Source of the DNA: Halobacteria archaeon HArc-gm2 | GTDB taxonomy: Archaea; Halobacteriota; Halobacteria; Halobacteriales; Haloarculaceae | DNA length: 46,741 nucleotides | Assembly (NCBI GenBank): GCA_025517465.1 | Contig: JAOPKE010000013.1 | Location: 1-46,741, forward strand | Direction: 5' to 3' | Part shown: one piece after another, positions 1 through 46,741 of the stretch | How the letters are laid out: every line of letters starts with the position of its first letter | How positions within the stretch are numbered: the stretch's first letter is position 1 | Made by a program: the position numbers and the translations under genes | The notes under the pieces: generated by a model | Seen by the model: only the letters and a program-made list of their open reading frames with translations | Database searches by the model: none | Told to the model about the DNA's origin: nothing

Positions 1-12
1 ATTGTCCGCTTG

Positions 13-34
13 ACCCGCGCCTGAAGACGCGGGT
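13..34 (+). repeat. Hairpin resembling the right end of an IS200/IS605-type element
   Basis: ACCCGCG (13-19) pairs perfectly with CGCGGGT (28-34) across an 8-base loop. Compact GC hairpins of this kind lie at the 3' end of haloarchaeal TnpB elements and of the guide RNA that overlaps them. A second hairpin at 24906-24936 has the same layout (TGAC before or in the stem, an AAGA loop end). The transposase gene would lie before base 1, so the assignment is inference. An ordinary terminator hairpin is the alternative. Confidence 0.4.
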
Positions 35-612
35 ATGCGCTCGCACTATGTATCATAAACTGAAGCCACTTTCACTCTCTGCCTCGTTTTGGTCTACCAG
101 CGAAGACAGTCCGGTAGAATCCGAGTTCATGTACAGTTTCGGAGTAACGCTTCGGAGTGATATCTGGGTAAAACAGACCGAGCCCGGTCAAACGAACAGA
201 GCGTACCTCGGGGCGTTCCTCTCGAAACTGGCCGATTCCCTTTCGCCAGTGACGGTGAAACGTGAGATATATAGTTCCGATTTCTGGCACGATCTCTCCC
301 TGTATCCTGCTGAGATAGGTACTGTCCCCGACGACCCGGCCGATGAGTACTGATCAGTACTGACAGAAGTTCTGCCGGTTCTTGACACCGTATCTTGTGA
401 CCATCACAGGTGGGGAAATGGATAGTTCCACAGTAATACAGTTATGGATCCGCGAATCGGTCTCCCTGGAGAGTATTCTGGAAGCCGAGTGACGTAGCGA
501 TTTAACCTATGATTTGGGTCATAGCACATGTTCCCTCCGTACTTACACGTTCTATTTCGCCAGGCAAGCTTCGGTTCGCTTTCGACGACCTGGCGGAGAT
601 GATCGAGTGACC
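35..612. other. Gene-poor region with two inverted repeats
   Basis: No convincing gene is seen. A 101-codon open frame (48-353, +) has mixed third positions and no recognisable domain, and the opposite strand is also open there. Two symmetric sites stand out: a perfect 16-base palindrome at 346-361, and CTATGA/TCATAG arms at 507-524 about 90 bases before the first supported gene. Base composition is lower in G+C than the next genes. I read it as accessory DNA beside a mobile-element end. Confidence 0.5.
346..361. repeat. Perfect 16-base palindrome
   Basis: AGTACTGATCAGTACT equals its own reverse complement. It has no spacer, which suits a dimeric DNA-binding protein or a recombination site better than an RNA hairpin. 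No promoter element is clearly placed around it. Confidence 0.45.
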
Positions 613-1305
613 ATGGACGAACCCTACCACATCGGCTTCGTCGCCGACGAGACTCCAGACACACGGGCGCTGTACGAAGCGTGTCTACACGCTGGGTTGA
701 CGACAACTCACGACGGACGGACTGACGTCGTCGCGAAGTACAATATCGGAACTGAACGACACCAGGACCAGGATCCGGAAGCGGTCGTGGCAGCGCTCGA
801 ACGAGCAGATAACGGCTCCCTGTACTGCTGGACTGAATCCGGGATGCGGCTTCGGGTCGGCTTCACGCACGCGACGACCGAACGTGAAGAGCGATGGGGC
901 AGAACTAGTCTCGGCTTCCAGACCAGCGAGATAGATCGGAGCCACCACGACGAGACGGTGGTCGCCGCCCGAATCCAGGAACTCATCGACGTCGTGGAAG
1001 CGTTTGTTCCGATCGTCGATCCCGAATACGTCTGGAGTGCGGTCTACATGGAAGGCGTGGTACCTGAAACTGTCATGCCCGACGGACGCCCGGTTCCGGA
1101 TCACGTCGACGAACTCCCCTGGCTCACCATCATGTCCGAGCGCGTGATCGAGCAGTTCGGCGGTCGGGGTCGCGTGCTCGAAACGCCGGCGTGGCGCGTC
1201 ACGGAGTTCGACTCGGGCCACGTCATGCTCGTGCTGGAAGACCATCCGTACGAACCGACCGACTCACTGGCCGACGACTGTGAAGCACACCTATTGACGG
1301 GGTAA
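613..1305 (+). CDS. Uncharacterised protein, paralogue of the next gene
   Basis: A 230-residue soluble, acidic protein with no signal peptide or membrane segment. I do not recognise a named domain. The ATG at 613 is chosen because the upstream extension to 514 has poor haloarchaeal codon use and crosses the inverted repeat at 507-524. The C-terminal half matches the middle of the following gene: both have a P-x-GRP-(V/I)-x-D-x-V segment, then I-x-S-x-x-V-(I/L)-(E/D)-QF-x-G, then a P-x-W motif, then a hydrophobic strand before P. The two genes are therefore a tandem paralogous pair on the same strand, 211 bases apart. The fold looks alpha/beta, but I have no functional assignment. The coding frame is well supported by codon bias. 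Confidence 0.75.
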   Translation: MDEPYHIGFVADETPDTRALYEACLHAGLTTTHDGRTDVVAKYNIGTERHQDQDPEAVVAALERADNGSLYCWTESGMRLRVGFTHATTEREERWGRTSLGFQTSEIDRSHHDETVVAARIQELIDVVEAFVPIVDPEYVWSAVYMEGVVPETVMPDGRPVPDHVDELPWLTIMSERVIEQFGGRGRVLETPAWRVTEFDSGHVMLVLEDHPYEPTDSLADDCEAHLLTG

Positions 1306-1516
1306 GAGACCCGTTCTCCCAGCTGTATCGATCATCGGTGGGTCAGATGCATCGAACCGCGTCGGACCCAATTCGGTGTGCGGAACTCGTCGCGGTGCCC
1401 GAGAACGCCGTTGCATTCGGGATCGAGATCCGTGCACGACGAGCGGGTCACGGATTGCCAGCAAAGCCCGGATTCGACGGGAGAGTTTACAACGTCCGGG
1501 GACCTGGCGAGGTAGT

Positions 1517-2707
1517 ATGTCGGACGGGACCGCTATCGCCGCGTTCTACGAACTCGACCAGGCCGCCGACGTCGTGGATTCGGTTATCGACGCCTGTTCG
1601 GCAACGGGCTTCGACGTCGATTCCCTCGTAGCGAAGGACTGGTACGAGACGCAACTGGAGTCAGTGATCGTCCCCCACGACCAGTGGTCCATCAATCTGG
1701 AGGTGAACCACAGCGACGAGCGTGGGCCCGACGAACTAGCCGTCAGTCTCGGCCTCGGTTCGAAGATCTATCCGTCGTCGCTGGACGACGCGGCGGGGTA
1801 CCAGCGGGAGATGGACGCCCTCTTCGAGTTGATCTGTCGGCTCGCAGCGAGTGTCGCCGCGGGGTACGTGGCGCTGTTCGATTCGGAGAGGCGGGCCATG
1901 GGAGTCGTGCCGACGGGTCGCCCGATCGGGGACGCAGTCGAGCGGCCGCCGATCGTGGGGATCTACTCGGCGGACGTCCTCGACCAGTTCGACGGGTTGG
2001 ACGGGCTGTACGACTCGCCACCGTGGTACACGGCGACGCTTCCAACCGGACAGACCGTCGTCGTCGAGTCGGAGACTCCCTGGGTCGACGGCGGGTGGCG
2101 GCCCCCGACCGAAGCCGAGTACCTGCAAGGCGCCGCCTTCGGGGACGGGAGAACCAGTGACGACGTGGACACCGCAGAAGCGCGCGGCCTGGCCGACCCG
2201 TTTGCAGCGCTCGACCGGGGCGAGTACGGTGCCGACGTGTGCGTCCACCGCGACGACATCTCACGGGCGTTTCCCAACGAGGACTTGCACCTCGTACGGG
2301 TTCGCATCGACGAGAACGGTGACCTCCGCCGACTCGACGGTGACGCCTTCGTCCGGAACGTCGTCGACGACCCGGGCGACGACGCCGCGTTCGTCAAGCG
2401 GATGCTCGCTGACGTTCCGGCTGACGCAACCGGAGGTGACACCATGGTTTCGGCGCTGCTTCACGAATCCGTCCCGACCGAATTCGTCCGCCTGGAGGAC
2501 CCGGACGACGAGAACGTCGTATCGAGAGTCATGGATCTCGACGTCGACGCCAGCAAGTTCGAGTTGCTCGTCAGCCTCGGTCGTGTCGCGCAACAAGACG
2601 ACTTCACCGGTGAGGATCTCGCATCGATCGAGGGAGCGCTCGAGACACTCCAGCAACTCGAAGACACCGAGGCCGTCGAGCGGTACGTCCGCGAGAACTT
2701 CCTTTGA
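1517..2707 (+). CDS. Uncharacterised two-part protein, paralogue of the preceding gene
   Basis: A 396-residue acidic, cytosolic protein. The start at ATG 1517 begins a clean acidic N-terminus, while the longer reading from 1376 adds an Arg-rich stretch typical of out-of-frame DNA. Residues 1-200 align with the 230-residue neighbour upstream, including the GRP, QF-x-G and P-x-W positions. Residues 215-396 are an extra domain absent from the neighbour: it contains an ACVH-like strand region, many Asp/Glu residues and a helical end (LETLQQLEDTEAVERYV). The pair looks like a lineage-restricted family with one short and one extended member. No catalytic motif is visible and I do not assign a function. 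Confidence 0.8.
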   Translation: MSDGTAIAAFYELDQAADVVDSVIDACSATGFDVDSLVAKDWYETQLESVIVPHDQWSINLEVNHSDERGPDELAVSLGLGSKIYPSSLDDAAGYQREMDALFELICRLAASVAAGYVALFDSERRAMGVVPTGRPIGDAVERPPIVGIYSADVLDQFDGLDGLYDSPPWYTATLPTGQTVVVESETPWVDGGWRPPTEAEYLQGAAFGDGRTSDDVDTAEARGLADPFAALDRGEYGADVCVHRDDISRAFPNEDLHLVRVRIDENGDLRRLDGDAFVRNVVDDPGDDAAFVKRMLADVPADATGGDTMVSALLHESVPTEFVRLEDPDDENVVSRVMDLDVDASKFELLVSLGRVAQQDDFTGEDLASIEGALETLQQLEDTEAVERYVRENFL

Positions 2708-2864
2708 ATCGAGCGACCCGATCCCAGACCCTCGTGTCGTATCGGGCGGCATCGCCGGCGTCGGTACAGTGCGAGTGACGGTAGCGACGACGCCGTCGAC
2801 GTCACCAGTCGATGGGCCTGTCCGGGCGACGTCGACCGGTTAGTCGTCCGCTCTGCGTCCTCTC

Positions 2865-5471
<2,607 letters not shown>

Positions 5472-5557
5472 TGTGTAGTTGTACGGGACCCTCGTTTACC
5501 CCCTTTACTCACACGCGTCCAAAGTCCAGTCACTTACAGAATTTCGAATCCAAAGTG

Positions 5558-6142
5558 CTACGCGCCTTCTTCGAGGCGTTCGTAGCGGTCCTCGAACCGG
5601 CCCTGGCACGAGGGGCAACAGAAGTGGTACACCTGGTCGTCGATACGCGTCGAGGAGCCCTCGCTGTCGACGGTGTTGCCGCACTCGGCGCAGGTGAGCG
5701 CGAACTCGGCACCGTCGAGCGACGGGTGCCAGGAGACGTCGTCCATCAGCGTCACCGCGTAGTCGGCGCCGGCGTCACCGAGCAGGCCGTCGACCCACTG
5801 GCGGACCTTCTCGACCTGTGCGCGGGCGTAGAACCACACCTCGCCGTCGGCGGTGACGAACACGTGCTCGACGGCGTCGGCCTCGCCGACTCGCTCGCGC
5901 AGCGCGTCGACGTCGGCCGCGCCGCGGACCTGGACGAACACCGGGACGCCGGCGCGTAGCTGTGACCGGTCGACGTCGACGGTGAACCCGTTGACGACGC
6001 CGGCCTCCTGGAGCCGCGTGACCCGGTCAGAGACCGCCGGCCCCGACAGACCGACCGCGTCGCCGATGTCGCTGAACGGCCGTCGGGCGTCCTCGGCGAG
6101 GTACCGTAGAATCTCCACGTCCGTCTCGTCGAACTCTCGCAT
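5558..6142 (-). CDS. Lrp/AsnC-type regulator with C-terminal TRASH metal domain
   Basis: A 194-residue regulator. Residues 1-60 form an AsnC-type winged helix (EFDETDVEILRYLAED, then AVGLSGPAVSDRVTRL). Residues 65-140 resemble a ligand-binding ferredoxin-like domain of the Lrp class. Residues 150-188 are a TRASH domain with CAECG and FCCPSC, a cysteine-rich metal site of the kind seen in archaeal copper regulators. It is transcribed in the same direction as copA, 86 bases upstream of it, and divergently from the copper chaperone gene. By context and family it senses copper and controls the copA and copZ promoters. A TATA box 25-31 bases before the start suggests a leaderless mRNA. Direct activation versus repression cannot be told from sequence. 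Confidence 0.9.
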   Translation of the reverse strand: MREFDETDVEILRYLAEDARRPFSDIGDAVGLSGPAVSDRVTRLQEAGVVNGFTVDVDRSQLRAGVPVFVQVRGAADVDALRERVGEADAVEHVFVTADGEVWFYARAQVEKVRQWVDGLLGDAGADYAVTLMDDVSWHPSLDGAEFALTCAECGNTVDSEGSSTRIDDQVYHFCCPSCQGRFEDRYERLEEGA

Positions 6143-6166
6143 ACACGGCGTTCGGGCCCGCGCGCC

Positions 6167-6173
6167 AATATAT
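6167..6173 (-). promoter_or_regulatory. TATA box of the TRASH-domain regulator
   Basis: The A/T-only stretch AATATAT is centred 28 bases upstream of the start codon on the minus strand, the usual spacing for a leaderless haloarchaeal gene. It sits in the 129-base region shared with the divergent copper chaperone gene. Confidence 0.6.
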
Positions 6174-6271
6174 CGTCCGGTGGGAGTTCAGTTTCGAAAG
6201 AGATCGTCTCCGATCGCTTCGGAATCGAAGGAGAAACCCACATAGCCGGGGCGTGCCTACGAGACAGTGTC

Positions 6272-6469
6272 ATGAGCGAAACCATCACCGTCGAAGGGAT
6301 GTCCTGCGAACACTGCGAGCAGACCGTCGAGGAGGCGCTCGAGGGCGTCGACGGCGTGACCGACGTCTCCGTCGACCGCGAGGCCGAGACGGCGACGGTC
6401 GAGGGCGACGCCGACACGGGGTCGCTCGTCGCGGCCGTCGACGACGCCGGCTACGAAGCGTCGGCGTAG
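6272..6469 (+). CDS. copZ: CopZ-like copper chaperone (HMA domain)
   Basis: A 65-residue single heavy-metal-associated domain with the Cu(I)-binding motif GMSCEHC at residues 9-15 and the beta-alpha-beta-beta-alpha-beta pattern that ends in DDAGYEA. It matches the usual length of free-standing CopZ proteins. It binds cytosolic Cu(I) and hands it to the CopA ATPase encoded nearby. It is transcribed divergently from the TRASH regulator and ends four bases before the convergent dehydrogenase-like gene. Substrate is inferred from the family and the copA neighbour. Confidence 0.9.
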   Translation: MSETITVEGMSCEHCEQTVEEALEGVDGVTDVSVDREAETATVEGDADTGSLVAAVDDAGYEASA

Positions 6470-6473
6470 GTTT

Positions 6474-7553
6474 CTAGACGGCTTCGATGCGGACGCGTTC
6501 TTCCGTCTCTTCGCGCCGGACGCCGTCGAAGGCGTAGACGAACTCGGGACCGAACGCCGAGGCCGGCGTCTGGAAGCCCGGCTCGACGGCGCCCTGGAGC
6601 GCCCGCCCGGCAGCCTCGACGGCGGTCGCCGCGGTCACGTCGTAGGTGTCGGGCGTCCGGAGGCGCGCCGAGACCTGGCGGCCGTCTTCGTCGATAACTT
6701 CCCCGTAGATACGGCTCTCGCTCCGGGCGCGCTCGGTCGCCGACGGCCCCGAAATGGCGACGTCGGCCAGTCGTTTCAGCACGCTGCGGACCGGCTTCGT
6801 CCCCAGCAGCGGCGCGAGGCGGCGGGTCCGCTCCAGCACGTCGGCGGCGTAGGACGGGACCGCGGCGTACGTCTCGATGTTGGGGATGCCCGTCGTGTAG
6901 TAGGCCGTCGAGACGTCGCCCCACGGCACCGTGACGGCAGTCTCCGGCCCGGAACCGAAGTCGAACTCCCTGGTCTTCCAGGCCATCGGGACGTCCCGGA
7001 GCCGGCCCTGCTGGCGGACCACGCCGGGGCGTTTCAGCCCGTCGATCATCGACTTGACCGTCCCCGGCGAGAACGTGCCGAGGCCGTCGATGGCGAGGGT
7101 CAGGTGGGTCGCCTCGAGGTCCTCGTCGTGGAGCTGGGCGGCGAGACAGTCCGTCGCGACGACGTCGAACCCCACCCCGGGCAGCGCCGTGATCTCGGCC
7201 GCCGAGGCCTCGGCGTCCCGCTCGGCGATGGACTCGAGGACGTCCACGTTGCCCGCGATGTCGAGGTAGTCCGTCCCGGCGTCGAGACAGGCCGAGAGCA
7301 GCGGCGTCGCCGTCGCCGAGAACGGGCCGGCGCAGTTCAGCACGACGTCGGCGTCGTCGACCTGTCGCTCGACGACCGGCGGGTGTTCGAGGCTGAACAC
7401 CGCGTGGGCCAGCCCGAGATCGGTCGCCAGCCGCTCGACCGGTTCCGCCCGTCGCCCGGCCAGGACGGGTTCGAGCCCCTGTCTGACCGCGTGGCGAGCG
7501 ATCAGCCGACCCGCGTAGCCGTAGGCGCCGTAGATGAGCAAGTCGTCCGTCAT
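6474..7553 (-). CDS. Saccharopine-dehydrogenase-like NAD(P)-binding oxidoreductase
   Basis: A 359-residue protein of the saccharopine dehydrogenase / trans-acting enoyl reductase superfamily. The N-terminus has a Rossmann fold with the glycine-rich GAYGYAGRLIA (residues 8-18), followed by LAGRR (about 31-35) and VVLNCAGPF (about 75-83), which line the cofactor site. A conserved DYLDIAG and LPGVGFDVVATDC segment follows. The C-terminal half is alpha/beta with no export signal. In other organisms relatives reduce polyketide or lipid precursors, but the substrate here is unknown. The gene is convergent with the copper chaperone gene (4 bases apart) and has its own upstream region shared with a divergent lipoprotein gene. 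It does not appear to be part of the copper response. Confidence 0.85.
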   Translation of the reverse strand: MTDDLLIYGAYGYAGRLIARHAVRQGLEPVLAGRRAEPVERLATDLGLAHAVFSLEHPPVVERQVDDADVVLNCAGPFSATATPLLSACLDAGTDYLDIAGNVDVLESIAERDAEASAAEITALPGVGFDVVATDCLAAQLHDEDLEATHLTLAIDGLGTFSPGTVKSMIDGLKRPGVVRQQGRLRDVPMAWKTREFDFGSGPETAVTVPWGDVSTAYYTTGIPNIETYAAVPSYAADVLERTRRLAPLLGTKPVRSVLKRLADVAISGPSATERARSESRIYGEVIDEDGRQVSARLRTPDTYDVTAATAVEAAGRALQGAVEPGFQTPASAFGPEFVYAFDGVRREETEERVRIEAV

Positions 7554-7706
7554 ACGAGACTAGTCCGGGTGGTACCGTCCTAAACGGCGAGCCTGTATCT
7601 GCAGGCCGTTCTTGGTACGATGAACCGGCAGCAAGCGGCGATCCGTCGGTGAAATCGTCGTCGAACCGACGTGAAAGCATTTACCGCTGTCGTGCGCCCG
7701 ACCGGT

Positions 7707-9251
7707 ATGCGCAGACGAGCCCTCCTGGCAGCAGCGGGCGCGTCCCTGGGCGCGGGCTGTACGGCCCTCGTCCCGGGCGACGCCGAACAGTCGACCGTGA
7801 CTGGGACCGACGATCCGGGGAACGATACCGCGACCGACGAGCCGACGACGACGCCCGACGACGAGCGCGACGTCCCACCGACCGACGCGCGGCAGGTGGT
7901 CGAACTCGAAACCGGGCCGCGGACCCTCGCGGTCGTCGGCACCGGTCGCGACGGCGGCCCGGTCGTTCACCACGGCCCCGACGACGGTGGCCTCCGGGTC
8001 GGCTTCGTCGAGGCAGCGACGGCCGACGGACCGGCGGTGCTCGAGGCGACGCTGCTGAACACCGCCGACTGGGAGAACACGTTCCGGCTGCGGGAGTTCC
8101 CGCCCTTCGGCGACATTTCGCACACCCGGTTGCGCCGCCGGGGGTTCGAGCGGCGCTTCGAGGAACCCGTGCCCGACGACGCGGAGGCCGGCCTCTACCT
8201 CGCGCCGACCGCGAATCACGATCTCGTCGACGACGTGGTCGAGCCGCGCCGGGGTCCGGAGGGGTACTGGCAGACGCCGGACGTCCCGCCGGAACTCCCG
8301 ACGACGGTGACGCTCGACCCGGGTGAGTACGTCACCGGCGAGTACTACGTGCTCGGTCACTGGGACAGGGCCGGATTCCCGACGGGCACCTACGCCTTCG
8401 GCGGGCGCGAATCGGGGCTGGTCCTGTCGGCGTGGGACGCGACGGCGTCGGGCCCGACGGGAGAGGCCCAGGTTTCGGCGTCGCTCCCCTCGCTATACGA
8501 CGACGACACCGCCTGGTTCCACGAGGCCGACGCCTCGACACGAGTGTACCTGGAACCGACTCGCGAGCGAGTCACGGCGCCGGGCCGGCTCTCTCTCCGC
8601 CTGGTGAACCGGACGCACCACTCCATCGGCGGGAACCCCTACGAGTGGGGGCTGTACAAGCTCGCCGAGGGGTCCTGGCACCGGATCGCGCCCTGGATGA
8701 TGCCCATGCCCGCGAGCAGCGTCTCGCCGGGCGACGCCTACGGCTACACCCTGGCGCTGTTCCACGGCGACGGGTTCGAAGTCGACGACCAGGCCGCGGA
8801 CCTGGCCCGCAGCGTCGGACGCCTCGGCGGCGGTCGCTACGCCGTCGCCGGCGGATTCAGCGAGGACGATCGGCGCCCCCCGGTGGCCGCGTTCGACCTC
8901 GACGCACCGACGGTCCCGCTGTCGGTGGCCGACGCCGCCACGCAGTCCGAGGACGGCGGAGACGTCTTCGTCACGTTCCCGTCCTGGGGCGACGACGATC
9001 ATCCGCCCGACGCCACGCTGACGGTTCGCCCCGTCGAGGACGACGCCGACGAGACGCTGATCCGGGAGGTGATCGCGCGTGACCGCTTCGTCGCGCTGGA
9101 GACGGCGCTGGCGGCCATCGGCGACCGGGAGCGCATCGTCGTCCGCGCCGACGACCACGCCGTCGAGAACGTCACGGGCTACGACTCGACCCGTCGCGTC
9201 TTCGACTTCGAGGGGACGACCTACGCGGCCGAGGCGAACCTCGACCCCTGA
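7707..9251 (+). CDS. Tat-type lipoprotein of unknown function
   Basis: A 514-residue exported protein. ATG 7707 gives a standard export start: MRRRALLAAAGASLGAGC, with twin arginines, a hydrophobic stretch and the lipobox LGAGC with the acceptor Cys at residue 18. Starting at 7671 would bury the signal. A Thr/Asp-rich linker follows (about residues 27-60), then a large beta-rich region. The phrase YEWGLYKL-x-EGSWHRIAPW near residue 310 resembles bacterial immunoglobulin-like modules with W-x-x-I-x-P that occur in surface lipoproteins. No catalytic motif is evident. It would be anchored to the outside of the membrane by lipid. It is followed 98 bases later by a second lipoprotein gene on the same strand. 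Confidence 0.8.
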   Translation: MRRRALLAAAGASLGAGCTALVPGDAEQSTVTGTDDPGNDTATDEPTTTPDDERDVPPTDARQVVELETGPRTLAVVGTGRDGGPVVHHGPDDGGLRVGFVEAATADGPAVLEATLLNTADWENTFRLREFPPFGDISHTRLRRRGFERRFEEPVPDDAEAGLYLAPTANHDLVDDVVEPRRGPEGYWQTPDVPPELPTTVTLDPGEYVTGEYYVLGHWDRAGFPTGTYAFGGRESGLVLSAWDATASGPTGEAQVSASLPSLYDDDTAWFHEADASTRVYLEPTRERVTAPGRLSLRLVNRTHHSIGGNPYEWGLYKLAEGSWHRIAPWMMPMPASSVSPGDAYGYTLALFHGDGFEVDDQAADLARSVGRLGGGRYAVAGGFSEDDRRPPVAAFDLDAPTVPLSVADAATQSEDGGDVFVTFPSWGDDDHPPDATLTVRPVEDDADETLIREVIARDRFVALETALAAIGDRERIVVRADDHAVENVTGYDSTRRVFDFEGTTYAAEANLDP

Positions 9252-9349
9252 CCGTTCCGGCTGTCCCGGCGGTCGGGCTTCCACTGTCCTGTCAGTACAG
9301 GCAGCACAACGGCCACAAGAGATACCCATCCCTCTGCGAACGACAGTGT

Positions 9350-10504
9350 ATGCGAGTTACGACGTTGCGGACGGTGGCGGTCGTCGCCGTCGTCGTCCTC
9401 GCCGGGTGCTCCGGCGTCGTGAGCCAGGGCGACCAGGCGACCCCCGCAACCACGTCGACCGCCGACGCATCGACCGCGAACCAGGGCTACTCGGTCTCAG
9501 TCGTCTCACAGACGAGCGGGTCCGACGACGGCGTCCACTTCTACGTCAGCGACGAGGAGAACGCCATCGACGACTTCGCCCACCTGAACGTGACAATCTC
9601 CCGCGTCGGGTTCCAGCGAGCCGCCGACGGCGACAACGAGAGCGAGGGCGGGTGGGTCGAGCGCGACGTGGACAACCGCTCGGTCGACCTGACCCGGCTC
9701 ACGGGCGCCAACGCGACGCGGCTCACCACCGTCGACGCCCCGAACGGGAGCTACGACACGGTGTTCGCCTACGTCAGCGACGTCAACGGGACGCTGACCG
9801 ACGGTGAGTCGGTCCGGGTCAAACTGCCCAGCGAGAAACTGCAGATCCACAAGCCCTTCACCGTCGGCGACGGCGAGTCGGTCGACTTCGTCTTCGACAT
9901 CGCAGTGCACGAGGCGGGCGGTAGCGGGAAGTACATCCTCAAGCCCGTCGTGGGCCAGTCCGGCACCGACGTCCCGATGGAGTCAGTCGACGAGGACGAC
10001 GACGATGACGAACGGGAGGGCGTCCTCGACGTGGACTTCGTCGAGAACGTCACCCGCGGCGCCAACGCGACGCTCGAAGTGACGCGGAACGGGTCCGCCG
10101 TCGAGAACGCGACGGTGACCGTCGACGACGAACGGGTCGGGACCACCGACGCCGACGGTCGGATCACGGTCACCGTCCCCGACGCCGAGGAGGTCGAGAT
10201 CTCCGTCGAAGCCGACGACGCCGAGACGGAACTCGAACTCGACTTCGAGCGGGAGGCCGACGATGACGACGACAGCGACGAGGAGAGTGCTGAGGGCGAG
10301 GAGAGCGACGGCGACGACGACAGCGACGACGCGGACGAGGAAGAGGATAGCGACGACGAAGCGACGGACGACGGTGACGATGCAGAAGACAGCGACGACG
10401 AAGACACCGAAGCCGAAACGGAAGACGAGGACGGCGAAGGCGGTGACGACGAAGACACCGAAGACGACGACGCAACTGAAACGACCACGGCGACCGACAG
10501 CTAG
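9350..10504 (+). CDS. DUF4382-type lipoprotein with very acidic C-terminal tail
   Basis: A 384-residue secreted lipoprotein. The N-terminus has a hydrophobic signal and the lipobox LAGC at about residues 16-19. A short Thr/Ala linker leads to a DUF4382-like domain (about 45-210) with VHFYVSDEENAIDDF and the terminal FVFDIAVHEAGGSGKYILKP pattern. Residues about 225-300 look like a carboxypeptidase-regulatory-like beta-sandwich (NATVTVDDERVGTTDADG). From about residue 302 to the end the chain is almost only Asp, Glu, Ser, Thr and Gly. The function of DUF4382 proteins is not known; they are exported. The tail may be a cation-binding or wall-spanning spacer, which is inference. Confidence 0.85.
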   Translation: MRVTTLRTVAVVAVVVLAGCSGVVSQGDQATPATTSTADASTANQGYSVSVVSQTSGSDDGVHFYVSDEENAIDDFAHLNVTISRVGFQRAADGDNESEGGWVERDVDNRSVDLTRLTGANATRLTTVDAPNGSYDTVFAYVSDVNGTLTDGESVRVKLPSEKLQIHKPFTVGDGESVDFVFDIAVHEAGGSGKYILKPVVGQSGTDVPMESVDEDDDDDEREGVLDVDFVENVTRGANATLEVTRNGSAVENATVTVDDERVGTTDADGRITVTVPDAEEVEISVEADDAETELELDFEREADDDDDSDEESAEGEESDGDDDSDDADEEEDSDDEATDDGDDAEDSDDEDTEAETEDEDGEGGDDEDTEDDDATETTTATDS

Positions 10505-10547
10505 CGGTCCCTCTCCAGGCTGACGCCCTCCGTTCCTGTCAGCGACG

Positions 10548-10554
10548 TTTTAAC
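10548..10554 (+). promoter_or_regulatory. TATA-like element of the antiporter gene
   Basis: TTTTAAC lies about 33 bases before the antiporter start codon, directly after the end of the lipoprotein gene, so the antiporter probably has its own promoter. Confidence 0.4.
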
Positions 10555-10583
10555 TTCCCAGTCCTCGTAGATTCACGCACGGA

Positions 10584-11825
10584 ATGAGCCGGTTGGACGT
10601 CGGGCTGGCGCTCATCGGCGGGCTGGTACTGGTTCTGAGTCTCGGGACGGGGCTGATCCGGAGTCGGGGGTTCGTCCCGTCGGAACAGATGGTAGCGGTC
10701 GGCTTCGGCGTCCTGATCGGTCCGACCGGGCTCGGACTGCTCGCGCTGACGCCGCTGGGCGACCCGCTGGTCGTCCTGGAACAGGTCGCCCGGCTGACGG
10801 TCGCCATCGCCGTCACCAGCATCGCGCTGCGCCTGTCCCCGGACTACTACCGGCGACACGCGCGGACGCTCGCGGTCGTCCTGGGGCCGGTGATGGTGTT
10901 CATGTGGCTCGCCAGCGCCGCGGTCGCGTGGCTCGCGCTCCCGGAGTCGGTCTGGCTGGCGCTGCTGGTCGGTGCCGTCGTCACGCCCACCGACCCAGTC
11001 CTGGCCAACGCCATCGTCGTCGGCCGGACGGCCCACGAGAACATCCCGACGCGACTCCGCCACCTCCTCTCGGCCGAGGCGGGGATCAACGACGGCGCGG
11101 CGTACCCGTTCGTCTTCCTCCCGATATTCGTCCTGCAACACTCGCCCGACGCGGCCCTCGTCGAGTGGGTGTCGCGGACCTTGCTGTGGGAGGTGGGCGG
11201 CGCAGTGACCATCGGCTTCGCCGTCGGTGCGCTGGCCGGGCGGGCCGAACGGCTCGCGCATTCGCGGCAGTTCGCCGATGAGACGTCGGTGTTCACCGTC
11301 GCCGTCGCACTGACCTTCGCCGTCCTCGGGTTCGCCACGCTACTGGGCAGCGACGGAATCCTCGCGGTCTTCGTCGCCGGTGCCGCGTACAACTGGCAGG
11401 CCGACCCCAGCGACGAGGTCGAGGCCCAGCGGATCGAGGAGGTGTTCGACCGCCTGTTCACGTTCCCCGTCTTCGTCTTCTTCGGGATGGCGATCCCGTG
11501 GGCCGGCTGGACCGGGCTCGGGTGGGCGGGCGTCGCCCTCGTCGTCGGCGTCCTGCTGGTCCGGCGGCTGCCTGCCTTCTGGGCGCTGCGGTCCGCGATC
11601 GGCCCCTTCGACCGACCTGAGGCCGCGCTGTTCGTCGGCTGGTTCGGTCCCATCGGCGTGGCTGCCATCTTCTACGCGACCCTGGCCGTGCGCGAGACGG
11701 GGATCGATCTGGCCTGGACCGCCGGGAGCCTCGTCGTCGCGGGGTCGCTGCTGGCCCACGGGATGACGGCGACGCCGCTGACCTACTGGTACGGCCGCCA
11801 GGAGGACGTGAACGGGTCGACGTAG
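10584..11825 (+). CDS. Cation/proton antiporter (CPA1 family)
   Basis: A 413-residue integral membrane protein with about twelve hydrophobic segments. It is a monovalent cation/proton antiporter, exchanging Na+ (or K+) for H+ across the cell membrane. The family motifs seen are TPTDPVLA near residue 137, where the Asp belongs to the ion-binding site, and SAEAGINDGAAYPF near 169-182, in which the Asn-Asp pair is conserved. GWFGPIGVAAIFYA near 352 is the conserved C-terminal helix. There is no cytosolic regulatory domain, so it is a short form. It ends three bases before a weak GTG reading of the next gene, with mutL following on the same strand. Which cation is carried cannot be told. Role in sodium and pH homeostasis is typical for halophiles. 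Confidence 0.9.
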   Translation: MSRLDVGLALIGGLVLVLSLGTGLIRSRGFVPSEQMVAVGFGVLIGPTGLGLLALTPLGDPLVVLEQVARLTVAIAVTSIALRLSPDYYRRHARTLAVVLGPVMVFMWLASAAVAWLALPESVWLALLVGAVVTPTDPVLANAIVVGRTAHENIPTRLRHLLSAEAGINDGAAYPFVFLPIFVLQHSPDAALVEWVSRTLLWEVGGAVTIGFAVGALAGRAERLAHSRQFADETSVFTVAVALTFAVLGFATLLGSDGILAVFVAGAAYNWQADPSDEVEAQRIEEVFDRLFTFPVFVFFGMAIPWAGWTGLGWAGVALVVGVLLVRRLPAFWALRSAIGPFDRPEAALFVGWFGPIGVAAIFYATLAVRETGIDLAWTAGSLVVAGSLLAHGMTATPLTYWYGRQEDVNGST

Positions 11826-11915
11826 GTGCCGGCTCGTGAGCGCGATGGGACGAGAGACCGCACGCTAAAGTCGCTCGGCCGAATACGCCCTTCCAATGAA
11901 GTCAGGGACGGACCG

Positions 11916-14099
11916 ATGACCGGGGACGTCGACGCCGACGACGACCGCGAGTCGGGTGACGACCACGGACCGGGCGAGGGTTCAATCCGCCAGCTCGACG
12001 CCCAGACGGTCGAGCGCATCGCCGCCGGCGAGGTCGTCGAGCGCCCGGCCTCGGTCGTCAAGGAACTCGTCGAGAACAGCCTCGACGCCGACGCCTCGCG
12101 CGTCTCGGTCGCTGTGGAGGCCGGCGGCACCGAGGGGATCCGCATCACCGACGACGGCGTCGGGATGACTCGCGAAGAGGTCGAGACCGCCGTCGAGAAA
12201 CACACCACCTCGAAGATCAGCGACATCGGGGACCTGGAGGCCGGCGTCGCCACGCTGGGATTCCGCGGCGAGGCGCTCCACGCCATCGGCGCCGTCTCGC
12301 GGGTGACTATCACCACGCGCCCCCGCGGCGGTGACACCGGTACCGAACTCGTGCTGGAGGGCGGCGAGGTGACGAGCGTCGGCCCCGCGGGCTGTCCGGA
12401 GGGGACGACCATCGAGGTGGCGGACCTGTTCTACAACGTCCCCGCCCGGCGGAAGTACCTCAAGCAGGCCAGCACGGAGTTCGCCCACGTCAACACCGTC
12501 GTGACGAGCTACGCGCTGGCCAACCCGGACGTCGCCGTCTCGCTGGACCACGACGGCCGCGAGACGTTCGCGACGACGGGCCAGGGCGACCTGCAGGAGA
12601 CCGTGATGTCCGTCTATGGACGGGAGGTGGCCCGGTCCATGATCGCCGTGGAGAGCGACGATTCGGACCTCCCCGAGGGGCCCCTCGACGGCGTGTCGGG
12701 CCTGGTCAGCCACCCCGAGACGAACCGCGCCGGCCGCGAGTACCTCTCGACGTACGTCAACGGCCGCTACGTCCGGGCGAACGCGGTCCGCGAGGCCGTC
12801 GTCGACGCCTACGGCACCCAGCTTGCCCCCGACCGGTACCCCTTCGCCGTCCTCTTCCTCGACGTCGACGCCGGCACCATCGACGTCAACGTCCACCCAC
12901 GCAAGATGGAGATCCGATTCGCCGACGAGGAGGGAATGCGGACCCAGGTCGAGAGCGCCGTCGAGGGAGCGTTGCTCCGCGAAGGACTGATCCGCAGCGG
13001 CGCACCCCGAGGCCGGTCGGCGCCGGACCAGGCCGAGATAGCGCCCGGGCGGAGTGAGGACGGGAGCGAGGTGGACGCAGACGGGGACCGCGGCGCAGGC
13101 GATAGCCGGGGCTCCTCGGAGACGCCGTCACGCCGACTCTCCATCGACTCCGCCGACGTCAAGGAAGGCCAGAATGCGGGCGTGTCCGAACGAGAGCGTG
13201 CGTCCCGACCCGCCGGCGACGACGCCTCACAGCCGCCGACAGCGGATGCCGACGGCGGGACCGACGCGTCCGGTCCGTCTCCGGCAACCGGCCCGGAGCC
13301 GTCGACCCCGTCGAACGGCGGGTCCGGGACCCCGTCCAGCGACACCGACCAATCCGCCGACACTGACCAGTCAAGCGACGCCGGCCGGTCGAGCGACCCC
13401 GTCCGACCCAGTGACCCGTCCCGCAAGTTCAGCGGCGGGCGCCAGCAGCGCCGCCTCGGCGGCGAGGAACCCACGGAGTCGTTCGACACGCTCCCGTCGA
13501 TGCGCATCCTGGGCCAGCTCCACGAAACGTACGTCGTCGCCGAGACGGACGACGGCCTCGTCCTCGTCGACCAGCACGCCGCCGACGAGCGGATCAACTA
13601 CGAGCGCCTGCAGGCGGCGTTCCGCGGCGAGACGACGACCCAGGCGCTGGCCGAACCCGTCGAACTGGAGCTGACAGCCAGGGAGGCAGAACTGTTCACC
13701 GACCGCGGCGAGGCCCTCTCGCGACTGGGGTTCCACGCCAACCGGGTCGACGACCGCACCGTCGAGGTGACGACGGTGCCCGGCGTCGTCGCCGACGGCG
13801 CCGGCCCGGAACTCGTCCGGGACGCCCTCGCCGCGTTCGTCTCGGGCGAGGGCGCGGCCGCCGGGACGGTCGAGGCCGCCGCCGACGAATTGTTGGGTGA
13901 TTTGGCCTGTTACCCATCGATCACCGGCAACACCTCGCTGACGGAGGGGTCGATCCGCGAGTTGCTGGCCGCGCTGGACGAGTGTGAGAATCCCTACGCC
14001 TGTCCGCACGGGCGGCCGGTGGTTATTGAGCTCGACCGTGGGGAGCTTGAGGACCGATTCGAGCGTGACTATCCCGGCCACGCCGGTCGACGGGAGTGA
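11916..14099 (+). CDS. mutL: DNA mismatch repair protein MutL
   Basis: A 727-residue MutL, which links mismatch recognition by MutS to strand incision. The GHKL ATPase region (residues about 20-340) has ELVENSLDAD, DDGVGM and TLGFRGEALHAIG. The C-terminal dimerisation domain carries DQHAADERINYE, matching the endonuclease metal motif DQHA-x2-E-x4-E, plus ACYPSITGN and CPHGRP, so it is a nicking-type MutL. A Ser/Asp/Pro-rich linker (about 365-530) is longer than in bacterial forms. ATG 11916 is preferred; a GTG at 11826 only adds a basic segment lacking family similarity. No mutS is in this window, although the two genes are often neighbours in Halobacteria. It is downstream of the antiporter and followed by a T-run. 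Confidence 0.93.
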   Translation: MTGDVDADDDRESGDDHGPGEGSIRQLDAQTVERIAAGEVVERPASVVKELVENSLDADASRVSVAVEAGGTEGIRITDDGVGMTREEVETAVEKHTTSKISDIGDLEAGVATLGFRGEALHAIGAVSRVTITTRPRGGDTGTELVLEGGEVTSVGPAGCPEGTTIEVADLFYNVPARRKYLKQASTEFAHVNTVVTSYALANPDVAVSLDHDGRETFATTGQGDLQETVMSVYGREVARSMIAVESDDSDLPEGPLDGVSGLVSHPETNRAGREYLSTYVNGRYVRANAVREAVVDAYGTQLAPDRYPFAVLFLDVDAGTIDVNVHPRKMEIRFADEEGMRTQVESAVEGALLREGLIRSGAPRGRSAPDQAEIAPGRSEDGSEVDADGDRGAGDSRGSSETPSRRLSIDSADVKEGQNAGVSERERASRPAGDDASQPPTADADGGTDASGPSPATGPEPSTPSNGGSGTPSSDTDQSADTDQSSDAGRSSDPVRPSDPSRKFSGGRQQRRLGGEEPTESFDTLPSMRILGQLHETYVVAETDDGLVLVDQHAADERINYERLQAAFRGETTTQALAEPVELELTAREAELFTDRGEALSRLGFHANRVDDRTVEVTTVPGVVADGAGPELVRDALAAFVSGEGAAAGTVEAAADELLGDLACYPSITGNTSLTEGSIRELLAALDECENPYACPHGRPVVIELDRGELEDRFERDYPGHAGRRE

Positions 14100-14100
14100 G

Positions 14101-14105
14101 TTTTT
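14101..14105 (+). terminator. Oligo-T terminator after mutL
   Basis: Five T residues begin two bases after the mutL stop codon. Short T-runs on the coding strand are the usual archaeal termination signal. Confidence 0.4.
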
Positions 14106-14184
14106 AGAATCGGTCGTTCTGGGTTCGCTTCGGAGGCCACGATGCGCTCCGCAGGGACTGCTGCAAACACTACAATCAGTAGAA

Positions 14185-14686
14185 GAAAGCCCTCGGCGTG
14201 CTGCACTCGCGCGGACCACACTGCGCTCCTCGCTCACTCCGTTCGCTCGGTGCTTGTGGGTCCGTGCTTCGCGCACCCCGCCTCGCCCTTTCAGTCCTCC
14301 AGGGACTGCATCACTCGCGCCACGGAGGCGCTCGCGATTGAGACCACCAAACCTCCCCGGTCGCGCCTGGCGGCGCGACACGCGTCCTGACCGCTCCGCC
14401 ACCAAACCTCCCCGGTCGCGCCTGGCGGCGCGACACGCGTCCTGACCGCTCCGCCGTCAGAACGAAGTTCTGACGAGCATCGCCTCGCCGTGCTCGGCTC
14501 AACGCAACCGCCCGATGGTCGGCCGGGAGCGCGTTTCATCGCGCGACCAGGGGGAGGGCAGGGCTGCGGTGCAGTCATCTGGAGGACTGAAAGGGCGAGG
14601 CGGGGTCCGGGAACTCGGGCGTAGCAATCACGCGAGGAACGAGCGCGCGCAGCACGCCCCGGGACCGGAGCGCGCCGAGGGCTTTC
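14185..14686. repeat. Nested inverted-repeat element, copy 1
   Basis: The mutL-kdgK intergenic region holds no gene but is highly structured. Outer arms are GAAAGCCCTCGGCGTGCT (14185-14202) and its complement with one mismatch (14669-14686). Inner arms are 22 bases, perfect, beginning CCTCGCCCTTTCAGTCC (14281-14302) and repeated inverted at 14579-14600. A 276-base core lies between. Copy 2 at 24252-24645 has the same arm order and nearly the same outer-to-inner spacing, and 35 core bases (14517-14551) are identical to 24476-24510. It does not encode a transposase and I see no target-site duplication. Confidence 0.8.
14346..14455 (+). repeat. Perfect 55-base tandem duplication
   Basis: Two identical 55-base units (14346-14400 and 14401-14455) lie head to tail in the core of the nested repeat element. 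Each contains the hairpin GTCGCGC-CTGGCG-GCGCGAC. Copy 2 of the element lacks this duplication, so it is a local expansion. Confidence 0.9.
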
Positions 14687-14857
14687 GAGTTGGTGCTGGA
14701 TCTGTTGTCGACTCCAGAGAGCGGGCCGAGAGGCGTTCCTTCGTTCCTGAAGTGCCACCCGACACCACGTGAGCCACCAACCACAGCCTCACTCACCCCC
14801 GAAATCACCCGTCGACACAGTCGTGTGAACTAAGCGGGGGGCTGTTCATGGAGGGGT

Positions 14858-15811
14858 ATGACACGTCTCGTTACCTTCGGTGAGACAGCCATCCGCATCA
14901 CGCCGCCGGGGCGCGAGCGCCTCGAAACCGCCACGGACGTCCGCCTGCGGGCGGACGGGACAGAGAGCAACGTCGCCGTCGCGGCGAGTCGGCTGGGAAC
15001 GCCGTCGGTCTGGATCTCGAAGCTGCCGGACACGCCGCTGGGCAAGCGGGTCCTGTCGGAGTTGCACGAACACGGGCTCGACACCGACGTCGTGTGGGCC
15101 GAGGCGGACGCCGGTCGCCAGGGGCTGTCCTTCCACGAGACGGCGCGCAGTCCGCGCGAGGACGTCTCCATCCAGGACCGTGGCGACACCGCCGCGGCGA
15201 CTGTCACGCCGGGTGAACTCCCGATGACGAAGATAACGAGCGCCGACGCGGTGTTTCTCAGTGGGTCGACGATGGCGCTGTCGCCGAACACGGCGGACAC
15301 CGTCGAGGCGATCCTCCGGGCGGCCGGCGGCACGCGCGTCCTCGACCTGGACTTCGACCCCGGACTCTGGTCCGCCGACGTGGCCCGGCGGACGTTCGAG
15401 GGGATGCTCGACGCCGTCGACGTCCTGATCGCCAACGAGGAGGACGCCAAGACCATCTTCGAGCGCTCTGGCAACCCGCGGGAGATCATCCACTCTATCG
15501 CGTCGGAGGGCGGCTTCGACGAGGTGGTCATCACCCGGAGCGAGCGGGGCGCTATCGCGGTCGACGACAACATCCTCCACGAGGTCGACGCCATCGAGAC
15601 GGAACTGGTCGACGCGGCCGGCCAGCACGACGCGTTCGTCGGCGGGTTCCTCCACAGGCACCTCGCCGACGCGTCGACGGAGGACGCGCTGCGCCACGGC
15701 CTCGCCGCCGCGGCTATCACGCGGACCATCCCGGGTTCCATGACGACGATGTCGGCCGGCGAAGTGGAACGGCTGGCGGCGGCGGCCGCTGACGACGGAC
15801 GCGGGCACTGA
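14858..15811 (+). CDS. PfkB-family sugar kinase, KDG-kinase-like
   Basis: A 317-residue carbohydrate kinase of the ribokinase/PfkB family. The opening LVTFGETAIRITPPG and the DGTESNVAVAASRLG segment (about residues 33-47) match the sugar-binding part of 2-keto-3-deoxygluconate kinases, which feed the semi-phosphorylative Entner-Doudoroff pathway. DLDFDPGLW (about 164-172) and LIANEEDAK (about 189-197) are family hallmarks. The usual C-terminal GAGDAF anion-hole motif reads AGQHDAFVGGF near residue 255: the catalytic Asp is kept, but Ala-Gly is replaced by Gln-His. Substrate is therefore uncertain; KDG or another hexose derivative is possible. It stands alone after the repeat element and is followed 99 bases later by a surface protein with its own promoter. 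Confidence 0.82.
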   Translation: MTRLVTFGETAIRITPPGRERLETATDVRLRADGTESNVAVAASRLGTPSVWISKLPDTPLGKRVLSELHEHGLDTDVVWAEADAGRQGLSFHETARSPREDVSIQDRGDTAAATVTPGELPMTKITSADAVFLSGSTMALSPNTADTVEAILRAAGGTRVLDLDFDPGLWSADVARRTFEGMLDAVDVLIANEEDAKTIFERSGNPREIIHSIASEGGFDEVVITRSERGAIAVDDNILHEVDAIETELVDAAGQHDAFVGGFLHRHLADASTEDALRHGLAAAAITRTIPGSMTTMSAGEVERLAAAAADDGRGH

Positions 15812-15910
15812 ACGACCGTGACGCTGAACGACTGGTGGGCGGTGGGAACGGGCCGACCGAAACTCTGATCGGACGGAAACCATTTATCCCAGGACACGTA
15901 CCGGGTAGTT

Positions 15911-17119
15911 ATGATACCGACTCGCGTCCACGCGACGGTCTTTCTCGTGGCCGCACTCTGTCTTTCGGTGGGGGCACCGGCAGTCGTCGCGGGCCAGACC
16001 AACGTAACGCTCACAGTGACGGTCGTCGACCAGGACGGTGACACCGTCAGCGACGTCGACATCTCGGCGACCTGGGACGACGGCGGCCCGGTCAACGAGA
16101 CCACCCGTTCCAACGGCCAGGCCCTCGTCGACGTCCCCGAGGGCGCCAACGTGACCATCTCGGTCCACGACGAGGACTACGTCCGCAACGCGCCGCTCGT
16201 CATCGAGGACGCCGAGACCGGAGAGGTCGACGTCGAGGTTGCCGAGGCCGGCTCGGCGACCGTCGACGTCGTCGACGCACAGGGCTCGGTCGCGAACGCG
16301 AAGGTCCAGCTCTACGACGGCGACGACCGCATCGCCGACGCGCGCACCGGAAGCGACGGCTCGTTCACCACGCGCGACATCGAACAGGGCGACTACGAGG
16401 TCCGCGTCTGGAAGGAGGGCTACCTCCGCAGTGCGACCGACCTGACGGTCGACGGCGACGTCAGCCACGAGGTCGAGATCGAGCAGGATTCGCGACTCCT
16501 CCAGGTCACCGTCAGCGACGACCACTACTCGCCGCCCCAGGCCGTCGCGAACGCGACCGTCAGGGTCGGGGGCCGCAACACGGTGGCGACGCTCTCCAAC
16601 GGCGAAGCGACCGTCCAGGTGCCGGTCAACGCCAACTACGACGTCACCGTCACCAAGGATGGCTACGAGACCAACGAGACGTCGGTCCGGGTCCGCGAGG
16701 AGGCCGAATCGGCGAATCTCACCATCCAGCGCACCGACGCCATCAGCCTCGCCGTCGCCAACGAGCGCGTCGTCCCCGGCGAGTCCACCCGCGTGACCGT
16801 CACCGACGAGTACGGCGACCCCGTCTCCGGCGCCGACGTCAGCATCGAGGGCGAGTCCGCCGGCACGACGAACGACGACGGCGTCACCTCGGTCACCGTC
16901 GAAAGCGCCGGCACGCAGGATCTCACCGCCACCAGCGGCGACCTCGAAGCCACCGCCAACGTCACGGGCGTCCAGGTCGGCGGCGAGTCGACCGACACCG
17001 CCTCGGCGACCGAGAACGCGACTGGCACCGAGACGTCCGACTTCAGCGGCCCCGGCTTCACCGTCGCCGGTGCAATCGTGGCGCTCCTGGCAGCCGGACT
17101 GCTGGCGCGTCGGGACTGA
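15911..17119 (+). CDS. PGF-CTERM surface protein with repeated Ig-like domains
   Basis: A 402-residue secreted surface protein. A Sec signal covers residues 1-27, ending at VVAGQ. The body is a series of carboxypeptidase-regulatory or Ig-like beta-sandwiches: VTVVDQDGDTVSDVDISATW, then ATVDVVDAQGSVANAKVQLY, then a third near 200-260 and a fourth near 290-350 (VTVTDEYGDPVSGADVSIEG). Several N-x-S/T sites suggest N-glycosylation. The end is Thr/Ala/Glu-rich, then SGPGFTVAGAIVALLAAGLL and ARRD: the PGF motif, a hydrophobic helix and Arg residues. This is the sorting signal cut by archaeosortase A, after which the protein is linked to a lipid. TTTAT lies 26 bases before the ATG. A structural or adhesive role is inferred. 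Confidence 0.88.
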   Translation: MIPTRVHATVFLVAALCLSVGAPAVVAGQTNVTLTVTVVDQDGDTVSDVDISATWDDGGPVNETTRSNGQALVDVPEGANVTISVHDEDYVRNAPLVIEDAETGEVDVEVAEAGSATVDVVDAQGSVANAKVQLYDGDDRIADARTGSDGSFTTRDIEQGDYEVRVWKEGYLRSATDLTVDGDVSHEVEIEQDSRLLQVTVSDDHYSPPQAVANATVRVGGRNTVATLSNGEATVQVPVNANYDVTVTKDGYETNETSVRVREEAESANLTIQRTDAISLAVANERVVPGESTRVTVTDEYGDPVSGADVSIEGESAGTTNDDGVTSVTVESAGTQDLTATSGDLEATANVTGVQVGGESTDTASATENATGTETSDFSGPGFTVAGAIVALLAAGLLARRD

Positions 17120-17192
17120 GAAACGGGGGTTTCGGCGGTTAACCCGGTTTTCTTCGGGTCACGTTCCCACAGCGTCCCGCTCGGTTATCGGG

Positions 17193-17390
17193 CTAGCGGA
17201 CGACCAGCCCGACCAGGCTGATCAGGAAGCCAGCGAGGCCAAAGACCTCTAATCCGTCCACGAATCCGCCGATGAGGGTGAGCTGGATGCCGAAGAGGAT
17301 GAGCTTCACGCCCGTGATCGGTGAGACCCAGTCGGCGGCCCGCTTCTCCCGGAGGACACGATCGAGCTGACTGTCGGCGTCGGCCGTCAT
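17193..17390 (-). CDS. Small two-helix membrane protein
   Basis: A 65-residue protein. The first 28 residues are charged and polar (DADSQLDRVLREKRAADWV); the rest forms two hydrophobic segments, about ITGVKLILFGIQLTLIGGF and VFGLAGFLISLVGLVV. ATG at 17390 is chosen over 17417 because a Thr-Ala-Asp start is typical of haloarchaeal leaders. The gene is convergent with the PGF-CTERM gene and divergent from the YgfZ-like gene, whose promoter region starts at its 5' end. I do not recognise a family beyond a small haloarchaeal membrane protein. Confidence 0.65.
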   Translation of the reverse strand: MTADADSQLDRVLREKRAADWVSPITGVKLILFGIQLTLIGGFVDGLEVFGLAGFLISLVGLVVR

Positions 17391-17520
17391 GTGCGACGTG
17401 TCAGCGATTGCAGACAATACGTTTCCGGTCTCGGCGGACGCTCACCCGACCGGCGCGCTGGTCTCGCCGACCGTTCCAGAGTGTGGGGACTTATCCTTCC
17501 GAAGCGCCCATCGGGGACCA

Positions 17521-18606
17521 ATGACCGTCATCGAGGACGTCCACGATGTCCACGGCGCGACGTACCGCGAGGTGGGTGGGCGACGCGTCGTCGACCACTA
17601 CGGCCGGCCCGAGCGCGTCGTCCGGGCGGTGCGCAACGTCGTCGGGGTGATCGAGATGGGCTACGGCGTCGTCACGATCACGGGCGAGGACCGCGTCGAC
17701 TTCGTCGACAACACCGTCTCGAACCGCGTGCCGACGGCGGACGGCGAGGGCTGTTACGCGCTCCTCCTCGACCCCCAGGGCGCCATCGAGACGGCGATGT
17801 ACGTCTACAACGCCGGCGAGCGCCTGCTGATCTTCACGGCGCCCGACCGCGCCGAACCGCTGGTCGAGGACTGGCGGGAGAAGACGTTCATCCAGGACGT
17901 CGACATCGACCTGGCCACAGACGAGTTCGCCGTCTTCGGGGTCCACGGCCCCGAGGCGACGGAGAAGGTCGCCAGCGTGCTCAACGGCGCGGGCACGCCC
18001 GAAGCACACCTCTCGTTCGTCCGCGGGACGATGGTCGACGCCGGCGTCACCGTGATCCGGGGCGACGGCCTCGCCGGCGAGGAGGGGTACGAGGTGGTCT
18101 GTGCCGCTGACGTCGCCAGCGACGTCTTCGACACGCTGGAGAACCGCGGGGTCAACGCCGCCCCCTTCGGCTACCGCACCTGGGAGACGCTCACCCTCGA
18201 AGCCGGGACGCCGCTGTTCGAGACGGAGCTGCAGGGCAGAATCCCGAACGTCCTCGGCCTCCGCAACGCCGTCGACTTCGAGAAGGGCTGTTTCGTCGGC
18301 CAGGAGGTCGTCTCCCGCGTCGAGAACCGCGGCCAGCCATCGACGCGGCTGGTTGGTCTGACCTGCGACGCCGTGCCCGACCAGGGGGCAGCGGTGTTCG
18401 CCGGCGACGCGTCCGTCGGCGAGGTGACCCGCGCCGTCGAGAGCCCGACGTGTGAGGCGCCGATTGCTTTCGCTGCCGTGGACTACGAACTGCCGGAGGA
18501 GGCGTTGACCGTTCGGGTGGACGGTGAGGAGGTCGAGGCCGAGCGAACCGAGCTTCCATTCGTCGAGGGGTCGGACGAGTCTGCGCGGCTGCCGCGGTAC
18601 GAGTGA
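17521..18606 (+). CDS. ygfZ: YgfZ/GcvT-family folate-binding protein
   Basis: A 361-residue member of the aminomethyltransferase (GcvT) fold. The signature KGCFVGQEVVSR near residue 257 is the YgfZ motif K-G-C-x-x-GQE, in which the Cys is essential in bacterial YgfZ. Those proteins bind tetrahydrofolate and help make or repair iron-sulfur clusters, including those needed for tRNA thiomethylation. The N-terminal region has VVTITGEDRVDFVDNTVSNRVP and DPQGAIETAMYVY, typical of the folate domain. It is not a GcvT of the glycine cleavage system: it has the YgfZ motif and no glycine-cleavage genes are near. ATG 17521 lies 28 bases after a CTTATCC TATA-like element, so a leaderless transcript is likely. 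Confidence 0.88.
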   Translation: MTVIEDVHDVHGATYREVGGRRVVDHYGRPERVVRAVRNVVGVIEMGYGVVTITGEDRVDFVDNTVSNRVPTADGEGCYALLLDPQGAIETAMYVYNAGERLLIFTAPDRAEPLVEDWREKTFIQDVDIDLATDEFAVFGVHGPEATEKVASVLNGAGTPEAHLSFVRGTMVDAGVTVIRGDGLAGEEGYEVVCAADVASDVFDTLENRGVNAAPFGYRTWETLTLEAGTPLFETELQGRIPNVLGLRNAVDFEKGCFVGQEVVSRVENRGQPSTRLVGLTCDAVPDQGAAVFAGDASVGEVTRAVESPTCEAPIAFAAVDYELPEEALTVRVDGEEVEAERTELPFVEGSDESARLPRYE

Positions 18607-18770
18607 GATGTTTCGCCGGATCGGGCCTTCCTCCTGCAGCCTGGTGTACGAACGGCTGACGAAGCACGGCAACCTTCAAATACGTATTCTTCGTAGCGAC
18701 ACGCGTATTCTGCTGGCCGGAGCCGTAGCGCTGTCCGGCCGGTCGCCGTCCGTCACGCGGCACGAAATCC

Positions 18771-19703
18771 ATGACACGTGACATACACGACGTGCTAGAG
18801 TCGTATGCGAGTAGCTACAGCGTCCATCGGGTCCTCCACGACGTCCCCCCACACCGCGTGTACGAGGTGACTGTGGACGGTGTTCGAGCAGCCTGCAAGC
18901 TAGCTCGGGACTCGCGGGCGGCACCCTCGGTCGAAGGCCGCGTTATCGAACACGTCGAGCGCGAAACCGACGTCCCCGTTCCCCACATCCTCACCGTGGG
19001 CGACGTCTACTTCCTGACGGAGTGGTGTGACGACGCGCCGGACGATCAGGTTTCAGTGACGGAATCCGAAGCTCGGGCCCTGGGAGCCTCTCTTGCGACC
19101 CTCCACACCCAAACCTCGTTCGAGAGTACCGGTCTGCTCGGGGAATCCTCCACGCTCACAGTTCGAGCACAGGATACCTGGAGTGAGACGCTCGGCGAGA
19201 TACTCTCCGGCGTTCACGACGACCTGGCCGGGACCGGATACGAAGACGTTAGCGAGCGCGCGCTCTCGTTCGTCGACTGCCATCGGGAGTTCTTCGATGC
19301 CGCAGGCGACGCCGTACTGATTCACGGGGACTTCGTTCCGAGCCACGTCACTTTCGACCAGGGCGAAGTCTGCCGCGTCGTCGACTGGGAACACGCGATA
19401 GCGGGCCCGGGTGAGTACGATTTCGCCCGAACCGAACTGCACGTCTTCGATAATCCGGCCCGTGAGAACGAGCGCCACCGCGACGCGTTTCGTGCCGGAT
19501 ACGAGTCGGTTCGAGAACTCCAATCCGGATCCGAACTCCGGCGACGGGCCTACAAGGCCCTTATCTTTGCTTTCGATATCAGACAGAGCTTCGTGCAAGA
19601 CCAGCGAACCAGCGATGAACGGGAACGTTTCAACGACAGGTTCCGGGAGCTCGCGTTCCACATCATCGACGAGGTGGAGGAGGCGATCGACGGTGGGGAT
19701 TGA
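18771..19703 (+). CDS. Aminoglycoside-phosphotransferase-fold kinase
   Basis: A 310-residue APH/ChoK-type kinase. The N-lobe has CKLARDS near residue 42, where Lys would contact ATP, and FLTEWCDD near 82 as the hinge. The C-lobe has the catalytic loop HGDFVPSHVTF near 184 and the metal-binding VVDWEHA near 203. In the canonical loop H-x-D-x4-N the final Asn coordinates Mg2+; here His stands at that place. The family phosphorylates small molecules such as choline, homoserine, sugars or antibiotics, and the substrate here is unknown. Codon use is somewhat less G/C-rich than its neighbours. The upstream 164 bases contain AATACGTATT, a short palindrome, but no clear operator. Confidence 0.8.
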   Translation: MTRDIHDVLESYASSYSVHRVLHDVPPHRVYEVTVDGVRAACKLARDSRAAPSVEGRVIEHVERETDVPVPHILTVGDVYFLTEWCDDAPDDQVSVTESEARALGASLATLHTQTSFESTGLLGESSTLTVRAQDTWSETLGEILSGVHDDLAGTGYEDVSERALSFVDCHREFFDAAGDAVLIHGDFVPSHVTFDQGEVCRVVDWEHAIAGPGEYDFARTELHVFDNPARENERHRDAFRAGYESVRELQSGSELRRRAYKALIFAFDIRQSFVQDQRTSDERERFNDRFRELAFHIIDEVEEAIDGGD

Positions 19704-19762
19704 GGCCGCGTCGTCGAACGTCCCACTCTTAATGTGACGGTCAAAAGGCCAATCAGCAGGGA

Positions 19763-20209
19763 CTACGCGAGCGTCGTTTTGATCCGAGACACACCGTAGA
19801 TTCCAACGAGGATGGCAACTCGGCTCAGTAGATACACGATCGCGTACAGTACGCTCGTCACAGGGTGGTAGAAGAAGAGGACGAAGTACGTGCCGAACGT
19901 GATCGTAGTCCCAACGACTCTGGCCCCTGTCGAGTCGTTTAGTCTGTTAAAGTACTCACGGCGTTGAACGAGATACGGAACGCCTGCACCGAGGATACCT
20001 GCCGGGATAGACCCGAGTAGTGCGGCGAGAGTGGCCGACTCGGGAGTCGGGCCGAGTGGAGCAATCCGAGTCGCGGCGACGAGGTAAAACATCAATCCAA
20101 ACGCAATAGCGGTCAGTATCACCTGTACGATGCCCAAAACGAACGTCCTCGTCTCCGTGAGATCGACAGATTCGACACCAGACTGCCTCGGTGTAGTCGA
20201 AGGGGCCAT
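19763..20209 (-). CDS. Four-helix membrane protein of unknown function
   Basis: A 148-residue hydrophobic protein. After a polar N-terminus (about 20 residues) there are four likely membrane segments, near residues 24-47, 62-83, 97-113 and 118-138. YLVQRREYFNRLND is a charged loop between helices two and three. No transporter motif is recognised. Third codon positions are more A/T-rich than the flanking azlCD genes, hinting at different ancestry. It is convergent with the APH-fold kinase gene, 59 bases apart. The upstream 180 bases to azlD hold no gene. Confidence 0.7.
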   Translation of the reverse strand: MAPSTTPRQSGVESVDLTETRTFVLGIVQVILTAIAFGLMFYLVAATRIAPLGPTPESATLAALLGSIPAGILGAGVPYLVQRREYFNRLNDSTGARVVGTTITFGTYFVLFFYHPVTSVLYAIVYLLSRVAILVGIYGVSRIKTTLA

Positions 20210-20389
20210 TGCGTTCGTGTAAGACAGTGATCAGTAAATCCTTGGCATTTCTTTCAGCGTTGGCCCACTACAAACAGCAAGGATGGGAGTGATCTGGGTG
20301 TGAGCGATATGGCGGCTGTCGAAATTTCATAGATGAATCTCTCAAAGACAGCGACGAGGAATCGCGGGAACACCAACCAAAGGAACGGC

Positions 20390-20707
20390 TCAAACCAGCG
20401 CGAACGCCTGCCCCCTGAGCACCAGCACCGTCACGAACCCGACGATCAGTGACAGCAAGACGTTCTCTGTCTTGTACGCAACCACCAGCACCACCCCGGC
20501 AGCGACCCAGGTTGCGGGGTCGCCGTTCACCAGTCGCGGCGCCAGAATCGCCACGATGATCCCGCCTGGCAGCGCCTCCAGGCCGGCCTCCGTCCGCTCG
20601 GAGATCTCGACCCGGTCGAGCACCCACATGCCGCCGGCCTTGGTGACGTAGGTGGCCAGCGCCATCGCGAAGATGGTCGCCGTCGTCAGCGGGTCCAGAT
20701 CAATCAC
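20390..20707 (-). CDS. azlD: AzlD-type branched-chain amino acid export subunit
   Basis: A 105-residue membrane protein with three to four helices and the AzlD pattern: an opening ATIFAMALATYVTKAGGM, a GLEALPGGIIVAIL segment and a hydrophobic end. With AzlC it forms a small exporter for branched-chain amino acids or their analogues. The gene overlaps the 3' end of azlC by 8 bases on the same strand, so the two are co-translated. Length and partner agree with the family. Confidence 0.85.
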   Translation of the reverse strand: MIDLDPLTTATIFAMALATYVTKAGGMWVLDRVEISERTEAGLEALPGGIIVAILAPRLVNGDPATWVAAGVVLVVAYKTENVLLSLIVGFVTVLVLRGQAFALV

Positions 20708-21488
20708 GGCGTATCACCGCCACGGCGCTGGCGGCCAGGCCGCCCAGCAGGATGTACCACTCGCCGGGGAGGAAGCGAGCGCCAGCGAGTGCGACACCAG
20801 CGGCGACTATCCACGGCGCCAGCGAGCGCTTGCCCTCCCACAGGGTCACCGCCAGGACGAGGAAGACGGCGGTGAGCACGAAGTCGAACCCCCAGCGGGC
20901 GGGGTCCTCGACCACGCCGCCGACCGTCGCGCCGAGGATGGTCGCCGCGACCCAGAACGTCCAGATGGCGAGGCCGCTGCCCAGCAGGAACGCACCCTGG
21001 GTGCTGCCGGAGCGCAACTCCGCCATCGTCAGTGCCCAGTTCTCGTCGGCCATAAAGAAGAGGCTCCCGTAGGTCTCGCGCGGCGAGAGGTGGCGGAACC
21101 ACGGCCGCAGCGACGCGCCCATCAGCGCGTACCGGAGGTTGACGACGAACGTCGTGACGACCAGGGCGACGACGGGGACGGGGTACTCCCAGATCCCGAC
21201 CGCGACGACCTGGGCGGCGCCGGCGAGCACCGTCGCGCTCATCAGCGTCGCCTCGGCGGTGCTCAGGCCGGCCCGGCGGGCGAGGACGCCGAAGACGACG
21301 CCGTAGCCCGCGACGCCCAGCGCGATGGGGACGCAGGCGCGAAAGCCGTCGCGGACGCCGGCGAGCGAGAACGAGGGCGGGTCGTCTGTGTCCGGGCCCG
21401 ACGCGGCACTCTCGGCCGACACGGTACGCTCCGCCCGCGCGGTGCGCTCCGTCGGCACGGAACCGTCGTCGGGCCGCGACTCAGCCAT
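20700..21488 (-). CDS. azlC: AzlC-type branched-chain amino acid exporter
   Basis: A 262-residue membrane protein. The first 40 residues are a polar, Ser/Asp/Glu-rich extension not usual in bacterial AzlC. The core begins GFRACVPIALGVAGYGVVFG and has the family segments LMSATVLAGAAQ and LRYALMGASLRPWFRHLS, followed by FFMADENWALTM. About six or seven helices are expected. It is the large subunit of the AzlCD exporter, and azlD overlaps its 3' end. Bacterial homologues export branched-chain amino acids and give resistance to azaleucine. No local regulator is present: the divergent gene is an unrelated exported protein. Confidence 0.88.
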   Translation of the reverse strand: MAESRPDDGSVPTERTARAERTVSAESAASGPDTDDPPSFSLAGVRDGFRACVPIALGVAGYGVVFGVLARRAGLSTAEATLMSATVLAGAAQVVAVGIWEYPVPVVALVVTTFVVNLRYALMGASLRPWFRHLSPRETYGSLFFMADENWALTMAELRSGSTQGAFLLGSGLAIWTFWVAATILGATVGGVVEDPARWGFDFVLTAVFLVLAVTLWEGKRSLAPWIVAAGVALAGARFLPGEWYILLGGLAASAVAVIRRD

Positions 21489-21844
21489 CCTGCGACCTCC
21501 AGTCTGCGCGCATTCAGCTAGACGGATCGAGACGGTCGCGGGGTTTAGCCGCTATTGACGTTCGGTAGCAGTCCCCACGTTGGCGAGGCGACGAGGCGAT
21601 CCGGCGCGAGACGAGTCGGAACGAGTGGTAGTACGGGTCGGAGCTCGGTCGAGCAGGCCCGAGCACGGTCGAGCAGGGCGGAACCCGGAGGGAGCGAGCG
21701 GTCGCCCCGAAAGGGATCGACCGTGTGCTCGATAGTAGCGTTTATTGCCGTGGCAGTGACCATTCCCGTAAGACGAGTGCCACGTGAATCGTGACCGTGG
21801 CGGGCGGGCCGTGCGACGTGCCCGTCTGTGCCCTCCACACAACT
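21489..21844. other. Divergent intergenic region with a short tandem repeat
   Basis: This 356-base gap separates azlC from the divergent LolA-like gene. It has a 20-base imperfect tandem repeat (21641-21660 and 21661-21680) with the shared core CGGTCGAGCAGG. GTTTATT near 21739 is a possible TATA element for the plus strand, which would give a leader of about 75 bases. No gene is supported. Confidence 0.5.
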
Positions 21845-23053
21845 ATGGCAACCGAACGCCCACCCACCGAACGAGCCGTCCTCTTGGTCGCGGCGCTGGT
21901 CGCCCTCGCCGGCGTCGCCGGCAGCGCCTGGGTCGCCACCTCCGCGAGCGCGCCGGACAGTCCACAGTTCGACGACGACGTCGCCGACCAGTACGACGCC
22001 ATCCAGGGCGTCGAGGGTACCCGGACGACCACCATCGAGCGGAACGGGACCGTCGAGAGCACCCGGACGTACGCGGTCCAGTTGCGCCCCGACACCGGGG
22101 AGAAACGTCTCTCCCTCCTCGAAGGGCCCGACAGCAGGTTCGGCACGCGGGTGTCGAACGGCTCCGTGCTGTGGATCCACGATCGCGAGACGCCCAACGT
22201 GACCAGGATCGAACTCGACGACGACCGCGCGTCGACCCGTCGCGACACGATCGCGCGGCTGTTCGCCCGGCTGAACGCGACCTCTGGCGACGGGGAGACG
22301 CCGGCCGAACCGCCGACCGTCGAACCGCTTCCGGTCGTCCCCGAGTCCGCCGCCCAGTCCGGCGCCGCGGCGGGGGCCGGCGGTGGCCCCCTCACCGTCA
22401 GCTACGACGGGACCGACACCGTGGCGGACCGCGAGGTGTACGTCCTCCGCCTGACGCCGGTGAACGAATCGACCGACGCGAACTACGAGCAGACGCTGTG
22501 GCTGGACACGACGCACGCCTTCCCCCTGAAACAGCGGACCGCGTGGACCCACGAGGGCCAGCGGACGGTCATGACCACGACGTACACCGACGTCGCGTTC
22601 GACCCGGGACTCGACGACGACGCCTTCACTCCCGACATCCCCGAGAACGCGACCGTCGACAGCCCGGACACCGCCGCGACGACGACGTACCGGAGCGTCG
22701 GCGCGCTCATGGAGGCGTCGGACGTCGCCGTCCCCGACCCGGACGTCCCGCCGACCTACGAACTGACCTACGCCACGCAGACGAACGGTCGCGTCCAGGG
22801 CGTCGGGCTCCGGTACGCGAACCGGACCTCCGTCGTCAGCGTCGCGAAGTACAGTTTCACCTACGCTGACGGGGACGACGAGGGTGAGCTGACCATCGAC
22901 GGCCGGCCAGCCACGCTCACCACGGGCCAGCGGGTGTCGCTGTCGTGGAACTGCGAAGACTACCGCTACACCGTCCGGGGGACCGGCATCTCGGCGGACG
23001 CCGTCGTCGACATCGGCGAGTCGGTCGGCTGTCCCGGTGCCGGCGGGCGATAG
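21845..23053 (+). CDS. Exported LolA-like protein
   Basis: A 402-residue protein with a non-cleaved or Sec-type N-terminal hydrophobic segment (about residues 11-35, AVLLVAALVALAGVAGSAWV). The rest resembles the LolA/LppX beta-fold of lipoprotein carriers and the DUF2092 group: repeated strands such as RTTTIERNGTVESTRTYAVQ near 60 and VMTTTYTDVAFDPGLDDDAF near 240. The latter end-of-domain pattern is common in outer-membrane lipoprotein sorting relatives. Archaea have no outer membrane, so the ligand may be a lipid or lipoprotein at the cell surface; this is inference. ATG 21845 is preferred because it puts the hydrophobic segment near the N-terminus. Two Cys near the end (WNCED and VGCPG) could form a disulfide. 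Confidence 0.75.
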   Translation: MATERPPTERAVLLVAALVALAGVAGSAWVATSASAPDSPQFDDDVADQYDAIQGVEGTRTTTIERNGTVESTRTYAVQLRPDTGEKRLSLLEGPDSRFGTRVSNGSVLWIHDRETPNVTRIELDDDRASTRRDTIARLFARLNATSGDGETPAEPPTVEPLPVVPESAAQSGAAAGAGGGPLTVSYDGTDTVADREVYVLRLTPVNESTDANYEQTLWLDTTHAFPLKQRTAWTHEGQRTVMTTTYTDVAFDPGLDDDAFTPDIPENATVDSPDTAATTTYRSVGALMEASDVAVPDPDVPPTYELTYATQTNGRVQGVGLRYANRTSVVSVAKYSFTYADGDDEGELTIDGRPATLTTGQRVSLSWNCEDYRYTVRGTGISADAVVDIGESVGCPGAGGR

Positions 23054-23387
23054 CCCGGTCCCGGGCGGCGCGACGCCCGGGTGTCAGACGGTCGACTTCT
23101 GGGTCAGAAGTTCGGCGGGGCGTTATATTATCGACCCCGTCGTGGACTGATCTGCAGCGGCACCAGCACGTCCCCGTCGCCTGTCGACCCCAGATCCCCG
23201 CTGCACGCGGCCCAGCTGTCCCCGCTGGCGCCTCCCGAATCGAGTCAGCTGCCGTGACGGTACCGAACGCGTTGCCCACAGATGGTTCCCGTGATCACTC
23301 CTGTCGTCGGTCGACCGCTACGGCCCCCGGCCACGGCTGCGGGTCCGGCCCGGACCGGTAGCTTCCGACCCGGAAGCCGAGAGAACC
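23054..23387. other. Intergenic region with a strong hairpin and a TATA-like site
   Basis: Six bases after the LolA-like stop lies a perfect hairpin: CCCGGGC (23060-23066) pairs with GCCCGGG (23075-23081). TTATATTAT near 23121-23129 is a good TATA box by sequence, but no start codon of a supported gene sits 25-35 bases downstream. A short RNA or a long leader for the HTH gene is possible. The rest is G/C-rich and featureless. Confidence 0.45.
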
Positions 23388-23395
23388 TTTTATTT
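23388..23395 (+). promoter_or_regulatory. TATA box of the HTH-DUF7521 pair
   Basis: TTTTATTT is centred about 29 bases before GTG 23420. The spacing fits a leaderless transcript and decides the choice of that GTG over upstream starts. Confidence 0.6.
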
Positions 23396-23419
23396 CGCGC
23401 GGCGTCGTTGGGTACCGAC

Positions 23420-23791
23420 GTGAGCGAGGACGTGGCGCTGGGCGAGCTCCTGGACCTTCTCAGCGACGACTACGCCCGGGCCATCCTCGCAGTGACGAGT
23501 GTGCGACCGATGTCAGCCAAACAGATAGCCGAGGAGTGTGACATGTCCCAGCCGACGGTCTACCGACGGGCCCAGCGGTTGACGGAGTTCGAACTCCTCG
23601 AGGAACAGACCCACGTCAGGACGGGCGGGAACGACTACAACGTCTACGCGGCGACGCTCTCGGAGTTTTCCATGCAACTGGCCGAGGGCTCTTTCGAGGC
23701 CACCGTCGAGTCCTCGCCCCCGCCCGCGTTCCCTGGCGACACCGAAGACGACACCGCGGACAGATTCACCAAGATGTGGGAGAACCTCTGA
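23420..23791 (+). CDS. ArsR-like winged-helix transcription regulator
   Basis: A 123-residue regulator starting at GTG 23420, with TATA spacing that fits a leaderless mRNA. Residues about 8-75 are a winged helix: LLDLLSDDYARAILAVT, then MSAKQIAEECDMSQPTVYRR as the recognition unit, then a wing ending in GGNDYNVYAA. The C-terminus is acidic and disordered. It is followed by a small membrane protein of the DUF7521 type one base after its stop codon, a pairing seen repeatedly in Halobacteria. The membrane partner may signal to the regulator, but ligand and targets are unknown. Confidence 0.85.
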   Translation: MSEDVALGELLDLLSDDYARAILAVTSVRPMSAKQIAEECDMSQPTVYRRAQRLTEFELLEEQTHVRTGGNDYNVYAATLSEFSMQLAEGSFEATVESSPPPAFPGDTEDDTADRFTKMWENL

Positions 23792-23792
23792 T

Positions 23793-24104
23793 ATGGTCGG
23801 AATAGCCACCGCAGTTCAGTGGTTCGTCCTCGCGCTGGCCTTCGGGTCGACGGTCGTCGGCGGCTACGTCGGCTACCAGGCCTACCGCGGCTACCGCCGC
23901 CACCACAGCCGGACGATGCAGTACCTCTCGGTCGGCCTCTTTCTCCTGACGGCGGTGGCCTTCTCCACCGCGTTCGTCGGTTCGCTGCTCCTCCGACAGG
24001 GCGTCCTGCCGGAATCACTCCAGCAGTCGCTCACACTCCTGACGCGGACGTTCCAGTTCGTGGGCGTGCTGTTCATCGCGTACTCGCTCCACCGGAGAGG
24101 GTGA
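23793..24104 (+). CDS. DUF7521-type three-helix membrane protein
   Basis: A 103-residue membrane protein with three helices near residues 5-30, 44-66 and 78-98. A basic loop YQAYRGYRRHHSRTMQYLSVG follows the first helix. It begins one base after the stop codon of the HTH regulator, so the two are co-translated. The family has no established function. Its constant pairing with a winged-helix protein suggests a membrane sensor or anti-regulator. Confidence 0.8.
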   Translation: MVGIATAVQWFVLALAFGSTVVGGYVGYQAYRGYRRHHSRTMQYLSVGLFLLTAVAFSTAFVGSLLLRQGVLPESLQQSLTLLTRTFQFVGVLFIAYSLHRRG

Positions 24105-24251
24105 GCCTTGGTTCGTGGACAGCTCCCAGTCACGCCCCAGTGCAACCTCCAGCGAGTGATGAGTTCGGGCACTGTGTGGACAGTACAGATCAGCTACGTA
24201 TCGATCAGGGGGTGTCCACGTTCCAGTAGAGAGCATGAAAACGAACACGTC

Positions 24252-24645
24252 GAAAGCCCTCGGTGCGCTCGGCGCGCCCTGTGCGAGATATCCTCGCTCC
24301 TCCGTCGCTCGGATAGGGCCCGCGCAGGCCACGCGACCGCACCTCGCCCTTTCATTCCGCCAGGGTCAACCTCGCTCGCGCGATAAAACGCGCTCGCGAT
24401 TGACTCCCCACCCCTCCCCGAATTCGGCGCGTCCGCGCCGAATCACGCTTCCTGACTGCTCCGCAACCGCACGGCGGTCGGCCGGGAGCGCGTTTCATCG
24501 CGCGACCAGGGGAAGGGCAGGGCTGTGGTGCTGACCTGGAGGACTGAAAGGGCGAGGCGCGGTCCGGGAACCCCGGACCTTCAAGTACCGCAGCGGAGCG
24601 AGGAGCGCAGGAGGTCCGCGGGACCGGAGCGCGCCGAGGGCTTTC
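24252..24645. repeat. Nested inverted-repeat element, copy 2
   Basis: Outer arms are GAAAGCCCTCGGTGCGCT (24252-24269) and AGCGCGCCGAGGGCTTTC (24628-24645). Inner arms are at 24342-24363 and 24536-24557, with inner right arm identical to copy 1. Spacing between outer and inner arms is 72 and 70 bases, against 78 and 68 in copy 1. The core is 172 bases, shorter than in copy 1, and shares 35 identical bases with it. A further outer-arm fragment is at 24678-24695. The element lies in the gap between a membrane-protein gene and a convergent reductase gene. No gene is supported from 24105 to 25025. Confidence 0.8.
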
Positions 24646-24905
24646 TGGGTGTTGGCGGTCGCGGTTCCGACTCATGAGAGCGGGCCGAGGGCTTTCTGGT
24701 TCTTGTTGTCGATGTTCGTTTCACCAACCCAGAAGATCCACCCACTCACTACACACCCCACATCGACCAGGAGGTTCAGACGAACGTCTATCTGAAGAAT
24801 CGAAGCAGAGCAGGCGCTCCCGAAATCGTCAGGTAGCACAAAAGCGAAAGGTGAGACGGGATAGGGTCGTTCCCAGCCGTCTCGTCGCCCTGAATTGGTC
24901 CCCGC

Positions 24906-24936
24906 TGACGCTCCGGCCCTCCAAGACGGAGCGTCA
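24906..24936. repeat. Perfect 10-bp hairpin, possible IS200/IS605 right end
   Basis: TGACGCTCCG (24906-24915) pairs perfectly with CGGAGCGTCA (24927-24936) around an 11-base loop. It resembles the hairpin at 13-34 in its TGAC start and AAGA loop end. It may mark the decayed end of a TnpB-type element, with no transposase left, or act as a terminator for the convergent reductase gene whose 3' end is 90 bases away. Confidence 0.45.
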
Positions 24937-25025
24937 AGTGAAAACCCACCGGCAATGGATATAAGAGTTGTGGCATTTCCCGAGCGGTCGGACCAGCCAG
25001 CGGTCACTATCGTGGACGGATCCAA

Positions 25026-26111
25026 TCAGGAACGTGACAGGAGCGCTTTCAACTGGTCGGTCGAGAAGACGGACGTCGGCCGGTCCATGTGGACGCCGAT
25101 CTCCCCCTCGAAGGCCTTCATCCCGACGCGCTGGAGGAGTTCGGGGAAGGAGTAGCCCGCGCGGACGGCGTGGCCAAGGCGTATCTCGTTGCGGAGGTCG
25201 TCGCGCCACGCCGTCTCGTAGTCGGCCAGCGTCGCGGGGTCGTCGGGGTCGATGGTGCGCGCGGCGTGGTCGGCGGCGGTCATGCCGTAGAGGATGCCGC
25301 CGCCGGTGAAGGGCTTGGTCTGGGCGGCGGCGTCGCCGATCAGGAAGGAGCGCTGGCCGGTCACGCTGTCCGGCGGGCCGATGGGGATGAGCCCCGAACA
25401 CCGGTTCTCCGTGTCGGCGCCGTACTCCGCGGTCAGGGCGTCGAAGCGTTCCGTGACGTCGTCGTTCGGGCCCATCGCCAGGCCGTACTCGACGCCGGCC
25501 TCGCCCCGCGGGATGCGCCAGGCGAAGAACTCCGGCACTGTGAGGTGGACGTCGACGAACTCGCCGTGGTCTGGCTCGGGGTCGAAGCCGAGCACGCCGT
25601 GGAGCAACTCGTCGGGCTCGGGCAGGTCGAGTTCGCGCCGGACGCGGGAGTTCGGGCCGTCACAGCCCGCGACCATCCTGGCCTCGTGCGTCTCGACGCC
25701 GTCGGGGCCGCGGACCTCGACGCTCACGCGGTCAGGGTGTTCCTCGACGCCGACGACGGTGTGGTCCTCGCGGAGGTCGACGCCCGCGTCGCGGGCCGCC
25801 TCTGCGAGGACCCCGTCCAGACCGACGCGGTCGATGACGTTGGAGACTGGCTCTTCTTTGTAGAATGGGTGGGCCTCGCTGTCGGCACCGCCGAGGTGGA
25901 ACCGCGCGCCGTACACCTCGTTCTGGAGCAACTCCTCGCGAGCGCCCTCGGGCGTGTACTCCCAGATGTCGGTGCTCACGTGGCCGGAGCAGGCCAGTGG
26001 CTCGCCGACGGTGCCCTGCTCGAAGGCGAGGACGTCGTGACCGGCCTCGCTGGCCCGGCGGGCGAACCGGGAACCGGCGGGGCCGCAGCCGACGACGACG
26101 AAATCGTGCAT
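25026..26111 (-). CDS. Geranylgeranyl-reductase-family flavoprotein
   Basis: A 361-residue FAD-dependent oxidoreductase. The N-terminal dinucleotide fold is FVVVGCGPAGSRFARRASEAG, followed by VLAFEQG. A second FAD motif, SFLIGDAAAQTKPFTGGGI near residue 265, is the GDAA-x-x-x-P-x-x-GGGI pattern of the family. Members saturate the geranylgeranyl chains of archaeal ether lipids, or act on related isoprenoids such as menaquinone side chains. Length is slightly short for the main lipid reductase, so this may be a paralogue. ATG 26111 puts the FAD motif at residue 3, as usual. The gene overlaps nothing and lies 94 bases from an Asp-box protein gene in the same direction. Confidence 0.87.
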   Translation of the reverse strand: MHDFVVVGCGPAGSRFARRASEAGHDVLAFEQGTVGEPLACSGHVSTDIWEYTPEGAREELLQNEVYGARFHLGGADSEAHPFYKEEPVSNVIDRVGLDGVLAEAARDAGVDLREDHTVVGVEEHPDRVSVEVRGPDGVETHEARMVAGCDGPNSRVRRELDLPEPDELLHGVLGFDPEPDHGEFVDVHLTVPEFFAWRIPRGEAGVEYGLAMGPNDDVTERFDALTAEYGADTENRCSGLIPIGPPDSVTGQRSFLIGDAAAQTKPFTGGGILYGMTAADHAARTIDPDDPATLADYETAWRDDLRNEIRLGHAVRAGYSFPELLQRVGMKAFEGEIGVHMDRPTSVFSTDQLKALLSRS

Positions 26112-26205
26112 GTGCGAGACGTCGCGGCGACGGCCCAAATACCTTCTCCGTCGCGGCGCGAGTCGGCAGCGCCACTGTCGGGTAGCGCGGGAAGCGAGCG
26201 GCGCC

Positions 26206-27186
26206 TCAGCCGACGACGGCGAGTCCGCTGGGCACCTGGTGGCGGTACTCGCTCGGCCACGAGAGCGTGCACAGCTCCCACCCCCAGCCGTCGCCGCTGT
26301 GGTAGAGCCCCTGGTTCGTCAGCGCGTAGAAGCCGGTGGCGTGCGCGTCGAGGACGGCGCGGGCTATCCCCTCCGGCCCGGGGAGGCCGTCCATCGCCTG
26401 CTCCCAGGCACCAGAATCGCTCCGCTGATAGACGTACGACGTGCCGTCGGGGTCGTGGGCGGCGTAGGCGCCGCTGGCCGCGGACACCACGACCGCGTCG
26501 GGGTCGGCGGGGTCCACTGCGAGCCCCCAGACGTAGCGGTGGTCGAGACCGTCCTGCGGGTAGCTCCAGGTGTCGCCGCCGTCGGTGGACTCGGCGTAGC
26601 CGTCGCCCGCGGCGGTGTACACTCGCCCCGGCGCGTCCGGATGGGTCCGGAGGGTGTGGTTGTCCCGTCGGCCGCCCTGCGGGTGGTCCTGCCACGTCTC
26701 GCCGGCGTCGTCGGTCCGGACGAGCGCGCCGGCCTCGATGGCGACGTAGAGCCGGTCCGGGTCGTCGGGGTCGACGACGATCCACCGGACGTGGTGGGTG
26801 TCCGGCCGGGGCGGAAACGACCACCGCTCGGCGGAGGGCAAGTCGGCCAGGCCGGGGCGCTCCTCCCACGACTCGCCGCCGTCGGTCGACCGATAGACGC
26901 GGGATGGCTCCGTCCCGACCCAGACTGTCTCGGGGTCGTGGGGGCTGACGGTGACCGCCGTCACGCGGTCGCCGATGTGCAGGCTCGTCTCCCACGCGTC
27001 CCCGCCGTCGGTCGAGCGCTGGAGTCCCTCGCCGACGGTGCCGACGAACACCCGGTCGGCGGCACCGGTAGCGCTCGCAACGCACTCCAGGTCGTTGGTG
27101 ACGAGCCGTTCGTGCTCGAGCCACTCCTCACCCTCGCCGTCGATGACGAGCAACCGGTCGTCGAGGGCCGCGTAGATGGTGGGCAT
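26206..27186 (-). CDS. Asp-box (BNR) beta-propeller protein
   Basis: A 326-residue beta-propeller. Four Asp-box motifs are seen: STDGGDAWE, STDGGESWE, TDDAGETWQ and STDGGDTWS, each with the S/T-x-D-x-G-x-x-W pattern and spaced by a blade. Such proteins include sialidases and photosystem-assembly-type propellers, but the Arg triad of a sialidase is not evident, so no enzymatic role is claimed. There is no signal peptide from ATG 27186, which gives an N-terminus MPTIYAALDDRLLVID that is already a blade strand. It probably acts in the cytosol as a binding scaffold. The longer reading from 27273 adds unsupported sequence. Confidence 0.82.
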   Translation of the reverse strand: MPTIYAALDDRLLVIDGEGEEWLEHERLVTNDLECVASATGAADRVFVGTVGEGLQRSTDGGDAWETSLHIGDRVTAVTVSPHDPETVWVGTEPSRVYRSTDGGESWEERPGLADLPSAERWSFPPRPDTHHVRWIVVDPDDPDRLYVAIEAGALVRTDDAGETWQDHPQGGRRDNHTLRTHPDAPGRVYTAAGDGYAESTDGGDTWSYPQDGLDHRYVWGLAVDPADPDAVVVSAASGAYAAHDPDGTSYVYQRSDSGAWEQAMDGLPGPEGIARAVLDAHATGFYALTNQGLYHSGDGWGWELCTLSWPSEYRHQVPSGLAVVG

Positions 27187-27279
27187 GTGCTCCTGTAGGC
27201 GGGCTGCGATAAAGTGTGTTGGGCGGTCACACTCAATTCGCAAGTCAGTGACTCCGCGGGACGTTCGCCGCAACCCCGA

Positions 27280-28086
27280 TTACAGCGACGCACGGAGGCA
27301 GATCGATTCGGACGGATAGTCAGTTCCGGCGTCGCCCCCGGAGGAAACAGCCGTTTCGGCGCCCTCGCGCGCTGGTTCCACGACGGCTTCGAGCGTGAAC
27401 CCGGCGTCCAGGAGCGGCGTCAGGAGGTCCGCGACGGAACGACGGTAATAGGTCGCTCGATTGGCCACCGCGTCGGGGTTCCACGCGACGTCGAACCGCT
27501 CGGTCTCGGTGTAGTTCGGCGCGCCCGGGGGAGTCTGCAGGTCCGCTTCGAGGTCGGCCTGCGCGTCCGAGGTCGGATACTCGCCGTCCCGGACGACCAC
27601 GTAGTCGTGGACCGGGTTGTGCGTCGAGACGACGAGGTGCCCGCCGTCGACGAGGATCCGTGCGAACTCGGCGAGCGGCGTGGTCAGGTCCGGCAGGTGT
27701 GAGAAGACGTGCTGGCAGAGCACGACGTCGACGCTGGCGGGTTCGAGGACGTCGAGTGATTGACTGAGGTCCGCTTCGACGAACGTCGCGTCGGGGACCC
27801 GCGCTCTCGCCTCGCTCAGCATCTCGTCACTGACGTCGACGCCGACCACGTCGGCGCCGCGTTCGTCGAGCACCTCGGCGTAGACGCCCGCGCCACACCC
27901 CGCGTCGAGGACGCGCGTCTCGCTCAGGTCGGGGAGCATTCTGTCGAGGGTCGGCCAGAGCGCCTCCGTTCGCTCGGGGGCGTCGACTATCTCTGCCCAG
28001 TGCTCGGCGAGGTCGTCGTAGTGGTCGGCGATTCGGGCATCTGATTCGTTCACGAGAAAATATCGAAGTGGATCGGTATTACGCAT
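27280..28086 (-). CDS. Class I SAM-dependent methyltransferase
   Basis: A 268-residue methyltransferase of the Rossmann type. Motif I is VLDAGCGAGVYAEVL near residue 62, followed by VVGVDVSDEMLSEAR (motif post I) and VDVVLCQHVFSHLPD (motif IV region). A C-terminal lid follows. It transfers a methyl group from S-adenosylmethionine to an unknown small molecule; the closest type by pattern is the UbiE/COQ5 or generic methyltransferase-11 group. ATG 28086 is chosen because it starts directly before YFLVNESDARIADHYDDLA, the usual opening. Upstream sequence to 28469 is non-coding and carries a repeat. Neighbours do not point to a pathway. Confidence 0.85.
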   Translation of the reverse strand: MRNTDPLRYFLVNESDARIADHYDDLAEHWAEIVDAPERTEALWPTLDRMLPDLSETRVLDAGCGAGVYAEVLDERGADVVGVDVSDEMLSEARARVPDATFVEADLSQSLDVLEPASVDVVLCQHVFSHLPDLTTPLAEFARILVDGGHLVVSTHNPVHDYVVVRDGEYPTSDAQADLEADLQTPPGAPNYTETERFDVAWNPDAVANRATYYRRSVADLLTPLLDAGFTLEAVVEPAREGAETAVSSGGDAGTDYPSESICLRASL

Positions 28087-28213
28087 TTTTGACGAGAGTA
28101 TCGACTGTTTCTCTTGTGTCGACCGTGACCATAGTCCGATTATTTCGACGACGAACACGTCCAACGAACTCGGTCCGTGCGCACATCCCCCCATCGCATT
28201 CTTACTGGACTTC

Positions 28214-28320
28214 GAAAGCCCCGACCGTCTCGGCTCGGGCGGCTCGCTGCGCGCGTCGCTCACTGCGTTCGCGTCCGTGCTTACTTCGCCGTCCTTCCCC
28301 GAGACGGTCGCCCCTTTCAT
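28214..28320. repeat. Repeat-related hairpin, third locus
   Basis: CGACCGTCTCGG (28222-28233) pairs perfectly with CCGAGACGGTCG (28299-28310), with a 65-base loop. It is flanked by GAAAGCCC on the left and CCCCTTTCATTCC on the right, the same outer words as in the left halves of the elements at 14.2 and 24.3 kb. It looks like a single half-unit of that family with compensating changes in the stem. The rest of 28087-28469 has no gene. Confidence 0.6.
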
Positions 28321-28469
28321 TCCCGCCCCGCACCGCGGACCGCAGCCACAAACCTCCCCAGCCGACTCACTCGCTTCGCTCGTTCATCCCTCGCACAGTT
28401 TCGTCACGACACCTCGCTTTCGCTCGGGTCGTGACAGCGCGCGCCACCGCTGAAAACAGTCGTTCGGAT

Positions 28470-31454
28470 CTAGTCGTCGGCGGAGGGTGCAGCCATCTCG
28501 CGGTCTGCTCGCGGCCCCTCCAGTTCGACGTCGGGGAGCAGGTCTCGCAGGTAGCGCCCGGTGTGGGACGCTTCGGTCTGGGCGACTTCCTCGGGAGTGC
28601 CCTCGCCGACGACCTGGCCGCCGTTCTCGCCGCCTTCGGGGCCGAGATCGACGACGTGGTCGGCGTTCTTCACCAGGTCGAGTTCGTGCTCGATGACGAC
28701 GACGGTGTTGCCGTTGTCGGTGAGGCGGTGGAGGACGTCGATGAGTTTGCGCTCGTCCTCGGGGTGGAGCCCGGTGGTAGGCTCGTCGAGCAGGTAGAGC
28801 GTCTCGCCGGAGTCCTTCTTGCCGAGCTCCTCGGCGAGTTTGACGCGCTGGGCCTCACCACCTGAAAGGGTGGTCGAGGGCTGGCCGAGCGTCATGTAGC
28901 CCAGGCCGACGTCCTTGAGGAGCTTGAGCCGGCGGCGGATGCCGGTGTGGCCTTCGAAGAACTCGAAGGCCTCGGAGACCTCCATGTCGAGGACGTCCGC
29001 GATGGTGGCGTCCTTGTAGGTGACGTCCAGCGTCTCGTCGTTGTAGCGCGCGCCGTCGCACTCCTCGCAGGGGACCGAGACGTCCGAGAGGAAGTTCATC
29101 TCGATGGTGACGGTGCCCTGGCCACCGCAGGCCTCACAGCGGCCGCCCTTCACGTTGAACGAGAAGCGACCCTTCTCGTAGCCCCGCTGCTTGGCGAGGC
29201 TGGTCTCGGCGAACAGTTCGCGGATGTGGTCGAAGACGCCGGTGTAGGTCGCGGGGTTCGACCGCGGCGTCCGGCCGATTGGGGACTGGTCGATCAGTCG
29301 GACCGTCTCTATCTGGTCCAGCCCATCCAGGGCGTCGTGCTCGCCGGGGTCGACGCTGGTGTTGTCGTTCATCTCCCGGGCCAGACCCTTGTACAGCACG
29401 TCGTGCATCAGGGTGGACTTGCCCGACCCGGAGACGCCGGTGATGGCGGTGAAGTTCCCGAGCGGGAGGTCCACGTCGAGGTCCTTGAGGTTGTGCTGGC
29501 GGGCGCCCTCGATGGTGATAGTGCCGTCGCTGTCTCGCCGCTCGCTGGGCACCGGGATGGCTCGCTCGCCGGAGAGGTACTCGCCGGTGACGCTGTCGGA
29601 GTTCTCCATGAGCTCCTCGACGGGCTCGTTGGCGACGACCTCGCCGCCGCGCTTGCCCGGGCCGGGGCCCATGTCGACGACGGTGTCGGCCCGCCGCATC
29701 GTCTCGGTGTCGTGTTCGACGACGATCAGGGTGTTGCCCAGGTCCCGGAGCTCTTCGAGCGTGTTGAGCAGGCGGTCGTTGTCGCGCTGGTGGAGCCCGA
29801 TGGAGGGCTCGTCGAGGACGTACAGCACGCCCACGAGTCCGCTACCGATCTGGGTCGCCAGGCGGATGCGCTGGCTCTCCCCGCCCGAGAGCGTCGACGC
29901 CTCACGGTCTAGCGTGAGGTACTCCAGGCCGACCTCGCACATGAAGCCGAGGCGGGCGCGGATTTCCTTGAGGATCTCTTCGGCGATCTTGGTGTCCCGG
30001 GCGCCGAGGTTGGCCTCCAGGCCCTCGAAGTGCTCCAGCGCGTCGCCGATGGACATCCGATTGACCTCGGTGATGGACGTTCCGTCGACGAGTACCGCCC
30101 GGGATTCGTCCTTCAGCCGGGTGCCGTCGCAGGAAGGACACGCAGTGACGGCCATGTACTTCTCGATGTGGTCGCGGGTGCCGTCCGAGTCGGTCTCGAC
30201 GTAGCGGCGTTCGAGGTTCGGGATGACCCCCTCGAAGCGCTTGGTCTTGCGCCGGGTGCCGTTCCTGGTGGAGCGGCTGAACTGGACCTGCCGGTCGGTG
30301 CCCCAGAGGAACTGGCGCTGGACGTCCTCGTCGATGTCCTCCCACGGCGTCGCGAGCAGGACGTCGAAGTGCTGGGCGACGGCGTCGAGGCGGGTGCGGT
30401 AGTACGAGCGGTTGTAGCTCCAGGGCTCGAAGACGTTCTTGAGCGGCTTCGAGGGGTCCTGGACGACGAGGTCGGGGTCGACCTCCTTGGCCTGGCCGAT
30501 CCCCTCACACTCCGGACACGCGCCGTGGGGGCTGTTGAAGGAGAAACTCCGGGTCTCGATCTCGGAGATGTCGATGCCGCAGTGGGTACACGCCAGGTCC
30601 TCGGAGAACTCGACGACGAGGCGGTTTTCGGGTTCGTCGTCCGCGTCCTCGCCGTCGCCATCGTCGTCGCTCGCAGCCAGGTCGCCCGTTCGCCGGGCGG
30701 TCGCGCCGCCGATCTCGACGTCCTCGGGGGCGTCGGGGAGGATCACTTTGATGACGCCCTCGGCCTCTTCGAGGGCGGTCTCGACGGAGTCGGTGATGCG
30801 GGAGCGCTTCTCCTCGCTGACTTTCACGCGGTCGACGACCACGTCGATGGTGTGGTCGTAGTTCTCGTCGAGTTCCGGCCGGTCCATCGTGAGGTCGTAC
30901 TCCTCGCCGTCGACCTCGACGCGGGCGTAGCCGTCACTGACGAGGTCGTCGAACAGGTCCTCGAAGGCGCCCTTCTGGTCGCGGACGACCGGGGCGGCGA
31001 TCTTCGCCCGGGTCCCTTCGGGCAGTTCGAGCATCCGACGGACCATGTTCTGGGCGCTCTGGGTGCCCACTTCGCGGCCACACTCCGGGCAGTGGGGCGT
31101 CCCGACGCGGGCGTACAGCAGTCGCAGGTAGTCGTGCAGTTCGGTGACGGTCCCGACCGTCGAGCGGGGGTTGTTGGCGGCGTTCTTCTGGTCGATGGAG
31201 ATGGCGGGCGAGAGCCCCTCGACGGTCTCGACCTGCGGCTTGTCCATCTGGCCGAGGAAGTTCCGCGCGTACGCGGAGAGCGATTCGATGTAGCGTCGCT
31301 GGCCCTCGGCGTAGATCGTCTCGAAGGCGAGCGACGATTTCCCCGACCCGGACAGTCCCGTGACGACCGTCAGTTCCTCGCGGGGAATCTCGACATCGAC
31401 GTCCTTGAGATTGTGTTCCTCGGCCCCGCGGACCTCGATGTACTCCTTGGTCAT
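28470..31454 (-). CDS. uvrA: Excinuclease ABC subunit A
   Basis: A 994-residue UvrA, the damage-recognition ATPase of nucleotide excision repair, working with UvrB and UvrC. The two ABC ATPase modules have Walker A motifs GLSGSGKSS (near residue 33) and GVSGSGKST (near 670), two LSGGE signatures, and Walker B ending [11 protein letters not shown] in the second. Zinc-binding Cys pairs appear in CPECG, CTHCG...CPEC, CPSC and CEACG...CEEC. An acidic insert ([16 protein letters not shown]) in the first zinc-associated region is a halophilic addition. UvrA is one of the bacterial-type repair genes common in Halobacteria. uvrB and uvrC are not in this window. Its start is divergent from the LURP-one gene. 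Confidence 0.97.
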
Positions 31455-31704
31455 CTATGGCTCCCTTCGGCACTCGGCGAGTGAAACCCTGTCGGTTTCG
31501 CGGCACCGACGCCCGGGATCCCGATCGGCCGAAATCGCGTTCGAGGAGCGGTCTGGGCGGCGATGACGGTCCCGTCCAGCGATCGCTTCGAGCGCGCTCG
31601 ATATCGGCGAAAAACCACCAGACTGCGGCGCTTTTCGACAGCCAGATCGGCGCCACTTCGACAGACGGGGACGGCCCCGACTCGTTCGCCGAAATCGGCA
31701 CGGG

Positions 31705-31713
31705 TTTTATATA
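31705..31713 (+). promoter_or_regulatory. TATA box of the LURP-one-type gene
   Basis: TTTTATATA lies about 39 bases before ATG 31748, leaving a short leader. A GAGGG seven bases before the ATG could serve as a Shine-Dalgarno site, so this gene may differ from its leaderless neighbours. Confidence 0.55.
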
Positions 31714-31747
31714 CTACTGCGAGAGGGGTACGGGCGAGGGATTCAGG

Positions 31748-32341
31748 ATGGCAACAGGTACGCAACGCGACGTCATCGAAGGGGTCGACCTGACGGGGGA
31801 CGAGTACACGGTCAAGCAGAAACTGCTTCGCAACAAGTACAAGGTGTACGACGGGGACGGCGAGTTGATCCTCCGTGCGAAGCAGAAGCTGTTCAAGATG
31901 AAAGAGGAGTTCCCGTTCACCGACCCGGACGGGGACGACGTCTTCGAGATCAAGGCCGAGAGCATCCTCGACCACGCGGGCGACTACACGTTGACCGAGG
32001 CCGACAGCGGCGACGCCATCGCCGTCCTCGACAAGAACTGGACGCTGCTCTCCCACAAGTGGAAGATCCGGGACCCGGACGACGAGCGCCTGCTCGCGAA
32101 GATCGAATCGCGGGGCGCGCTGCTGGAACTGGTCCGCAACCTTCCCTACATCGGGGTCGTCACGGGGCTGATCCCCCACAAGTACTCCATCGAGGACACG
32201 GACGGCAACGACATCGGCGAGATCGCCGGCCAGCTCTCGCTGGCAGACACCTACGAGATCACCGTCGAGGACAGCGGCGACGCCGACAAAGAGGCGCTCG
32301 TCGCGTCGGCCATCGCCATCGACGCGCTGGAAGGCAACTGA
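31748..32341 (+). CDS. LURP-one-related / scramblase-fold protein
   Basis: A 197-residue protein of the LURP-one-related (Tubby/scramblase-like) beta-barrel fold. The pattern YTVKQKLLRNKYKVYDGDGELILRAKQKLFKMKEEFPF is repeated in form as successive strands, each with a charged hinge: FEIKAESILDHAGDYTLTEAD and so on to HKYSIEDTDGNDIGEIAG. The family is widespread in Bacteria, Archaea and plants but has no settled biochemical role; membrane or phospholipid association is suspected. The gene starts divergently from uvrA and ends four bases before the convergent APC permease gene. No membrane segment is predicted. Confidence 0.82.
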   Translation: MATGTQRDVIEGVDLTGDEYTVKQKLLRNKYKVYDGDGELILRAKQKLFKMKEEFPFTDPDGDDVFEIKAESILDHAGDYTLTEADSGDAIAVLDKNWTLLSHKWKIRDPDDERLLAKIESRGALLELVRNLPYIGVVTGLIPHKYSIEDTDGNDIGEIAGQLSLADTYEITVEDSGDADKEALVASAIAIDALEGN

Positions 32342-32345
32342 GCGC

Positions 32346-33713
32346 CTATTCCGCGGGCGCCACGATCAACTCCGGCGACCGCAGGTACCGGACGACGAAG
32401 ACGCCCGTCAGCAACGCGACCGTGCCGAGCGACCAGAGGACGTTCGTCAGGCCGAGGCCGATCATCGCCACGCCGAGCGCGACAAACGCGACCCCCGCGA
32501 GGGCGTACCCGCCCGGTGCACGGAAGCCGGGGTCGACGTCGGTCCGGTAGTATCGCAGGCCGACGAACGAGAGGAGGTTGATCGCGTACGGGAGGCCGGT
32601 ACCGACGATGGCCGAGACGACGAGCAACTGGAAGAAGTACTGTGGGACCGTCGCGAGCGCGCCGGCCAGCAGCGAGACGGCCGCCAGTCCGACCCACGGC
32701 ACCTGGAACCGGTCGCTGACGGCACCGAACGGGCCGGGCAGGGTCCCGTTGCGCCCGAGCGCGAACAGCACCCGGCCCGCGCTCATCGTCCCGACGAGCA
32801 TCGTCGTGAAGATGGCCACCAGCGCGGCGAAGGGGAGCAGGACGTCCCGCAACAGGGGGACCCCGAGGGCCGTGGCGGCGACTCCCAGCGGCGCGGTGAC
32901 GGCGGGGTCCCCCTCGACGAACGACGACGGCGCGACCTGTCCGTGAAGCGCGGCGAGCACCAGTCCGTAGAGGACGGTCGAGACTGCCAGCGACGCGACG
33001 ATAGCGCGCGGAATCGTGCGTGTGGGCCCGCGGATCTCTTCGGCGCTGGCGGGGATGACCGTCCAGGCCCCGTAGGCGGTGATAGCCACCTGAACGGCGG
33101 CGAGGAACTGGACGGGACCGTCGAGGACGAACGGCCGGTAGTTCGCCGGGTCGGCCCGGGCCAGTCCCAGCGCGGCGAAGACGACGAGAATCGCCAGGAG
33201 CAGGGCGGCGAACACGAGATTGATGCGGCTGGTGACGCTCACGCCGAGCGCGTTCACGAGGAAGCTCAGCGCGATTCCCAGGACGGCGATGGGCACCGCG
33301 TGACCGCTCGCCGCCGGGACGATCATCCCGACGTAGTCGGCGATGGCCAGCGCCGAGACGGTGATGCCGAACGCCCAGCCGACGCTGTATGACACTCCCT
33401 CCAGGTAGCTGGCGAACGCGCGAACGACGCGGGACGGCCCGAGTGTCTCGTAAGGGAAGACGGCTGGCCCCCCGGCCTGGGGAAAGGCCAGCGACAGCTC
33501 GGTGTAGCAGAGCGCGATGGTCGTCATCAGGACGCCCGCACCCATCCAGGCGACGATCGCCGAGGGGCCGGTCAGTCGCCCGGTCGTCCCGGGGAAGACG
33601 AAGATGGCCGACCCGACCATCCCGCCGACGCTCAGCAGGACGCAGTCCAGCAGCCCCAGTTGCCGTTCCAGACCGGCCGACGCGTTCTCGACCGCCGTCG
33701 ACTCCTCGGACAT
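32346..33713 (-). CDS. APC-family amino acid permease
   Basis: A 455-residue transporter with about twelve membrane helices. The first helix carries LLSVGGMVGSAIFVFPG, the conserved G-x-G-x-x-x-x-G-type unwound region of the amino acid-polyamine-organocation superfamily. Further segments such as FFQLLVVSAIVGTGLPYAINLL fit helices 9 and 10. It likely imports an amino acid by cation symport; specificity cannot be told. The gene is convergent with the LURP-one gene and divergent from a small membrane protein. The 114-base divergent gap contains a 14-base perfect palindrome. Confidence 0.88.
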   Translation of the reverse strand: MSEESTAVENASAGLERQLGLLDCVLLSVGGMVGSAIFVFPGTTGRLTGPSAIVAWMGAGVLMTTIALCYTELSLAFPQAGGPAVFPYETLGPSRVVRAFASYLEGVSYSVGWAFGITVSALAIADYVGMIVPAASGHAVPIAVLGIALSFLVNALGVSVTSRINLVFAALLLAILVVFAALGLARADPANYRPFVLDGPVQFLAAVQVAITAYGAWTVIPASAEEIRGPTRTIPRAIVASLAVSTVLYGLVLAALHGQVAPSSFVEGDPAVTAPLGVAATALGVPLLRDVLLPFAALVAIFTTMLVGTMSAGRVLFALGRNGTLPGPFGAVSDRFQVPWVGLAAVSLLAGALATVPQYFFQLLVVSAIVGTGLPYAINLLSFVGLRYYRTDVDPGFRAPGGYALAGVAFVALGVAMIGLGLTNVLWSLGTVALLTGVFVVRYLRSPELIVAPAE

Positions 33714-33758
33714 TCTGGTCCGACCTTCAGGCAGGGTCCATTTACCGTTTTCTACATT

Positions 33759-33772
33759 CGATATGCATATCG
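33759..33772. promoter_or_regulatory. Perfect 14-base palindrome between divergent genes
   Basis: CGATATGCATATCG is self-complementary. It sits 46 bases upstream of the permease start on one side and 56 bases upstream of the small membrane protein start on the other. The A/T-rich centre could also be part of a TATA element. It is a candidate operator for either gene. Confidence 0.4.
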
Positions 33773-33827
33773 GAATTGGAACGATCTCGACGGGTACCCC
33801 TTTCCGTGTCGCTGCAGTACCGCTGCT

Positions 33828-34028
33828 ATGACCGACGAGAACCGCTCGCTGCTCGCGAAACTGCTCGTGCCAGTGGGCACGCTGTACCTCGTCTCCCTCG
33901 CGCTTCAGCCACCGCCGGCCCGGTGGGTCGGCCTGGGCTGTCTCGCCGTCGTCGTCCCGCTGCTCGCCGCCAGAGCGCTTGGAACGGTCGCCGGCGTCGG
34001 GCCGTGGGCCGAGCGCGACGCCGAGTGA
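33828..34028 (+). CDS. Small membrane protein
   Basis: A 66-residue protein with two hydrophobic segments, about residues 10-26 (LLVPVGTLYLVSLAL) and 32-50 (WVGLGCLAVVVPLLAARAL). The ends are charged. ATG 33828 gives an acidic Thr-Asp-Glu start typical of the organism, while the upstream frame lies in the divergent promoter region of the permease. No family is recognised. It ends 33 bases before the convergent SDR gene. Confidence 0.65.
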   Translation: MTDENRSLLAKLLVPVGTLYLVSLALQPPPARWVGLGCLAVVVPLLAARALGTVAGVGPWAERDAE

Positions 34029-34061
34029 GTACCGGGTCTCTCTGATCGCGTCGACGCCGGT

Positions 34062-34799
34062 CTAGACCTTCTCGGGCAACCAGCCACCGTCGACCTCGAT
34101 ATTCTCGCCGGAGACGTAGGCCGCGTCCTCGCCGAGGAAGAACAGGACGGTGGCCGCGATGTCTTCGAAACTCGCCGGCCGGTCGCGGGGGAGGTCGGCG
34201 GGGAACTCGTCGGAGTTCTCGACGACGTACGGCGAGACGGCGTTGACGGTGATGCCGTCGTCGTCGGTGTCGCCGGCGAGCATCCGGGTGAACATCAGGA
34301 CCCCCTTCTTGGCGACGAAGTACGGGAAGTTCTTCGGGCTGACCATGCTCTGCTCGGCAGAGGCGTAGCCGATATTCACGATGCGTCCCCACTCCTGGTC
34401 GCGCATGCCGTCGAGTGCCCGCTTCGAGCAGAGGTAGGTCCCGGTGAGGTTCGTGTCCAGCACGAGATTCCAGGTCGCCAGATCGATCTCCGCCCAGTGC
34501 TCGGGGGCGAAGGCACCGACGTTGTTGACCAGCACGTCGACCGTCCCGAGTTCCTCCTCGACGGCGGCGAACGTCTCGTCGACGCTGTCCGGGTCAGTGA
34601 CGTCGCCCTGCACTGTCGTCGCCTCGACGCCTCGATCGCGAGCGCGGTCGGCGACCTCCGCGGCGGCCTCGGCACTGGAGCGGTAGTTCACCGCGACGTC
34701 CGCGCCGCAGTCCGCGATAGCGAGCAGGAGTTCCCGACCGATGCCTTTCGCGCTGCCCGTGACGAGTGCGGTCCGTCCCGAGAGGTCCGGCGCTGTCAT
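34062..34799 (-). CDS. Short-chain dehydrogenase/reductase
   Basis: A 245-residue classical SDR. The cofactor motif TGSAKGIG is at residues 14-21, NNVGAF near 90, and the catalytic part has a Ser in GYASAEQ and YFVAK near 155 as the Y-x-x-x-K pair. Between Ser and Tyr the spacing is slightly long (PKNFP insert). The end VSGENIEVDGGWLP is the family's usual close. It resembles 3-oxoacyl-ACP reductase (FabG)-type enzymes, but haloarchaea lack typical fatty acid synthase, so the substrate is another ketone or alcohol. Ala-Asp-Val-Ala-Val-Asn-Tyr-Arg after the second strand suggests NADPH use. ATG 34799 is well placed. Confidence 0.88.
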   Translation of the reverse strand: MTAPDLSGRTALVTGSAKGIGRELLLAIADCGADVAVNYRSSAEAAAEVADRARDRGVEATTVQGDVTDPDSVDETFAAVEEELGTVDVLVNNVGAFAPEHWAEIDLATWNLVLDTNLTGTYLCSKRALDGMRDQEWGRIVNIGYASAEQSMVSPKNFPYFVAKKGVLMFTRMLAGDTDDDGITVNAVSPYVVENSDEFPADLPRDRPASFEDIAATVLFFLGEDAAYVSGENIEVDGGWLPEKV

Positions 34800-34870
34800 G
34801 TTCGGTCGTTCGCGCGGCCGACCCTTGAGGTTCGCGCTCTCACGGGGTTCCGTCCCACCCCGTTTGCCGA

Positions 34871-34944
34871 CAGCCGACGTGCAGGTCGCACTGGTCTGAC
34901 CCGCCAGTCCGGCGATTGCGGCGGTTCGAATCCGCCTCGGTCGC
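34871..34944 (+). other. tRNA-like fold, probably a decayed tRNA
   Basis: A 74-base stretch can be drawn as a cloverleaf. CAGCCGA (34871-34877) pairs with TCGGTCG (34937-34943) with one mismatch and one wobble. CTGGT/GCCAG (34891-34907) could be the anticodon arm, with loop CTGACCC. GGCGG-TTCGAAT-CCGCC (34920-34936) is a perfect T-arm with the conserved loop. The D-arm is only three pairs and U8 is missing, so it is not a normal tRNA. It may be a degenerate tRNA, an attachment-site remnant, or chance in G/C-rich DNA. Confidence 0.3.
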
Positions 34945-34956
34945 GCGAATACAGTG

Positions 34957-34965
34957 AAATATTTA
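34957..34965 (+). promoter_or_regulatory. TATA box of the RNase HI gene
   Basis: AAATATTTA is centred 28 bases before ATG 34989, the standard position for a leaderless gene. Confidence 0.6.
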
Positions 34966-34988
34966 CGCCGTCGAAATAGGGTACCCGT

Positions 34989-35381
34989 ATGACCACGATC
35001 GTCGAGTTCGACGGCGCGTCGCGCGGCAACCCCGGCCCGGCCGGTATCGGCTACCGCGTCCTCCCGGACGGCGACGGCGTCGAGGGTCACGAGTACATCG
35101 GCGAAGCCACCAACAACGAGGCCGAGTACACCGCACTGATCCGCGGCCTGGAGAGCGCTCTCGAGAAGGGCTACACCGAGGTCATCGCCGAGGGCGACTC
35201 CCAGCTCGTCGTCCGGCAGGTACGGGGCCAGTACAACGTCGGCGCCGACAACCTGATTCCCCTGTACAAGGAGGCCCGCACCCTGGTCGAGGAGTTCGAC
35301 GACTTCGAGATCCGCCACGTCAAGCGCTCCAGGAACGAGGGCGCCGACGACCTGGCGAACGAGGCCCTCGACCAGCGGTAA
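34989..35381 (+). CDS. rnhA: Ribonuclease HI
   Basis: A 130-residue RNase H that cleaves the RNA strand of RNA-DNA hybrids, for example in R-loops and primers. The carboxylate active site is clear: Asp in FDGASRGNPGPAG (residue 8), Glu in ATNNEAEYTAL (about 45), Asp in AEGDSQLVVRQ (about 70) and Asp in RNEGADDLANEAL (about 120). It lacks the N-terminal hybrid-binding extension present in some haloarchaeal RNases H, so it is a minimal, single-domain form. It is transcribed alone from a TATA box 28 bases upstream, with the tRNA-like fold just before it. Confidence 0.93.
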   Translation: MTTIVEFDGASRGNPGPAGIGYRVLPDGDGVEGHEYIGEATNNEAEYTALIRGLESALEKGYTEVIAEGDSQLVVRQVRGQYNVGADNLIPLYKEARTLVEEFDDFEIRHVKRSRNEGADDLANEALDQR

Positions 35382-35469
35382 CATGCGTTCGGAGCAGAAA
35401 CCGCCGGAGAGCGTCCAGATCGCGTTCTTCTCCCACCGGGACCCAATCAAATAACGGGAAACCGTTGCC

Positions 35470-35487
35470 TATATAATGGCGTATATA
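35470..35487 (+). promoter_or_regulatory. Double TATA-like element of the membrane protein gene
   Basis: TATATAA (35470-35476) is centred 26 bases before ATG 35499, and a second TATATA lies at 35482-35487. The first has the right spacing for a leaderless mRNA. The second is too close to the ATG for the same role, so it may tune start choice. Confidence 0.55.
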
Positions 35488-35498
35488 CCCGGTAGTGT

Positions 35499-36338
35499 AT
35501 GGCTACCATCCAGTCGTTTACCGAATCGCTCGGCGTGCTGAAGCGAAACCCGCTGTTGTTCGCGGCCGGTGCGCTGTACGCGGCGATCCTACTTCCGCAA
35601 ACCGCGCTGTCGACGTTCGGTATCCCGTTCGTTCCGACGCTGCTCCAGATGGTGACGTTCTTCATCACTCCGTTCGTCATCGCCGGGCTACTGGCGATGG
35701 CTTACGAGGGGAGGAGACAGCAAACCTCGCTAGCGACGTTCAAGAAGGTCGGCAAGGACCGCTACGTCCGGCTGCTCGTCGGGAACCTGATCAGGTTCGT
35801 CCTGGACCTCGCGTTCATCGTCGTCTTCCTCGTCGTGGTGGTCTTCACCGTCGGCTTCGGCATGGCCGCGGCAATGAACGGGGGCGGCGACCCCAGCAAC
35901 GCGATCATGGGGAGCGTCGGCGTCGTGGCGGTGGCCGGTATCGCGGTCGTCGGCCTCCTCTACCTGCTCGTCTCCTTCTTCATCCAGTTCTATCCCGTGG
36001 CCTACGTCGTGGACGACGTCGACGTCATCGATGGGTTCTCCCGGAGCGTCGGCCTCGTCAGGTCGAACTTCGTGCCGGCGCTGGGCTTCAGCCTCATCAA
36101 ACTGGTCGTCGGCGCCCTCCTCTGGGTGCCCTCGATAGCGCTCGTCGTGGTCGCAATCCTCCTGGGCGACGGCACCACCGGCGCGGAGATGGGCGCGACT
36201 GCGACCCAGACCGGGGGCCCCGCCGAGACGGAGATGCTCGTACTGATCGGATTCGTGGCCTACGCCTTCCTCGTCAACGTCGTCATGATTCCGTTCCGGT
36301 CGGCGTTCTCGGTCGCGTTCTACGAGAATCACCGGTAG
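35499..36338 (+). CDS. Polytopic membrane protein, DUF7847-like
   Basis: A 279-residue membrane protein with about six helices. The start SFTESLGVLKRNPLLFAAG is the usual opening of a haloarchaeal group (DUF7847-like), also seen as membrane domains of glycerophosphodiester-type proteins. Residues 84-130 and 140-165 are strongly hydrophobic; DGFSRSVGLVRSNFVPALGF is a conserved amphipathic loop, and the last helix ends SAFSVAFYENHR. There is no catalytic domain. No function is established; membrane organisation or transport is a guess. A strong TATA element lies 26 bases upstream, and the gene is convergent with the ferredoxin-reductase gene. Confidence 0.8.
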   Translation: MATIQSFTESLGVLKRNPLLFAAGALYAAILLPQTALSTFGIPFVPTLLQMVTFFITPFVIAGLLAMAYEGRRQQTSLATFKKVGKDRYVRLLVGNLIRFVLDLAFIVVFLVVVVFTVGFGMAAAMNGGGDPSNAIMGSVGVVAVAGIAVVGLLYLLVSFFIQFYPVAYVVDDVDVIDGFSRSVGLVRSNFVPALGFSLIKLVVGALLWVPSIALVVVAILLGDGTTGAEMGATATQTGGPAETEMLVLIGFVAYAFLVNVVMIPFRSAFSVAFYENHR

Positions 36339-36435
36339 GCAGTGCCCGCCTGGACAGGCCGGGCCGGCGTCGTACCGCTCCCGTCGGATACAGGGGCCCC
36401 TTCCGTCTCGAACGCTTCGCGTCGCACGTTCTCGG

Positions 36436-37152
36436 TCACTCCTCCGTCGCGTCCGCCTCCCACCCCTCGGTGAAGATGCGCTCCTCGTCGGCGCCCTCGT
36501 CTTCCAGGAGTTCCGCCGTCTCGACGACCATCTGGGGGACGCCACAGACGTAGCAATCGGCCGCGTCGAGGTCGACCGCGTCCAGCGCGTCGGGCAGGTG
36601 GTCCTGCACGTGGCCAGTTCGTCCCGGCCAGTCCTCGTCGGCCCGCGAGAGGACGTAGTCGACCGCGAAGTTCTCGTTCTCGGCACGAAGTTGATCGACG
36701 CTCTCGCGGAAGATGAGGTGGTCCTGGTCGCGCTCGCCGAAGACGAGGTGGGCCTGCCCCTCGCCCTCACGGGCATACTGTTTGACCATCGGGAAAATCG
36801 GCGTGATGCCGGTCCCCGTCGCGACGAAGACGGCGTCACGGTCCGTCTCGCGGACGTAGAGGTTCCCGTCGACGGGGTCGATATCGACCTCGTCGTCCGG
36901 CGAACGGTCGTGCATCCAGACCGACGCGGTCCCGTCGTCGTAGCGCTTGATGGCCAGACAGATCTGGTTGGTTCCCGGCCGCGTGATGGCGGTGTAGGGG
37001 CGCTCGACTTCCTCGCCGTCGTCGTCGGTGAAATGGATGTGGGTGTGCTGGCCCGGCCGGAACTCGAAGGTGTGGTCGTCGGCGACGAGCCTGAACTGTT
37101 TGACGTCGGGCGTTATCTGGTGGACGTCTGCCACGGTGACCTGGATAGTCAT
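36436..37152 (-). CDS. FAD-dependent ferredoxin/flavodoxin-NADP reductase-like oxidoreductase
   Basis: A 238-residue flavoprotein of the ferredoxin-NADP reductase superfamily. RPYTAIT near residue 51 is the R-x-Y-(S/T) FAD-binding motif, GTGITPIFPM near 113 is the NAD(P) pyrophosphate loop and YVCGVPQMV near 200 is the conserved C-G-x-x-x-M end motif. No iron-sulfur domain is fused. It would shuttle electrons between NAD(P)H and a ferredoxin, flavodoxin or partner oxygenase. Neighbours are unrelated, so the partner is unknown. ATG 37152 is 114 bases after the 3' end of the CEMIP-like gene. Confidence 0.88.
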   Translation of the reverse strand: MTIQVTVADVHQITPDVKQFRLVADDHTFEFRPGQHTHIHFTDDDGEEVERPYTAITRPGTNQICLAIKRYDDGTASVWMHDRSPDDEVDIDPVDGNLYVRETDRDAVFVATGTGITPIFPMVKQYAREGEGQAHLVFGERDQDHLIFRESVDQLRAENENFAVDYVLSRADEDWPGRTGHVQDHLPDALDAVDLDAADCYVCGVPQMVVETAELLEDEGADEERIFTEGWEADATEE

Positions 37153-37265
37153 GTCGTTCGATTGTTGGGACCGGGCAGGGAAAAGGAGTCGTTCGCCGCG
37201 GAAACCGGCCGGTGGAGAACGAGGCCCGGCCGAGTCCCTAGCAGCCTCCCGTGTCGGTCACGCCG

Positions 37266-39812
37266 TTACTCGTCCGTGGTCCGCGCAGACGGCGTGAGGC
37301 GGCTGTTGTGCTCCAGTCGGACGTCCACGTACTCGACGTTCGAGGTCGTCGGCGTCAGCTTCTCGTACTGGCCGCCGTCGGTGGCGTCGTGGAGCGCCGG
37401 CCCCTCGAGGTTCGGGCCGCCGGTCTTGAAGCGCGTGGGTGGCGGCGCCACGTCGTTGCCGGTCGCGTCGCGGCCGACGAACACGGTGTCCCTGGTCTCG
37501 GAGCCACCCATCGCGAAGTGACCGATGTTGAAGTCCGCGACGACGCTGTCCGCGAGGATGGAGGTCTGGAACTCCGTCCAGACACCCGAGTGCTCGCACT
37601 TGTAGGCGGTGAAGCCGGTGAGCAGGTCCTCCCGATTCTTGGGGATCTCGTCGGGGTCGATCTCCATCGGTTCGAGTTGCATCATCAGCCCGATCCCCTG
37701 GCAGATGTGCTGGTAGTGCGACATCCGCCACGAGCGAAGGAGGGCGTCCTCGGAGACGTCACCGGTGTAGCCGTCCAGCTGTTTCTGCGGGCGAACCGAG
37801 TAGGAGTGGGCGAGGTTGTCCTCGAAGGTGATCTCGAACTCGCTGGCGTCGAGCCCCACGTCCGATTCGTCGTGGCCGTCGTAGAAGAAGCCCATCGCGC
37901 CGTAGCCACCCGCAGCGTGGTTCCCGACGAGCTCGTTGCTCGGATTGGAGATCCAGAACGCGGCCGGTCGATAGCTGTTCTGTTGCTTCGGTCGCCGGCG
38001 GACGTCGCCCGGATTCTCAAGGTAGCCCCCGAAGGCCCGGTCGGACTCCCTGACGTTCTTCGTGAGGATCGCCAGGTTCTCCCGGAAGACGTTGCCCTCC
38101 TCTTCCGGGAGTCCCTCCTCGACGATGTAGGAGTGGTCGATCGTGTCGAAGACGACGTTGCCTTCGATCAGGACGTTGCCAGTGCCGTGGGCGTTGATCC
38201 CGCGCTGGAAGCTGTGCCAGACGCTGTTGTGCCTGACGTAGGAGCCGTCCTGGTCGTGGCCGTGGTGGAAGTGCAGCGGGTACCTGGCCTGGATGCCGGT
38301 CTGGCCCATGCGGAACGCTTCGAGCCCCTCGATCCGGACCTGGCCGGGGTCGGCGAAGATTCCGTGGCCGCCGAACCCGGGGGCGTACTCCGAGTCGACG
38401 CCCTGGTTCCGGTCGCGATAGCTGAGTTCGTCGCCACGGAGTTCGACGTTGCGAGTGAGCAGGCCGACCTCGGCCCGCATGTCGAGTTCCGTGCCGGCGT
38501 GGGTCTCGACCGCGCCGTAGTGGTCGTGTTCGAGCGGTTCGTCCAGCGTCACCTGGTTCCCGCTGACGGATTCGACCGCTCGCCGTTCGGCCTGCCAGGG
38601 GTCCGACCCGCTGGGGGCGATGGCGATCTGGTCGCCCGCCTCCCAGTCGACCGCGTCGGCGAGCGTGATGGTCTCCGCACCGGCGTCGGCGGAGGCGTCG
38701 AGTTGCGTCCAGTCGGTCTTCTCCCGACTGGCGCCGTGGATCTCGATCGACCCGCCGTCCCAGGTGCCGAGGAACTTCGTCCCGATGGCCATGTCGCCCT
38801 CGCCCCTGACGTTCTCGTGACCGAGGCCCACGAGCGTGATCCGGGCCTCGTGTTCGTACGGGTCGTCCTCCGACCCGATGCGGATCAGCGAGTTCGACCC
38901 CTCGGCGAGCAGCCACGTCGTCGTGAGTTCCAGGTCGACGTCGTCGCCGCCGTCCTCGCCGTCCGCCCCCGCGACGATGGAACAGGCCTCCGTCTGCTCC
39001 CAGACGTCGGCCTCGCCGGGTTCGTCGTCCTGCGTGTACCACTGGGCCTCCCAGTTCGCGCCGTCGTGGGAGACGACGTCTCCGGACGTGTAGGCGGCGT
39101 CGTGGGAGTCGACGGGCTGCCACCGGGGCGCACAGGCGGTCCCCTCTCCGTCGAACCGTCCGGAACTGTCACCGCTCTCTTCGAGCACCAGTTGGTTCGT
39201 GCCGTCACTCCCGTCGCCGTCGGCGGTGCCCTCACACGGGCCGAGTTCCTCCCAGGGACCCCACTCACGGGCACCCGGTTCGTCGCCTTCGGTCCACCAC
39301 TGGGCCTCCCAGCGCGTCCCGTCGTAGGTGGCCCTGTCGCCCTGCCTGTAGACCGTTCCCGAGTCCCAGGGGGCCGGGCACGACGCCGCGTCGCTGGAAT
39401 CGTCGCTTCCGCTGGTATCGGTACCGTCGTTGTCGCTGCCGCTGCCGGTACTGCCGTCACTGCCGTCGTCACTGTCGCTGCTGCCGCCACTCCCGCTGTT
39501 GTCGCCGCTGACGATCGAGTCGTCGGCGAACTCGAGGGTGCCGTTGACGAGGACGCCGTCCAGCGGCGGCGGGCTGGTGTCGAGCACGACGTGATCGTCC
39601 TCCTCGATGGTCACCTGGTCCCCTGCTTCGGGGAGCGAGCCGTCCCAGGTCGCCGGGTCCGACCACCTGCTCGGTTCGCTCGCCTCCTGTGCCGATGCCA
39701 CGTTCGTTCCGAGGGCGCCCGCTGCGACGAGGCCACCAGTCGCCTGGAGAAACCGTCGCCGTCCCAGAGCCCCCGTTCGATCCGTCTCGTTCGATTTACG
39801 TTCTTCTGTCAT
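37266..39812 (-). CDS. Tat-exported CEMIP-like protein with split G8 domain and two chitin-binding modules
   Basis: An 848-residue exported protein. ATG 39812 gives a Tat signal, RRRFLQATGG at 18-27 ending near SAQ. Residues 50-98 match the first half of a G8 domain (WSDPATWDGSLPEAGDQVTI) and 292-330 the second (LELTTTWLLAEG, RIGSEDDPYE). Between them lie a Ser/Asp/Gly linker (101-142) and two ChtBD3/CBM5-12 modules (145-193, 227-277), each with YRQGD or YTSGD, WEAQW and an end Cys pair. After G8, GGSIEIHG, DWEAGDQIAIAP, the RYPLHFHHG segment and a right-handed beta-helix follow, as in the CEMIP/TMEM2 and PKHD1-like families. Animal CEMIP acts on hyaluronan. Here a polysaccharide-binding or -cleaving surface role is inferred. 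Confidence 0.85.
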   Translation of the reverse strand: MTEERKSNETDRTGALGRRRFLQATGGLVAAGALGTNVASAQEASEPSRWSDPATWDGSLPEAGDQVTIEEDDHVVLDTSPPPLDGVLVNGTLEFADDSIVSGDNSGSGGSSDSDDGSDGSTGSGSDNDGTDTSGSDDSSDAASCPAPWDSGTVYRQGDRATYDGTRWEAQWWTEGDEPGAREWGPWEELGPCEGTADGDGSDGTNQLVLEESGDSSGRFDGEGTACAPRWQPVDSHDAAYTSGDVVSHDGANWEAQWYTQDDEPGEADVWEQTEACSIVAGADGEDGGDDVDLELTTTWLLAEGSNSLIRIGSEDDPYEHEARITLVGLGHENVRGEGDMAIGTKFLGTWDGGSIEIHGASREKTDWTQLDASADAGAETITLADAVDWEAGDQIAIAPSGSDPWQAERRAVESVSGNQVTLDEPLEHDHYGAVETHAGTELDMRAEVGLLTRNVELRGDELSYRDRNQGVDSEYAPGFGGHGIFADPGQVRIEGLEAFRMGQTGIQARYPLHFHHGHDQDGSYVRHNSVWHSFQRGINAHGTGNVLIEGNVVFDTIDHSYIVEEGLPEEEGNVFRENLAILTKNVRESDRAFGGYLENPGDVRRRPKQQNSYRPAAFWISNPSNELVGNHAAGGYGAMGFFYDGHDESDVGLDASEFEITFEDNLAHSYSVRPQKQLDGYTGDVSEDALLRSWRMSHYQHICQGIGLMMQLEPMEIDPDEIPKNREDLLTGFTAYKCEHSGVWTEFQTSILADSVVADFNIGHFAMGGSETRDTVFVGRDATGNDVAPPPTRFKTGGPNLEGPALHDATDGGQYEKLTPTTSNVEYVDVRLEHNSRLTPSARTTDE

Positions 39813-40303
39813 AGATTGCTCTCGTGAGTGTGTCCCGCCGATTCGGGACGCAGATTCTCGTCCGCCGCACTGCCATCGCTCACTCACCGGGCTGCCCGCG
39901 GCACCCGTCCAGCGCCCCGGGCTCCCGGACGTGACCCCCCAGGACGGGCACGCCACCAGCCGTCCTGGATTTCATATCGGACTTCAGTATAATAAATTCC
40001 AGTACTATAGATATTGCACGCAACCATTTCCGCTGGCAATACACTTACCCCGGAACGACAGCGTCGGTACGCGACGGTCGATACCCTGAACGATTTTGCT
40101 GGGTGAGTCCCCCAACCGTTGACCCGGTCGACCAGGCGGCAGCTCGCCCTCGCAGCCGGTCAGCGTGACGCCGACAGCGTCGGTTGGGAGTCGCGAGCGA
40201 CCGTCGAATGACCGGTCCGATGTCCGAAGAAACGCAGTGACGCCCGCTCCAGATAGGCCGGAGCGACGCAACGTTCTCGCTCACTGTCGGGAGCAGGCTC
40301 CGT
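39813..40303. other. Intergenic region upstream of the CEMIP-like gene
   Basis: This 491-base gap lies between two genes on the minus strand. An A/T-rich block at about 39985-40015 (with TATAATAAATT) could be a promoter for the CEMIP-like gene, which would give a leader of about 150 bases. An 88-codon open frame on the minus strand (40005-40271) has no acidic bias or domain and is not accepted. Nothing else is seen. Confidence 0.45.
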
Positions 40304-41038
40304 TCAGTCGGCGGCCTGTTCGGACTGACGCGTCTTCTCGACCTGCAGTGGGTCGGCCGACGACGCCGCGGTCACCAGCCGCAGGAACTGGCCGGCGTTC
40401 GTGAGGAGCTTGTTCTCCGCCTTCCGGAGGTGTTCTTCGTACGTCGAGCGGGCGACGGCCGTCTGGTCGGCCAGGTCCCGGAGCGACGTCTTCCGCGGTT
40501 GCTCGTAGTAGCCGCTCTCGAGCGCCAGCCTGAGGGCCGCCAGCTGTCGGTCGGTCACCGTTTCGAACAACTGGTCGACCGGGGCCAGCATGCTGTGGGG
40601 AATCTGCTGTTCCGTGATGGTCGTCTTCGAGAGCACCTCGACGTCCCGGTCGGCCTCGAGGTCCCGCAAGAGGGCCTGTACGTCGGTCTCGTCGAACGCG
40701 ATAACCGTGTAGTGTTCCCACCCCTGGCGGTGGATCGTCGGCGGCTGATAGAGGCAGTTGTACTCCTCGAACCGTTCGATGATGGAACCCTCGAGCGAAC
40801 AGAGACAGGACTGCGTGACGACGTGGAGGCCGGACTCGTCGACCGATTCGTGGAGGATGGTTCCAAGCTGGTCGATCTCGTCGCGGAGCTCGTCCGTCGG
40901 GGACGCCGAGGAGGAGAGTTCGATCACCTGGCAGTCGCTCAGGTACCACTCGCGGATCGTGAGGTCCGGGTGGCGTTCCGAGATTTCTCGGTACGGACAC
41001 TCGTGTTTGACCCGGAACGAGGCCTCGTAGAGGCTCAT
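40304..41038 (-). CDS. Bat-type HTH_10 regulator with cysteine-rich sensor half
   Basis: A 244-residue regulator of the bacterio-opsin activator class. The C-terminal half has the HTH_10 pattern TDRQLAALRLALESGYYEQP then SLRDLADQTAVARSTYEEHL. The N-terminal half is not a PAS or GAF domain but has five Cys (HECPY, SDC, SCLC, YNC), many for a haloarchaeal protein, consistent with metal or thiol sensing. It is divergent from a rhodanese/beta-lactamase-fold + MFS operon, and the 89-base gap holds both TATA boxes with a perfect inverted repeat between them. It is the natural candidate to control that operon and itself. ATG 41038 is chosen because the upstream codons run into the operator. Confidence 0.88.
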   Translation of the reverse strand: MSLYEASFRVKHECPYREISERHPDLTIREWYLSDCQVIELSSSASPTDELRDEIDQLGTILHESVDESGLHVVTQSCLCSLEGSIIERFEEYNCLYQPPTIHRQGWEHYTVIAFDETDVQALLRDLEADRDVEVLSKTTITEQQIPHSMLAPVDQLFETVTDRQLAALRLALESGYYEQPRKTSLRDLADQTAVARSTYEEHLRKAENKLLTNAGQFLRLVTAASSADPLQVEKTRQSEQAAD

Positions 41039-41057
41039 ACGTGATCGGACGGTCCTG

Positions 41058-41099
41058 ATATAATTAAGGGTGCCGGTCATGTCCGGCACGAGCTATATG
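41058..41099. promoter_or_regulatory. Divergent promoters flanking a perfect inverted-repeat operator
   Basis: GTGCCGGTCATGTCCGGCAC (41070-41089) has perfect 7-base arms around TCATGT. On its left is ATATAATTAA (41058-41067), the TATA box of the HTH_10 gene read on the minus strand, about 24 bases from its start. On its right is CTATATG (41093-41099), about 32 bases before the rhodanese gene. The palindrome sits where TFB-recognition elements of both promoters would be, so a bound dimer could control both. Confidence 0.65.
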
Positions 41100-41127
41100 C
41101 AGCTTCTTCGTCTACGAGGAACCACTG

Positions 41128-42240
41128 ATGCCAGCAATCTCCCCAGACCGACTCGGTGACCGCTTGCGGACCGACGGCGACGGCCTCGTCGTCCTCGATA
41201 TTCGCCACGAACAGGCGTTCGAGGAGTGGCACGTTCCGGGCAGTCGCAACGTCGACGTCTACGACGAACTGACCGCCGACCCCGAGTCGGCGAAGGACGC
41301 CCTCGCAGAGCTCCCCGACGACGGCCAGATCGTCACCGTCTGCGCCGCGGGCGTCGTCTCCCAGACCGCGACTGACGTCCTCCGGGAGATGGGCTACGAC
41401 GCACTGACGCTCACGGACGGGATGAATGGCTGGAGTCGCGTCCACCGGCATGCAGAGGTGTCCGCCGATATCGATGGCGCGCTCGTTCAGGTCGCACGAC
41501 CGGGGAAGGGCTGCCTCTCGCACGTCCTCGTCTCCGACGGCGAGGCCGCCGTCTTCGACCCGTCGCACTACCTCGACGAGTACGAGGCGGTCCTCGACGA
41601 GTACGACGCCGAACTCGTCGGCGTCTTCGACACGCACGCTCACGCCGACCACGTCTCGGGCGCGGCAGAACTCGCCGCCCGGCACGACGTCCCCTACTAT
41701 CTCCACCCGAAGGATGCACTCGCCATCGACGCGACGCCGATCGAGGACGGACAGACCGTCACGGTCGGCAGTCTCGACATCGAGGTCATTCACACCCCCG
41801 GGCACAGCGAGGGGAGCGTCTCGTTCGACGTCGGCGGTGCAGCGCTACTGACGGGCGACACGCTCTTCCACGACAGCGTGGGTCGCGTCGAACTCGGCGT
41901 CGAAGCCGGGATCGAGGACTCAGATATCGAGCAGAACGCCGCGACACTGTACGAGAGTCTCCAGCGCCTGCTGGCCCGGCCGGACGACGCGCTCGTCCTT
42001 CCGGCTCACGACCCCGGTTCACCCGAACCGCCGGTGACGGCGACGCTCGGTGACGTCAGGGAACGGAACGCCGACCTCGGACGCGACCGCGAGGACTTCG
42101 TCGAGGCGCTCGCCGCTGACGTCCCGGACCACCCGCCGAACTTCGAGCGCGTTAAGCGAACGAACGTCGGGCAGGAGTCGGTGCCCGCCGACGAACTGGC
42201 CGAACTGGAACTGGGGCCGAACAACTGTGCCGCGGAGTAA
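41128..42240 (+). CDS. Rhodanese / metallo-beta-lactamase-fold persulfide hydrolase-like protein
   Basis: A 370-residue fusion. The N-terminal rhodanese domain (1-105) has VVLDIRHEQAFEEWHVPGS and the sulfur-accepting Cys in VCAAGVVSQT. The C-terminal metallo-beta-lactamase domain (about 115-300) has THAHADHVSG, TPGHSEGSV, TGDTLFHDSVG and LPAHD, the Fe-binding set of persulfide dioxygenases (ETHE1/BLH type). Such proteins oxidise glutathione- or low-molecular-weight persulfides to sulfite, with the rhodanese passing sulfur. Domain order is rhodanese first, the reverse of many bacterial fusions. It heads an operon with an MFS transporter three bases downstream and is likely controlled by the divergent HTH_10 regulator. 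Sulfide or thiosulfate detoxification is inferred. Confidence 0.9.
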   Translation: MPAISPDRLGDRLRTDGDGLVVLDIRHEQAFEEWHVPGSRNVDVYDELTADPESAKDALAELPDDGQIVTVCAAGVVSQTATDVLREMGYDALTLTDGMNGWSRVHRHAEVSADIDGALVQVARPGKGCLSHVLVSDGEAAVFDPSHYLDEYEAVLDEYDAELVGVFDTHAHADHVSGAAELAARHDVPYYLHPKDALAIDATPIEDGQTVTVGSLDIEVIHTPGHSEGSVSFDVGGAALLTGDTLFHDSVGRVELGVEAGIEDSDIEQNAATLYESLQRLLARPDDALVLPAHDPGSPEPPVTATLGDVRERNADLGRDREDFVEALAADVPDHPPNFERVKRTNVGQESVPADELAELELGPNNCAAE

Positions 42241-42243
42241 CCC

Positions 42244-43533
42244 ATGAGTACGGCCACCGAACTCAGACAGGGAATCCGCGAGCACCTCGGACAGTTCTCG
42301 CTGCACGTCCTGCTCGTGTTCGCGACCGGGCTGACTATTGGGTCCGAACGCGCCGTCGTCCCCGTCCTGGGCCGGGACGTCCTCGGCGTCGAGTCATTGT
42401 TCGTCATCGGCTCGTTCGTCGTCTCGTTCGGCGTCGTCAAGTCGATCCTCAACCTCTACGCCGGGAAGTGGGGCGAGGAGTACGGCCGCAAGCCCGTCCT
42501 CGTCCTCGGGTGGGCGACCGCACTCCCGCTCCCGCTCGTCCTCGTCTTCGCCCCCAGCTGGGGCTGGATCACCGTCGGGAACGTCCTGCTCGGGATCAAC
42601 CAGGCGCTGACCTGGAGCATGGCGATCAACGCCAAGATCGATCTGGCGGGTCCGGACCAGCGCGGCCTCGCAGTCGGCATCGACGAGGCGTTCGGGTACA
42701 GCGGCGTCGCCGTCGGTGCCTGGATCACCGGCCTCATCGCCGGCCAGACGAGTCTCCGGCCCGAACCGTTCTACTTCCTCGCCGCGGTCGTCGTGCTGGC
42801 GTTCCTCGTCTCCGTCTTCCTCATCAGGGAGACGGTGCAGTACGCGCAGGCCGAGGGCGACGACGACGACCACGACGCGAACCTCCCGTTCGACGAGGTG
42901 CTCAAGCGGGCGACCTACGGCGACAGGACGCTGTTCGCCGCGGCGCAGGCCGGTCACATAGAGAACTTCGTGGACACGCTGTTCTGGATCGCCGTGCCGC
43001 TGTACCTCACGAGCCAGGGCCTGGGCATCGCAGCGGTCGGCGTCGTCGTCGGCGTCCACAGCGCGATGTACTTCCTCCAGATCGCGACCGGTGGGCTCGC
43101 CGACCGCATCGGTCGCCGGCCGCCCGTGGTCGCGGGGATGTTCCTCGCGGGCGGCGGCGTCCTCGGGATGGTGTTGGTCGATGGGTACCTCCCATGGGCC
43201 GTCCTGGCTGCCGTCGCCGGCCTGGGGATGGCGTTGCTGTACCCGAACCTGATGACGGTTCCCAGCGACGCGGCCCACCCGACGTGGCGGTCGGCCGGCA
43301 TGGGCGTCTACCGGATGTGGCGCGACTCCGGCTACGCGGTCGGCGCGGTCCTGATCGGGCTCTCGATGGAGTTCGTGAACGCCGAGGCCGCCTTCTATGT
43401 GACCGCCGTCCTGATGTTCGTCTCTGGCGCGGTCGTGTACGTCTGGATGGAAGAGACCCATCCCGACTTCGGGACGCACGAGCCGCCTGCCCCCGCGCCA
43501 GACCCAGCGGCTCGGACGCTGGCCGAGGACTGA
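42244..43533 (+). CDS. MFS transporter of the sulfur-module operon
   Basis: A 429-residue major facilitator transporter with twelve likely helices. Helix 2-3 loop KWGEEYGRKP is the MFS motif G-x-x-x-D/E-R/K-x-G-R-R/K-type, and the same motif recurs as GGLADRIGRRPP in the second half. An acidic central loop (AEGDDDDHDANLPFDEV) divides the halves. It begins three bases after the stop of the rhodanese/beta-lactamase gene, so it is co-translated. By context it would export the sulfur product or a persulfide-related compound (sulfite or thiosulfate are candidates), but drug-exporter ancestry cannot be ruled out. Confidence 0.88.
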   Translation: MSTATELRQGIREHLGQFSLHVLLVFATGLTIGSERAVVPVLGRDVLGVESLFVIGSFVVSFGVVKSILNLYAGKWGEEYGRKPVLVLGWATALPLPLVLVFAPSWGWITVGNVLLGINQALTWSMAINAKIDLAGPDQRGLAVGIDEAFGYSGVAVGAWITGLIAGQTSLRPEPFYFLAAVVVLAFLVSVFLIRETVQYAQAEGDDDDHDANLPFDEVLKRATYGDRTLFAAAQAGHIENFVDTLFWIAVPLYLTSQGLGIAAVGVVVGVHSAMYFLQIATGGLADRIGRRPPVVAGMFLAGGGVLGMVLVDGYLPWAVLAAVAGLGMALLYPNLMTVPSDAAHPTWRSAGMGVYRMWRDSGYAVGAVLIGLSMEFVNAEAAFYVTAVLMFVSGAVVYVWMEETHPDFGTHEPPAPAPDPAARTLAED

Positions 43534-43784
43534 TCGCCGGTGAGTGTCGCTTCTTGGGGTTGCTGACGACGTCAGTTCTTAATCGATCGCGGGTGTGCTC
43601 CCTCGACGGTGTGGTGTCACAAGAACGGAGGGACGTGAAGCCTCCGAGGATGTGGATATCGACGCCGATGGAGTGGCAAACGGAGCGATAGGCGGAAGCC
43701 GAGTCGTCGCTCGGACCGCCCACTGTTCCAGGGGACCACGGCCGAGGGTGAGCTCCGAACGCTTATTCCAGCGTCCGCAATAGC

Positions 43785-43920
43785 GTGAGATATATCACGA
43801 GTTCCACGCGCGACGTCGACGACCTCGACCGCGAGGACGAGATCCGAATGTGACGCGAGGGCGACTGGTGGGTCATCACCGACGTGGAAACGGGCGTCAC
43901 CACCCAGGGCGAGCCTCTCA
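43785..43920 (+). pseudogene. hicB: Broken hicB-type antitoxin remnant
   Basis: From GTG 43785 the frame reads an acidic lead, EDEIRM, then a TGA at 43851, then REGDWWVITDVETGVTTQGE. The last part is the highly conserved core of haloarchaeal HicB-type antitoxins (the small DNA-binding partner of HicA toxin). After CCTCTC (about 43920) homology stops or slips by one base, since the next frame reads SLSDGDTMAL. So the gene has a nonsense codon and a broken end. No hicA is seen nearby. A TATA-like CTTATT is at 43762-43767. From 43534 to 43784 no other gene is supported. Confidence 0.6.
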
Positions 43921-43932
43921 GACGGAGACACC

Positions 43933-44490
43933 ATGGCGCTGGACGTTGCCGGGACGGACCCGGCGACAGGAGCAGAGGCGACGCTCACCGGCTCGGGGTT
44001 CACACGGTCGGATAACTACACGGCTTCGGGCGCTTCGCTGTCGTCGTCGCAATCCCTGAGCGCAGACGGAAACCTGGAACCGCAACACTCAGACGGAGGC
44101 GATCCCGTTTTGGGAGTGACCGCAAACGCCCCAACTGAATCGTACAATCCCGTAACCGACGAGGGCGACGGTACCACAGACCTCTCATTGCCGGCGTTCG
44201 GTGACGACCAATATGATACCGCGTTCATAACTGAGATGAAGGTCGTTCCCAATTACGATGGGAAAATAGAGACGATTACGCTCGATATTGCCGAAGTGGT
44301 CGGCTCGGATTACGGGGCGCTTGTTGACGTTCGTATCGGTCAAGAAAGCCCAGACGACACGTTTGGTGAAGGGACGTCGATCGCAAAATGGGACCCGAGT
44401 TGGTCGGCGGGCACACAGACTATCACCGTGGACGATCCGCCCTCGGTGAGTAAGGGGCAAGCGTACACAATTGAGTTTATCACCGAATAG
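43933..44490 (+). CDS. First part of an interrupted surface or virus-like protein
   Basis: A 185-codon open frame, acidic and Ser/Thr/Asp-rich, with predicted beta-strands (DITEMKVVPNYDGKIETITL, then VGSDYGALVDVRIGQ). It ends at TAG 44488. The reading frame stays open after TAG for 21 codons of the same character (SDGDGTYDSLKVDLDD), meets a TGA at 44554, then runs without break into the next 384-codon frame. The whole 43933-45735 is thus one frame with two stops. It is probably a decayed gene; stop-codon readthrough is less likely. Lower G+C and mixed codon use mark it as foreign. The start is uncertain because the N-terminus overlaps the hicB remnant. No family is recognised. Confidence 0.55.
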   Translation: MALDVAGTDPATGAEATLTGSGFTRSDNYTASGASLSSSQSLSADGNLEPQHSDGGDPVLGVTANAPTESYNPVTDEGDGTTDLSLPAFGDDQYDTAFITEMKVVPNYDGKIETITLDIAEVVGSDYGALVDVRIGQESPDDTFGEGTSIAKWDPSWSAGTQTITVDDPPSVSKGQAYTIEFITE

Positions 44491-44580
44491 AGCGATGGCG
44501 ATGGAACGTATGACTCGCTGAAGGTCGATCTCGATGACAGCGCGTCGTCGGTCTGATATTCCTCCCAAATAGACCGCGAT

Positions 44581-45735
44581 ATGGAGCAGTACCCGGATGT
44601 TGAAATCGGGAGCAACGCGGAGGTAAACGGCCTCTCCGTGGCAGATAATAACGGCAATTCTGTTTCGTTCGGTGACATGGCAGACGGGGAAACAGCCACG
44701 AAACGTCTAGATGTGAAAACGTCCTCGTCGTCGTTAGAGTGGTCTGGGTCCGGTGGCGGGTCGATAGATTACTCTCTGAAGATGCAGGAGCGTTCGGGGA
44801 GTGAAGATCTGTCAATAGACGTGGATGGCGACGGAACGGCGGACGTAAGCTATACGGCCGTCCTCGTGGACGGCGAGACGACGAGCGCACAGGTGGGTGA
44901 GCTGGCTGTCGGGAGTGGTCCGGCCCAGGTGTCACTGACGAGCGGGACCGTGGACGCGGAGGTAACGTATACGGAGCACACTGTCACGCGGGACCCAGTG
45001 GTATACGTCAACGGAAACAAAATCGAGTATACGGGCGAACTCTCGCCAGAACAGACAGCCTCGCTCTCCACAGATACGGGCTGGATCCAGGACGGATCGA
45101 ATAACGTCACGGTCCGGGTGGGAGACGGGACGCTCTCGAGCGACGCCCCAGATCCGTCCGTGGACCTGAATTATTCTCACTCCGCGGAGGAGCAGATCGA
45201 CACACAATATATCTCCACGGGCTGGGAGGAGTCATACAACGTCTCCCACACGTTCCGAGGGGACCAGCAGAACGCGGAGCTCCGGATCCCATTCAGCCAG
45301 GAGGTCTATAACCTCGAGTACGTCGAACAGTCGGTCAACGGCGGGAGCTGGGTGTCCGTTCCTAGCCAGGACTGGGAGCTTCAGAACGGGACGCGGCTCG
45401 TCGTCCAGCTGGACGACGGCGACGCCACCGCTGGCGTGGAGGCCGGCGACACGATCGCCATTCGAACAGCGGGCTACAAGGTACAGGCTGTCAACGGGGA
45501 GATCACCGTCGTAGACCCGACTACGCCGGAGGACGACGGACTGGACACGGGTTTCCGCGTGGACTTCAAAAGCGCCGGGTTCCACCTGGAGATCGGCGGG
45601 ACACGGCTGGGGAACCAGGTCCACTACACGCACACGGAGAGCTGGGAGAATCCGGACGAGAGCGTGGTTGTGAACGCGGACGGCCAGCAGGACCTCTATC
45701 TTCCGAACCCCAGACAGGTGGCGACGTCCGCGTGA
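44581..45735 (+). CDS. Second part of the interrupted surface or virus-like protein
   Basis: A 384-codon frame, acidic, rich in Ser, Thr and Gly, made of beta-strand-like segments (VTVRVGDGTLSSDAPDPSVD, SYNVSHTFRGDQQNAELRIP, YNLEYVEQSVNGGSWVSVPS). It has no signal peptide in the portion from ATG 44581, as expected if the true N-terminus is the preceding piece. It is in the same frame as the 43933 frame, with only TAG and TGA between. The following gene overlaps its stop by four bases (GTGA), so it was part of an operon. Such beta-rich proteins are typical of archaeal virus spikes, tail fibres or surface adhesins, but no database relative is recognised. Confidence that it was coding is high; that it is functional is low. 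Confidence 0.65.
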   Translation: MEQYPDVEIGSNAEVNGLSVADNNGNSVSFGDMADGETATKRLDVKTSSSSLEWSGSGGGSIDYSLKMQERSGSEDLSIDVDGDGTADVSYTAVLVDGETTSAQVGELAVGSGPAQVSLTSGTVDAEVTYTEHTVTRDPVVYVNGNKIEYTGELSPEQTASLSTDTGWIQDGSNNVTVRVGDGTLSSDAPDPSVDLNYSHSAEEQIDTQYISTGWEESYNVSHTFRGDQQNAELRIPFSQEVYNLEYVEQSVNGGSWVSVPSQDWELQNGTRLVVQLDDGDATAGVEAGDTIAIRTAGYKVQAVNGEITVVDPTTPEDDGLDTGFRVDFKSAGFHLEIGGTRLGNQVHYTHTESWENPDESVVVNADGQQDLYLPNPRQVATSA

Positions 45736-46289
45736 CGACGATCCCGCTCGAGGTCAGTCCCACGAGCGGCGACGTGGGGATCCAGGTCGCTGACCCGGAC
45801 CAACCCACGATCGACGTGACGCCCGGCAAAGTCGGGAGCGGCTCCGAGGTGGCGTTCACTTGGTATAGCGTCGTCTCCGGGGAGAAATACAGCCTGTACT
45901 CGCTCCCTCGAGAGCGGTACATGGACAAGCAGGACGCGGGGAGCTCGTCCGTGACGCTTCTGGACGACGATAGCGAGGGGTCGCTTGTGATCCGCCAGGT
46001 GGACGGCTCCACAGACGGCGAGAGCACGGGCGGCGGCGAGTTCTCCGGCGGCAACTGGGAGGATCCGACGGAGGGGATCCAGTGGCAAAAAATCGCTGTC
46101 GTGATTGTCTGGGCAGCGCTCTCTATAGGGCTCGTCGCGGCAACGGGCCGCTCCGAGATTCAAGGCCGTCGGCGCTGGGGTCTCATTGCCAGTATCCCCA
46201 CAGGGACTGGGATCCTGGCGCTTGAGCTGCTCCGGCCAGGTGTGATCGTCGGCGCAGTCACTTCCTTGTTGCATATTGAGTTGCGGTAA
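45732..46289 (+). CDS. Membrane-anchored beta-domain protein of the element
   Basis: A 185-residue protein starting at GTG 45732, overlapping the previous stop by four bases. Residues 1-115 form a soluble beta-rich part (VADPDQPTIDVTPGKVGSGS, then VAFTWYSVVSGEKYSLYSLP), then a Gly/Ser/Glu linker (STGGGEFSGGNWEDPTEG). Residues about 120-137 (IAVVIVWAALSIGLVAAT) and 152-183 are membrane helices. So it would face outward and be anchored at its C-terminal end. It is the intact-looking partner of the interrupted gene and keeps the same foreign codon use. I do not recognise a family; a viral or plasmid membrane protein is a plausible reading. Confidence 0.7.
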   Translation: MTTIPLEVSPTSGDVGIQVADPDQPTIDVTPGKVGSGSEVAFTWYSVVSGEKYSLYSLPRERYMDKQDAGSSSVTLLDDDSEGSLVIRQVDGSTDGESTGGGEFSGGNWEDPTEGIQWQKIAVVIVWAALSIGLVAATGRSEIQGRRRWGLIASIPTGTGILALELLRPGVIVGAVTSLLHIELR

Positions 46290-46687
46290 GTATAATTCTA
46301 TAAACAACTTTTAGAAGGTCAGATCTGGTAAAAAGACTGTCTCAAATTCAATGAGAGACCGAGATCACGGCTCATTAGATCAATTATCAAAGGAAAACTT
46401 GGCCCGCTCCCGGAAAAGGAGACAGGTTCCCTACCCAAGTTTACGGCCACGGAAGTCCGTTGCCAGATAATCAGTACTAACCAAACAGTATCTAAGTTTT
46501 GGTTTGCAAACTGTTCTTAAATGCGATGTAAATTACGTTAGCTACACCTTATCAATTCTTCACTTATGATGCTAATTATCCAGAAAGTATTTACCATTGT
46601 TTACTCACTTGTTTATCGTACCCCTACCCACCCCTCGCTGGAGGGTGTCACATTGAGTGAACTGAAATCTAGCGAACCCGACATATT
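46290..46687. other. A+T-rich region before the S-layer gene
   Basis: 398 bases, far more A/T-rich than the rest, with several TATA-like sites (for example TTTATCGTA at 46612-46620). Near 46632-46645 is a small hairpin (CCCTC-GCTG-GAGGG). An open frame of 39 codons (46351-46470), basic and with no family, might be a remnant of the element but is not accepted as a gene. The region looks like the edge of foreign DNA together with a strong promoter and a 5' leader of the S-layer gene. Confidence 0.5.
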
Positions 46688-46741
46688 ATGACAACGACAA
46701 ACGACAAACTTCGTAGCCTGTTCCTGGCTGCGCTGATGGTC
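46688..46741 (+). CDS. S-layer glycoprotein, 5' end only
   Basis: The frame from ATG 46688 reads MTTTNDKLRSLFLAALMV and runs off the window. This is the characteristic signal peptide of haloarchaeal surface glycoproteins (polar T-x-x-N-D-K-x-R, then L-F-L-A-A-L-M-V). These proteins form the cell-wall S-layer, are N- and O-glycosylated, and end in a PGF-CTERM that is processed by archaeosortase. Only 18 codons are seen, so identity rests on the signal. A+T-rich upstream DNA suits a strongly expressed gene. Confidence 0.75.
   Translation, partial: MTTTNDKLRSLFLAALMV

Follow-up and report, generated by a model that had tools for sequence, protein, structure and literature searches.

The window, the whole 46,741-nucleotide stretch of DNA that was analyzed, encodes a protein in which two carbohydrate-binding modules of family 5/12 (CBM5/12) interrupt a single G8 domain. 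This is a real, well-bounded domain-in-domain insertion in a protein of a known type; the members of a small clade have it in common, and there is one convergent example of an interruption at this turn of the fold. The features of the protein, all on the minus strand, are as follows:

37266..39812, minus strand: coding sequence, 848 residues; Tat-type signal, split G8 with two CBM5/12 modules, CEMIP-type beta-helix
39678..39812, minus strand: Tat-type signal region, residues 1-45, with the RRRFLQ motif at 18-23
39519..39665, minus strand: N-terminal part of G8, residues 50-98 (positions 1-49 of our own G8 profile; model pLDDT mostly about 95)
38934..39518, minus strand: 195-residue insertion in one G8 turn, residues 99-293, missing in uninterrupted homologues
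39384..39518, minus strand: Ser/Asp/Gly linker 1, residues 99-143 (read from the sequence; pLDDT below 50)
39234..39380, minus strand: CBM5/12 module 1, residues 145-193, AQWWT motif, Cys at both ends (PF02839 at residues 149-187; matches chitinase CBMs in the PDB)
38982..39134, minus strand: CBM5/12 module 2, residues 227-277, AQWYT motif, Cys at both ends (PF02839 at window positions 38997-39101; matches ChiC, 2d49)
38700..38933, minus strand: C-terminal part of G8, residues 294-371, ending in GGSIEIHG...WTQL (PF10162 profile positions 46-123; pLDDT mostly 85-96, 61-79 around residues 331-350)
37845..38378, minus strand: CEMIP-type beta-helix core, residues 479-656 (PF24606, 2.4e-42)

Elsewhere in the window, positions 43933-46289 form a lower-GC stretch (0.57 at 44-45 kb vs. 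about 0.67) with three neighboring ORFs of unclear kind, and may be part of a mobile element.

A single G8 domain, interrupted at a strand-strand turn

Pfam searches matched G8 (PF10162) to the window protein in two stretches, with an E-value of 4.1e-22 and 78.8 bits, compared to a gathering score of 22.9; the best stretch, residues 291-371, corresponds to profile positions 46-123. CBM_5_12 (PF02839) was also matched in two stretches (E 2.7e-15, 56.5 bits vs. 26.2), and CEMIP_beta-hel (PF24606) at residues 479-656 (145.5 bits vs. 27.3). A G8 profile of our own, built from uninterrupted relatives and with residue numbers shifted by 22 from those of the longer open frame, aligned with residues 50-99 (positions 1-49) and 291-371 (positions 47-131), and the two stretches jointly cover the whole profile. 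The insert between them (residues 99-293) consists, in order, of a Ser/Asp/Gly linker, the CBM at 145-193, a linker, the CBM at 227-277, and a linker, all linkers being of the flexible, acidic Ser/Asp/Gly type.

An uninterrupted, single G8 was found in haloarchaeal homologues that are 51-52% identical to the window protein, in Natrinema altunense (L045), in Haloarcula amylolytica (L046), and in the second copy of genome G321 (L036). In L045, G8 is one match spanning residues 57-180 (profile positions 1-123). In all three proteins, the counterpart of the sequence up to residue 98 (GVLEFKDGG) leads, with at most a few residues between, into the equivalent of residue 294 onward (YRELTSDYVLAEG). 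Because these three proteins carry an unbroken G8, chance or mis-parsing of the split domain is excluded. The AlphaFold models of the window protein and L045 have equal G8 strands flanking the insert: strands 86-89 and 92-95, then, after the insert, 294-298, 300-304, 309-312, and 323-327 in the former, and 88-91, 94-97, 103-107, 109-113, 117-120, and 131-135 in the latter. The pLDDT of the window model is mostly about 85-96 in the G8 parts, lower around residues 331-350, about 25-84 in the CBMs, and below 50 in the linkers. Foldseek returned TMEM2 (8c6i) as the top match for both models (E 2.7e-20 for the window protein and 1.7e-23 for L045), and a sequence search of the PDB gave TMEM2 as the sole G8/CEMIP relative (2.3e-36).

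Profile matches and predicted structures together indicate that residues 50-98 and 294-371 are one G8 unit, which forms the first rungs of the beta-helix, and that a turn between two G8 strands can hold an insert of 195 residues; the two halves are predicted to pack against each other. The first-pass annotation had proposed a G8 domain split at such a turn by two CBM5/12 modules, with a CEMIP-type GGSIEIHG segment and beta-helix downstream. Profiles, uninterrupted homologues, and models bear this out, with a G8 profile match above the gathering score and, less directly, model strands that point to one G8 unit; its limits for the first half (50-98) were correct, and the second half is longer than the 292-330 it had given. 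The view that the two stretches are unrelated, as separate domains or a fusion artefact, draws on the annotation of G8 as two stretches, and is extremely improbable given homologues in which the halves adjoin, strands that match in two independent models, and the same join in five genomes. A frameshift or assembly error was also considered and rejected, as the frame is open throughout, five genomes have the same join, the modules are under purifying selection (see below), and third codon positions are GC-rich right across the insert.

For the Tat export that had been proposed, a conserved Tat-type motif was found: R18, R19, F21, and Q23 of the RRRFLQ motif are invariant in an alignment of seven haloarchaeal homologues, and yet the TAT models of Pfam and NCBIfam fall below cut-off on the window protein.

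Distribution and evolution of the insertion

As the first-pass annotation had envisaged, the same insertion occurs in other Halobacteria. In addition to the window genome (G000), it was found in four further genomes: a congener (G138); two members of the genus of Halosimplex carlsbadense (G275 and G715, the latter identified as H. carlsbadense 2-9-1, L044, by matching coordinates); and G321, from the same genus as Natrinema altunense, which has both an insertion copy and an uninterrupted copy. The five carriers span two haloarchaeal families, and four of them are Haloarculaceae. A close relative is present in 5 of 146 family genomes, and is uninterrupted in one of the five. In the tree, the carriers group together (99/99), with the uninterrupted haloarchaeal clade as their sister; the two are joined with support of 100/99, and Bacteroidota proteins are nearest to them (84/94). 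The core of the window protein is 83-84% identical to that of carriers from other genera, of which one belongs to a different family. This high identity and the rarity of the trait suggest that the insertion gene moved between haloarchaeal families.

The dN/dS of the CBM modules is 0.10-0.28 in three closer pairs and 0.44-0.50 against G321, and that of the linkers is mostly above that of the modules; by this measure, purifying selection acts on the modules. The two modules of the G321 insertion copy are almost identical to one another, which is a sign of recent duplication or conversion. The neighbors of the window gene are conserved only within the genus, and operon context was therefore set aside as uninformative about function. 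No paper joining archaea with G8/CEMIP proteins was found in the literature collection searched.

Related proteins and other modules at the same turn

The uninterrupted haloarchaeal proteins (L045, L046, and G321:C1) share the Tat-type start, G8, and helix with the window protein, and differ from it in lacking the insertion, in their C-terminal tails, and in residing in genomes with GH18 chitinases. A Pirellulales protein (L056, CAMYJY010000079.1, positions 9065-12064) resembles the window protein in that its G8 is split at profile positions 46-49, but the split is made by Laminin_G_3 (LamG) domains (8.8e-16) instead of CBM5/12 modules. Since this protein is placed far from the haloarchaeal clade in the tree, its LamG insertion looks independent of the CBM5/12 insertion. 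A LamG-in-G8 arrangement was seen in this protein only, among the G8 proteins of 24 of 294 sampled genomes of its phylum, with limited flanks. With the lectin-like domain of TMEM2 at a later turn (see below) counted in, glycan-binding-type modules appear to have entered the N-terminal helix rungs at least three times, at two places.

Two further CEMIP-type proteins, from an Opitutae MAG (L053:9899-12901) and a Rhodobacteraceae MAG (L050:3063-6800), look circularly permuted, with the end of G8 (profile about 92-131) N-terminal and its first part (1-97) near the C-terminus; the former starts with a plausible signal peptide. The window genome also encodes a second, distant G8-CEMIP protein (C12, L039:7930-11007), a 1026-codon open frame without the CBM insertion, relatives of which are present in other Halobacteria.

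The polymer probably bound by the inserted modules

CBM5/12 modules are known mainly from chitinases, and are best known as chitin-binding. Both modules of the window protein find their best PDB matches in chitinase CBMs, and both keep an aromatic pair (WW in AQWWT and WY in AQWYT, compared with AKWWT in ChiC). In ChiC, the two binding Trp residues occupy the position of this pair (PMC5328894). The window protein shares its CBM5/12 type, carried on linkers, with GH18 and GH19 chitinases. In the GH18 chitinases scanned (L046), however, the CBMs lie ahead of the catalytic domain in the chain, and not within a domain, and the catalytic domain is unrelated.

Chitin, the substrate considered first, was given less weight on the absence of GH18, GH20, and further CBM5/12 in carriers. 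No GH18 was found in G000, G138, G275, or G715, all about 99% complete, in a search in which control genomes gave matches; GH18 is present in G004, G115, and G321. GH20 was found in none of seven genomes, and controls again gave matches; this absence alone says little, as the GH18-bearing genomes also lack GH20. The search for GH19 found none, and no control genome matched either. In the four Haloarculaceae carriers, no CBM5/12 was found outside the window-type protein. Among congeners of the window genome, the CBM5/12 proteins scanned were subtilases, not chitinases. These are Tat-type proteases (Peptidase_S8) with tandem CBM5/12 modules, in two genomes of the genus (L009:1-2001 and L012:301-2259), and the pairing of protease and CBM is unusual.

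Family-5 modules possess a linear row of aromatic residues and resemble cellulose-binding domains, one prototype being the cellulose-binding domain of endoglucanase Z (PMC8449059). Growth on amorphous cellulose was confirmed for H. carlsbadense 2-9-1, one of the carriers, and for Halomicrobium zhouii (PMC10267330). Chitin did not support the growth of relatives of these two species that had been enriched on cellulose (PMC4569967). The window genome, of which about half was read for CAZymes, encodes a secreted xylanase cluster (contig C4; L108:500-11622 and L187:412-9939) with three GH11, two GH10, a GH43-ricin lectin protein, a GH3, and a beta-helix-ricin-lectin protein. No plant-wall breakdown gene is adjacent to the window gene. 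The lack of GH18, GH20, and other CBM5/12, the growth on cellulose, the xylan set, and the family-5 aromatic row favor, with moderate confidence, cellulose or plant-wall material over chitin as the polymer.

An enzyme directed at chitin, with CBMs that bind chitin and a helix that cleaves chitin or a chitin-associated polymer, is accordingly a minority reading, unlikely but with some evidence in its favor. Besides the chitinase-like best matches of the modules, it can call on the uninterrupted homologue of Haloarcula amylolytica, which sits between GH18-CBM5/12 chitinases, and on the GH18 genes of G004, G115, and G321. Four of the five insertion carriers, however, lack GH18, GH20, and further CBM5/12, and the failure on chitin of the cellulose-grown relatives, as well as the cellulose-binding resemblance of family-5 modules, point away from it. 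The functional claim of the first-pass annotation, use of a chitin-like or glycosaminoglycan-like polymer, is not supported in that form. The chitinase locus of Haloarcula amylolytica (L046:3828-7588 and 15410-17158) comprises, around the CEMIP-type gene, two GH18-PKD-CBM5/12 chitinases and one CBM5/12-PKD protein, about 400 residues of which are of unknown family.

Proposed role of the protein

The reading that we favor, and to which we give about even chances, is that of a secreted right-handed beta-helix protein of the CEMIP/TMEM2 type, predicted to process polysaccharides, with plug-in CBMs that anchor it to a cellulose-like polymer. The protein would be exported by the Tat pathway in the folded state, and its CBMs would bind an insoluble beta-1,4-glycan, thereby holding the helix against the polymer or something embedded in it. 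The conserved His, Asp, Arg, and Glu residues of the helix would constitute the working site. Less certainly, the polymer in these organisms may be cellulose or plant-cell-wall material, not chitin or hyaluronan. Several observations speak against this reading: the standing of CBM5/12 as chitin-binding, the dispute over TMEM2 catalysis, the GH18-bearing genomes of the close uninterrupted homologues and of the fifth carrier, G321, the lack of a plant-wall gene beside the window gene, and the low pLDDT of the modeled CBMs.

A non-catalytic adhesin or scaffold, with the helix serving as a structural stalk and the CBMs tethering cells or enzymes to fibers, is rather doubtful. Cellulotrophic haloarchaea do begin by adhering tightly to particles of cellulose, and their cellulase activity is cell-associated (PMC4569967); furthermore, one careful study detected no activity of TMEM2 (PMC10206443). 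Against a stalk, the C-terminal sequence of the window protein showed neither a membrane anchor nor a sorting tail, and the helix has polar His, Asp, Arg, and Glu residues that do not vary between bacteria and human, a degree of conservation beyond what a stalk needs.

Comparison with TMEM2 and CEMIP

The homology to human TMEM2 extends over the helix. Twenty-eight residues between 377 and 568 are invariant in the bacterial and archaeal set, and 25 of these are identical in human TMEM2, including H431, D444, R446, E448, R454, H483, H514, H516, H542, H560, and E565. The conservation of polar residues this widely argues for a common working site in CEMIP-type helices. No prokaryotic CEMIP-type protein has, to our knowledge, a measured activity.

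In the TMEM2 structure, G8 belongs to a continuous right-handed helix, and the active site could not be assigned (PMC10206443). Intrinsic hyaluronidase activity of TMEM2 is disputed, as two groups found none (PMC10206443, PMC10276149) and one reports it (PMC10474455). The activity-abolishing substitutions R265C, D273N, and D286N map to the lectin-like domain (PMC10206443).

Human TMEM2 (8C6I) and CEMIP (KIAA1199) are like the window protein in that G8 forms the first rungs of a continuous beta-helix and in that a glycan-binding domain is inserted in the N-terminal helix. The animal proteins have their inserted lectin-like GG domain farther along, at a turn past window residue 374, and another GG domain at the C-terminus, whereas the window protein carries two CBM5/12 modules inside G8 (between residues 98 and 294) and no GG-type domain was found in it. 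TMEM2 is longer by about 167 residues between the equivalents of window residues 374 and 377; the window protein has no counterpart of the lectin-like GG domain there, and Pfam found none. A depolymerase of hyaluronan or a similar glycosaminoglycan, as claimed for animal CEMIP and TMEM2 and as suggested in the first-pass annotation, is consistent with the clear homology to TMEM2 and with the retained family-invariant residues, but is very unlikely: the domain to which the R265C, D273N, and D286N sites belong is missing (PMC10206443), the TMEM2 activity is itself in dispute, hyaluronan is not an obvious substrate in brine, and the CBMs point elsewhere.

Implications

A cellulose-linked role is predicted to be somewhat more likely for the window protein than a role on chitin or glycosaminoglycans. 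A broader and still tentative reading is that the CEMIP-type beta-helix may be an old scaffold for polysaccharide processing, with its target determined by glycan-binding modules that plug into turns of the N-terminal rungs, and that the haloarchaeal form may be a new archaeal enzyme for cellulose or plant-wall material. As part of the same tentative reading, the G8 turn at profile positions 46-49 would be a repeated entry point, used by CBM5/12 in haloarchaea and by LamG in planctomycetes, with a later turn taken by the lectin domain in animals. The reaction of the CEMIP/TMEM2 fold, and even its status as an enzyme, is disputed in humans, and secreted prokaryotic members with modules that hint at the polymer offer a simpler system for finding the activity and the active site. 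The clade with the insert and its insert-free sister clade form a ready pair for testing the role of a plug-in module.
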